This document shows positions 1 to 45,078 of a stretch of DNA of 45,078 bases, in pieces. The notes below the pieces were generated by a model that saw only the letters and a program-made list of their open reading frames with translations, was not told the DNA's origin and made no database searches. Source of the DNA: an uncultured Bacilli bacterium (GTDB lineage Bacteria; Bacillota_I; Bacilli_A; RF39; UBA660); NCBI GenBank assembly GCA_947628095.1, contig CANQYO010000004.1, positions 1 through 45,078 on the forward strand. Reading direction: 5' to 3'. The translations under genes and the position numbers were made by a program. Each line of letters starts with the position of its first letter. Within the stretch, counting starts at the first letter, position 1.

Positions 1-156
1 ATGGAAAGAAATAATAATACTTGTAAGTTAATTAAAAGAATTGCTTTTGGCTATAAAAATTTTAATAATTTTAAAGCCAAAATTTTGATAATTACCAATA
101 TTTTTAGAAATTCTAAAAAAGTGATGAATTTTACTTCATCACCCCTTAATGTTTAA
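1..156 (+). mobile_element. C-terminal end of an ISL3-family-like transposase, truncated by the window start
   Basis: Frame 1 reads MERNNNTCKLIKRIAFGYKNFNNFKAKILIITNIFRNSKKVMNFTSSPLNV*; the 'IKRxAFGYxNFxxFKxxI' tail is typical of ISL3 transposases. Stop TAA at 154-156. Confidence 0.7.
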
Positions 157-197
157 GAACCAAATTAAAAACGAGTTTTTGAATTAATAAAATTAAT

Positions 198-1751
198 TTA
201 TCTTGCTTCTTCTTGAGCCCTTACTTCTCTTATAACTGTTACTTTAATAGTGCCAGGGTATTGCATTTCTTTTTCAATTTTTTCTTTTACTTCTCTTGCA
301 ATTTTATAACTTTCTAAATCGCCTACTTCTTCTGGTTTTACAATTACACGAAGTTCACGACCAGCTTGAACAGCAAATGTTTTATCAATTCCCTCAATTC
401 CATCTGTTACTTTTTCAAGTTGTTCTAGACGTTTTAAGTAATTTTCAAGAGAATCATTTCTAGCTCCTGGACGAGATGCTGATAAAGAATCACAGATTGC
501 AACGATAGTTGATATAACACTTGTTGGAGCAGTATCTCCATGATGAGAAGCAATAGCATTAATAACTTCTTCTGGTTCATGATATTTTTTAGCAATATCA
601 ACACCTATTTCAACATGGCTTCCTTCTATTTCATGGTCAATTGCTTTTCCAATATCATGTAAAAGTCCAGCACGTTTTGCCATCATTACATTTTCTCCAA
701 GTTCTCCAGCCAATATTCCAGATAATTCTGATACTTCAATTGAATGTGTTAAAGCATTTTGACCATAACTAGTTCTAAAATGTAACTTACCAATAATAGC
801 TATCAATTTAGGGTCAACTTTCGTTATTCCTAATCTAATTAAAGCATTATTTCCATATTCAATTATTTTTTCATTCATTTCTTTGCTAGTTTTATCATAC
901 AATTCTTCAATTCTTGTAGGGTAAATTCGACCATCTTTAATCAAAGTTTCAAGCGTAATTCTTGCTATTTCTCTTCTTAAAGGGTCAAAGCTTGATAAAA
1001 CAACCGCTTCTGGGGTATCATCAATTATTAAATCAACACCGGTGATTGCTTCAATCGTTCGAATATTTCGTCCTTCTCTTCCAATAATACGCCCTTTCAT
1101 TTCATCATTTGGCAAGCTAACAACTGTAACTGTTTGCTCTTCAGAAACATCTGAGGCATATCTTTGCATTGCTAAAACTAACATTTCACGAGCTTTTTTA
1201 TCACACTCTAATTTAGTTTCATTTTCACGTTCTTTAATATAATTAGCAATTTCTAAGTCCATAGACTCCTTAACTTTTTCCATTACTAATTTTTTAGCTT
1301 CTTCACGTGAAACTCCAGATAATTCTTGTAAAATCTTAATTTGTTCATTTTTAATATCATCAATTTTTGCTTGACTTTCTAAAATAGCTGCTTGCTTAGA
1401 AGCTAGTTTAGCCTCGCGTTCATCCAAAGCTTCTTCTCTTTTTTGAAACATTAAATCACGTTTATCCATGTTGCTTTCTCTTTGGGTTAAACGATTTTCG
1501 GCTTCTTTTATTTCTTGTTTTTTTTCTTTAATCTCATGTTCAGTGTCCATTTTAAGCCTATGTAATTCTTCTTTGGTTTCTAAAATTGAATCACGTTTAA
1601 TTTTATCGGCTTCTTTTTTTGTAGTTTCTAAAAGTTCTTGACTTTTTTTATTAACAACATTACCTCTTACAGCATTGATAATGATAACAAGTACTGCTCC
1701 TACAACTATTCCAACTAAAGTAAGCAAAACGAGAATAATTATGTTATCCAT
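198..1751 (-). CDS. rny: Ribonuclease Y (N-terminal TM, coiled coil, KH and HD domains)
   Basis: [24 protein letters not shown] start; KH '[45 protein letters not shown]'; HD '[17 protein letters not shown]'. Start placed at internal ATG (1751) rather than the 1802 upstream start. Confidence 0.97.
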
Positions 1752-2110
1752 TTTCCTTCCTTTTCTAGTATTATTTAAAATCACCGTAATACTTCGGCTC
1801 AATACTATGTCTTAAAAAATCTATCTTAATTTATTTAAAATTATATATAAGTAATATAAAACATAACATCTAACTTAATTGTAATTTTTTTTTATTTTAA
1901 TGTCAACCCTTTTGTTTAGTTATTAATTATTAACATAATTTCTTTTTATCTACCAATATAGTTTAAAAGTGTTTAAAGTTTGACATTTATTTGACATTTT
2001 AAAATTAGATTTTCAACATTTAGAAATATATTTACATAAAAAAGCAAATTCAAAATAAATTTAGTGGAAAAATGATAAAAAATATAGTATAATTTACTAT
2101 GGGTGATAAA

Positions 2111-2680
2111 ATGAATTATCCAAATGGCATTAAAAGAAAACAAGAGGAAAAAATTATTACCTATAAAAATCGTGGAATGACTTTAGAAAATGACTTAAAT
2201 ATAACAAATCAATACTATATTGAAAATGATATTGCATACATTTATAAAAAACCTACTCCCATTAAAGTTGTTAAAGCCGAATATAATAATAAAGGTTATA
2301 GAGTTATAAAAGAAGCTTATTATAGTGAGCCATCAACAACTGATTATAATGGTATATATAAAGGTTTTTATATTGATTATGAAGCAAAGGAAACTAAAAA
2401 TAAAACTTATTTTCCAATTGCCAATATTCACAAACATCAAATAACTCATCTAAGACATATTGAAAAAGAAAAAGGTATCTGTTTTTTAATTATTAGATTT
2501 ACAAGTCTTAATAAAACTTTTCTATTAACAGCAAGCAGTTTTTTAAATTATCTTGATATTACAAAGAAAAGTACATTACCACTTAAATTTATTGAAGAAA
2601 ATGGTTTTTTAATAAAAAATAAATTGTTAAAAAGAGTTGACTATTTAGAAATCGTTGATAAGATATGGAGGTTATCATGA
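2111..2680 (+). CDS. recU: Holliday junction resolvase RecU
   Basis: 'STTDYNGIYKGFYIDYEAKETKNKTYFPIANIHKHQITHLRHIEKEKGICFLIIRF' is the RecU core; adjacent to a class A PBP as in B. subtilis recU-ponA. RBS GGGTGAT precedes the ATG at 2111. Confidence 0.93.
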   Translation: MNYPNGIKRKQEEKIITYKNRGMTLENDLNITNQYYIENDIAYIYKKPTPIKVVKAEYNNKGYRVIKEAYYSEPSTTDYNGIYKGFYIDYEAKETKNKTYFPIANIHKHQITHLRHIEKEKGICFLIIRFTSLNKTFLLTASSFLNYLDITKKSTLPLKFIEENGFLIKNKLLKRVDYLEIVDKIWRLS

Positions 2681-5511
2681 AAAATAAAAAAGAAAATGAA
2701 CTTAAGAAAAAGACCAAAAATAATAAAACTAATGTGAATAATAATACAACTCATTTCAAAGAATTAAAATTACGAAAGGGATTATTAATTAGCATTGCTA
2801 TTATTGTTATAATGTCCCTTATTGTTTATTTATTATTTGGAATGGAATTTGCAATTGTAACAGCAGTTGGAATTACTATTATTCTAATTTTTGCTAGATT
2901 ACTTGATAGTAAACGAAGTAAAAAAAAGCAAAGGAAAATTGCAAAAGTATTTTTAATAATTTTTCTTACAATTGCAATCATTGGTATGTTAGGAATTGGA
3001 GCCTTTTTAGTTTATGTTGTTGTAACAGCTCCTAAATTTAATCCCGAGCAATTAAAGGAAAAGCCATCAACTATTCTTTTGGATAGTGAAGGAAAAGAAT
3101 TTGCTAAACTTGGTAGTCAATTAAGAGAAAATATTGAATTTGAAGATTTACCTGAAGTATTTGTTGATGCTTTAATTGCAACAGAAGATTCAAGATTTTT
3201 CCAACATAATGGACTTGACCTTGCTAGATTCTCAAAAGCTGCTATTGGACAATTACTTGGTAAAGACGATGCTGGTGGTGGTTCTACTTTATCAATGCAA
3301 GTTATTAAAATAAATTTCACTGACGATGTTGCAACAGGAATCAAAGGTTTAATTCGTAAATTTACTGATATTTATCTTGCTGTTTTTAAACTTGAAAAAA
3401 ATTATACTAAAGAGCAAATAATTGAGTTTTATATCAATAATAATAACTTAGGTGGAGCTTGGGGTGTTGAAGCAGCTTCTAAATATTATTTTAATAAATC
3501 TGCTTCCGAATTAAATTTAGCTGAAGCTTCTCTACTTGCCGGTATGTATAAAGCTCCAGAATATTATAACCCATACAAAAGTCCTGAAAATGCTGCAGCT
3601 AGACGTAAAACTGTTTTAAATTTAATGGTTCGTCATGGTTACATTACAAGAGAAGAAGCTGATTTAGCTGATAGTATTCCTGTTGAATCATTGTTAACCC
3701 AAACAAATTCTAATCAAAATGCATATCAAGGTTATATAGATACTCTATGTGAAGAAATTCAAGAAAAATATGGTTTAAATCCACGTACTACTTCAATGAT
3801 TGTTTACACTAACATGAATCGTCAAAAACAAGATGCTTTAAATGATGTTGCTAATGGTAAAACATATACTTGGATTAATGAATATGTTCAGACTGGAATT
3901 GTTGTTGTAGATTCAGCAACTGGTAAAGTTGAAGCTTTAATTCCTGGTCGTAATCTTCCTAATATAATAGATGGTTATAACTACGCAACTGATATTAATG
4001 CTCAAATTGGTTCAACTGCAAAACCTCTATTCGATTATGGTCCTGGTATTGAATATAATAACTGGTCTACTTATACATTATTTGATGATAGTCCTACAAC
4101 TTATGCAAGTGGACAACCAATAAGAAACTATGATAGTAGCTATAAAGGTCTTATAACTTTAAGATATGCTCTATCAGATTCACGAAATGTTCCAGCTTTA
4201 AAAGCTTTTAGACAAGTTGATAAAAAGAAAATAATTGAACTTGTAACAAGTGTTGGTATAACTCCTGAAATAAGTGGTAATACACTTCATGAAGCACATG
4301 CAATTGGTTCATTTAATGGTTCTAACCCTATTGAAATGGCTGGAGCTTATCAAATATTCTCAAATGGTGGAAAATATACTAAACCTTATCTAGCATCAAA
4401 GATTGTTCTTCGTTTATCTGGTGAAGAAATTAATGCTGATGTTGAAACTAAGCAAGTAATAAGTGATTCTACTTCTTACATGATAGCTGACGTTTTAAAA
4501 GGTGTTGTTACTAATAGAATGCGTAATTTCAAATATCATATAACTGATAATTTCTCAGTAAAAACTGGTACAACAAACTATCCAAGTAATACTTGGGACA
4601 CATATAAAGGTCTTGCCTGGGATGCTATTCCTTCCGTTTGGATTATAGGCTTTACAACTAAAACTGTTGTTTCCATTTGGTATGGTTATGAAAAACTTGA
4701 CCCAGAACATTTAGATAGAGTCCTACATTGGAATCCAGCAATTCAACAAAGAGAAAATTTATTTAATGCAGTTGCTAATGCGGTATTTAATCATGATGGA
4801 AGTGATTTTGAAATGCCAAGTAGTGTTGTAAAAGTTGGTGTTGAAGCTGGTACTAATCCACCAAAACTTCCAAGTGCTAATACTCCAAGTAATAAAATTG
4901 TCTACGAATTATTTAAAAAAGGTACTGAGCCTACAGAAGTATCAACTAATTATTCTCAATTAGATGCTCCTACTAATTTCAGTATTAATTATAACAATAA
5001 TAAAGTTACTCTAACTTGGAATAAAGTTAAAGATGCAGGTTATTTAGCTGATGGAACTTTAGGTTACTATATTTACTTTAATGATAAACAAATTGCCTTT
5101 ACAACTGATACAAGCTATGTAATTGATAATTTATCTTCTTATCTCGGAACATACTCGATTAGAACTGGTTATAAAGATACAACTAATAGTATGTCAAAGG
5201 CTGTTAGTAAAACTTTAGGTGATACTGCTTCATATAAACTAAGTATAAAAAATAGTAATACAACATATATTAACGTTGGTGAAGGAATTGATAAAACTTT
5301 ATATGATGGCAGCTTAGTACAATTAACTGAAAATGGTAAAGCTATTAGTAATGTTAAATCGTATTTAAAAATTGTTATTACTAACTCAAGTGGGGAAGTT
5401 GTTAGTTCAATAAATAGTAATGCTGCTGAAACTTACACCGTTACTTATACAGTTGATTATAATGGTTACAGTGATTCAGTAAGTAATAGAATTACAATTA
5501 GAGAAAGTTAA
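2677..5511 (+). CDS. ponA: Class A penicillin-binding protein 1A (transglycosylase/transpeptidase) with C-terminal FN3-like region
   Basis: GT51 motifs 'ATEDSRFFQHNGLD', 'GGSTLSMQVIK'; TP motifs 'STAKP', 'SRN', 'KTGT'; start overlaps recU stop, RBS ATGGAGG. Confidence 0.95.
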   Translation: MKNKKENELKKKTKNNKTNVNNNTTHFKELKLRKGLLISIAIIVIMSLIVYLLFGMEFAIVTAVGITIILIFARLLDSKRSKKKQRKIAKVFLIIFLTIAIIGMLGIGAFLVYVVVTAPKFNPEQLKEKPSTILLDSEGKEFAKLGSQLRENIEFEDLPEVFVDALIATEDSRFFQHNGLDLARFSKAAIGQLLGKDDAGGGSTLSMQVIKINFTDDVATGIKGLIRKFTDIYLAVFKLEKNYTKEQIIEFYINNNNLGGAWGVEAASKYYFNKSASELNLAEASLLAGMYKAPEYYNPYKSPENAAARRKTVLNLMVRHGYITREEADLADSIPVESLLTQTNSNQNAYQGYIDTLCEEIQEKYGLNPRTTSMIVYTNMNRQKQDALNDVANGKTYTWINEYVQTGIVVVDSATGKVEALIPGRNLPNIIDGYNYATDINAQIGSTAKPLFDYGPGIEYNNWSTYTLFDDSPTTYASGQPIRNYDSSYKGLITLRYALSDSRNVPALKAFRQVDKKKIIELVTSVGITPEISGNTLHEAHAIGSFNGSNPIEMAGAYQIFSNGGKYTKPYLASKIVLRLSGEEINADVETKQVISDSTSYMIADVLKGVVTNRMRNFKYHITDNFSVKTGTTNYPSNTWDTYKGLAWDAIPSVWIIGFTTKTVVSIWYGYEKLDPEHLDRVLHWNPAIQQRENLFNAVANAVFNHDGSDFEMPSSVVKVGVEAGTNPPKLPSANTPSNKIVYELFKKGTEPTEVSTNYSQLDAPTNFSINYNNNKVTLTWNKVKDAGYLADGTLGYYIYFNDKQIAFTTDTSYVIDNLSSYLGTYSIRTGYKDTTNSMSKAVSKTLGDTASYKLSIKNSNTTYINVGEGIDKTLYDGSLVQLTENGKAISNVKSYLKIVITNSSGEVVSSINSNAAETYTVTYTVDYNGYSDSVSNRITIRES

Positions 5512-5535
5512 AACAGTAATAATAAAAATTAAAAC

Positions 5536-5580
5536 AAATAAAAAGAAAGTTTAAATAATAAATTAAGCTTTCTTTTTTAT
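5536..5580. terminator. Bidirectional intrinsic terminator between ponA and rbgA
   Basis: AAAGAAAGTTTAA...TTAAGCTTTCTTTTTTATT inverted repeat between convergent genes. Confidence 0.6.
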
Positions 5581-5584
5581 TCAT

Positions 5585-6442
5585 TTAATCAAATGTTATA
5601 TTTTTAATTCTTCCTTCTTTTAAATCATTTATGATAATAGTATAAACTTTATTATAATCAATTATGCCACCCTTTTTTAAAGAATTAGTATTGTTAGCAA
5701 TTTGTTTGAAAATATCTTCTAAATTAAATTCTTCTGTATTTAATTTATATCTTTCTTTTAAAATATTATTATAGTTTTTATATAAATAAGTTATTATATA
5801 ACTAGCCACTTCTTCTTTATCAAGAATATCTTCATTAATTGAGGTTAAACTAGCTAAATTTAGTCCCACTTCTCTAGATTCAATTTTAGGATATAAAATT
5901 CCTGGAGTATCCATAAGTTCAATAGTATTATCAACTCGAATCCAACTTATTCCTTTAGTAACTCCTGCTCTATTTCCAGTCTTCAAAGCATTTTTTTTGC
6001 TTATTCTATTGATTAATGTACTTTTTCCAACATTTGGTGCTCCAATTACCATTGCTCTAAATAAACGTGGTTTCAAGCCTTTTTTCTTTCTTGTATCATT
6101 TATATCTTTTAATATTTCATTTGTTAAATCTATTAAACAACTAATATCATTTTGTTTACCATTTTTTAAGTCATATACTAAAACTGGAAATTGTTTTTTA
6201 TATTCTTCTATATATTTGTCAGTTTTTTTCTTATCACATAAATCATATTTAGTAATAATTACTATTCTTTTTTTGTCTTTTATTAAATTATCAATATCTA
6301 TTATTTTAGAAGAAATTGGCATTCTTGCATCAATTACTTCATAAATAATATCAATCAAAGATAACTTTTCACTTATTTCTCTTTTAGTCTTTTGCATATG
6401 ACCTGGAAACCAGTTAATGTTTGTTTTATTTTCATTATTCAT
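5585..6442 (-). CDS. rbgA: Ribosome biogenesis GTPase RbgA/YlqF (circularly permuted GTPase)
   Basis: 'INWFPGHMQKTKREI', 'DARMPISS', 'TKYDL', 'GAPNVGKSTLINR', 'DTPGILYPK'. Start at second ATG (6442), preceded by GGTGAT. Confidence 0.95.
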   Translation of the reverse strand: MNNENKTNINWFPGHMQKTKREISEKLSLIDIIYEVIDARMPISSKIIDIDNLIKDKKRIVIITKYDLCDKKKTDKYIEEYKKQFPVLVYDLKNGKQNDISCLIDLTNEILKDINDTRKKKGLKPRLFRAMVIGAPNVGKSTLINRISKKNALKTGNRAGVTKGISWIRVDNTIELMDTPGILYPKIESREVGLNLASLTSINEDILDKEEVASYIITYLYKNYNNILKERYKLNTEEFNLEDIFKQIANNTNSLKKGGIIDYNKVYTIIINDLKEGRIKNITFD

Positions 6443-7481
6443 TTTTATCACCACTATCTTTACTTTCTTTTAGATATTTATTGTAAAATTCATCCATCGA
6501 AGATATATATTTTTGATCTTGAATTACTCTATATTTCTCATATTCACTCTCAGCTTTATCTACTGCTTCTTTATGAGTGATTTTACCAGAATGTGTCAAA
6601 ATATTTTTTTCTCTAAATTTTAATAATTTATCCGTTGTGTTTATCCAATCCTTCATATTCATCACTTTATGTTCATAAGCCATATCTTCAGCATAATCCA
6701 AAAATGCTATCGTCAAACGATTTAATTTATTTAATTCATCTTCGTTTAAATAGTTTTTAGCTATAGAAACATCGTATTTATATATTAAACCATCAGGACT
6801 ATTTTTCCAATTCGTAAGTCCCATATTTTCCATATTAGCATTCGCTCTTGTATAGATTAATTCAGCAGCAGTATGTCCCGTTATCGCATAATGCAATTTG
6901 TTTTGTACGACTTTAAAAAATGTATAGGCTTCCTCTGTCTTAGGATTATAATCAGATGCTGTTGCAATGAATAAATCAGTAATTTTTTGATAAGACATTC
7001 TTTCACTTACTCTAATAGTTTTAATTCTTTCTAATAATTCATCAAAGTATTGCACACTAAATTTATTTCCACTTATAAATCTTTCATCATTTAAAGCAAA
7101 CCCTTTTATCATATATTCTTTTAGTATTTTAGTTGCCCAAATTCTAAATTCAGTTGCTTTTTTAGAATTAACTCGATAACCTACTGCAATTATAGCATCA
7201 AGATTATAAATCTTAACTTCATTTGTTTGTGTTTTTTCTTTAATTGCTCCGTGTTGAGTGGTATTTTCCATTTTGGAAACAACCATACTTTCATTTAATT
7301 CTTCTTCATCAAATATATTTCTCAAATGTTTTGAAATTGCTGGTACGCCAACATCAAAAACTTTAGACATTCCTTTTTGAGTAAGCCATAGAGTTTCATC
7401 TTTATAAATTGCATCAACAACTATATTGCCATTTTTATCTTTATAGATTAATAAATTATTTTGTTCTTCTAATTTGTTCAT
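6435..7481 (-). CDS. rhuM: RhuM family (virulence-associated) protein
   Basis: 'LLIYKDKNGNIVVDAIYKDETLWLTQKGMSKVFDV', 'YNLDAIIAVGYRVNSKKATEFRIWATKILKEYMIKGFALNDERF'. RBS GGAGAT before the ATG at 7481; 3' end overlaps rbgA start. Confidence 0.9.
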   Translation of the reverse strand: MNKLEEQNNLLIYKDKNGNIVVDAIYKDETLWLTQKGMSKVFDVGVPAISKHLRNIFDEEELNESMVVSKMENTTQHGAIKEKTQTNEVKIYNLDAIIAVGYRVNSKKATEFRIWATKILKEYMIKGFALNDERFISGNKFSVQYFDELLERIKTIRVSERMSYQKITDLFIATASDYNPKTEEAYTFFKVVQNKLHYAITGHTAAELIYTRANANMENMGLTNWKNSPDGLIYKYDVSIAKNYLNEDELNKLNRLTIAFLDYAEDMAYEHKVMNMKDWINTTDKLLKFREKNILTHSGKITHKEAVDKAESEYEKYRVIQDQKYISSMDEFYNKYLKESKDSGDKNE

Positions 7482-7681
7482 TTTTTTATCTCCTTTGAAT
7501 ATGTTCTTAAATGTCGTAATCACCTTTATAATTCTCATTATAAATAATAACCAAATTGCTATAATCTCGCTAATTTTCCATATTTTTAAACCATTTTGAT
7601 AAAAATTTGAAAGATAAAAAGCAAATGTTCTCCTTTATTTATAAAAGTCTAAAAGTGTTCTTAATTAAATCGTAATCAACC

Positions 7682-7815
7682 AGTTGCCATATTCTAAAAT
7701 GTATTGTTTTTTTAGAATTAACTCAATAACCAACTGCAATTATAGCATCAACAACTATATTACCATCTTTATTTTTATATATTAATAAATTGTTTTGCTC
7801 TTCTAATTTTTTCAT
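7682..7815 (-). pseudogene. Internally deleted relic of a second rhuM copy
   Basis: 7682-7747 matches rhuM 7130-7201 and 7743-7815 matches rhuM 7411-7481; junction at shared GCATCAA. Confidence 0.85.
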
Positions 7816-8035
7816 TATTTCATCTCCAATATATAAATTCTCCTAAATATTAATTATCTAAAAAATATTATCACGAATGTTTTAGAAAATTCTACTCATA
7901 TATAAACACTCTATAAATTTATATAACGCAATTGGTCTTTTTCATTTATGAATAATTACATTATCAACATAATAATTATATCATAGAAAATAAAATTAAC
8001 CCCAAAACATACATTAATTTATTAAAAAAAGAAAA

Positions 8036-8066
8036 AAAGTTTAATCTTTTAAAAAAATTAAACTTT
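8036..8066 (-). terminator. Intrinsic terminator at the end of the SipW locus
   Basis: AAAGTTTAAT-CTTTTAAAAAA-ATTAAACTTT, 10-bp stem overlapping the stop of the 8058 CDS. Confidence 0.6.
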
Positions 8067-9062
8067 CAAAGTAAATATATATGCATAATTATCTATAATA
8101 ACATAAAAATTACCTTCTCTATTCTTAATTGCTTCATAAAAAATAATATGTGAATCATGACCATATGCAAGGTCAACTAAATTATCAAAGCTTGAAACAT
8201 TTAAAACTTTAGAACTATCAAAAATTGGCATATTCAATACTTCAATAATGATATCTTGATATTCTCTCAAAAGATTCTTTTTCTTTTTTTCATAAAGACT
8301 TACATAACTTCTTTTCCTATTTAAAAATATAAGAGAAAGTGATACTACAATTAAAAACGTTCCTAGTAAAAAGTTTAAATAACTAAATTCAGAATATAAA
8401 AATTCAAATTCTTTATTATTATTTTTTAGATAATTTTCACTTGCTGAAGTTATATTTTCACCTAAGACAATATCTAACTCAAGGTAATCATATATATTTT
8501 CTTTACCAATATTATACGTAATATTGAATTTAACTTTAAGAAGACAATCACTATTTATATCATATGTTTCTTTAAATTCTTGAACTAAATCATTATAATA
8601 AAGAAAATCAATATCAACTTTTTCTTCTAAATATAACTTTTTATTTTTTATAATTCCCTTCTTATCATTTTTTAAAATAAATTTCCTTGCCCAAATTTCT
8701 TTTTCTACTGTATCTTCAACATTAGCACTAATAGTTGCCTCAATATTATACTTATATTCTAACTCAAAATTATTGTCTTTTATGAAATCATATTTAAAGA
8801 TAATTTTATAATAATCAACTAAGCTTGAAATGTAATGCTTTTCTTTAGTTAAAGTTCTCTCACTATAAAAAGGATTATTTTTTATAGTTACAGAATAATC
8901 AATATTTTTATTAACTTGATAATCATATGATATATTATCAGAATCTTTATTTATAAAACTCAAGATAATAAAAATTAAACCCAATACAAAAATTAAAATA
9001 GCTATCAAAAAAATAAAGTACTCATGTCTTCTTAAATCTGAATTTTTTTTATTTTTTTTCAA
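8058..9062 (-). CDS. Membrane protein, DUF5305-like, in the SipW operon
   Basis: N-terminal TM, extracellular beta-rich domain, second TM (FLLGTFLIVVSLSLIFL), short cytoplasmic tail; directly downstream of sipW. Confidence 0.55.
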   Translation of the reverse strand: MKKNKKNSDLRRHEYFIFLIAILIFVLGLIFIILSFINKDSDNISYDYQVNKNIDYSVTIKNNPFYSERTLTKEKHYISSLVDYYKIIFKYDFIKDNNFELEYKYNIEATISANVEDTVEKEIWARKFILKNDKKGIIKNKKLYLEEKVDIDFLYYNDLVQEFKETYDINSDCLLKVKFNITYNIGKENIYDYLELDIVLGENITSASENYLKNNNKEFEFLYSEFSYLNFLLGTFLIVVSLSLIFLNRKRSYVSLYEKKKKNLLREYQDIIIEVLNMPIFDSSKVLNVSSFDNLVDLAYGHDSHIIFYEAIKNREGNFYVIIDNYAYIFTLKV

Positions 9063-9076
9063 TTAACCATTACTCC

Positions 9077-10240
9077 TTAATTAGTTCCAATCAAAATTTT
9101 ATTAAAATATTCATTCAACCAAACGGTTGGAAAACCTACAAATTTAATATGAAAAACATATACTCCTAAAATATCTTTAATGTTCACTTCCTTTATATCA
9201 TAAGTAATATTATTATCTCCTTTTGTAATATAAACTATTTTATTGTTAGATTTATATCTTTTAACTACTCTATGTGATATATTTTTCCCATCTGATTTAT
9301 AAATAATAATTGTACCAATAGGTATATTGGAAAGTTCTTCTTCACTTAATTTTTTAAAAATAACAACATCACCACGAGACATGGTTGGAACCATACTATT
9401 TGAAAGAATAGCAATTGGTTCATATTTAAATGCACCTAACATAAAACTTATTAAAGCAACACCAAGACTAAGCATAAAAATACTATTTACTTTAAAACAC
9501 ATTTTTTCTTTTTTTCTTTGGAACTTTTTCTGACTTTTAATAAATTTACATTTAAAAAATACATATACAAAACCTATTGTAATTAATTCTATTGAACCTT
9601 GTAAAAACCAATTAATACTAGGAATAATTGGAGTTAAAATAAAAATCAATTTAACAAGTATTCTTAAAATCAATGGTAATATATATACATTGTTTACAAT
9701 TAAATAAATATAGAGAATATTGCCAGCAATTATAGGAAAAACATTAGAACAAATATATTTAAATAACTCTTCATGATTAGAAAGAGAATTATTTAAAACA
9801 TTATAATCTATTTGAATTAAAACAAATATAATTAAAAGTACAATTAAATTTTTTCTATTATTCTTATTTTTAACAATTAAAATATTTCTTAACCATTCAA
9901 TTCCAATTATGGGAACAATCGTGACTATTAAATTCTTTAAAACATCTAAAAAATCATGACTATAAGGACTAATTGTAAACCCAAATTTTAATCCCATATA
10001 ATAATATATAAATATAAATAAAATTAACATTATAACTATATAAAGAAAATTTCTATTATTAAGATTAGTTTTAAAATAACTTATCTTTTTAGACTTTATC
10101 AAATAAAATATTATCAAAAGCCATATCAATGGATTGATTATATTAACAAATAATGTTGCATTATATATATTTAAAACTATTGTTATAAATAAGTAACTAA
10201 TTAAAACAAATAACCATTTTGTTTCTTTAATATTATTCAT
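9077..10240 (-). CDS. sipW: Signal peptidase I, SipW/ER type (Ser-His) with extended multi-TM N-terminus
   Basis: 'ILSNSMVPTMSRGDVVIFKK', 'GTIIIYKSDGKNISHRVVKRY', 'YITKGDNNITYDIKEV'; His replaces the Lys of bacterial SPase I. Confidence 0.9.
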   Translation of the reverse strand: MNNIKETKWLFVLISYLFITIVLNIYNATLFVNIINPLIWLLIIFYLIKSKKISYFKTNLNNRNFLYIVIMLILFIFIYYYMGLKFGFTISPYSHDFLDVLKNLIVTIVPIIGIEWLRNILIVKNKNNRKNLIVLLIIFVLIQIDYNVLNNSLSNHEELFKYICSNVFPIIAGNILYIYLIVNNVYILPLILRILVKLIFILTPIIPSINWFLQGSIELITIGFVYVFFKCKFIKSQKKFQRKKEKMCFKVNSIFMLSLGVALISFMLGAFKYEPIAILSNSMVPTMSRGDVVIFKKLSEEELSNIPIGTIIIYKSDGKNISHRVVKRYKSNNKIVYITKGDNNITYDIKEVNIKDILGVYVFHIKFVGFPTVWLNEYFNKILIGTN

Positions 10241-10275
10241 ATTTGAATTTTTTTCTAGGTAAATAGTACCAAATT

Positions 10276-10767
10276 TTATTTTTGAACATATTCTATAATA
10301 CCGGTTATTGAATTAGTTTTTACTTCTTGATTTTCTTCTGTATCACTAGAATAAGAAACTTTCACTGTAAACGAAGTTTTACTGCCAGCTTTTAATTCTT
10401 TAGATAATTCACTAGTTTCATAAAGAATTGAATCAGAACCTTTCTCATCAGTTTTAAATACAACATTAGCTAATTTGGCATCAATTGTGCCTTGATTTTC
10501 AATAGTAATAAGATAAATTACTTCATCTCCAGGCTGATACAATTTAAGATTAAAAGTAGCACTTGTATTTGTATAAGTAGGATTACCAGGATTACAATTT
10601 CCTTTTATACTACTTACTTCTATATTTGTAATTTTAACATTCCATTCACCAACAATCTCAGCCGTCCCATTTAAATTCAAATTAGTTGAAAATAAGGAAT
10701 AACCGACAGACATTATTAATAAAGCAATTAATAAAACCAAAATAAACCAATTTCTTTTTTTCTTCAT
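10276..10767 (-). CDS. Small SipW-dependent (TasA/camelysin-like) secreted protein
   Basis: SipW-type signal 'MKKKRNWFILVLLIALLIMSVGYSLFSTNLNLNGTAEI', beta-rich body, immediately upstream of sipW. Confidence 0.7.
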   Translation of the reverse strand: MKKKRNWFILVLLIALLIMSVGYSLFSTNLNLNGTAEIVGEWNVKITNIEVSSIKGNCNPGNPTYTNTSATFNLKLYQPGDEVIYLITIENQGTIDAKLANVVFKTDEKGSDSILYETSELSKELKAGSKTSFTVKVSYSSDTEENQEVKTNSITGIIEYVQK

Positions 10768-10884
10768 TATACTACCCCCTTTTTTGGTTTTTATATTAGA
10801 TAAATTAATATTCCAATTACTATTCTATTGTATTTTATGTTTCATAAAAATTATTAATTAGGTCTAAAGTCATAGTAATAATAA

Positions 10885-10945
10885 AAAAACTATTATAAAT
10901 ATGAAAAAATAGTTTAATTCAAATTTTCATATCATAATAGTTTTT
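10885..10945. terminator. Long-stem intrinsic terminator downstream of lepB
   Basis: AAAAACTATTATAAATATGAAAA ... TTTTCATATCATAATAGTTTTT, ~22-bp near-perfect stem followed by T-rich tract on either strand. Confidence 0.65.
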
Positions 10946-10961
10946 ATATCATAACATTTTT

Positions 10962-11474
10962 TTAATTTTTTATTCCAAATCTATTAAATGGAAACAATAC
11001 TAAAGAAGTTTTTCCTAAAATTTCCTCTCTTTTGATTAAACCTATAACTCTTGAATCAAGAGAAATATCTCGATTATCACCTACTACAAAATAATACCCC
11101 TCAGGAATTTTTTTCTCTAAAACATAATCGTCTGTTTTCTCATGATTAAAATTTTCCTTAACTTCTTTATCATTAATATATAACTTATTATCTCGGTATT
11201 CAACATTCTCTCCTGGTAGACCAATTACTCTTTTTATTAAATATTCTTTATCTTTTTTTATAACAACAATATCAAATCTTTTTATATCAGTAAAACGATA
11301 ACTAATTTTATCAAGTATCATTATATCTTTATCAAGCAAAGTTTCATTCATACTATCACCATTAACACGAATAGGAGCAATAATAAATTGTTTTAAAAGA
11401 ATAACCGCAATGATAATAATTATATAACTTAGCCATCCTGAAAGAAGAGAAAGGGTTATTTTTTTTTCATTTTC
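10962..11474 (-). CDS. lepB: Signal peptidase I, bacterial type (Ser-Lys)
   Basis: 'RVNGDSMNETLLDKDIMILDK', 'LIKRVIGLPGE', 'GDNRDISLDSR'. Confidence 0.93.
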   Translation of the reverse strand, partial: ENEKKITLSLLSGWLSYIIIIIAVILLKQFIIAPIRVNGDSMNETLLDKDIMILDKISYRFTDIKRFDIVVIKKDKEYLIKRVIGLPGENVEYRDNKLYINDKEVKENFNHEKTDDYVLEKKIPEGYYFVVGDNRDISLDSRVIGLIKREEILGKTSLVLFPFNRFGIKN

Positions 11475-11502
11475 CATATAAATAAAAAGGGTTAGTTTTA
11501 CC

Positions 11503-11841
11503 CTATCCCCTTTCCTTAATTTTGTATTGACCAACTAAATCTTTTAAGAAATTTAACTTAGCACGTCTAACTTTTCCTTTTTTAACAACTGTAATTAAAG
11601 CAATCTTAGGTGAATGTATTGGGAAAGTTCTTTCAACTCCAATACCATATGAAACTTTACGAACTGTAAAGGTTTCAGAAACACCTGAACCATGTCTTTT
11701 TACTACAATTCCTTCAAAAGCTTGAATTCTTTCTCTTTTACCTTCGATGATTTTAACATCAACTCTAACAGTATCACCTACTCTAAATTCTGGAATGTTA
11801 GGATTTAACTGTGACGCAGTAATCTTGTCAATTACGTTCAT
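11503..11841 (-). CDS. rplS: 50S ribosomal protein L19
   Basis: '[63 protein letters not shown]'. Start at 11841 fits the GGAAG RBS better than 11847. Confidence 0.97.
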
Positions 11842-12012
11842 ATTCATCTTCCTTTCTAATCATGATTATACTTAAATAATACTAAGCAGCGAATCACATC
11901 TAAGAATATACCATATTTTATGGGAAAATGCAAACTTTTTCTTTATTTTTCCATATTTTTAAGTTAATTTCTAAATTCAATTTATTTAATTTTTCTAAAA
12001 TAGTTAAATTCT

Positions 12013-12729
12013 TTATGCTTGATACAATTCATAATCATAATCAAGAATCATTTTAATATTTTCTTTTAAAATTTCATCAATTTTAGTAAAATATAATTCA
12101 ATTTTAAAATTATCACTAGATACTATTTGTATTTTTTCTAAAAGACAAGTTCCCATATCAACAATTAAAGTCTTTTCTTTTAAATATTTTTTTAATTCAT
12201 TTTTTATAATTGGATAATGAGTACAACCTAAAACTAAAACTTCATAATCTTTTACTAAATTAGTATATTTTTTTATTATTTCTAAATCTATTTGTTTTTT
12301 TTCAATCATAGGAACAAATTCAGGGGTTGCTATCTCTAATATTTCTTTAGTTAAATTCTTACTAAAAATGTGACTATCTATTGTTCTATTTGTTCCGAAT
12401 ATAGCTATTTTATTTTTGTTCAATGCTTTTAAATATGAAATAGTTGGAGATATTATATCAATAATTTTTATTTTACTTATTTTTTTTAAAGTTTGATAAC
12501 AATTTGAACTAACTGTTCCACAAGCTATTATTATTAAATCAACTTTTTTTTGATAAAAAAAATTAAGAATTTTTTTAGATAATTCTAAAAGTTCATTAGG
12601 ATTTTTATCTCCATAAGGAAGATTTTTAGTATCTCCATAATATATATATTCAGCACATGGGTATTGTTTTAAAATTTCTTTTAAGACATTTAACCCTCCA
12701 ATTCCTGAATCAAACACTCCTACTCTCAT
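12013..12729 (-). CDS. murI: Glutamate racemase
   Basis: 'GVFDSGIGGLNVLKEI', 'YYGDTKNLPYG', 'IACGTVSS', 'LGCTHYP'. Confidence 0.95.
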   Translation of the reverse strand: MRVGVFDSGIGGLNVLKEILKQYPCAEYIYYGDTKNLPYGDKNPNELLELSKKILNFFYQKKVDLIIIACGTVSSNCYQTLKKISKIKIIDIISPTISYLKALNKNKIAIFGTNRTIDSHIFSKNLTKEILEIATPEFVPMIEKKQIDLEIIKKYTNLVKDYEVLVLGCTHYPIIKNELKKYLKEKTLIVDMGTCLLEKIQIVSSDNFKIELYFTKIDEILKENIKMILDYDYELYQA

Positions 12730-12815
12730 TATTCCTCCTTGATTAAATTTATTTCTAAGTAAACAATATTATACATTATAAATCAAAATTAGAAAAGAAC
12801 TTAAAAAGAATTAGA

Positions 12816-13529
12816 CTATAATTCATCATCTAATTCTTCATTTTTTACTTCTCCTATTTTTTTAATATTAAATGTTTGAAATTTATATTTATCATAACTT
12901 AAATCAAGTAATTTTTGAAATTCTTGATATTTATTTTTATCAACTAAAATATTAATAGTTAATGTGTCAAGATTACCTTTCTTTATATTAATATCTTTAA
13001 CTTCAATTTGATTTTTTGAAAAATATTCAAATATTGTATTTTTAATATTTTTTACATCTTTACTTTGACCTTTAATAATTACTTGATAATTTAAAATAAC
13101 ATGCTTTTTATCACTTAGTTCATTAATAAAACTATTTACATATCTTAAAATTATATTTGAAAATAAAATTATAACTGTTCCTAAAATTGCCTCTTTTATT
13201 GCACCACCTGCACATAAAATACCAATAGCAGCATCACACCATAAAGTAGCAGCTGTTGTTAAACCTCGAACCTTACGTCCATCTTTAATAATAACCCCTG
13301 CGCCTAAAAAACCTATTCCGGTTACAACTTGAGAAGCAATACGTGAAATATCAGTTGCTCCTACTGAAAACGAAAAACTAACAAATAAAAAAGCTCCAAT
13401 TGAAACTAAAATAGTTGTTCTAAGTCCAATTATTCTTCTTCTAAATTGTCTTTCAATTCCAATTAAAAAACTTAAAGCAAAGCAAATTGCTAGAGCATAA
13501 ACAAAATTATTAAAGTCCACTAGTCTCAA
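12816..13529 (-). CDS. MgtC/SapB family membrane protein
   Basis: 'ALSFLIGIERQFRRRIIGLRTTILVSIGAFLFV', 'VVTGIGFLGAGVIIKDGRKVRGLTTAATLWCDAAIG'. Confidence 0.93.
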   Translation of the reverse strand: MRLVDFNNFVYALAICFALSFLIGIERQFRRRIIGLRTTILVSIGAFLFVSFSFSVGATDISRIASQVVTGIGFLGAGVIIKDGRKVRGLTTAATLWCDAAIGILCAGGAIKEAILGTVIILFSNIILRYVNSFINELSDKKHVILNYQVIIKGQSKDVKNIKNTIFEYFSKNQIEVKDINIKKGNLDTLTINILVDKNKYQEFQKLLDLSYDKYKFQTFNIKKIGEVKNEELDDEL

Positions 13530-13669
13530 CTCCTATTATGTATTAATAATACAATAAAAATATCCAATTGACAAGCAGTTTTCAAAAATTAATCTTATTC
13601 TTATTTATCAAATTGTCTTGCTAAATAATCAAATTCTTAATATAATTATATTGGAGGTAGAATAAAATA

Positions 13670-13855
13670 ATGAAAGTAAAAGTAGTAGAAGAAAAATGTA
13701 TTGGATGTGGTTATTGTCAATCAACTTGTGATGATGTATTTGAAGTAGAAGATGTTAGCCATGTTAAAGTTGATACAGTACCTGAAAATTTAGTTGAAGC
13801 TGTTACAAATGCTATTGAAGGTTGTCCAACTGAAGCAATTGAAGAAGTGAAATAA
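13670..13855 (+). CDS. Ferredoxin, single 4Fe-4S cluster
   Basis: 'CIGCGYCQSTCDDVF ... GCPTEAIEEVK'; RBS GGAGG upstream. Confidence 0.92.
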   Translation: MKVKVVEEKCIGCGYCQSTCDDVFEVEDVSHVKVDTVPENLVEAVTNAIEGCPTEAIEEVK

Positions 13856-13869
13856 AAAGATAAAAAACA

Positions 13870-13900
13870 AAATTGATGCCAACAAACATCAATTTTTTTC
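13870..13900. terminator. Intrinsic terminator between ferredoxin gene and the AlkD-like gene
   Basis: AAATTGATG-CCAACAAA-CATCAATTTTTTTC. Confidence 0.65.
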
Positions 13901-14617
13901 TTCTTTATCTTCTATTCTTTTAAGAGACTTTATAAATTTTTTCTCATCTTCACTTATACGTCTTGATTCAATAATCTTAGTTAAAGTTTTATTATAAACA
14001 AAATTATTTTTAAGATTTACAATATAAATAAGGGTTGTTTCACGATATTTAATATAAGCAATTGATAAAAGCCAAGCAATAGCCATATTTACATAATAAT
14101 CATCACTTTTAACTTTAGTAACTACTTCTAAAGTTTTTTCAAGATAGATATCATGTAAATAATAATTTAATAAAACTACAATTCCACATCTTTTTGACCA
14201 ATTATTCTTAGAATGAATTAAAGTTTTAGCAAATTTAAACCCTTCAGGTGGAGATTTTTTTAATATTTTTAGGTTTGTTACTAATAAATCTATATGAGCC
14301 CAATTATTAGCTTTTTTTAAATAAGTTGTTATATAATTTTTAAATGTTTCAAAATCTAATTTTAAATAACCATAAATAAAGCCTTCAATCATAATCGCTT
14401 CATATAAATCTGAAGTATTTACTCTTATAAATTCCAAATAATTATGCTTACTTATTTCCTTAGCTATTTTTTTAAGTTCAGATGTTCTAACACCAATTAA
14501 ATTATTACATTCAATTATCTTTCCATGAAATTCTTGATATTTTTTATCTTGTAATGTATATAAATAATTTATAAATTCTTGATAAGTTTCCTTAGTCCAA
14601 GTTATATTAAAATTCAC
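13889..14617 (-). CDS. DNA alkylation repair protein (AlkD-like HEAT-repeat)
   Basis: 'NLIGVRTSELKKIAKEI', 'EAIMIEGFIYGYLK', 'NNWAHIDLLVTNLK', 'NNWSKRCGIVVLLNYYL'. Confidence 0.85.
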   Translation of the reverse strand: MNFNITWTKETYQEFINYLYTLQDKKYQEFHGKIIECNNLIGVRTSELKKIAKEISKHNYLEFIRVNTSDLYEAIMIEGFIYGYLKLDFETFKNYITTYLKKANNWAHIDLLVTNLKILKKSPPEGFKFAKTLIHSKNNWSKRCGIVVLLNYYLHDIYLEKTLEVVTKVKSDDYYVNMAIAWLLSIAYIKYRETTLIYIVNLKNNFVYNKTLTKIIESRRISEDEKKFIKSLKRIEDKEEKN

Positions 14618-15780
14618 TTTAATTGCTCCAAAAATGATGAACCCATTTCACTTTTTAAATTAAAATTATCAAGAATTGTTGCTCCAATTGAAGCAAATGT
14701 TTCTAAATTATCAAGACGAGTTGGTGTTTTAAATTCTTTATTATAAATTAAAACAGGCGTTGTTTCTCTAGTATGGTCAGTTCCAGGAGCTGTTGGGTCA
14801 TTTCCATGGTCAGCTGTTATTATTAATAAATCTGTTGGTTTTAAAAGATTTTTGATACTTTCAATATTATTATCAACTAAACTTAAAGCTTCCATATACC
14901 CTTTAGGATTACGACGATGTCCATATTTAGAATCAAAATCATTCAAATTAGCAAAGCAAAGACCTGTAAAATCTTCTAAAATTGCTTCTTTAATTTTATT
15001 AATTCCATCTAAATTATCTTGAGTTTTAGTCTTTTTAGTTATTCCACAATCATTAAAAATATCACTTATTTTTCCAATTGAAAGAACATCATAATGATTA
15101 TCTTTTAATATATCTAAAGCTGTTTGTTTAGGAGGATTTAAAGCATAATCATGACGATTACTTGTACGAGTAAAATTACCTGGTTCTCCAATAAAAGGTC
15201 TAGCGATTATTCTCCCTACTTTCCATTCATCTTTTTTAGTAATTTCTCTTGCTATACTACAAATTTTATATAATTCTTCAAGAGGAACAACCTCTTCATG
15301 AGCAGCTATTTGTAAAACTGAATCTGCACTAGTATAAACTATAATTGCTCCCGTTTTCATATGCTCTTCTCCTAATTCTTCAATTATTTCAGTTCCACTA
15401 GCACTTTTATTACCAATTACTTTTCGACCACATTTTACTTCAAGTTCTTTAATTAATTCTAAAGGAAAACCCGTATCTGTAAATGTTTTAAGAGGCTTTT
15501 CAGTTTTTACCCCCATCATTTCTAAATGACCTGTTAAAGTATCTTTTCCATTACTAACACAAATAGCTCTTGTATAATAAGAATCTACTTCAGTATTTCG
15601 ATTATAAATTAAATTTAAAAGTCCCATTTTTTCTAAATTAGGAAGACTTCCACCTGTTGCTTCTAAAGTATGTAAAAGAGTATTAACTTGATTATCTCCA
15701 AACTTTTTTTCATCTTTAGCACATCCTATTCCAACAGAATCTAAGACTACTAAAAATATTCGCTTATATTTTTTATACAT
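14614..15780 (-). CDS. deoB: Phosphopentomutase
   Basis: 'FLVVLDSVGIGCAKD', 'DTLTGHLEMMGV', 'ITADHGNDPTAPGTDHTRE'. Start at ATG 15780 with GGAGG RBS. Confidence 0.97.
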   Translation of the reverse strand: MYKKYKRIFLVVLDSVGIGCAKDEKKFGDNQVNTLLHTLEATGGSLPNLEKMGLLNLIYNRNTEVDSYYTRAICVSNGKDTLTGHLEMMGVKTEKPLKTFTDTGFPLELIKELEVKCGRKVIGNKSASGTEIIEELGEEHMKTGAIIVYTSADSVLQIAAHEEVVPLEELYKICSIAREITKKDEWKVGRIIARPFIGEPGNFTRTSNRHDYALNPPKQTALDILKDNHYDVLSIGKISDIFNDCGITKKTKTQDNLDGINKIKEAILEDFTGLCFANLNDFDSKYGHRRNPKGYMEALSLVDNNIESIKNLLKPTDLLIITADHGNDPTAPGTDHTRETTPVLIYNKEFKTPTRLDNLETFASIGATILDNFNLKSEMGSSFLEQLK

Positions 15781-15837
15781 AACATCCTCCAATTTTTATT
15801 ATATATTATTTAAATACTATAAAACAAGCAAATAAAA

Positions 15838-15870
15838 AAAAATGACATTTTTTGACATCATTTTTTAAAC
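15838..15870 (-). terminator. Intrinsic terminator downstream of recO
   Basis: AAAAAATGA...TCATTTTTT inverted repeat. Confidence 0.5.
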
Positions 15871-15887
15871 TCTTTTATTAAAAATTA

Positions 15888-16625
15888 TTATTTAGTTAAA
15901 AAAACTTTTGGTATAGTTTCAACTTTTTTTAAATATATTCCTGTATAAGTTTCATAATATTCTTTTAAAAACAAATTAAGTTCTTCTCTAACCTTTGAAG
16001 AAGTTATTTTTAATTTATCAATCTTTCTAATATCAACACTTTGAAAAAGTCTTAATAATTTAATAGTATTCGGTAAAAATTGATATGTATCTTGATAACA
16101 ATTTCTGCAAACCATTCCTCCTCTAGTAATATCAAAAGTTACAGTTTCTAAATTTCCACAAGAAATACAAGCTGTAAAATCTGGTCTTACTCCAAGAAAA
16201 TCTAAAAGTTTAACTTCATAAATATTACTTATTAAATCTGGCTCTAACCCTTCATTTATTTTAAGTAAAGATTGTTTTAAAAAATCAAACAATAACCCAT
16301 TGTTATTATCTTTTAAAACACTTCTAGTTATATCAATTAAGTAATTGGCATAACTCATTTTTTTAAAATCATTCATTATATTTTTTAAAGAATTAATAAT
16401 ATTTCCTTCGATTAAAGTTCCCATTCCATGTTCTTTATAATTCATAGTAAAATTAGCATATACTAATTTCATACTAACTCCACGAAGTCGACTTTTTATT
16501 GCTCTTGAACCTTTTGAAAGAAGGGTAATAAGTCCATACTCTTTAGTTAAAATATTTAAAATTTTACTTGTTTCACTGTAATTTGTCTCATTTAAGACTA
16601 TTCCCTCTACTGTTATTTTCTCCAT
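15888..16625 (-). CDS. recO: DNA repair protein RecO
   Basis: 'EGIVLNETNYSETSKILNILTKEYGLITLLSKGSRAIKSRLRG'; zinc site 'CISCG...CRNC'. Confidence 0.93.
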   Translation of the reverse strand: MEKITVEGIVLNETNYSETSKILNILTKEYGLITLLSKGSRAIKSRLRGVSMKLVYANFTMNYKEHGMGTLIEGNIINSLKNIMNDFKKMSYANYLIDITRSVLKDNNNGLLFDFLKQSLLKINEGLEPDLISNIYEVKLLDFLGVRPDFTACISCGNLETVTFDITRGGMVCRNCYQDTYQFLPNTIKLLRLFQSVDIRKIDKLKITSSKVREELNLFLKEYYETYTGIYLKKVETIPKVFLTK

Positions 16626-16707
16626 TTTTCACCTTAATTTCATTATATAAAAGATAATATTTTATATCTCCAGTCTTTTTAAATAAACTCCATAAAATAT
16701 CTTCCAT
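16588..16707 (-). CDS. yqzL: YqzL-family small protein (39 aa), overlapping recO start
   Basis: MEDILWSLFKKTGDIKYYLLYNEIKVKNGENNSRGNSLK*; 'W..F..TG....YLLY.E' pattern and the era-yqzL-recO position match B. subtilis. RBS TTGGTGATATT. Not in supplied ORF track. Confidence 0.8.
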   Translation of the reverse strand: MEDILWSLFKKTGDIKYYLLYNEIKVKNGENNSRGNSLK

Positions 16708-16745
16708 AATATCACCAATTATATAATGTTTAAAATTATTAAAAC

Positions 16746-17642
16746 TTATTCAGAATCTAAATCATCTTTTAAACCTAATTCTTGTAAATATTTTTCTCTA
16801 TCACGCCAATTTTTAATTGTTTTAACATATAATGATAAATATACTTTTTTATCAAAATATTTTTCTAAATCTATTCTGGCAAGAGTTCCGATTTCTTTTA
16901 ACATATTTCCATTTTTTCCAATAATAATTTTCTTTAAATTATCACGGTCAACAATTATTAATACTCCTAAATTAATAATATCTTTTAGCTCTTCATATTC
17001 TTCTAAATAACAAGTAATTGAATGTGGTACTTCGTCATTTGTCTTTCGAAGAATTTTTTCTCTTACTAATTCTGTTATTATCATAGAAGTTGGTTGATTA
17101 GTTACATAATCATCATCAAAATATTTAATATCTTCTTTTAAATATTTTTTCATTGTTTTTATTAATTCATCTATATTAATATTTTTAACTGCTGAAACTG
17201 GAATTATCTCTTTAAAATCATATAATTCTTTTAATTTATCTATTTCAGCAAGTAAAACTTGTTTATCTTTTATTTTGTCTATCTTTGTTAATATTAATAT
17301 AACATCACGGTTTTCATTTTTTAATTTATCTAAAATAAATTTATCGCCTTTACCAAAACCTTCTTTAATATCAACTAAAAAAAGAACTAAATCTACATCA
17401 TTTAACATTCCATAAGCTTTTGAATTTAAAACTTGTCCTAATTTATGTTTTGGTTTATGAATTCCAGGAGTATCAACAAAAACTATCTGAGAATCAGAAT
17501 CATTATAAACTCCTTCAATTATATTTCTAGTTGTTCCTGATTTATCTGAAGTAATTGCAACATGACGTTTTAATATGCTATTTAAAAGCGTACTTTTTCC
17601 AACATTAGGACGACCAACAATACTAATAAAACCTGTTTTCAT
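16746..17642 (-). CDS. era: GTPase Era
   Basis: 'GFISIVGRPNVGKSTLLNSIL', 'DTPGIHKPKHKLG', 'LTKIDKI', C-terminal KH 'IIIGKNGNMLKEIGTLAR'. Confidence 0.97.
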   Translation of the reverse strand: MKTGFISIVGRPNVGKSTLLNSILKRHVAITSDKSGTTRNIIEGVYNDSDSQIVFVDTPGIHKPKHKLGQVLNSKAYGMLNDVDLVLFLVDIKEGFGKGDKFILDKLKNENRDVILILTKIDKIKDKQVLLAEIDKLKELYDFKEIIPVSAVKNINIDELIKTMKKYLKEDIKYFDDDYVTNQPTSMIITELVREKILRKTNDEVPHSITCYLEEYEELKDIINLGVLIIVDRDNLKKIIIGKNGNMLKEIGTLARIDLEKYFDKKVYLSLYVKTIKNWRDREKYLQELGLKDDLDSE

Positions 17643-18019
17643 AAATTTTCCTCATTAAATTCATGAGGCGTTAATTCTTTTAAGGTATAAGTTTCTTGCT
17701 TTTTATCAGTATATAAATAAACCTTTGTATCAGGAGTTAAAAATTCTATTAACACTTGACGGCAAACAAAACAAGGAAAAGCAATTTTATCTGACGAATT
17801 CATTACATGAATTTCTTTAAAATCACCTTTTCTATAACCTGCAGTAATTGCTCCTAAAATGGCATTTCTCTCAGCACAAATAGTTGCACCATATGATGCA
17901 TTTTCAACATTTACACCACTAAATTCTTTTCCATCTTTAGTTACTACGATTGAACTTACCTTAAAATTTGAATAAGGAGCATAAGCATTATTTAATAACT
18001 TCTTTAATTTTTCTTTCAT
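17639..18019 (-). CDS. cdd: Cytidine deaminase
   Basis: '[15 protein letters not shown]', '[18 protein letters not shown]', '[12 protein letters not shown]'. Confidence 0.96.
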
Positions 18020-18632
18020 TTTTAGTCCTTTCTATATAATCTTTTACAGGCCCATAACTTAATCTATGTTCATCAATTATTCCATATTTTTCAATTGCTT
18101 CTAAATGTTTTTTAGTTGGATAGCCTTTATTATGCTTAAAATCATACATTGGGTATTTTTTATCAAGTTCTATTAACATTCTATCTCTAGTTACTTTAGC
18201 AATTACACTTGCAGCTGCAATACTTAAACTTTTTGCATCACCTTTTATAATTGAAGTACTAGGAATATCAGTTTTTAATTTCATTGCATCAATTAGCAAA
18301 TGTTCTGGTTTAATTTTTGTATTTTTAACTGCCTCTAACATAGCAACTTTAGTAGCTTCATATATATTAATTTCATCAATCACTTTACATGAAACGATAC
18401 CAATTCCATAAGATATTGCATCATGTATTAAAATATCATAAAATTGTTCACGTTTCTTTTCACTTAATTTTTTAGAATCAGTTAAACCTTCTAATTTATA
18501 ATTAAGAGGCAAAATACAACAAGCAGCAACTACTGGCCCTACTAAAGGTCCTCGCCCAACCTCATCAATTCCACCAATTAATTTAACATGAGCATCAATT
18601 AATTCTCTTTCGTATACGTATAAATCTTCCAT
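17988..18632 (-). CDS. rnhB: Ribonuclease HII
   Basis: '[23 protein letters not shown]', '[13 protein letters not shown]', '[18 protein letters not shown]'. Confidence 0.96.
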
Positions 18633-19075
18633 TATAAATTACTTAGTTTATCTTTAATAATAAGACTAACTTCTTTCATATCACATTTTCCTTTAACAAG
18701 TGGTGTTAATTCTTTCATAATAAGTCCCATATCTTTAGCACTTGTTGGTTTTACTTTTTCAAATACTTCTGAAATTATTTCGTTAAGTTCAGAGCTATCT
18801 AATTGTTTTGGTAAATATTTTGTAAGTATTTCAATTTCAGCATTTGTTTTTTCAATTAAATCATTTCGATTACCTTTTTCAAATTCTAAAATTGATTCTC
18901 TTCTTGTTTTTATTTCTCTAGTTAAAACATCAAGGACAAGTTCGTCAGTTATTTCTACTTTTTTATTAATATGTTCTAAATCAACACTACCTTTAACTCC
19001 TCTTAATGTTTGTAATTTTAAAGTATCATGAGCTTTCATACTTTCAATAATATCTTTTTTTATATTTTCATACAT
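18632..19075 (-). CDS. yqeY: GatB/YqeY domain protein
   Basis: '[26 protein letters not shown]', '[15 protein letters not shown]', 'MGLIMKEL'. Confidence 0.92.
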
Positions 19076-19217
19076 TTTTAATCACCTTCTAACTTAATTA
19101 TATATTAAATTCTTTAAAAAGTATAGAAAAATATAGCAAAGAAAAAATTTATTTGCTATATTTCATTAACTCTATTTTCATTTATTTTATTCTTACTATT
19201 CTCATTCATTACCTCAA

Positions 19218-21818
19218 TTAACTAGCTAACTTTACTGTATATGGGTCGTCCATTGTGCCATTTCCACCAGCTAATAATACATCTGATTTTAAATTAATGA
19301 CTGCTCGTAAACCTCCAGAATAACCTACCCAATCTCCTTTTACATTACCAGTTGAAGAAAATAACAAATTATTAGCAGTAACACTTCGATTAGTAAAAGT
19401 TGAAGGAGACATTGTCCAATAAGGTTGGTTTGAAATTAAATAAAACTTACTATTATCCAAGCCATATACTGCTCCAGCAAACCATGCTTCATCAAATGTA
19501 ATTAAACCTATTGGTTTTTCTAATTTTTTGTTACCTTTACCACTACTTCCTTTCATGCTAAATAAATCAGCCAAATTTGAACAAACTAAAGTGGCACCTT
19601 TAGATGAAGAAGCTCTATTATAAGGATTATATAACGTGTTAACACCAATAGAATATCCATCTCCTCCTAGTATACTTCTATCATTACAAAAAGTACCTCC
19701 GGTATTTATATACTCACTAGCTGTTCCTCCACCCTCGGTTGTTGTTTCGGCTAACTTAGTTGTATACCAATTTTCAAGAAGAGTTTTAGCATTACTACTT
19801 GCTGTATCTAATCTTGTTCCTTCATACGACTTTGAACTATATGAATAAAAATATGCTTGTATCTCAGTTGCATTAGTAACTGATTTCACTTCTATTAAAT
19901 ATTTACATTCAAAACTTGCAATAATTGCTTTACAAGTATATTTATATCCTTCACTTAATTTATTAGAAGCTTTAAAATCGGCAAAGGAAGCACTATAATC
20001 TGCATTTTTTAATTTAAAAGTTTTGGTATCATCATTGCTTGTATATTCTTTGGCAAAATAATATTTTACACTTCCTGGTATATCTGTATAAGTTGCTTCT
20101 GAACTCTTTATTGGTGTCTCAGAAAAATTTTCGCCATACATATATCCTAAAAATGTTGGGTCATGTGATTGTTTATTATACTCTTCTCCCTTGCCAGTTA
20201 CAGAAGCTTGATTCCAACCATTAGAGTTAACTGTTGGACCATTATAAATAAGTCTTACTGAACCATCTCCATTTACTCTTATGATTTTCCAATAAAAGCC
20301 GGCAAATTTTACATTATTATTTTTAACATCTCCTCGATAAAAGTAGGTATCTCCATCATTATCAGTTGTTTTATATAACCCAACTTCACTTCCTATGGCA
20401 TTGGCTTCTTTAAATGTTCTACTACTTGCTGTTTTAATTGTATTTCCTTCCATACTTGTTATATGATAAACTGTATTACAGCTAAGCGTATTGGCAGACA
20501 CTTCTGCAGCAAATATTGCACCACATGTCCATTTTCCATTCATATCACTTGATAAATTTTGTTTTTCTTTTATGTTACCTTTTATTGTATACTTACCAGT
20601 TATTGTATTAAACGTTACACTATCACCATAATTCCATAAATAACCACTAAGTTGAGGTACTGTTGCTCCTGATGTTTCCTCAGTTGAAGCATAGGTTATT
20701 TCAGGTGCTGTTTTACTTAAAGTTGCATTTCCTTTGGCCTTTATTCCAACTTTAGCTTCTTCTACATTATTACTTAATTGTTCTGAAACTAGTAAACAAT
20801 CTGCAAAATTAGAGAAACCATTATTCTTGCAATAATCTTTACTTCCTTTTATATGCATATATTTTAATATTTCATAATTTTCTGTATCATTTTTACTTAA
20901 TTTTATATTTATATCTGTTTTTAAGTCTATATCATTTTTAGATGTTACATAAACCTGCATTTTTATTTTTTTGTTTTCTTCAAATGTATATGTTTGACTA
21001 ATACTTGATAGATTTTGCCTATCTTCACTTTTATTTCCAGCATCATCTTGATATGTGAAAACTACATCTGAATTACTTGTTGTTATATCAAGCTTCATAG
21101 TATCTGCTGAGGTTAATGCTATTTCTTTTTCACTTGGGTTCAAGTAATTACTTATACTTACCATGAAATAAGTTTTACCATTTTCATAATAAGAATTTTG
21201 ATAATCTACTTCTAAAGGTACATTCATTTCATTTAAGTTTCCATCTACTTTTACTTTGAAACTAGCATAACTATTGTTCCATACATCTTGGATATAATCT
21301 ACATTTTGATTTCCTATAGTTACTCCTTCGTCTATCCACATACGAAGTGAGTAATCTTTGGTATATGAATTAGTTCCTGCATCTATTTTCTCTGCCCATA
21401 TTCTGGTATCATTTAAGGTCTTATATCTATTTGCATTTACTAACACATCTTCTCCACTTGTTAGATATACATCTATATCCTCGTCTTTTAATCTGATTTT
21501 ATTTGCTTGTTCTTCTCCATATACTATACTTATTCCATAGTATATATCTTTCTTACTTTGGTTTTTACCACTTATTGTAAATTTAAAGATATTGTTATTT
21601 AACTTTAATGCGCTTTCTTTATCCATTGGAACTGCATCTGTTAGATTTATTTGGTTAGTTTCAGTATAATTCATATATATGTCTCCTGTTACTAAGACAC
21701 TATTCTCATTACCATTTAAAGTAAAATTTACAAATGCATATGTTACTCCAAATACTGTTAATAACATTACCACTACTGTTACTATTATCCCTATTCTCTT
21801 ATTTTTATTATATTTCAC
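19218..21818 (-). CDS. Large SipW-type secreted surface protein, paralog A
   Basis: SipW-like signal 'KRIGIIVTVVVMLLTVFGVTYAFVNFTLNGNENSVLVTGDIYMNYTETN'; C-terminal module 'YKTTDNDGDTYFYRGDVKNNNVKFAGFYWKIIRVNGDGSVRLIYNG...YWTMSP...GLRAVINLKSDV...GTMDDPYTVKL'. GTG at 21818 preceded by GGAGG is preferred over ATG 21830. Confidence 0.8.
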   Translation of the reverse strand: MKYNKNKRIGIIVTVVVMLLTVFGVTYAFVNFTLNGNENSVLVTGDIYMNYTETNQINLTDAVPMDKESALKLNNNIFKFTISGKNQSKKDIYYGISIVYGEEQANKIRLKDEDIDVYLTSGEDVLVNANRYKTLNDTRIWAEKIDAGTNSYTKDYSLRMWIDEGVTIGNQNVDYIQDVWNNSYASFKVKVDGNLNEMNVPLEVDYQNSYYENGKTYFMVSISNYLNPSEKEIALTSADTMKLDITTSNSDVVFTYQDDAGNKSEDRQNLSSISQTYTFEENKKIKMQVYVTSKNDIDLKTDINIKLSKNDTENYEILKYMHIKGSKDYCKNNGFSNFADCLLVSEQLSNNVEEAKVGIKAKGNATLSKTAPEITYASTEETSGATVPQLSGYLWNYGDSVTFNTITGKYTIKGNIKEKQNLSSDMNGKWTCGAIFAAEVSANTLSCNTVYHITSMEGNTIKTASSRTFKEANAIGSEVGLYKTTDNDGDTYFYRGDVKNNNVKFAGFYWKIIRVNGDGSVRLIYNGPTVNSNGWNQASVTGKGEEYNKQSHDPTFLGYMYGENFSETPIKSSEATYTDIPGSVKYYFAKEYTSNDDTKTFKLKNADYSASFADFKASNKLSEGYKYTCKAIIASFECKYLIEVKSVTNATEIQAYFYSYSSKSYEGTRLDTASSNAKTLLENWYTTKLAETTTEGGGTASEYINTGGTFCNDRSILGGDGYSIGVNTLYNPYNRASSSKGATLVCSNLADLFSMKGSSGKGNKKLEKPIGLITFDEAWFAGAVYGLDNSKFYLISNQPYWTMSPSTFTNRSVTANNLLFSSTGNVKGDWVGYSGGLRAVINLKSDVLLAGGNGTMDDPYTVKLAS

Positions 21819-21852
21819 TTTATCCTCCATATTATATCTTTATTTCAAATTT

Positions 21853-21881
21853 ATGATATCATTTTGATAACATTTTGTCAA
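21853..21881 (-). promoter_or_regulatory. Predicted sigma-A promoter of surface paralog A with embedded operator-like repeat
   Basis: Minus strand TTGACA (21881-21876) - 17 nt - TATCAT (21858-21853). Confidence 0.65.
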
Positions 21882-21911
21882 TATCATTAATTATAATATT
21901 TTGATAACATT
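21861..21911. repeat. Pair of 14-nt perfect direct repeats ATTTTGATAACATT in the divergent promoter region
   Basis: Copies at 21861-21874 and 21898-21911 (37-nt spacing), flanked by ATGATATCAT (21853) and TATGATAT (21911). Confidence 0.85.
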
Positions 21912-21935
21912 ATGATATGAAAGGAATGAGTGTTA

Positions 21936-22109
21936 ATGGATAGTAAAGTCGCTACTTTAATAAGAATTGATGAGCAACTATATGAAGATATAAAATACTT
22001 TGCTGAAAAATATTCAAGAAGTATTAATAAACAAATTGAATTTATTTTAAAAACATATGTTGAAAAAGAATTTTTAAAAGAAGAAAAAGAAAATCAAACT
22101 GAAGACTAA
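21936..22109 (+). CDS. Small ribbon-helix-helix (Arc/CopG-like) DNA-binding protein, 57 aa
   Basis: MDSKVATLIRIDEQLYEDIKYFAEKYSRSINKQIEFILKTYVEKEFLKEEKENQTED*; RBS AAGGA upstream; divergent from paralog A. Below the length cut-off of the supplied ORF track. Confidence 0.8.
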   Translation: MDSKVATLIRIDEQLYEDIKYFAEKYSRSINKQIEFILKTYVEKEFLKEEKENQTED

Positions 22110-22140
22110 AAAAAATTATCCTAAAAATTAAAATAACATT

Positions 22141-22180
22141 ATAAATAGCTCCATTTTAATAATAAAATGGAGCTATTTTA
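22141..22180 (+). terminator. Intrinsic terminator downstream of the RHH gene
   Basis: AAATAGCTCCATTTTA-ATA-ATAAAATGGAGCTATTTTA, ~14-bp stem. Confidence 0.75.
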
Positions 22181-22213
22181 TGTGTCGAATTTAATCGAAT
22201 TTTATTATAGCTA

Positions 22214-22242
22214 TTTACAAATTTATTTTTATTTATTATAAT
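22214..22242 (+). promoter_or_regulatory. Predicted promoter of antisense RNA
   Basis: TTTACA (22214-22219) - 17 nt - TATAAT (22237-22242). Confidence 0.6.
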
Positions 22243-22248
22243 TTAATT

Positions 22249-22330
22249 TGTAGGAAGCAATTTAGTTTTATGCTAAATGCCTACCTTGAATGGTTTGGCA
22301 TTGTTAATCTAATTAACAGTGCCTTTTATT
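22249..22330 (+). ncRNA. Predicted ~80-nt antisense RNA (candidate type I antitoxin)
   Basis: Promoter at correct spacing, 5' hairpin GTAGGAAGCAATTTAGTTTTATGCTAAATGCCTAC, 12-bp terminator hairpin GGCATTGTTAAT-CTA-ATTAACAGTGCC followed by TTTTATTTTT; no ORF; convergent to the small hydrophobic ORF. Confidence 0.6.
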
Positions 22331-22413
22331 TTTACTGCTAAAATCATTATGATAATAACAAGTAATATTATTATGATATTTTGAAAAAAAATCATAAAAT
22401 CTTTTTTCGCCAT
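22309..22413 (-). CDS. 34-aa hydrophobic peptide, candidate type I (Fst/TxpA/holin-like) toxin
   Basis: MAKKDFMIFFQNIIIILLVIIIMILAVKIKGTVN*; RBS ATGGAGG 8 nt before ATG; single TM with charged termini. ORF track lists a longer in-frame ORF (22309-22530) but the RBS supports this start. Confidence 0.65.
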   Translation of the reverse strand: MAKKDFMIFFQNIIIILLVIIIMILAVKIKGTVN

Positions 22414-22544
22414 ACTCTTGACCTCCATTCTATCAACCAAGTTCCCCTGATTAAAATAGAAAAATAGAAGGCAGGCACCTAGCTCTAATTTGCTTCCATA
22501 GACATTAACATAACATACTTTATTTAACAATGCAACACCTTGAC

Positions 22545-22567
22545 ATTTCCTTGAAAATCAAGGAAAT
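22545..22567. repeat. Perfect 10-bp inverted repeat upstream of the toxin promoter
   Basis: ATTTCCTTGA-AAA-TCAAGGAAAT. Confidence 0.8.
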
Positions 22568-22578
22568 CTACAGATTTT

Positions 22579-22657
22579 TTAATAAAATTAACTGAACCTT
22601 TAAAATCGAACTAAAAAAATGTTTCAAATTTAAAAATTCAGTTAATTTTTTTATTAA
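22579..22657. repeat. Long imperfect inverted repeat
   Basis: TTAATAAAATTAACTGAA (22579-22596) versus TTCAGTTAATTTTTTTATTAA (22637-22657). Confidence 0.75.
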
Positions 22658-22717
22658 TTATTAATTTTTAGAAAACTTTTAAGAGAAAAATTTTTTAAAA
22701 AAAAGTTAAAAATAATG

Positions 22718-22757
22718 TAAAAACATAAGTCAAATTTTCTTTAACTTATGTTTTTTT
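22718..22757 (-). terminator. Intrinsic terminator downstream of the adhesin-sortase operon
   Basis: AAAACATAAGT...ACTTATGTTTTTTT. Confidence 0.6.
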
Positions 22758-22781
22758 CATATACCAAGTTTTATATGTTTA

Positions 22782-24065
22782 TTATTTTTTTATTTCAAGT
22801 AAAGAATTAATCAAATAATTATAATCACTTAAAGTTAATTCTTTTTGATTATTCATAATATTATCATATACTTTCTTTACTTGGTCCTCATCATTTTTAT
22901 TATTCTTTAATTCTTCAATATCTAACATAATATTATGTAAATAGTTATTTGAATTATCAAATACTATTCCCATATTTTCATTGATATTTAATTCAACTTC
23001 TTTAGTATTTTCTTTAAATATTGAATCATATGAACTTAATGTTATTGGTTTTTCTTTAACTTCTTTTTTTGCTTCTTCTACTATTTCATTTTTAGCTGGT
23101 TCAACATTTTCATTAATAACTAAAGTATTTTGAAACCCTTTATATCCATTTCTGTTATATGGCATATCATAACTATAAATTTCTTTATTTGGTTCTAATG
23201 TCTTATAATCAGAGAATTCTAAATTACTATACATATTGTCTAATACTTTTGGTTTTTCTATACTTACTTTATTATTATCAGTTGTTTCATTATTTGAAAA
23301 TACTAAATCATCAGTTAATTTTAAAGCGCGTTTTTTAATTGGCACAACTTCAATATAATCATTAAATTTATTTTCTTCTTTAGGTGTTTCATAATCTTTT
23401 TCTTTAACTTCAATTGTATTTAAATGAGCTAATTCTTCTGAATTATTCTTTTCAGTTAAAATTAAATTTTTATTAGTAGCTTTTCTTAATAAGAATTTAC
23501 TTATTAAATCATTTGATAATTTTATAATTACTAATACAAGTGCCCATACTACAAAAAGTTTCATACTAAGTTCAACTAAAACTAGTAAGTTATTATTTGT
23601 ATAAATACTTAATTGCTCATATACATTAACATTATTTTTAATAATATTATCAATTATTAAGTAAAAAATTATATTAAAAGCGACAAAGAAAATAATATTT
23701 AAATTTTTAGTAATTTTACTATCATGCTCAGACAAAGTTGATTTAATTATAATTATATTTATAATAACTAATACTAATATATAAACTGCTAAATTAGGAA
23801 AGAATAGAAACAAGAAAATATTGTTAAATAAATAATCAAATAATTCGAATATTTGAGTGTGGAAAAAATATAATAATGTTCCAAATGTTCCAATATAAAT
23901 AATTGAATATAATATTTTAGTAATTTTCTTATTTTCTGATTTACTTGCTTTCATTAATAAAATGAATAAAATTATAGCAGCTAAAAGTAATATTATTATA
24001 TAAGGATTTGTCGTTAATATTTTAAAGAATATTCCAATTTGCTCTAAAATACTCGCTTGTATCAT
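22782..24065 (-). CDS. Multi-TM membrane protein of unknown function, third gene of the adhesin-sortase operon
   Basis: 427 aa: about five hydrophobic segments then a long Glu/Asn/Lys-rich cytoplasmic tail; 22 nt downstream of the sortase gene. Confidence 0.7.
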   Translation of the reverse strand: MIQASILEQIGIFFKILTTNPYIIILLLAAIILFILLMKASKSENKKITKILYSIIYIGTFGTLLYFFHTQIFELFDYLFNNIFLFLFFPNLAVYILVLVIINIIIIKSTLSEHDSKITKNLNIIFFVAFNIIFYLIIDNIIKNNVNVYEQLSIYTNNNLLVLVELSMKLFVVWALVLVIIKLSNDLISKFLLRKATNKNLILTEKNNSEELAHLNTIEVKEKDYETPKEENKFNDYIEVVPIKKRALKLTDDLVFSNNETTDNNKVSIEKPKVLDNMYSNLEFSDYKTLEPNKEIYSYDMPYNRNGYKGFQNTLVINENVEPAKNEIVEEAKKEVKEKPITLSSYDSIFKENTKEVELNINENMGIVFDNSNNYLHNIMLDIEELKNNKNDEDQVKKVYDNIMNNQKELTLSDYNYLINSLLEIKK

Positions 24066-24087
24066 TATTCTCCCCCCCTTTTTATTT

Positions 24088-24774
24088 TTAAATATTTGCT
24101 ACATTATCAAGTTCTAATATATAAATTGTTTGTTTATCTTTTACATCTTTAGTACATGTAACAAGTGTTAAACATGTTTTATTTGTATCACGATAAATTG
24201 CAATTTTTCCAGTTTTTTGTTGTTCATATATATTAACTATTTTATAAGTATATTGTTTACCATTATATTTAATATAAGCAACATCACCTAAACTTAACTT
24301 ATATAAATTTTTAAAATAAGCTAAGTAACTAGTACCGGAATGAGCAGCAAGAATAAAATTGCCTTTTTCTTGGTCTGGATAGCTTGAACCTTTAACAACT
24401 TCAACATTTTTATTAACAGTGTTATAAGGTGAACCCAATTTTGTAAAACCTTTACTTAAATTAATTTTAGGTATTTCAATATAACCAATATAATAATTTA
24501 AATATGGGTCAACATATGGTTTGGGTTCTTCTTTAACTTCTTCTGGTGTCTCTTCTTGAAAAGAAGAAGTAGATTCATCTAAGTTGTCTACTTCTTCATC
24601 CATTTCATATATCTCTTCATTTTTAGCTTCAAGTAATAAATTATTCATATATGAATAAGCATAGTCAGCTTTTTCATTAAAATAATTACTTGATAATAAC
24701 ATAATACCAATTGTAACTAATGTTATACCTAGAAAAATTACAATTCTCGCATTATTTAACGTGTTTCTTTCCAT
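24088..24774 (-). CDS. Sortase
   Basis: N-terminal TM; 'YIGYIEIPKINLSKGF', His in 'FILAAHSGTSYLAYFKNLYKL', Cys in 'TCLTLVTC'. Confidence 0.88.
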   Translation of the reverse strand: MERNTLNNARIVIFLGITLVTIGIMLLSSNYFNEKADYAYSYMNNLLLEAKNEEIYEMDEEVDNLDESTSSFQEETPEEVKEEPKPYVDPYLNYYIGYIEIPKINLSKGFTKLGSPYNTVNKNVEVVKGSSYPDQEKGNFILAAHSGTSYLAYFKNLYKLSLGDVAYIKYNGKQYTYKIVNIYEQQKTGKIAIYRDTNKTCLTLVTCTKDVKDKQTIYILELDNVANI

Positions 24775-26308
24775 AAACTACCAACCCTGTTCCTAAACCA
24801 ATTAATAGAGTTGCAGCGATTATAGTCATACTACTTGCATTTAAATCTGTGATAGGAACTTCGGTATATCTTGTATTATACATTACAACACTCGTTAAAG
24901 TTCCATCATCTTTTACTGTAAATTTAATTGTTTCATTACTTAAAACATAACCATCTGGTGCAATTGTTTCAGTTAATGTATATTCTCCAGCTGGAAGACC
25001 ATTGATATAATGAGGTTCAGTTGTTGAAACCCATTCGTCAATTACTTCACCTTTACTATTTTTAACAACTAATTTTGCTCCTGGTAATTCATTTCCAGTT
25101 GCTACATCTTTTTTACTAATTTCAACTTTTGTTACTTTTTTAACAGAGTTATACATTGTTACTTTCGTTGTTGTTCCATCATCACGTACTGTAAATTTGA
25201 TTGTCTCAGTACTTAAAATATAACCATCTGGTGCTATTTTTTCAGTTAATGTATATTCTCCGGCTTTTAAACCTTGAATTATATGAGGTGTATTTGTAGA
25301 AACCCATTCGTCAACTACCTCACCTTTACTATTCTTAACAGTTAAGGTTGCTCCTGGTAATTCATTTCCTGTTGCTACATCCTTTTTACTAATTTCAACT
25401 TTTGTAGGTTGTTTATCAAATGTAAAGGTAATTGGAGCAGTTACTAGATTTGTGATTTCTTCATAAACTGTAACTGGTGCCATAACTTGGTAACCACTCT
25501 TACCAGTTGTATATTCATAAGTTCTATATGTTACTCCATTAATTGAAACTTTAAGAGTAACACTACCTTTTCCTGCATTCACACTAGAAACAGGAACATA
25601 TACTACAAATCTTTCAAGTGGACTATATTCTGATTTAATCTCACCTTTTTCATTTTTAATTACTGTTCCAAGTGGAGCATTAACTAAATTAACTTTGTAG
25701 TTTCCTTTAGTACTTGTAACAAATACTGTAACTGGGTTTGATACAAACCAAGCTTTATCACTTGATAAACTCATAGTTGTACTTGCTACACTTAATTTTA
25801 CAGAAGGTGTAGCTGTTGCTATTTTATTAGCAGCTTTAGCTCCTTCTACTAAATTATAAACATATTTTTTCATTCCTGTTGATGATGCTGTAAATGATGT
25901 TGAATGCCAGTTATTTTGACCTCTTGTTTGGTCAAAATATTCCCAAACAGCAGATTGAGTAATATAATAATCTTTTAAATCATTACCTGTCATTGATTTA
26001 GTAGGATAACCATTTCTGATTATATAGTCTAAACCTTTATCAGTTATAGCTCCTTTTTTACTTAAAGTCATACCACCTGGAACTTTTGTATGAATATCAC
26101 TAACACAATATGCATAAGTTCCATTATTTAATTGTTTACGATAAAAGTTATAACCACTTATGTAATCTGTACCATTATTATAATAATATAGACTTGATTT
26201 AGGTTTCATTGTAATCTTATCTGGTGCTGTTGAAGCATTAACATTTGTAAGTCCAATAAATAATGTAATTAATACCAAAATAGGTAAAACCAACTTCTTA
26301 AATTTCAT
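24752..26308 (-). CDS. Cell-wall adhesin: signal peptide, thioester domain, two CnaB/SpaA-like domains, C-terminal sorting signal
   Basis: Thioester-type 'YAYCVSD ... YYITQSAVWEY'; tandem 'TKVEISKKDVATGNELPGA...AGEYTLTE.IAPDGY'; end 'EVPITDLNASSMTIIAATLLIGLGTGLVVYGKKHVK'. Start at ATG 26308 after GGGGGA. Confidence 0.85.
   Translation of the reverse strand: MKFKKLVLPILVLITLFIGLTNVNASTAPDKITMKPKSSLYYYNNGTDYISGYNFYRKQLNNGTYAYCVSDIHTKVPGGMTLSKKGAITDKGLDYIIRNGYPTKSMTGNDLKDYYITQSAVWEYFDQTRGQNNWHSTSFTASSTGMKKYVYNLVEGAKAANKIATATPSVKLSVASTTMSLSSDKAWFVSNPVTVFVTSTKGNYKVNLVNAPLGTVIKNEKGEIKSEYSPLERFVVYVPVSSVNAGKGSVTLKVSINGVTYRTYEYTTGKSGYQVMAPVTVYEEITNLVTAPITFTFDKQPTKVEISKKDVATGNELPGATLTVKNSKGEVVDEWVSTNTPHIIQGLKAGEYTLTEKIAPDGYILSTETIKFTVRDDGTTTKVTMYNSVKKVTKVEISKKDVATGNELPGAKLVVKNSKGEVIDEWVSTTEPHYINGLPAGEYTLTETIAPDGYVLSNETIKFTVKDDGTLTSVVMYNTRYTEVPITDLNASSMTIIAATLLIGLGTGLVVYGKKHVK
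24860..25415 (-). repeat. Tandem CnaB domain duplication, 273-bp (91-aa) period
   Basis: Direct DNA-level repetition of the domain segments; ACTAATTTCAACTTTTGT recurs at about 25115 and 25388. Confidence 0.85.
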
Positions 26309-26460
26309 AATAATTCCCCCTTCTTTAAGTTGTCGTTTCATATTATACTACAAAACTTCTTAAAAATCAAGTATTTAATGATTTCAAGCTCGATTTTGAA
26401 GTTTAACTCCATTCTATTTATTTTTTTACTATTTATTATATGATTTTTTTAATTTGAATT

Positions 26461-29400
26461 TTATTCATTTTTTGCATTTTTACTATCTAATTCTAAGAAA
26501 TATTCATATCTTTCTTTAGCATTAGACATATTATTTTCTAATAATTCTTTATATTCCTCAGGATTTATCTTTTTCAAGGTTCTATATCTATCTTCACCAG
26601 CTATAAATTCATAATATTTTTCAAATTTAGCTTCACTATCTAAAGCAAAGCCTTTTTCAGGACTATATCTAAATAATGGGAAATAACCAGATTCAACAGC
26701 TAATTTTTCTTCAGCAACCGAATTCATTCCTTTTAAAATACCATGAGCTATACAAGGAGCATAAGCAATAATGATACTTGGGCCATTATATTCTACAGCT
26801 TCTTTGAAGGTTTTTATTGTATGCATTTGACTTGCACCTAAACTAACTGTAGCAACATATGCATTTTTATAAGTTAAAGCAATCTTAGTTAAGTCTTTTT
26901 TATTAGTTTTCTTTCCATGACTAGCAAATTTAGAAACGGAACCAATTTGACTTGATTTACTTGCTTGACCTCCAGTATTTGAATAAACTTCGGTATCTAA
27001 AACTAAAATATTAACATTATAATTATTAGCAAGAACATGGTCAAGACCTGAAAAACCTATATCATAAGCCCAACCATCTCCTCCAACTATGAAGAAAGTT
27101 TTCTTTTTAATAAAGTTTTTATATGCTAATAAATCTCTATCTTTAGTTTTAATTACATAGTCATATAATACTTTATCACTATCAACAACTTCACTTAAAT
27201 AATTATCATAAATTTCAATTTCTTCATCGGTTGCATCTTTGAGTTTAGCTTTTAGTATATTTTTAATATTTTCTTTCATTGTCTCATCAGCTACACACAT
27301 ACCAAGTCCAAATTCTGCATTATCTTCAAATAATGAATTAGCCCAAGGAACTCCAAATGCCATTGAAGGGTATGATGCTGAATAAATTGAAGAACAACCA
27401 GTCGCATTAGCAACTATTAGATTATCTCCAAATAATTGACTAATTAATTTTAAATAAGCTGTTTCTCCACATCCTGCACAAGCACCAGGGTATCTAAATT
27501 TAGGTGTTATAAATTGACTTCCTTTAATTGTATATTTATCTAAAACATTTTTATCTTTAATATTTTTTTCTAAATATTCAAATCTTCTTTGTTCACGTTC
27601 TTCAATTAATTCTTTACTACTTATTAAATCAAGAGCTTTCTTACCTTTTTTACCTGGACAAACTTCCATACATAAGCCACATCCTGTACAATTAGCTATA
27701 TTAACAGCAACAGTAAACTTATATAATTTACTTTTAATTGAAGTATCTATACATTTAGCTTTAATATATTCTGGAGCAGCTTCATATTCTTCTTCAGTTA
27801 ATAAATATGGTCTAATTACTCCATGAGGACAAACAAAAGAACACATATTACAACTAATACAATTTTCTTTTAAATAACATGGTGCAATTGTCGTTGTATA
27901 TCTTCTTTCTAAACTACTAGTTGAAGGTGGAGTCATACCATCATAATTATCAATAAATGAACTTACAGGAATTTTACTTCCTAATCTTTGGTCAAGAATT
28001 TCAAAAATTGTCATTTCCATTTTATCATTTTCAAGTTCTCCAATATCGTATGCTCCAATAATTACTTCTTGATAATTATCTAAAACTTTAGTAATTGCTT
28101 CTAAATTTTTCTCTAAAACACTATTTCCTTTATTTTTAAATTTATGTTCTAGACTTTTCTTAATTTCTTCCATTGCATAATCAAAATCTATAATATGACA
28201 TAATTTAAAAATTAATACTTCCATAATTGAACTAATCTTACCTGGAATTCCAACTTCATTTGATATCTTCGTAGCATCAATTATATAAAATTTAATTTTT
28301 TTCTTTTTTAGTAAATCTTTACTTTTATTCGTTAAAGTATTTAAAACTTCTTCTTTAGTTTTGTCTGTATTTAATATAAATACTCCATTTTCTTTTATTT
28401 TACTAAATAAATCAAATTTCTCTAAATAACTATCTTTAGTTACAATTAAAGTATTAGCTTTTTCAACATAATAAGTTGAACGAATATATTTTTTTCCAAA
28501 TCTTAAATGTGATATTGTAACCCCACCAGATTTTTTAGAATCATATTCAAAATAACCTTGAACAAAAGCATTACTACCATTTCCTGTAATTTTTATAATA
28601 TCTTTAGAAGCTGATACCATACCATCACTTCCAAAGCCATAAATCAAAATCTCATAATTTTTACTAGGTACATCAAATTTACTCATTTTTAAACTTCTTT
28701 TAGTTACATCATCTAATATACCAATTGTAAAATCATTAAATATTTTGTCTTGTTCCATATAATCATAAATGGTTTTAATATGTCTTGGGTTAGTATCTTT
28801 ACCTGATAAACCATAACGTCCACCATAAACTTTTATATTTAAATCATGTTCCTTAATAACATTTACAACGTCTAAATATAAAGGTTCACCACTTCCATTT
28901 TCTTTAGTTCTATCTAAAACTACTATTTTTTCAACACTCTTTGGTAAAGCTTTAAGTAAATATTTACTTGAAAAAGGTCGATATAAATGAACTTCGACTA
29001 GTCCTAAATCACTTCCATTTTGATTTAAATAATCGATTGTTTCTTTAATTGTCTCACAGACACTTCCCATTGCAATTATTACATTTTTAGCTTTTTTACT
29101 ACCGTAATAATTAAATGGTTTGTAATTTCTTCCTGTTATTTCATTGATATTTTGCATATAATCATTAACAATATCAGGTAAATTATCATAATTTTTATTT
29201 TTAGATTCAGCATATTGAAAATATACATCATCCATTTGACAAGTTCCAAAAGTATTTGGGTTATCAATATTCAAGCCACGATTACGAAAACGCATTAATT
29301 CTTTTTTATCAATTAATTTTTTAACTTTATCTAAATCAATAACCTCTACTTTATTAAGTTCATGACTTGTTCTAAAACCATCAAAGAAATTAACAAAAGG

Positions 29401-29883
29401 AATATGACCTTTAATAGCTGATAAATAACTAACACTTGTTAAGTCCATTACATCTTGAGGAGAACTATTAGCTAAAATTGCAAACCCAGTTTGTCTTGTT
29501 GCATAAATATCTTGATGGTCACCCATAATTGATAAAGCATGTGTTGATAAACTACGAGAAGCAACATTTATAACTAAAGGTAAACCTTCTCCTGCAATTT
29601 TATACATATTTGGTATCATTAAAAGCAAACCTTGACTAGCTGTATAAGTAGATGTTAAAACACCACTCAATAAACTACCATGAACCATTCCAATAGCTCC
29701 AGCTTCACTTTGCATTTCAACAACTTTAACATGAGAACCAAAGAAATTTTTTTCTGTTTCACTTGATTTATCAATATATTCAGCCATTGGACTTGCCGGA
29801 GTAATTGGATAAATTCCTGCTAATTCTGTAAATTTGTATGAAACATAACTACATGCTTCATTTCCGTCCATAATTTTATACAT
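26461..29883 (-). CDS. nifJ: Pyruvate:ferredoxin (flavodoxin) oxidoreductase
   Basis: 'GNEACSYVSYKFTELAGIYPITPASPMAE', 2x4Fe-4S 'CISCNMCSFVCPH'/'CTGCGLCMEVCPG', TPP-binding 'GGDGWAYDIGFSGLDHV'. Confidence 0.97.
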   Translation of the reverse strand: MYKIMDGNEACSYVSYKFTELAGIYPITPASPMAEYIDKSSETEKNFFGSHVKVVEMQSEAGAIGMVHGSLLSGVLTSTYTASQGLLLMIPNMYKIAGEGLPLVINVASRSLSTHALSIMGDHQDIYATRQTGFAILANSSPQDVMDLTSVSYLSAIKGHIPFVNFFDGFRTSHELNKVEVIDLDKVKKLIDKKELMRFRNRGLNIDNPNTFGTCQMDDVYFQYAESKNKNYDNLPDIVNDYMQNINEITGRNYKPFNYYGSKKAKNVIIAMGSVCETIKETIDYLNQNGSDLGLVEVHLYRPFSSKYLLKALPKSVEKIVVLDRTKENGSGEPLYLDVVNVIKEHDLNIKVYGGRYGLSGKDTNPRHIKTIYDYMEQDKIFNDFTIGILDDVTKRSLKMSKFDVPSKNYEILIYGFGSDGMVSASKDIIKITGNGSNAFVQGYFEYDSKKSGGVTISHLRFGKKYIRSTYYVEKANTLIVTKDSYLEKFDLFSKIKENGVFILNTDKTKEEVLNTLTNKSKDLLKKKKIKFYIIDATKISNEVGIPGKISSIMEVLIFKLCHIIDFDYAMEEIKKSLEHKFKNKGNSVLEKNLEAITKVLDNYQEVIIGAYDIGELENDKMEMTIFEILDQRLGSKIPVSSFIDNYDGMTPPSTSSLERRYTTTIAPCYLKENCISCNMCSFVCPHGVIRPYLLTEEEYEAAPEYIKAKCIDTSIKSKLYKFTVAVNIANCTGCGLCMEVCPGKKGKKALDLISSKELIEEREQRRFEYLEKNIKDKNVLDKYTIKGSQFITPKFRYPGACAGCGETAYLKLISQLFGDNLIVANATGCSSIYSASYPSMAFGVPWANSLFEDNAEFGLGMCVADETMKENIKNILKAKLKDATDEEIEIYDNYLSEVVDSDKVLYDYVIKTKDRDLLAYKNFIKKKTFFIVGGDGWAYDIGFSGLDHVLANNYNVNILVLDTEVYSNTGGQASKSSQIGSVSKFASHGKKTNKKDLTKIALTYKNAYVATVSLGASQMHTIKTFKEAVEYNGPSIIIAYAPCIAHGILKGMNSVAEEKLAVESGYFPLFRYSPEKGFALDSEAKFEKYYEFIAGEDRYRTLKKINPEEYKELLENNMSNAKERYEYFLELDSKNAKNE

Positions 29884-29979
29884 ATAATCACCTATATAAA
29901 TTATAACATAATTATTTTAAAAATAACACTTAGAAGACAACATTTGTCGAAAAAATATAATTTCTAAATTTTAAATAAA

Positions 29980-30010
29980 AAAAGAAAAACAGGACTTAAC
30001 CTGTTTTTAT
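29980..30010 (-). terminator. Intrinsic terminator
   Basis: AAAAACAGG-ACTTAA-CCTGTTTTT. Confidence 0.65.
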
Positions 30011-30981
30011 CTTCTTCCTATTTTTTTAACTTGACTTGGCATACTAACTCCAATACCATTATCACTCCATCCAAGTCTTTCTAGTTCACGACATACGCTT
30101 TCAGCTTTTAAAGATTTAACCATAGCAAATCCTTCAGGGTTTGGTGCTCCAGTTTGATTAACCCAAATTGGAATTCCATTATGTTCTAATATATCTTGTA
30201 AAACTACTTTACTATCTTCAAGAACAACAACACCAGTTAAATCTTCTAAACCATATAATTCTTGTATTTTAGAAGCTTTACTATTTCTTGGGCGTCTAAC
30301 TCCTGGAACATGCTCAGTAGCATGAAAACGAAGTCCATAATGTCTAGTTGCTAAATCATGATTAATACTTTCAATTGCTTCACCTTTAGCTTCAAACTCA
30401 CGTCCATGCATGTCGTCAATTCCATTATGAGCAGTTAAACTAATTAGTCTTGTTCCAAATAAATTATGAAGTTCATTTATATTTTCACGAATATATGGAA
30501 ACCATCTTTCTTCTTTTGTCCAAGGGTCTCTTCCTTCTTGATAAATTTCATGATATGGTATAACCCCTTCTGGTAATTTTCCATCAGCTTCAAGAGTTGC
30601 ATCACGTTCTTCCAAAAACATTTCTTTCTCAAATTTTTCAAGTTCAAGTGCTTCCATTATTTCAGCTAATGGTCTTTGATAATATTCATATTCAAATGTT
30701 GTATAATCACGTTCTTCTCTAGTTTTAATTACATCATTTCTATTAATATTGAAATTTGGAATATTAGGTATTTGTCCCCTTCTCTTAGCTTGATTAATAA
30801 TATTTAAAATTCGATTATATTCGTATTCTACAATACTAATATTTCTTTCTTTTACTTTTAAAATTTTTGTAGCAAAACGTGGCCAGTTTTTATCAACATG
30901 ATAACTTATAAGTGGTGATGACCTAAACATTGTGTCATCATTGTCTAAACATACTAGTTTTAAATTTTCAAACTTTAACAT
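30007..30981 (-). CDS. HAD-like protein of unknown function
   Basis: N-terminal 'LVCLDNDDTMFRSS' (DxDxT-like) and later 'LISLTAHNG', 'GVVVLEDSKVVLQDILEHNGIPIWVN'; long intervening region unrecognised. Confidence 0.5.
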   Translation of the reverse strand: MLKFENLKLVCLDNDDTMFRSSPLISYHVDKNWPRFATKILKVKERNISIVEYEYNRILNIINQAKRRGQIPNIPNFNINRNDVIKTREERDYTTFEYEYYQRPLAEIMEALELEKFEKEMFLEERDATLEADGKLPEGVIPYHEIYQEGRDPWTKEERWFPYIRENINELHNLFGTRLISLTAHNGIDDMHGREFEAKGEAIESINHDLATRHYGLRFHATEHVPGVRRPRNSKASKIQELYGLEDLTGVVVLEDSKVVLQDILEHNGIPIWVNQTGAPNPEGFAMVKSLKAESVCRELERLGWSDNGIGVSMPSQVKKIGRR

Positions 30982-31081
30982 AAAAATTACAACTCCCTTT
31001 AGTCAGGTATGATACCATATTTTTAAGTATTTTGTCAAGAAAAGAAAAAAAATCTTTAAATTTAAAGACTTTTTTAATACT

Positions 31082-32197
31082 CTATCTTGCTAATTTAGTT
31101 TCAATATCAACCCTTAAAACGATTGCAATACTTGCAATTAAAGACATTAGGTAAGAACCACCATATGATAAAAATGGTAATGGTACACCAGTTAAAGGCA
31201 TTAAACCAAGTAAACCACCTAAATTTATTACAATATGCAATAAAATATACCAAAAGATACCATAACAAAGCAATGTTCCCCTAGTAGTTTTACTTCGTTT
31301 AGCAATTAAAAATATTCGCCATAAAATTATAAATAATAAAATTAAAATACCAATTGATGTAATTAAACCTAATTCTTCAACAATAATAGCAAAGATAAAA
31401 TCAGTATATGGTTCAGGCAAATATAAGTATTTTTGAGTACTATTACCTAACCCTTTACCAAACAAACCTCCATTATTAATAGCAATATAACCATTACAAA
31501 CTTGATTACCTGTTGAATAAATTCTTTCACAAGGATTTAAAAAATCAAATCTTTCTATTTGCCTTTCAAAAAGAAGTTTAACACCATTATTTAAAAGCAA
31601 TAAAACAAATATAACAATCATAGCTAAAATTCCAAGAATACTATTTCTTTTTATTTTTTTATTAATCGGTACAATTAAATACATCAAACCAACAATTCCA
31701 ACATATAAAATTGTTGTTCCTAAATCGGGTTGAATAGCTATTAGTAAAGCAATTCCAGCTGCAAATAATAAAGGTATAACTACTCTATTTAACTTAGCAC
31801 AATTTTCTTTTATACTATAAAAACAACTAAACCATACTATAGTTATAACTTTAGCAAATTCACTTGGTTGAAGAGTAATAATTCCAAATAAATTAAACCA
31901 ACTACGTGCTTGATTACTTACTTTACCATAAATTAAAACTCCTCCAAGTAAAACCATAATAATGATTACTAAGATAAAGCTAAAATAATGATAATATTTT
32001 GTATCTATTTTTAATATAAAAAAAGAAATGATTAAACTGCCAAAAAGAAAGATAAATTGTCTTATGAAAAAGTTATATGGGCTTTTAGCAAATTTCATAT
32101 AACTAGTAACATTGCTTGCTGAAAAAATCATAACAAGTCCAATTACTAATAATAAAATAGTACATATAACTAACCATTTATCAAGTTTTCTTAGCAT
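31082..32197 (-). CDS. FtsW/RodA/SpoVE family SEDS glycosyltransferase
   Basis: 'GLVMIFSASNVTSY', 'ATLQPSEFAK'-like 'TLQPSEFAKVITIVWF', 'DLGTTILY', 'GLMPLTGVPLPFLSYGGSYLMSLI'. Confidence 0.93.
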   Translation of the reverse strand: MLRKLDKWLVICTILLLVIGLVMIFSASNVTSYMKFAKSPYNFFIRQFIFLFGSLIISFFILKIDTKYYHYFSFILVIIIMVLLGGVLIYGKVSNQARSWFNLFGIITLQPSEFAKVITIVWFSCFYSIKENCAKLNRVVIPLLFAAGIALLIAIQPDLGTTILYVGIVGLMYLIVPINKKIKRNSILGILAMIVIFVLLLLNNGVKLLFERQIERFDFLNPCERIYSTGNQVCNGYIAINNGGLFGKGLGNSTQKYLYLPEPYTDFIFAIIVEELGLITSIGILILLFIILWRIFLIAKRSKTTRGTLLCYGIFWYILLHIVINLGGLLGLMPLTGVPLPFLSYGGSYLMSLIASIAIVLRVDIETKLAR

Positions 32198-32212
32198 AAA
32201 ATCATTCCTTAA

Positions 32213-33622
32213 TTAAATTATTTCTTCGATATCAGAATCATCAACTGAATATGTTTCACTAGTTAAATTAGTTGCCTCTTTAGAAGTATCTCCTATATCT
32301 ACTTTATGTTCTTCTTTAGCATCGATTTCTAATTGATTAACATTTTCTTTTTTCTTTAAATCTTTCTTTTTACCTTTAAATTTAAATATTAATAATACAA
32401 CAATAGCTATTAAGATTAAAATAATTGCCACAATAATTATTATTTTAGGTATATTATTTTCATTTTTTTCAGAAACTTCTTTTATAACATGTAATTCATA
32501 AACATTAGTAAGTTCGTCATTATAAGTAACACGTATCTTAACAATACTACCATCTTCTAAATCCATATTACCAGTTATATCTACTTCAGAACCTGGAGTT
32601 AGAACTTCATAATCAATATCTAAATAATTAATATCACCTATTTTTATATCATAAACATATTTATCTTCTTTAAAATCTAATTCGCATCCTTTAACTTTTA
32701 AAGATTTCAAATTAGCAAGAGCACTATCTAAAGTATCTAACTTTGTAACTTTAATTGTATATACTTTAGTATTTCCATCATTATCAACATTAATGGTTAC
32801 TGTATTTTCTCCTATTGAAAGTGTTGGGTTATCGATTTTAATAGTTGCACCTGAATCAACTGGTGTAGCATCAATTTCTATTTTTTCAACAGATTTTGAT
32901 ACTGTAATTTCATAATCATATACTCCACTTTCAAAATCAAGTTTTGCCCCAGTTATAGATAAACTTTTTAAACTAGCATCTTTTTCTTCACGTTTAGTAA
33001 CAGAAATTGTATAAGTCTTAACATCACCAGATTCAGCAATTACTTTTATTTTAACTTCTTTTGAATTATCAAAAAAATCATAAGATATTTTATTATTATT
33101 TGCTCCATCAATTTTAGCTGAACTATCATTAGGAGTAGCTTCTATTTCAATTTTTTTTGCTGCAAAACTAACTGTTGTATTATACTTAGTAACATCTTTT
33201 TGTAATGTAACTTCTTGATTATTAATAATTAATTTTTTTAAAGTATTATCAGTTGATAAAGTCTTTTTATTTACTATAAATGTATAAGTTACTTCTTCTC
33301 CATTCTCAGCTTGAACTTTAGCTGTAAATTTATTTTCTCCAGATTTTAACTTTCCTTCTAATTTTTTAGGAGTAACTGTTGCATTTTTATCATTAGTTTC
33401 ATAAGTTATTTCTATATCACTAACATTATTATCTTTAATGTCATATTCACAAGTTTCCTTACTACAAACAACATTAGCTCCGTTAACTTTAACATTTTTT
33501 AAAGTAGTATCACTACTTTTTTGACTAGAACCTCCTGTACTAGCTTCTTCATCTGCATATACATTAAAACTAATACTAAATGCTAGTATAGATATCAATA
33601 AAACTTTAACTAGTTTTTTCAT
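32213..33622 (-). CDS. Membrane-anchored protein with repeated cadherin-like beta-sandwich domains
   Basis: Signal peptide; repeats such as 'DNTLKKLIINNQEVTLQKDVTKYNTTV', 'DASLKSLSITGAKLDFESGVYDYEITV', 'LANLKSLKVKGCELDFKEDKYVYDI'; C-terminal TM. Confidence 0.8.
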   Translation of the reverse strand: MKKLVKVLLISILAFSISFNVYADEEASTGGSSQKSSDTTLKNVKVNGANVVCSKETCEYDIKDNNVSDIEITYETNDKNATVTPKKLEGKLKSGENKFTAKVQAENGEEVTYTFIVNKKTLSTDNTLKKLIINNQEVTLQKDVTKYNTTVSFAAKKIEIEATPNDSSAKIDGANNNKISYDFFDNSKEVKIKVIAESGDVKTYTISVTKREEKDASLKSLSITGAKLDFESGVYDYEITVSKSVEKIEIDATPVDSGATIKIDNPTLSIGENTVTINVDNDGNTKVYTIKVTKLDTLDSALANLKSLKVKGCELDFKEDKYVYDIKIGDINYLDIDYEVLTPGSEVDITGNMDLEDGSIVKIRVTYNDELTNVYELHVIKEVSEKNENNIPKIIIIVAIILILIAIVVLLIFKFKGKKKDLKKKENVNQLEIDAKEEHKVDIGDTSKEATNLTSETYSVDDSDIEEII

Positions 33623-33745
33623 AAACACCTCTATTTTATATATACTTTATTATAGCAAAAAAAAAACTTCTTTTCAATAGCTTTGATTTTTTTAGTTAGA
33701 CAAAAAAGAAAATAATTGCTATAATGAAAAAAATAAGGAGAGATT

Positions 33746-34471
33746 ATGAAGTTATTAGTAAGTGATTTTGATGGAACTTATTTTATAGATGATATAAGTA
33801 TAAAAGAAAATAATGCAGAAATAAAAAAGTTTAGAGAAAAAGGAAACTTATTCATGCTATCATCAGGCAGAAGTTTTAAATCTTTAAAGGAAATGACTAA
33901 AAAATACAAAATTGAATACGATTATTTATCTTGCTGTGATGGTTCAATTTTATATGATAAAAACGATAATATTTTAATTAAATTTGATTTAGATATGCAT
34001 ATTTTATCTTCTTTTTTAAAACTTAAGAAATATGCTAAAATTGAACGAATTCAATATTCTTACCCTGGTGATTACTATAAAAGGTTTCATGGTAATACTC
34101 TAATTGGTTGTAATTTTGTAATTAAAAATACCGATATTACAGAACAATTTATAAAAAAATATCACGAATTAGAAAGTTCTTATCCTAACTATGATTTTTT
34201 AGTTTATAAACATGATGATGTTACATTTTTCTGTCTTAAAAATAAAGGTATAAATAAAAGTAGTACAGTAAATTTTATCAAAGAAAAATTAAATCTTCAA
34301 TTTAAAGATATTTATACCATTGGAGATAATGAAAATGATTATTATATGTTAAAGCTTTTTAATGGTTATTTTATAGGAAATCCTGAAGATAAAATCAAAA
34401 AAGTTTCAATTAAAGGTTACAATCAAGTATCTGAATTATTAAAAGATATAGAAAAAAGTTCAAAGTTTTAA
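33746..34471 (+). CDS. HAD superfamily (Cof-type) phosphatase
   Basis: 'LLVSDFDGTYF', 'FMLSSGRSFKSL', 'DIYTIGDNENDYYMLKLFNGYFIGN'. Confidence 0.88.
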   Translation: MKLLVSDFDGTYFIDDISIKENNAEIKKFREKGNLFMLSSGRSFKSLKEMTKKYKIEYDYLSCCDGSILYDKNDNILIKFDLDMHILSSFLKLKKYAKIERIQYSYPGDYYKRFHGNTLIGCNFVIKNTDITEQFIKKYHELESSYPNYDFLVYKHDDVTFFCLKNKGINKSSTVNFIKEKLNLQFKDIYTIGDNENDYYMLKLFNGYFIGNPEDKIKKVSIKGYNQVSELLKDIEKSSKF

Positions 34472-34484
34472 ACTTTTGAACTTT

Positions 34485-36236
34485 TTATTCACGATTTTTA
34501 TTTTTTAAATCAACCATTTTTATAAATTCTTCTAATTTAATAGTTTCAGTATCTTTTTTACTATAAAGTCTATAACTAATTTCTTCTTGTTCTTTTTCTT
34601 TATCTCCTAAAACTAAAGTAATAGGAATTTTCTTAGTTTGACTTTCACGCATTTTATAACCTAATTTTTCATTTCTACTATCAACATTAACACGAATATT
34701 AACACTTTGTAATAAATCTTTAACTTTATTAGCATAATCTAAATGATAATCATTGTTAACTGGAATTATATTAACTTGAACTGGTGATAACCAAAATGGA
34801 AATGCTCCTTTTGTTTCTTCAATTAGAAAAGCTGTAAAACGGTCAAAGGTTCCAAAAATTGCTCTATGTAATACAACGGGAGTTTGTTTATTTCCTTCAG
34901 AATCAATATAACTTAAATCAAATCTTCTTGGTAAAAGAAAATCTAATTGGCAAGTTGATAAAGTTACTTCTGGTCCAACAGCTGGTTTTACTTCAACATC
35001 AAGTTTTGGTCCATAAAAAGCGGCTTCTCCAATTGCTTCTTGATATTCACAACCAAAATCATTTAAAACTTCACGAAGTTTATCTTCAGCCATATTCCAC
35101 ATTTCATCATCATCAAAATATTTTTCTTTATCGTTTTTATCTCTTAATGATAAACGGAATTTATAATCTTTTAAACCAAAATCTTTATAGACATCTAGTA
35201 TTAAAGATACAACTTTTTTAAATTCATCCCCTATTTGGTCTGGTCTTACAAATAAATGAGCATCATTTTGACACATACAACGTACTCTTTCAAGTCCCTT
35301 TACTGCTCCACTAGCTTCATATCTAAAATCTGTTGCAAATTCACCTATTCGAATTGGTAAATCACGATAAGAATGCAAACTATTTTTATATATTAACATA
35401 TGATGTGGACAATTCATTGGACGCAAAACAAATTCTTCATCATCAACTTTCATTGATGGAAACATATTTTCTTTATAATGGTCCCAATGTCCAGATGTTT
35501 TATATAAATCAACTGTACCAACACAAGGTGTATAAACATGAAGATAACCTAATTTTTGTTCTTTTTCATAAATATAATTTTCAAGTTGTTTTCGAATAAT
35601 TGCTCCATTAGGTAACCACAATGGCATACCCTTTCCAACTAAATCATGATTCATAAAAATATCTAAGGCTGCTCCAATTTTTCTATGGTCTCTTTCTTTA
35701 GCTTCTTCTATTTCTTTTAAATAATCTTCTAAATCAGAAGCATTATTAAATACTACTCCATATATTCTTTGAAGCATTTTATTTTTAGAATCACCTTTAT
35801 AATAAGCTCCACTTACTTTTAATAATTTGAAATATTTAATTTCTTTAACACTTGCAACATGAGGTCCACGGCATAAATCTGTAAAATCACCTTGAGTATA
35901 ACAAGAAATTACAGTATCATTTGGCATTTCATTTATTAAATCAATTTTGTATGGGTTATCTTTAAATAACTCTAAAGCTTCACTTCTTGATAATTCTCTT
36001 CGGATAATTTTCTTACCATCTTTAGCAATTTTCTTCATTTCATGTTCAATTTTTGCTAAATCATCTTCACTTATTTTAGTATCACCTAAATCAATATCAT
36101 AGTAAAAACCTTCATTTATAACTGGTCCAACCCAAAATAAAGCCTCAGGATATAAATGCTTAACTGCTTGAGCAAGCAAATGAGCCCCACTATGATTTAA
36201 AACACTTAATTCTTCGTTTTCTTTAATATTTTTCAT
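34485..36236 (-). CDS. thrS: Threonyl-tRNA synthetase lacking the N-terminal TGS domain
   Basis: '[16 protein letters not shown]', '[14 protein letters not shown]', '[14 protein letters not shown]', '[15 protein letters not shown]'; starts at N2 editing domain. Confidence 0.96.
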
Positions 36237-36249
36237 TTTTCCTCCTTAA

Positions 36250-36455
36250 AAACAAAAAAAGAATGGTCCCAAGGAGTGCAAAGCACGGTACCATCCTCAA
36301 TTTTACTTAATTTAATAACGAAACTTTAGTTCCGGGAATCTTTTTCAAGTCCTATTCATAGGTAGTAATTTATTAAACATTTATTAGTTTGCACCAACCA
36401 CTAACTCTCTTAAAAATAATTTAATAAACCATGTCCTAATCAACATATTTATGTT
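36250..36455 (-). promoter_or_regulatory. T-box leader upstream of thrS
   Basis: Minus strand: stem I 'AAGAGAGTTAGTGGTTGGTGCAAACTAAT', T-box 'GGATGGTACCGTGC', terminator 'GCACGGTACCATCC' region pairing with 'GGGACCATTCTTTTTTT'. Confidence 0.88.
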
Positions 36456-36579
36456 CTTATTATATCACTTAAATCTTTAAAGTCAACAAATTGTTATCAA
36501 GATAAATTCCAAAAATTACCCTTAAACTTCTTGACTTCTAGAATTCTTAATGCTATATTTCCATTATAAAGGAGTGTAT

Positions 36580-36897
36580 ATGAAAAAATATATTGAAGAT
36601 TTTATTAAAGAAATAGAAACCAAAATAGAAAATAAAGATAAATTTAAGGAACAAGATATTATTATTTTAAAAGATAAAATTGCTTATTTTCAACATGAAA
36701 GATTAATTCATTTATTAGTTACTTTATTTTATGCTATATTTTTAATTGCTTTTATCTTTTTAAGTATTTTATTTCCTTTATTTTTTATACCTTGTTTAGC
36801 TATTATAATATTCTTGATTTTTTATGTTAAACATTATTTCTTTTTAGAAAATAGTGTTCAATATCTTTATAAACTATATGATAAAATTATTAAATAA
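36580..36897 (+). CDS. Small membrane protein of unknown function
   Basis: 'MKKYIEDFIKEIETKIENKDKFKEQDIIILKDKIAYFQHERLIHLLVTLFYAIFLIAFIFL...'; RBS AAAGGAG before ATG 36580; followed by hairpin terminator AACTTTCCAC-TTTTTG-GTGGAAAGTTTTT. Confidence 0.7.
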   Translation: MKKYIEDFIKEIETKIENKDKFKEQDIIILKDKIAYFQHERLIHLLVTLFYAIFLIAFIFLSILFPLFFIPCLAIIIFLIFYVKHYFFLENSVQYLYKLYDKIIK

Positions 36898-36924
36898 CTT
36901 TCCACTTTTTGGTGGAAAGTTTTT
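36894..36924. terminator. Intrinsic terminator between convergent genes
   Basis: AACTTTCCAC-TTTTTG-GTGGAAAGTTTTTATT. Confidence 0.7.
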
Positions 36925-38227
36925 ATTCAAAATCTTTTAAAACAGCATTTAATTCTTCTAAATCATTTTCTTCTTTTAAAATAGGTTTATCAAACCATAA
37001 AGGTAAAGTAGTTGAATCTTCAATTACTTTTTTAGGTTGACCTTTATATTCTGTTTTTAAAATAGTCTTTTTAAATTTTTTATGCTCTTTTTTAGATATC
37101 TCCATCGCTTCAACAACAGTTTCAACTTTTAAACGTTTCCACTGCCCAGCAATAGTTTCAACATAATCTTTATTTAGTTTTTTATTATTTACTTTTAAAA
37201 TATAATCAATTAAAACATTAACTACTCCGGGATTTAATTTTTGTTCTAACATTAAATTTTCAATCAATTTTTTATCACGATTAGTTGGTTCAACATTTCC
37301 ATAACTTTTTCTTAAAAAATCATATGGACTTGTATTTTCAAACATATAAATCATTTTAGCAAGTTTAGAATCAGAACCAAGTGGAGTTTTTAAATAATCT
37401 GGTTGCTTATTATAAATTAAAGTTGGTAAACGTCCATTATTTTCAAAACGATAATAATTTCTGCAACTAGTCATTAATTCATTTTTATCAACTAAACCTC
37501 TTTCATTTAAAGAACTTCGAACTAAACCTTGCATACTTAAATTATCAATTTTATAAAGATAAGCTAATTTTAAAATTAAATCTTTAATTTCAGCATTAAA
37601 ACATTTATCACTAACCAAACGTTTAGGAATACTACTAATAAGTAATTCAATATCAAAATTACTTTTAATTTCTAAATTTAATTTCTTATCATCCTGAATA
37701 TCTTTATTATCAAATAATAAATTAGTATTTGTATTAGATGTATATACTTCTTCAAACGATGATGTTATATCTTGATAATCTTTAACAAAAATTCTAGGCA
37801 TTTTATAATAAGCTTGTAATTTTTCATATTCGACTTGACCAATATTATTATAAAGAACAACATTTAAAATTGGATGATTAAAAAATTCATAGGCACTAAT
37901 GGGAGAATATAAGATGTAAATGTAACTATCAATTTCACCTTTTTTTAAATAAGTTTTTAAAAGTCCAATTCCCTCTAACTTACGTCTAGCATCAAAAATA
38001 CTATCAAGTTTTAATTGCATAGATGTCATTAAATGATGATGTGAATATTCTTCACTAGCTAAACTTTTATTTTTTAAATCATTAAAAAAAGTTAAAAACA
38101 AAGAAACAGCTGTATAACCTATAATGGGTTGATATAAATTAGTTAAAATTTTAATTTTTTCACTCGTAATTATACCTTTATTATATACCATATATTTATC
38201 AGCTGGTGCAATATTTTCTTTAATCAT
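36923..38227 (-). CDS. dnaB: Replication initiation/membrane attachment protein DnaB-like (DnaB/DnaD-domain)
   Basis: 'ILTNLYQPIIGYTAVSLFLTFFNDL', 'RRKLEGIGLLKTYLKKGE', 'LMLEQKLNPGVVNVLIDYILKVNNKKLNKDYVETIAGQWKRLKVETVVEAM'. Confidence 0.85.
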   Translation of the reverse strand: MIKENIAPADKYMVYNKGIITSEKIKILTNLYQPIIGYTAVSLFLTFFNDLKNKSLASEEYSHHHLMTSMQLKLDSIFDARRKLEGIGLLKTYLKKGEIDSYIYILYSPISAYEFFNHPILNVVLYNNIGQVEYEKLQAYYKMPRIFVKDYQDITSSFEEVYTSNTNTNLLFDNKDIQDDKKLNLEIKSNFDIELLISSIPKRLVSDKCFNAEIKDLILKLAYLYKIDNLSMQGLVRSSLNERGLVDKNELMTSCRNYYRFENNGRLPTLIYNKQPDYLKTPLGSDSKLAKMIYMFENTSPYDFLRKSYGNVEPTNRDKKLIENLMLEQKLNPGVVNVLIDYILKVNNKKLNKDYVETIAGQWKRLKVETVVEAMEISKKEHKKFKKTILKTEYKGQPKKVIEDSTTLPLWFDKPILKEENDLEELNAVLKDFE

Positions 38228-38245
38228 AAATCCCCCTTAAATAAT

Positions 38246-38866
38246 TTAACTAGCATAAAAATATAAAGATACTGGTAATTCAAAAGTTTGAAAAACCCAT
38301 TTTCCATTTTCTTTTATAACAACATAATCATAAGTTGCTTTCTTAGAAGTATCTTCCAAGTCTGGATATGTAATTGTATCATGAAGAATTACTTTTTCGG
38401 GGTTAACAACTTCAATTTTAAAATCATTTTTACGCATTGTATAATAAATACCTGCACTATAACCCGTTAAATAATAAACTTTACCATCAACTTCTTTATA
38501 TAAAGGTTTATCTTCTTCAACTTGTAAATTTATAAGTTCTTTAGTAAGAGATGGCACAAATAAAGTATTCATTTTCTTTTTTAAATTATCTAAATTATTA
38601 AATTCTTCATCTACAACTAAATAATAACCATCTTCTAATTTTTGATTTGTATCAATTCCAATATTTCTTGCTCCAAAAAAGCCAGCATAATAAGACTCAG
38701 CTTCAAGAAATAAAGCCTCAAAATCATAATCTATTTTTCTTGGTTTAATAAGAAAAAACCAAATTAAAAATGCTCCTACAATAACTATCAAACACACTCC
38801 TACAATAGCAATTTTTTTCTTATTTTCCTTAATTTTTGTTTTCAATTTATTAAATTTATCTTTCAT
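38246..38866 (-). CDS. Membrane-anchored protein of unknown function
   Basis: N-terminal TM 'KIAIVGVCLIVIVGAFLIWFFLI' then soluble domain. Confidence 0.65.
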   Translation of the reverse strand: MKDKFNKLKTKIKENKKKIAIVGVCLIVIVGAFLIWFFLIKPRKIDYDFEALFLEAESYYAGFFGARNIGIDTNQKLEDGYYLVVDEEFNNLDNLKKKMNTLFVPSLTKELINLQVEEDKPLYKEVDGKVYYLTGYSAGIYYTMRKNDFKIEVVNPEKVILHDTITYPDLEDTSKKATYDYVVIKENGKWVFQTFELPVSLYFYAS

Positions 38867-38951
38867 AATCTTGTTTTACCTCTTAATTAATTATAACATC
38901 ATTTTAATTATTTAAACAATATAAAAAATAAAAATAAGCTAGAAAACTAAC

Positions 38952-39503
38952 TTATTTAATAAATGCTTTGAAAAGCCAAAGGGCAATTAATAAAATATCT
39001 AAAAACAAAATAGAAGTTGTAAATAAAGTTATATAATTTGCAAAACCCATTGAAAAATCTAATTTAAATTTTTTATTAACTACTAATTTTGTATCATAAT
39101 TGATTTCTTCTTCAGGTATTTCAATTACAGGGTCTATAACTAGTTCTTCCTCTTTCTTTTCTTCTAAATTTTTAATTTGCTCTTTAATTAATTTTATATC
39201 GCTTTCTAAGAAATTTTGAAAAGATAATCTACGACTTTCAGCAAATGTATAAATATATTTTAAATCACTTTTAAGTTCTGAAACATTCTCTAAATTTCCT
39301 TGAATTTTTGGTACAAATTCATTTAAAGAACTTAAGAAAACATCTTTATTAACCTTAACAAAAGTTTTATTTAAAGGAGAATTAGTATAAGAAAAATAGA
39401 TTTTAACTTGGTCATTAAGATTAACTACTTCAACAATTAAATTATTATTTTCTTCTTTTAATAAATATAAATCTAATATGCTTAGTAAATAACTTTTATT
39501 CAT
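38952..39503 (-). CDS. C-terminally membrane-anchored protein of unknown function
   Basis: Soluble/coiled-coil N-terminus and C-terminal TM 'ITLFTTSILFLDILLIALWLFKAFIK'. Confidence 0.65.
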   Translation of the reverse strand: MNKSYLLSILDLYLLKEENNNLIVEVVNLNDQVKIYFSYTNSPLNKTFVKVNKDVFLSSLNEFVPKIQGNLENVSELKSDLKYIYTFAESRRLSFQNFLESDIKLIKEQIKNLEEKKEEELVIDPVIEIPEEEINYDTKLVVNKKFKLDFSMGFANYITLFTTSILFLDILLIALWLFKAFIK

Positions 39504-39557
39504 ATACTCCTCCTATTCTAATTAAATATATCACAACTTAAAAAATTAGTAAATATT

Positions 39558-41801
39558 TTATAATTCTTCAGTATCGTCTTTTTCAAGTTTCACTAAAACT
39601 TCTCGTGGTTTAGAACCATTTTGAGGTCCTATTATTCCTCTTTCTTCTAATAAATCAACAATTCGAGCAGCTCTGTTATAACCTAATTTAAATCTTCGTT
39701 GTAAAAGTGAAGCACTAGCTTTTCCACTTGTAATTACAAATTCAACAATCTCGTCATATAGAGGGTCGTCATATTCTTCTTTTAACTCAGTCTTAGCATC
39801 AATTTTTCCATTGCCAGAATCAACTGGGGCATTTAAATTCATTAATTTTTCGTCATAGATAGCTTTTTGTTGACTAATTGTAAAATCAACAACTTTTTTA
39901 ACTTCTTCCTCGGTAATCCAAGCTCCTTGAATACGAGTTGGCGTTGACTCTCCCATTGGTAAAAATAACATATCACCTCTACCAAGTAATTTTTCAGCAC
40001 CGGTCATATCTAAAATTGTACGTGAATCAATTCCACTTGAAACAGCAAAGGAAATACGAGATGGAATATTAGCTTTAATAACACCTGTGATAACATCAGT
40101 TGAAGGTCTTTGAGTAGCTATAATTAAATGAATACCAGCTGCACGAGCCATTTGAGTAATACGCATAATTGAATCTTCAACTTCTTTACTAGCAACTAAC
40201 ATCAAATCAGCAAGTTCGTCAACAATTACTACAATATATGGCATCTTTTTTAATTTTTGCTCTGGTGGTAAATTTTTATTTTTTCTTTCAATCATTTCAT
40301 TATAGGTACCAATATTTTTTACTTTATTTTCTTCAAATGTATCATACCTATCTTCCATTTCTTTAACTATCTTAGATAAGGCAACACTAGCTTTTTTAGG
40401 GTCAGTTACAACCGGTGCAAGTAAATGTGGAACACCATTAAAAATTGATAACTCAACTTTTTTAGGGTCAACTAATAACAATTTTACCTCATCTGGTTTA
40501 GCATTCATTAAAATACTTATTAAAATACAGTTAATACATACTGATTTACCTGAACCTGTAGCACCGGCAACCAATAAATGTGGTGTTTTATTAATTTCAC
40601 AATATTTTGCTTTACTTAAAATATCCTTTCCAAGTGCAACTAAAAGTTTATTATCTGAATTCTCAGCTCGTAACTTTTCCATTATTTCCCTAACATAAAC
40701 TGTCGTTGGAGTTTCATTAGATATTTCAATTCCAACCGTACTTTTTCCAGGAATTGGAGCTTGAATACGAACATCTTTCTTAGCTAAAGCTAAGCTTATT
40801 TCTTTATTAATACTTGTTAATTTACTTAATTTAGTTCCAGCTCGAAGTTCAAGTTCATATTGAGTAATAGAAGGTCCAACCGTTACTTCAACAACATGTC
40901 CTGTAATACCAAATTCTCTTAATACTTCTTCTAGTTTCTTAATATTTGATTCTATATTAGCTTGATTATTATTTTTAGTTTTTTTAGGTTGATCCAAAAG
41001 TGAAAGTGGTGGTAATTGATAATTTTCATTAAATTTAGGTTCTTCTCCAATTACTTCAATTTTCTCATCTTCATTAACTGGAGTATTTACTTTAGCTTGT
41101 TTCAAATCATTAATACTTGATATAACAACTTTACCATCATCTTCTGAAGCATCATTAATTTTAACATCTTGAACTTCTTCCTCATCTTTTTCTTCTTTAT
41201 TACGCTTATGTGGTAACATTTGTTTACTCTTTTCAGCAAATGATTTAATAACATCAGCAATACTTATTCCAGTTATTATAATAATTCCAAAAGAAATTAA
41301 AACAATATAGATTATTTTAGTACCGTTTACATCAAATAAAGCTGCAAATGAACTTAAGAAGAAACCTCCAATAAGTCCTCCTCCAATATTTCTAAATGTT
41401 AAATCACGATTAGCACCATTTACAATATCAAAAACATGCATTAAATTTGCAAAAGTTTCTTTCAAAGTTCCCGAAAAACTACTAAAACCATTTTTAACAT
41501 AAGGCATATGTAATAAAATTAATAAACCTATTATCAATAAATAAAGTCCTATTAGTTTTGTATTCCAAAGGTCAGGATACTCTTTTTTTGCAATAATATA
41601 AAAGCCTATTACAATAAGTGCAATCAAAAAAACAAAATATAAACAGCCAAATAAAAATGCTGAAAATGCACAAATTAATTCACCACATGGTCCATAACCA
41701 CATATTCCTAAAATTCCAATTAATATATATAAAATACCAGACAATTCTATTTGATATTGAAATTTTTTCTTAGGTTCTTTTTTATTTTTTTTCTTTGCCA
41801 T
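39558..41801 (-). CDS. ftsK: FtsK/SpoIIIE DNA translocase
   Basis: Four TM segments; 'HLLVAGATGSGKSVCINCILISILM', 'VDELADLMLVA', 'IIATQRPSTDVITGVIKANIPSRISF', gamma domain 'ASASLLQRRFKLGYNRAARIVDLLEERGIIG'. Confidence 0.97.
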   Translation of the reverse strand: MAKKKNKKEPKKKFQYQIELSGILYILIGILGICGYGPCGELICAFSAFLFGCLYFVFLIALIVIGFYIIAKKEYPDLWNTKLIGLYLLIIGLLILLHMPYVKNGFSSFSGTLKETFANLMHVFDIVNGANRDLTFRNIGGGLIGGFFLSSFAALFDVNGTKIIYIVLISFGIIIITGISIADVIKSFAEKSKQMLPHKRNKEEKDEEEVQDVKINDASEDDGKVVISSINDLKQAKVNTPVNEDEKIEVIGEEPKFNENYQLPPLSLLDQPKKTKNNNQANIESNIKKLEEVLREFGITGHVVEVTVGPSITQYELELRAGTKLSKLTSINKEISLALAKKDVRIQAPIPGKSTVGIEISNETPTTVYVREIMEKLRAENSDNKLLVALGKDILSKAKYCEINKTPHLLVAGATGSGKSVCINCILISILMNAKPDEVKLLLVDPKKVELSIFNGVPHLLAPVVTDPKKASVALSKIVKEMEDRYDTFEENKVKNIGTYNEMIERKNKNLPPEQKLKKMPYIVVIVDELADLMLVASKEVEDSIMRITQMARAAGIHLIIATQRPSTDVITGVIKANIPSRISFAVSSGIDSRTILDMTGAEKLLGRGDMLFLPMGESTPTRIQGAWITEEEVKKVVDFTISQQKAIYDEKLMNLNAPVDSGNGKIDAKTELKEEYDDPLYDEIVEFVITSGKASASLLQRRFKLGYNRAARIVDLLEERGIIGPQNGSKPREVLVKLEKDDTEEL

Positions 41802-41885
41802 TTTACCATACCTTCTATATTACAATTATACTAAAATTAAAAAAAAATGACAAGAATTATCTTATCATTTTACGGCTTATCTTAC

Positions 41886-42143
41886 TTATTTTATTTTCTT
41901 TTTAATAATATCTGGGTATTCACCATTATTTAATATATTATCAATAACCGAACTTACTTCAGCTTTTGATATTTCTTGATATTCATCTTCTCCATCAATA
42001 AACATTGAAATATACCATTCTTGGTTTGGAACCCAAATTGCTTCTTTAGTTAAATATTCAAGAGCCACATCATCAATTAATCTTACTATAACTCCACTTG
42101 CTCTTTTATAATATCTAATTGTTTGACCATTATTTACTTCCAT
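41886..42143 (-). CDS. Small acidic protein of unknown function (85 aa), candidate partner of the upstream RelA/SpoT-like gene
   Basis: MEVNNGQTIRYYKRASGVIVRLIDDVALEYLTKEAIWVPNQEWYISMFIDGEDEYQEISKAEVSSVI...; 9 nt downstream of the RelA/SpoT-like gene. Confidence 0.65.
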   Translation of the reverse strand: MEVNNGQTIRYYKRASGVIVRLIDDVALEYLTKEAIWVPNQEWYISMFIDGEDEYQEISKAEVSSVIDNILNNGEYPDIIKKKIK

Positions 42144-42152
42144 TTCCCCAAA

Positions 42153-42878
42153 TTACCTCCTTATAATATCTGAATCATAACTATAACCAATTGCATTTTC
42201 TGGTATCTCAACCCTTGTTTGTAAAAGTTTTCTTAATTTATTAGCCCTAACCATTAAACTAGGTGGTGCACTTTCATCTCTTATTACTTGATATAAATCT
42301 CTTGTATTTTGTTCTTTAATTTGATAACCAACCGGTGTATGAAACTGTATTTCAAAAATTGTATCAGTATTTTTATCCGAAAATCTTGCATTTATTCCTT
42401 GACAGAAATTTGTTCCCCAATTATTTTTTAATTCAAGTACTTCATAACCCATATTTTCTAATGAATGCAAATACTCATCAACTTTTTCTATATAAATTGA
42501 ATCTTCTATAATAATTGTATATCTTATACTATCACATATATTATGAGCAGCTCTATAATAAGAACCTTCATAGTCTTTACTATCTGCTATTACTTTTCTT
42601 CTTAAACTTTCAATTGTTTTTAATCTATGTTCAAATGACTCTAAATATGCTTTTTCATTTTTTAATAAGTCATATAAATCTTTTGATATACTTGGTTCTA
42701 TTAATTTTGAATTATTATAAATCAAATCAACATAACTTGCAACTATTTTTCTATGCCGAGGGTCAAGTTTATCATATGATGTAGCATGAAGTCTATCTGG
42801 GTCACTTAAATACGCATCAACCAAACGTCTTGTTTCAAGATATTCTTCAACTGTCCAAATATCATCGCCTTTTTGCAA
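42153..42878 (-). CDS. RelA/SpoT-fold nucleotide pyrophosphokinase-like protein (single domain)
   Basis: 'DSIRYTIIIED...VDEYLHSLENMGYEVLELKNNWGTNFCQGINARFSDKNTDTIFEIQFHTPVGYQIKEQNTRDLYQVIRDE' matches the D.RYT / YxGIN / EIQFHTP pattern of stand-alone RelA/SpoT-domain enzymes. TTG start after GGGGTGG. Confidence 0.7.
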   Translation of the reverse strand: MQKGDDIWTVEEYLETRRLVDAYLSDPDRLHATSYDKLDPRHRKIVASYVDLIYNNSKLIEPSISKDLYDLLKNEKAYLESFEHRLKTIESLRRKVIADSKDYEGSYYRAAHNICDSIRYTIIIEDSIYIEKVDEYLHSLENMGYEVLELKNNWGTNFCQGINARFSDKNTDTIFEIQFHTPVGYQIKEQNTRDLYQVIRDESAPPSLMVRANKLRKLLQTRVEIPENAIGYSYDSDIIRR

Positions 42879-42949
42879 ATTACCACCCCTTTTCTTGACA
42901 AATATTAACTATATGATATATTAATTTTATAAAATTGTAAAGAGGAATT

Positions 42950-43270
42950 ATGAAAATTATAGTTTGTAAAAAAGAAATAGATATTGAATTTGCTAATACT
43001 TTTTTAAAAAAATTACAAGGTTTTATGTTCAAACGAAATATTGATATATGTCTTGGTTTTAAAACTAATAGTATTCATACTTTTTTTATGAAAGAAAATA
43101 TTGATATTTTAATGACTGATAAAAATAACAAGATTTTATTTATTTTTAAAAGTGTTCCTAAAAATAAAATTATCATAAAAAAAGATGTTTATTTTACTTA
43201 TGAATTTCCAAATAATTTTTTGGATGGGTTGAATATTAATGTTGGTGACAAAATAGAATTTAAAAAATAA
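42950..43270 (+). CDS. DUF192 family protein
   Basis: 'LKKLQGFMFKRNIDICLGFKTNSIHTFFMKENIDILMTDKNNKILFIFKSV'. Confidence 0.85.
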   Translation: MKIIVCKKEIDIEFANTFLKKLQGFMFKRNIDICLGFKTNSIHTFFMKENIDILMTDKNNKILFIFKSVPKNKIIIKKDVYFTYEFPNNFLDGLNINVGDKIEFKK

Positions 43271-43306
43271 TAGGCATTTTACTTATACCTATTATTTTTT
43301 TCTATT
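43262..43306. terminator. Bidirectional terminator between the DUF192 gene and surface paralog B
   Basis: AAATAATAGGC...ACCTATTATTTTTTT. Confidence 0.65.
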
Positions 43307-43350
43307 TTCTTTTTTTATTTTTTATTTTTCTTACTATTCTCATTCATTAC

Positions 43351-45078
43351 CTAAGCAAGTTTAACAGTATATGGGTCGTCCATTGTTCCTGTACCATTTT
43401 TTACTAATACATCTGATTTTAAATTAATGACTGCACGAAGACCAACGCCAGTGTTAGGAACTCTATTATACCAAAGTGTTCCTTCCGGAATAACGCTTAA
43501 AACAAAGGGAATAGCATTCGTAGCAAAGAAAAATTGTGAAGACATAGTCCAATAATATTGTCCGGTATATAAATAGTATCTTTCATTTTCAGTTTCATAC
43601 AAACCACCAGCTAAGGCTACTTCGTCAGCTGTAATTAAACCTATCGGCTTTTCAAGTTTTTTATTTCCTTTACCTTCACTATCTTTCATGCTAAATAAAT
43701 CATGTTCTACATCCGGACATACAAGGCTAGCTGATTTCTTATTTACATTACGGTCATATGCACCATAATATATAGATGGTGCCAATGAAAAGCCATCTCC
43801 ATTTCCTTCTTGTGGAGATAAGCTTCTATCATTACAGAATGTTCCACCTGCATTTATATACTTATCTGCTGTTTGTCCTAATTCAGTTGCAACTGCTAAT
43901 TTTTCACTATACCAATTTTCAAGAATTGTTTTAGCATTACTACTTGCTGTATTTTCTCTAGTTCCTTCATAACTTGTTGAACCATATGATATATATTTGG
44001 CTCGAATACTTGTTGCACTGTTAAATTTAACTACTTCTATTAAAAATTGACATGTTCCATCCGCTGTTGTTGATTTACATGTATATTTGTAATTTTCACT
44101 TAATTTGTTGACTGCATTCCACTCACTAAATGTTCCTAAATAATCAGCTCCGGTTAGTTTAAATGTTTTAGCACTGGCATCTGGTGTATATCCAGTTCCA
44201 AAATAATACTTAGTTCCAGATACTATATCTACATAATTTGTTTCCTTACTTGTAACTGGAGTTGAACTAAAGTTTTCTCCATACATATAACCTACATAGG
44301 CAGGATTAGCTATCCTTGTATTATAAGGTTCTCCTTGTCCTGTTACACTTGATGCTTCCATTCCGGTTGCATTGGCATGGTTTCCATTATAGATTAATCT
44401 TATTGAACCATCTCCATTTATTCTTACTATCTTCCAATAGAAACCTGCAAACTTAACATTGTTGTTTTTAACATCTCCTCTATAAAAGTATGTATCTCCA
44501 TCATTGTCTACTGTCTTATACATTCCATTCTCATTGGCTTGTTCACTTGTTTGACTTAAGGTTACTTCTCCTTTAGCTTTAATTGCTTCTTTTGCTTCAT
44601 TTACATTACTTGCATTCATTTGTTCTGTTATCAATAAACAATCTGATAAATTATTATATCCTTTTTTGATACATGTGCTTGTTATCTCGTCTATATGTAT
44701 TTTCTTTAACATCTCAAATGTTTCAGTATCATTTTTTGTTAGTTTTATATTTATATCTGTATCTATTTTAGAATATGAATTACTTGTTGGAAATACTTTT
44801 ATATTTATTACTTTATTTTCATTGAAACTATATGTTAAATCTAAACTTTTTTTCTTTTCACTTGAAGAACCTTCTTCACTATCAGAATATGTAAACATTA
44901 AATCATTATTATTTGATGTTATTTGTAATTTCATTGTATCTAAACTTGCTAAACTTAACCCTGCTTCATGTGGGTTCAAGTAATTGCTAATACTTACAAG
45001 TATATATTCTTCTCCATGTTCATAATATGTATCTTTATTATCAACTGATAATGGTATATTCATTTCGTTTAAATTACC
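43351..45078 (-). CDS. Large secreted surface protein, paralog B (5' end beyond window)
   Basis: Open to window edge (GNLNEMNIPLSVDNKDTYYEHGEEYILVSISNYLNPHEAG...), colinear with paralog A; ends GLRAVINLKSDVLVKNGTGTMDDPYTVKLA*. Confidence 0.85.
   Translation of the reverse strand, partial: GNLNEMNIPLSVDNKDTYYEHGEEYILVSISNYLNPHEAGLSLASLDTMKLQITSNNNDLMFTYSDSEEGSSSEKKKSLDLTYSFNENKVINIKVFPTSNSYSKIDTDINIKLTKNDTETFEMLKKIHIDEITSTCIKKGYNNLSDCLLITEQMNASNVNEAKEAIKAKGEVTLSQTSEQANENGMYKTVDNDGDTYFYRGDVKNNNVKFAGFYWKIVRINGDGSIRLIYNGNHANATGMEASSVTGQGEPYNTRIANPAYVGYMYGENFSSTPVTSKETNYVDIVSGTKYYFGTGYTPDASAKTFKLTGADYLGTFSEWNAVNKLSENYKYTCKSTTADGTCQFLIEVVKFNSATSIRAKYISYGSTSYEGTRENTASSNAKTILENWYSEKLAVATELGQTADKYINAGGTFCNDRSLSPQEGNGDGFSLAPSIYYGAYDRNVNKKSASLVCPDVEHDLFSMKDSEGKGNKKLEKPIGLITADEVALAGGLYETENERYYLYTGQYYWTMSSQFFFATNAIPFVLSVIPEGTLWYNRVPNTGVGLRAVINLKSDVLVKNGTGTMDDPYTVKLA

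Follow-up and report, generated by a model that had tools for sequence, protein, structure and literature searches.

Retroelements are well known to hypermutate surface proteins, but how a cell picks which of many variant copies to display is less well understood. The stretch of DNA analysed here (the window; 45,078 nucleotides, contig C4 of G000, the AT-rich draft genome, 1.23 Mb in size, of a small gut-type bacterium) raises this question, with a gene for a small ribbon-helix-helix (RHH) protein divergent from a member of a hypervariable surface-protein family. Judging from sequence, we propose with a probability of about 0.6 that the RHH protein represses the surface gene next to it as a private, autoregulated repressor, and that the pair is one unit of a family-wide design for independent control. 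A layout with one regulator per copy would answer, in a testable way, how the cell makes its choice; it would also be a natural source of small repressors whose operators are mutually exclusive.

The RHH gene and the shared control region

A sequence-only reading of this locus had described an RHH protein of 57 aa divergent from a 2.6-kb surface gene, with a near-consensus promoter on the minus strand and two perfect copies of a 14-mer in the gap. All of these features were recovered at the positions in Table 1. The RHH reading frame can start at an ATG (21939; 57 aa) or a GTG (21930; 59 aa). Its product matches the Pfam family ParD_like (PF11903) over residues 7–35, with 30 bits against a curated cut-off of 23 (E = 5e-7), and Arc-like repressor families in PHROGs (E = 3e-6); the Pfam Arc profile (PF03869) scores under its cut-off (12.3 bits versus 20.4, E = 0.16). 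A sequence search of solved structures gave no match and we found no plasmid relatives; distant matches are located in phages. A single-sequence AlphaFold model is one long helix, all-helical and not RHH (pTM 0.41), although a monomer modelled without an alignment is unreliable for a beta-alpha-alpha dimer fold. A second RHH-like gene in the same genome (C27, 37%) was rejected, its neighbours not being of the surface family.

Table 1. Positions of features in the window
Feature	Position	Strand	Remarks
Divergent control region common to both genes	21831..21938	.	gap about 105-108 bp
Surface-gene promoter, TTGACA-17-TATCAT	21853..21881	-	-35 at 21876-21881, -10 at 21853-21858; 11/12 consensus match
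Candidate RHH-gene promoter, ATAACA-19-TATAAT, weak	21867..21897	+	consensus match only, long spacing
14-mer ATTTTGATAACATT, first copy	21861..21874	+	exact match
14-mer ATTTTGATAACATT, second copy	21898..21911	+	exact match
Site S, TGATATCATTTTGATA, candidate operator	21854..21869	+	overlies -10 and spacer of surface promoter
Site R, TGATAACATTATGATA, candidate operator	21902..21917	+	RHH side, beside RHH start; kept in G003 as TGATATCATTATGATA
RHH protein, 57 aa, proposed private repressor	21939..22109	+	profile matches and orthologues
Exported/surface protein, 870 aa, N-terminal membrane segment	19218..21830	-	has about 20 paralogues in all, itself included, dispersed
Hypervariable stretch, residues about 811-840 of the 870-aa protein	19311..19400	-	retroelement-type variable region

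We detected no cognate toxin ORF adjoining the RHH gene, whose neighbours are the surface gene and non-coding DNA or a short hydrophobic ORF. The latter (22309–22413, minus strand; MAKKDFMIFFQNIIIILLVIIIMILAVKIKGTVN; no Pfam match) faces a repeated promoter-like element, TTTACAAATTTAT...TATAATTT.ATTTGTAGG, located at 22214–22254 (plus strand), which directly follows the RHH gene in G000 and also in its sister genome G003. The element has 10 copies in G000 and 9 in G003, often near contig ends, and none in four other species tested. Together, the ORF and the element resemble a type I toxin/antisense-RNA layout.

An exact repeat of at least 14 bp in a 105-bp gap has a P of about 0.001 (5,000 dinucleotide shuffles). 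A search for further copies of the 14-mer, which the sequence-only reading had suggested, yielded just one in the 1.23-Mb genome (C3:39225); it lies within a parA-like coding sequence, and we rejected it as a regulatory site, attributing it to chance. The gap also contains six TGATA cores (P = 0.004, shuffles), at 21854, 21865, 21902 and 21913 on the plus strand and at 21857 and 21882 on the minus strand. The four plus-strand cores form two pairs, 11 bp apart within each pair, so that the gap has exactly two instances of TGATA-N6-TGATA, sites S and R (P = 0.0003, shuffles). Across the whole window we observed three instances against 0.38 expected, the third being within a long open frame. The closest sequence form, TGATANNATTNTGATA, has one further match each in G000 and G003, both within open reading frames. 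Candidate sites are thus present on both sides of the control region, S at the surface promoter and R at the RHH side. One copy of the 14-mer overlaps S in its second half and the other overlaps R in its first half, so the identity of the two copies is in part a chance matter of register. The likelier operator unit, as read from these letters, is the pair of TGATA cores 11 bp apart rather than the less informative 14-mer; in relatives the 14-mer itself is not conserved, and it is the 11-bp-spaced pair that is retained. Rfam gave no match over gathering score for 21800–22800.

We infer binding and repression along the following lines. RHH dimers would recognize paired TGATA half-sites with a spacing of 11 bp, one helical turn. 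Dimers on site S would cover the surface promoter at its −10 element and spacer and so block RNA polymerase; dimers on site R, which suggests autoregulation, would cover the region around the start of the RHH gene itself. The candidate RHH promoter and the surface promoter are back to back on about 50 bp in all, and polymerase at one may also exclude polymerase from the other. Negative autoregulation alone does not give rise to a bistable switch.

The RHH gene in other genomes

RHH orthologues are rare among 293 genomes of the family. In the sister genome (or species) G003 the protein is identical and the surface gene is absent beside it, the neighbour being a SPOR/radC/mreC/mreD group (gene names read from translations). 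The homologous block starts at window position 21897, such that the RHH gene and site R are inside it and site S is outside, and TGATA-N6-TGATA occurs there once (shuffle P = 0.0013). We considered deletion between the repeats as the origin of this layout and dropped it, since the alignment is a conserved block from 21897 with unrelated sequence beyond. An identical protein without the surface gene indicates that the RHH protein has, or is kept for, another role, and the presence of only its own-side site R indicates that pairing with the surface gene is not obligatory.

These observations bear on a different explanation, in which the RHH protein is an orphan autoregulator of antitoxin type or phage origin that controls only itself, with adjacency to the surface gene incidental and site S a by-product. 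The arrangement in G003 speaks for this explanation, as do the best Pfam match to an antitoxin family and the distant matches in phages; so does the DNA identity of the RHH gene between G000 and G003, 97.7% versus about 86% for ordinary flanks, which suggests movement between genomes. Nevertheless, we consider it unlikely: there is no toxin gene beside the RHH gene, site S is on a near-consensus promoter of the surface gene, a divergent regulator recurs in most readable paralogues (see below), and the best orthologue outside the genus has a similar layout. This protein, from G128 (another genus), is 60% identical and is encoded divergently from a membrane-anchored exported protein at a distance of 102 bp, with a promoter TTTACA-17-TATCAT. 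TGATA-N6-TGATA occurs once in that gap, on the exported-protein side (shuffle P = 0.004). A more distant RHH gene in G314 is divergent from a gene for a 379-aa exported protein with a similar N-terminus, and the RHH genes of G095 and G171 have a divergent neighbour that is either small or incomplete. The same word was found in 0 of 14 other regulator/surface gaps.

A dispersed surface family and its proposed local regulators

The 870-aa surface protein has no match in Pfam or NCBIfam. G000 encodes more than 10 full-length relatives at 62–74% identity, dispersed around the genome, and 21 matches when shorter or cut-off ones are included; these counts are lower bounds, as contigs of draft assemblies often end inside the repeated surface genes. 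Relatives occur across the genus. A second family member, with its own variable stretch, lies at 43351–45078 of the window (minus strand), where the contig end cuts it. Among paralogues, entropy at the hypervariable stretch is 2.19 bits, compared to 0.13–1.11 elsewhere. When a model of the surface protein was compared by Foldseek, the matches listed were all beta-sandwiches of low TM score (adhesin, RbmA, glycosidase Ig-like domains), with no C-type lectin among them.

Reverse transcriptases are present in each of G000, G003 and G002. That of G000, on contig C57, matches RVT_1 (E = 1e-18) and has the motif IGNMTSQ (IGxxxSQ type); its Avd-like partner matches bAvd at E = 1.7e-7, below the cut-off for that family. 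Directly upstream of these genes is a 146-aa ORF (L193:530-970, plus strand) with a match to MutS domain I (E = 4e-7). In G002, the surface gene and the reverse transcriptase flank, in this order, the template repeat and two small genes, of which one is Avd-like. Variable and template repeats of G002 differ at template adenines for 15/15 and 18/19 mismatches in two copies; a third, more diverged copy is mixed (17/36). These adenine-specific differences indicate that the family is a set of retroelement targets. We found no template repeat in contig C57 of G000, and elsewhere in that genome only variable template-like cassettes; the window copy, which differs from template-like sequences at non-adenine positions too, may be an older copy.

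The cassettes (ATGTCGCCT...GGCGTGCGC) are numerous and dispersed and do not appear to be coding; their flanks are shared, they vary at adenine positions, and some are near XRE regulator genes. They were located in G000 (L210, L212, L214, L216, L222, L224, L226, L228, L230, L232, L234) and G003 (L209, L211, L213, L215, L217, L219, L221, L223, L225, L227, L237), and may represent retro-copies, additional templates or silent donors.

A divergent XRE or RHH regulator is found in 8 of the 12 G000 paralogues with a readable 5′ flank: the RHH protein at C4, and HTH_3-type proteins at C2, C44, C3, C47, C74, C45 and C19. Three others have a terminator leader (C28, C26 and C70, with the poly-G run itself read in C26), and one has neither. 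Two further pairs, C38 and C42, which we found via their regulators, lie outside this unbiased count. The regulators of surface paralogues are 57–80 aa in length, without a sensor domain. All 15 regulator/surface gaps from G000 and G003 are 105–143 bp long, and 13 contain a promoter with a 17-bp spacer and a 9–12/12 consensus match, with dyads or repeats on it. Dyads are positioned in the spacer or at the −35 element and again about 41–50 bp downstream of the start of the −35, and they are retained between orthologous gaps. In the regulator pair C2/C56 we saw no clear dyads and no consensus promoter; repeat enrichment (shuffles) was significant for most gaps, the exceptions being C2/C56, C44 and C42/C84. 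Proteins of this size leave no room for a sensor domain, and the promoters are near-consensus; both points favour repression set by the level of the regulator.

For each gap we built an operator model by eye from the sites in it, and each model matched its own gap and the orthologous gap but no other. Given how the models were obtained, the self-match is trivial, and the informative results are the orthologue matches and the absence of cross-matches. Within one clade of regulators, the operator position is kept and the operator sequence has changed. The earlier proposal of a dedicated local switch for the surface protein is strengthened by these comparisons: many paralogues have another small divergent regulator and a locus-specific candidate operator on the same kind of promoter, and the G128 pair again has TGATA-N6-TGATA. 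It is qualified by G003, where the RHH gene stands without a surface gene.

Many surface-family genes across the genus have runs of 8–11 G about 60–200 bp ahead of them, in short leader ORFs where these are readable (L056 and L061 in G003; L047 in G000; L064-L067, L070, L072, L075, L078, L083, L094, L095, L097 and L099 in other species). At L056 and L061, gain or loss of a single G would place the stop codon of the leader at the base of a long terminator hairpin. In G003, the XRE regulators at C13 and C21 (L148, L150) either adjoin a leader of the poly-G type where a contig ends or stand alone, as the RHH gene does in G003, and their G000 orthologues, C47 and C44, are each beside a surface gene; C24 of G003 (L146) also adjoins a poly-G-type leader.

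Dispersed paralogues, Cro/CI-like regulators and unshared operators speak for another explanation, in which regulator and surface gene travel as a mobile cassette, the regulator acting like a phage immunity repressor that silences its own cassette and discriminates against others, with no switching benefit to the cell. The module is absent from the equivalent site in G003, where yqeY is followed by rpsU, and some regulators are orphaned in that genome. However, we saw no integrase or transposase beside the module in the window, and strong conservation of the surface protein around one hypervariable stretch argues for use at the cell surface; we regard the cassette explanation as improbable. 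It is very doubtful that the regulator is an activator, even though RHH proteins such as AmrZ act as both repressor and activator (PMC3325190), because the near-consensus promoters with an optimal 17-bp spacer need no activator and the proposed site overlaps the −10 and spacer.

Under private repression, each paralogue would be run by a regulator of its own, acting at an operator that other loci do not share, or else by a poly-G leader, and we infer independent or stochastic switching on and off. The leaders suggest that both arrangements may have a common purpose, independent on/off control of each member. More tentatively, at a little under even odds, we suggest that about 20 retroelement-diversified surface receptors mostly have their own non-cross-reacting switch, which would be a private divergent repressor in some cases, its private operator lying within the promoter spacer, and an attenuator of the poly-G leader type in others. 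If so, receptors could be displayed singly or in changing combinations, and regulators of the same clade would be a natural set of orthogonal repressors. The RHH case indicates that the fold of the regulator can be swapped with the layout unchanged. We found no divergent private regulator for each retroelement target in the open-licence literature.

Comparison with known systems

Arc of phage P22, CopG and omega are small RHH repressors. Like them, the RHH protein of the window is very small and without a sensor domain, and has candidate half-sites about one helical turn apart and a candidate site inside the promoter to be blocked. It differs in falling below the Pfam Arc cut-off, in its chromosomal surface-gene target and in its direct TGATA half-sites, and binding here is predicted. 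Immunity regions of lambda type have small divergent HTH regulators (Cro/CI), with several dyads over back-to-back promoters and a specificity of their own in each case. The small divergent regulators described here share these features, but a single genome has many units of this kind, and all of them adjoin members of the same surface-protein family.

The diversity-generating retroelement of Treponema denticola has two to seven dispersed targets (PMC4891356). The system here likewise combines one reverse transcriptase and an Avd-like protein with a template repeat and with surface-type proteins that carry adenine-specific variable repeats at their C-terminus; in contrast, it has about 20 targets, with separate local control proposed for most of the readable ones. 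In the Streptococcus gallolyticus pil1 locus, the length of a repeat within a leader ORF changes, and with it whether the ribosome gets as far as a terminator (PMC3894217). The poly-G leaders of other family members, such as L056 and L061, resemble this phase-variable attenuator, with homopolymeric G in place of the GCAGA repeats of pil1, whereas the switch proposed for the surface gene of the window is a protein.
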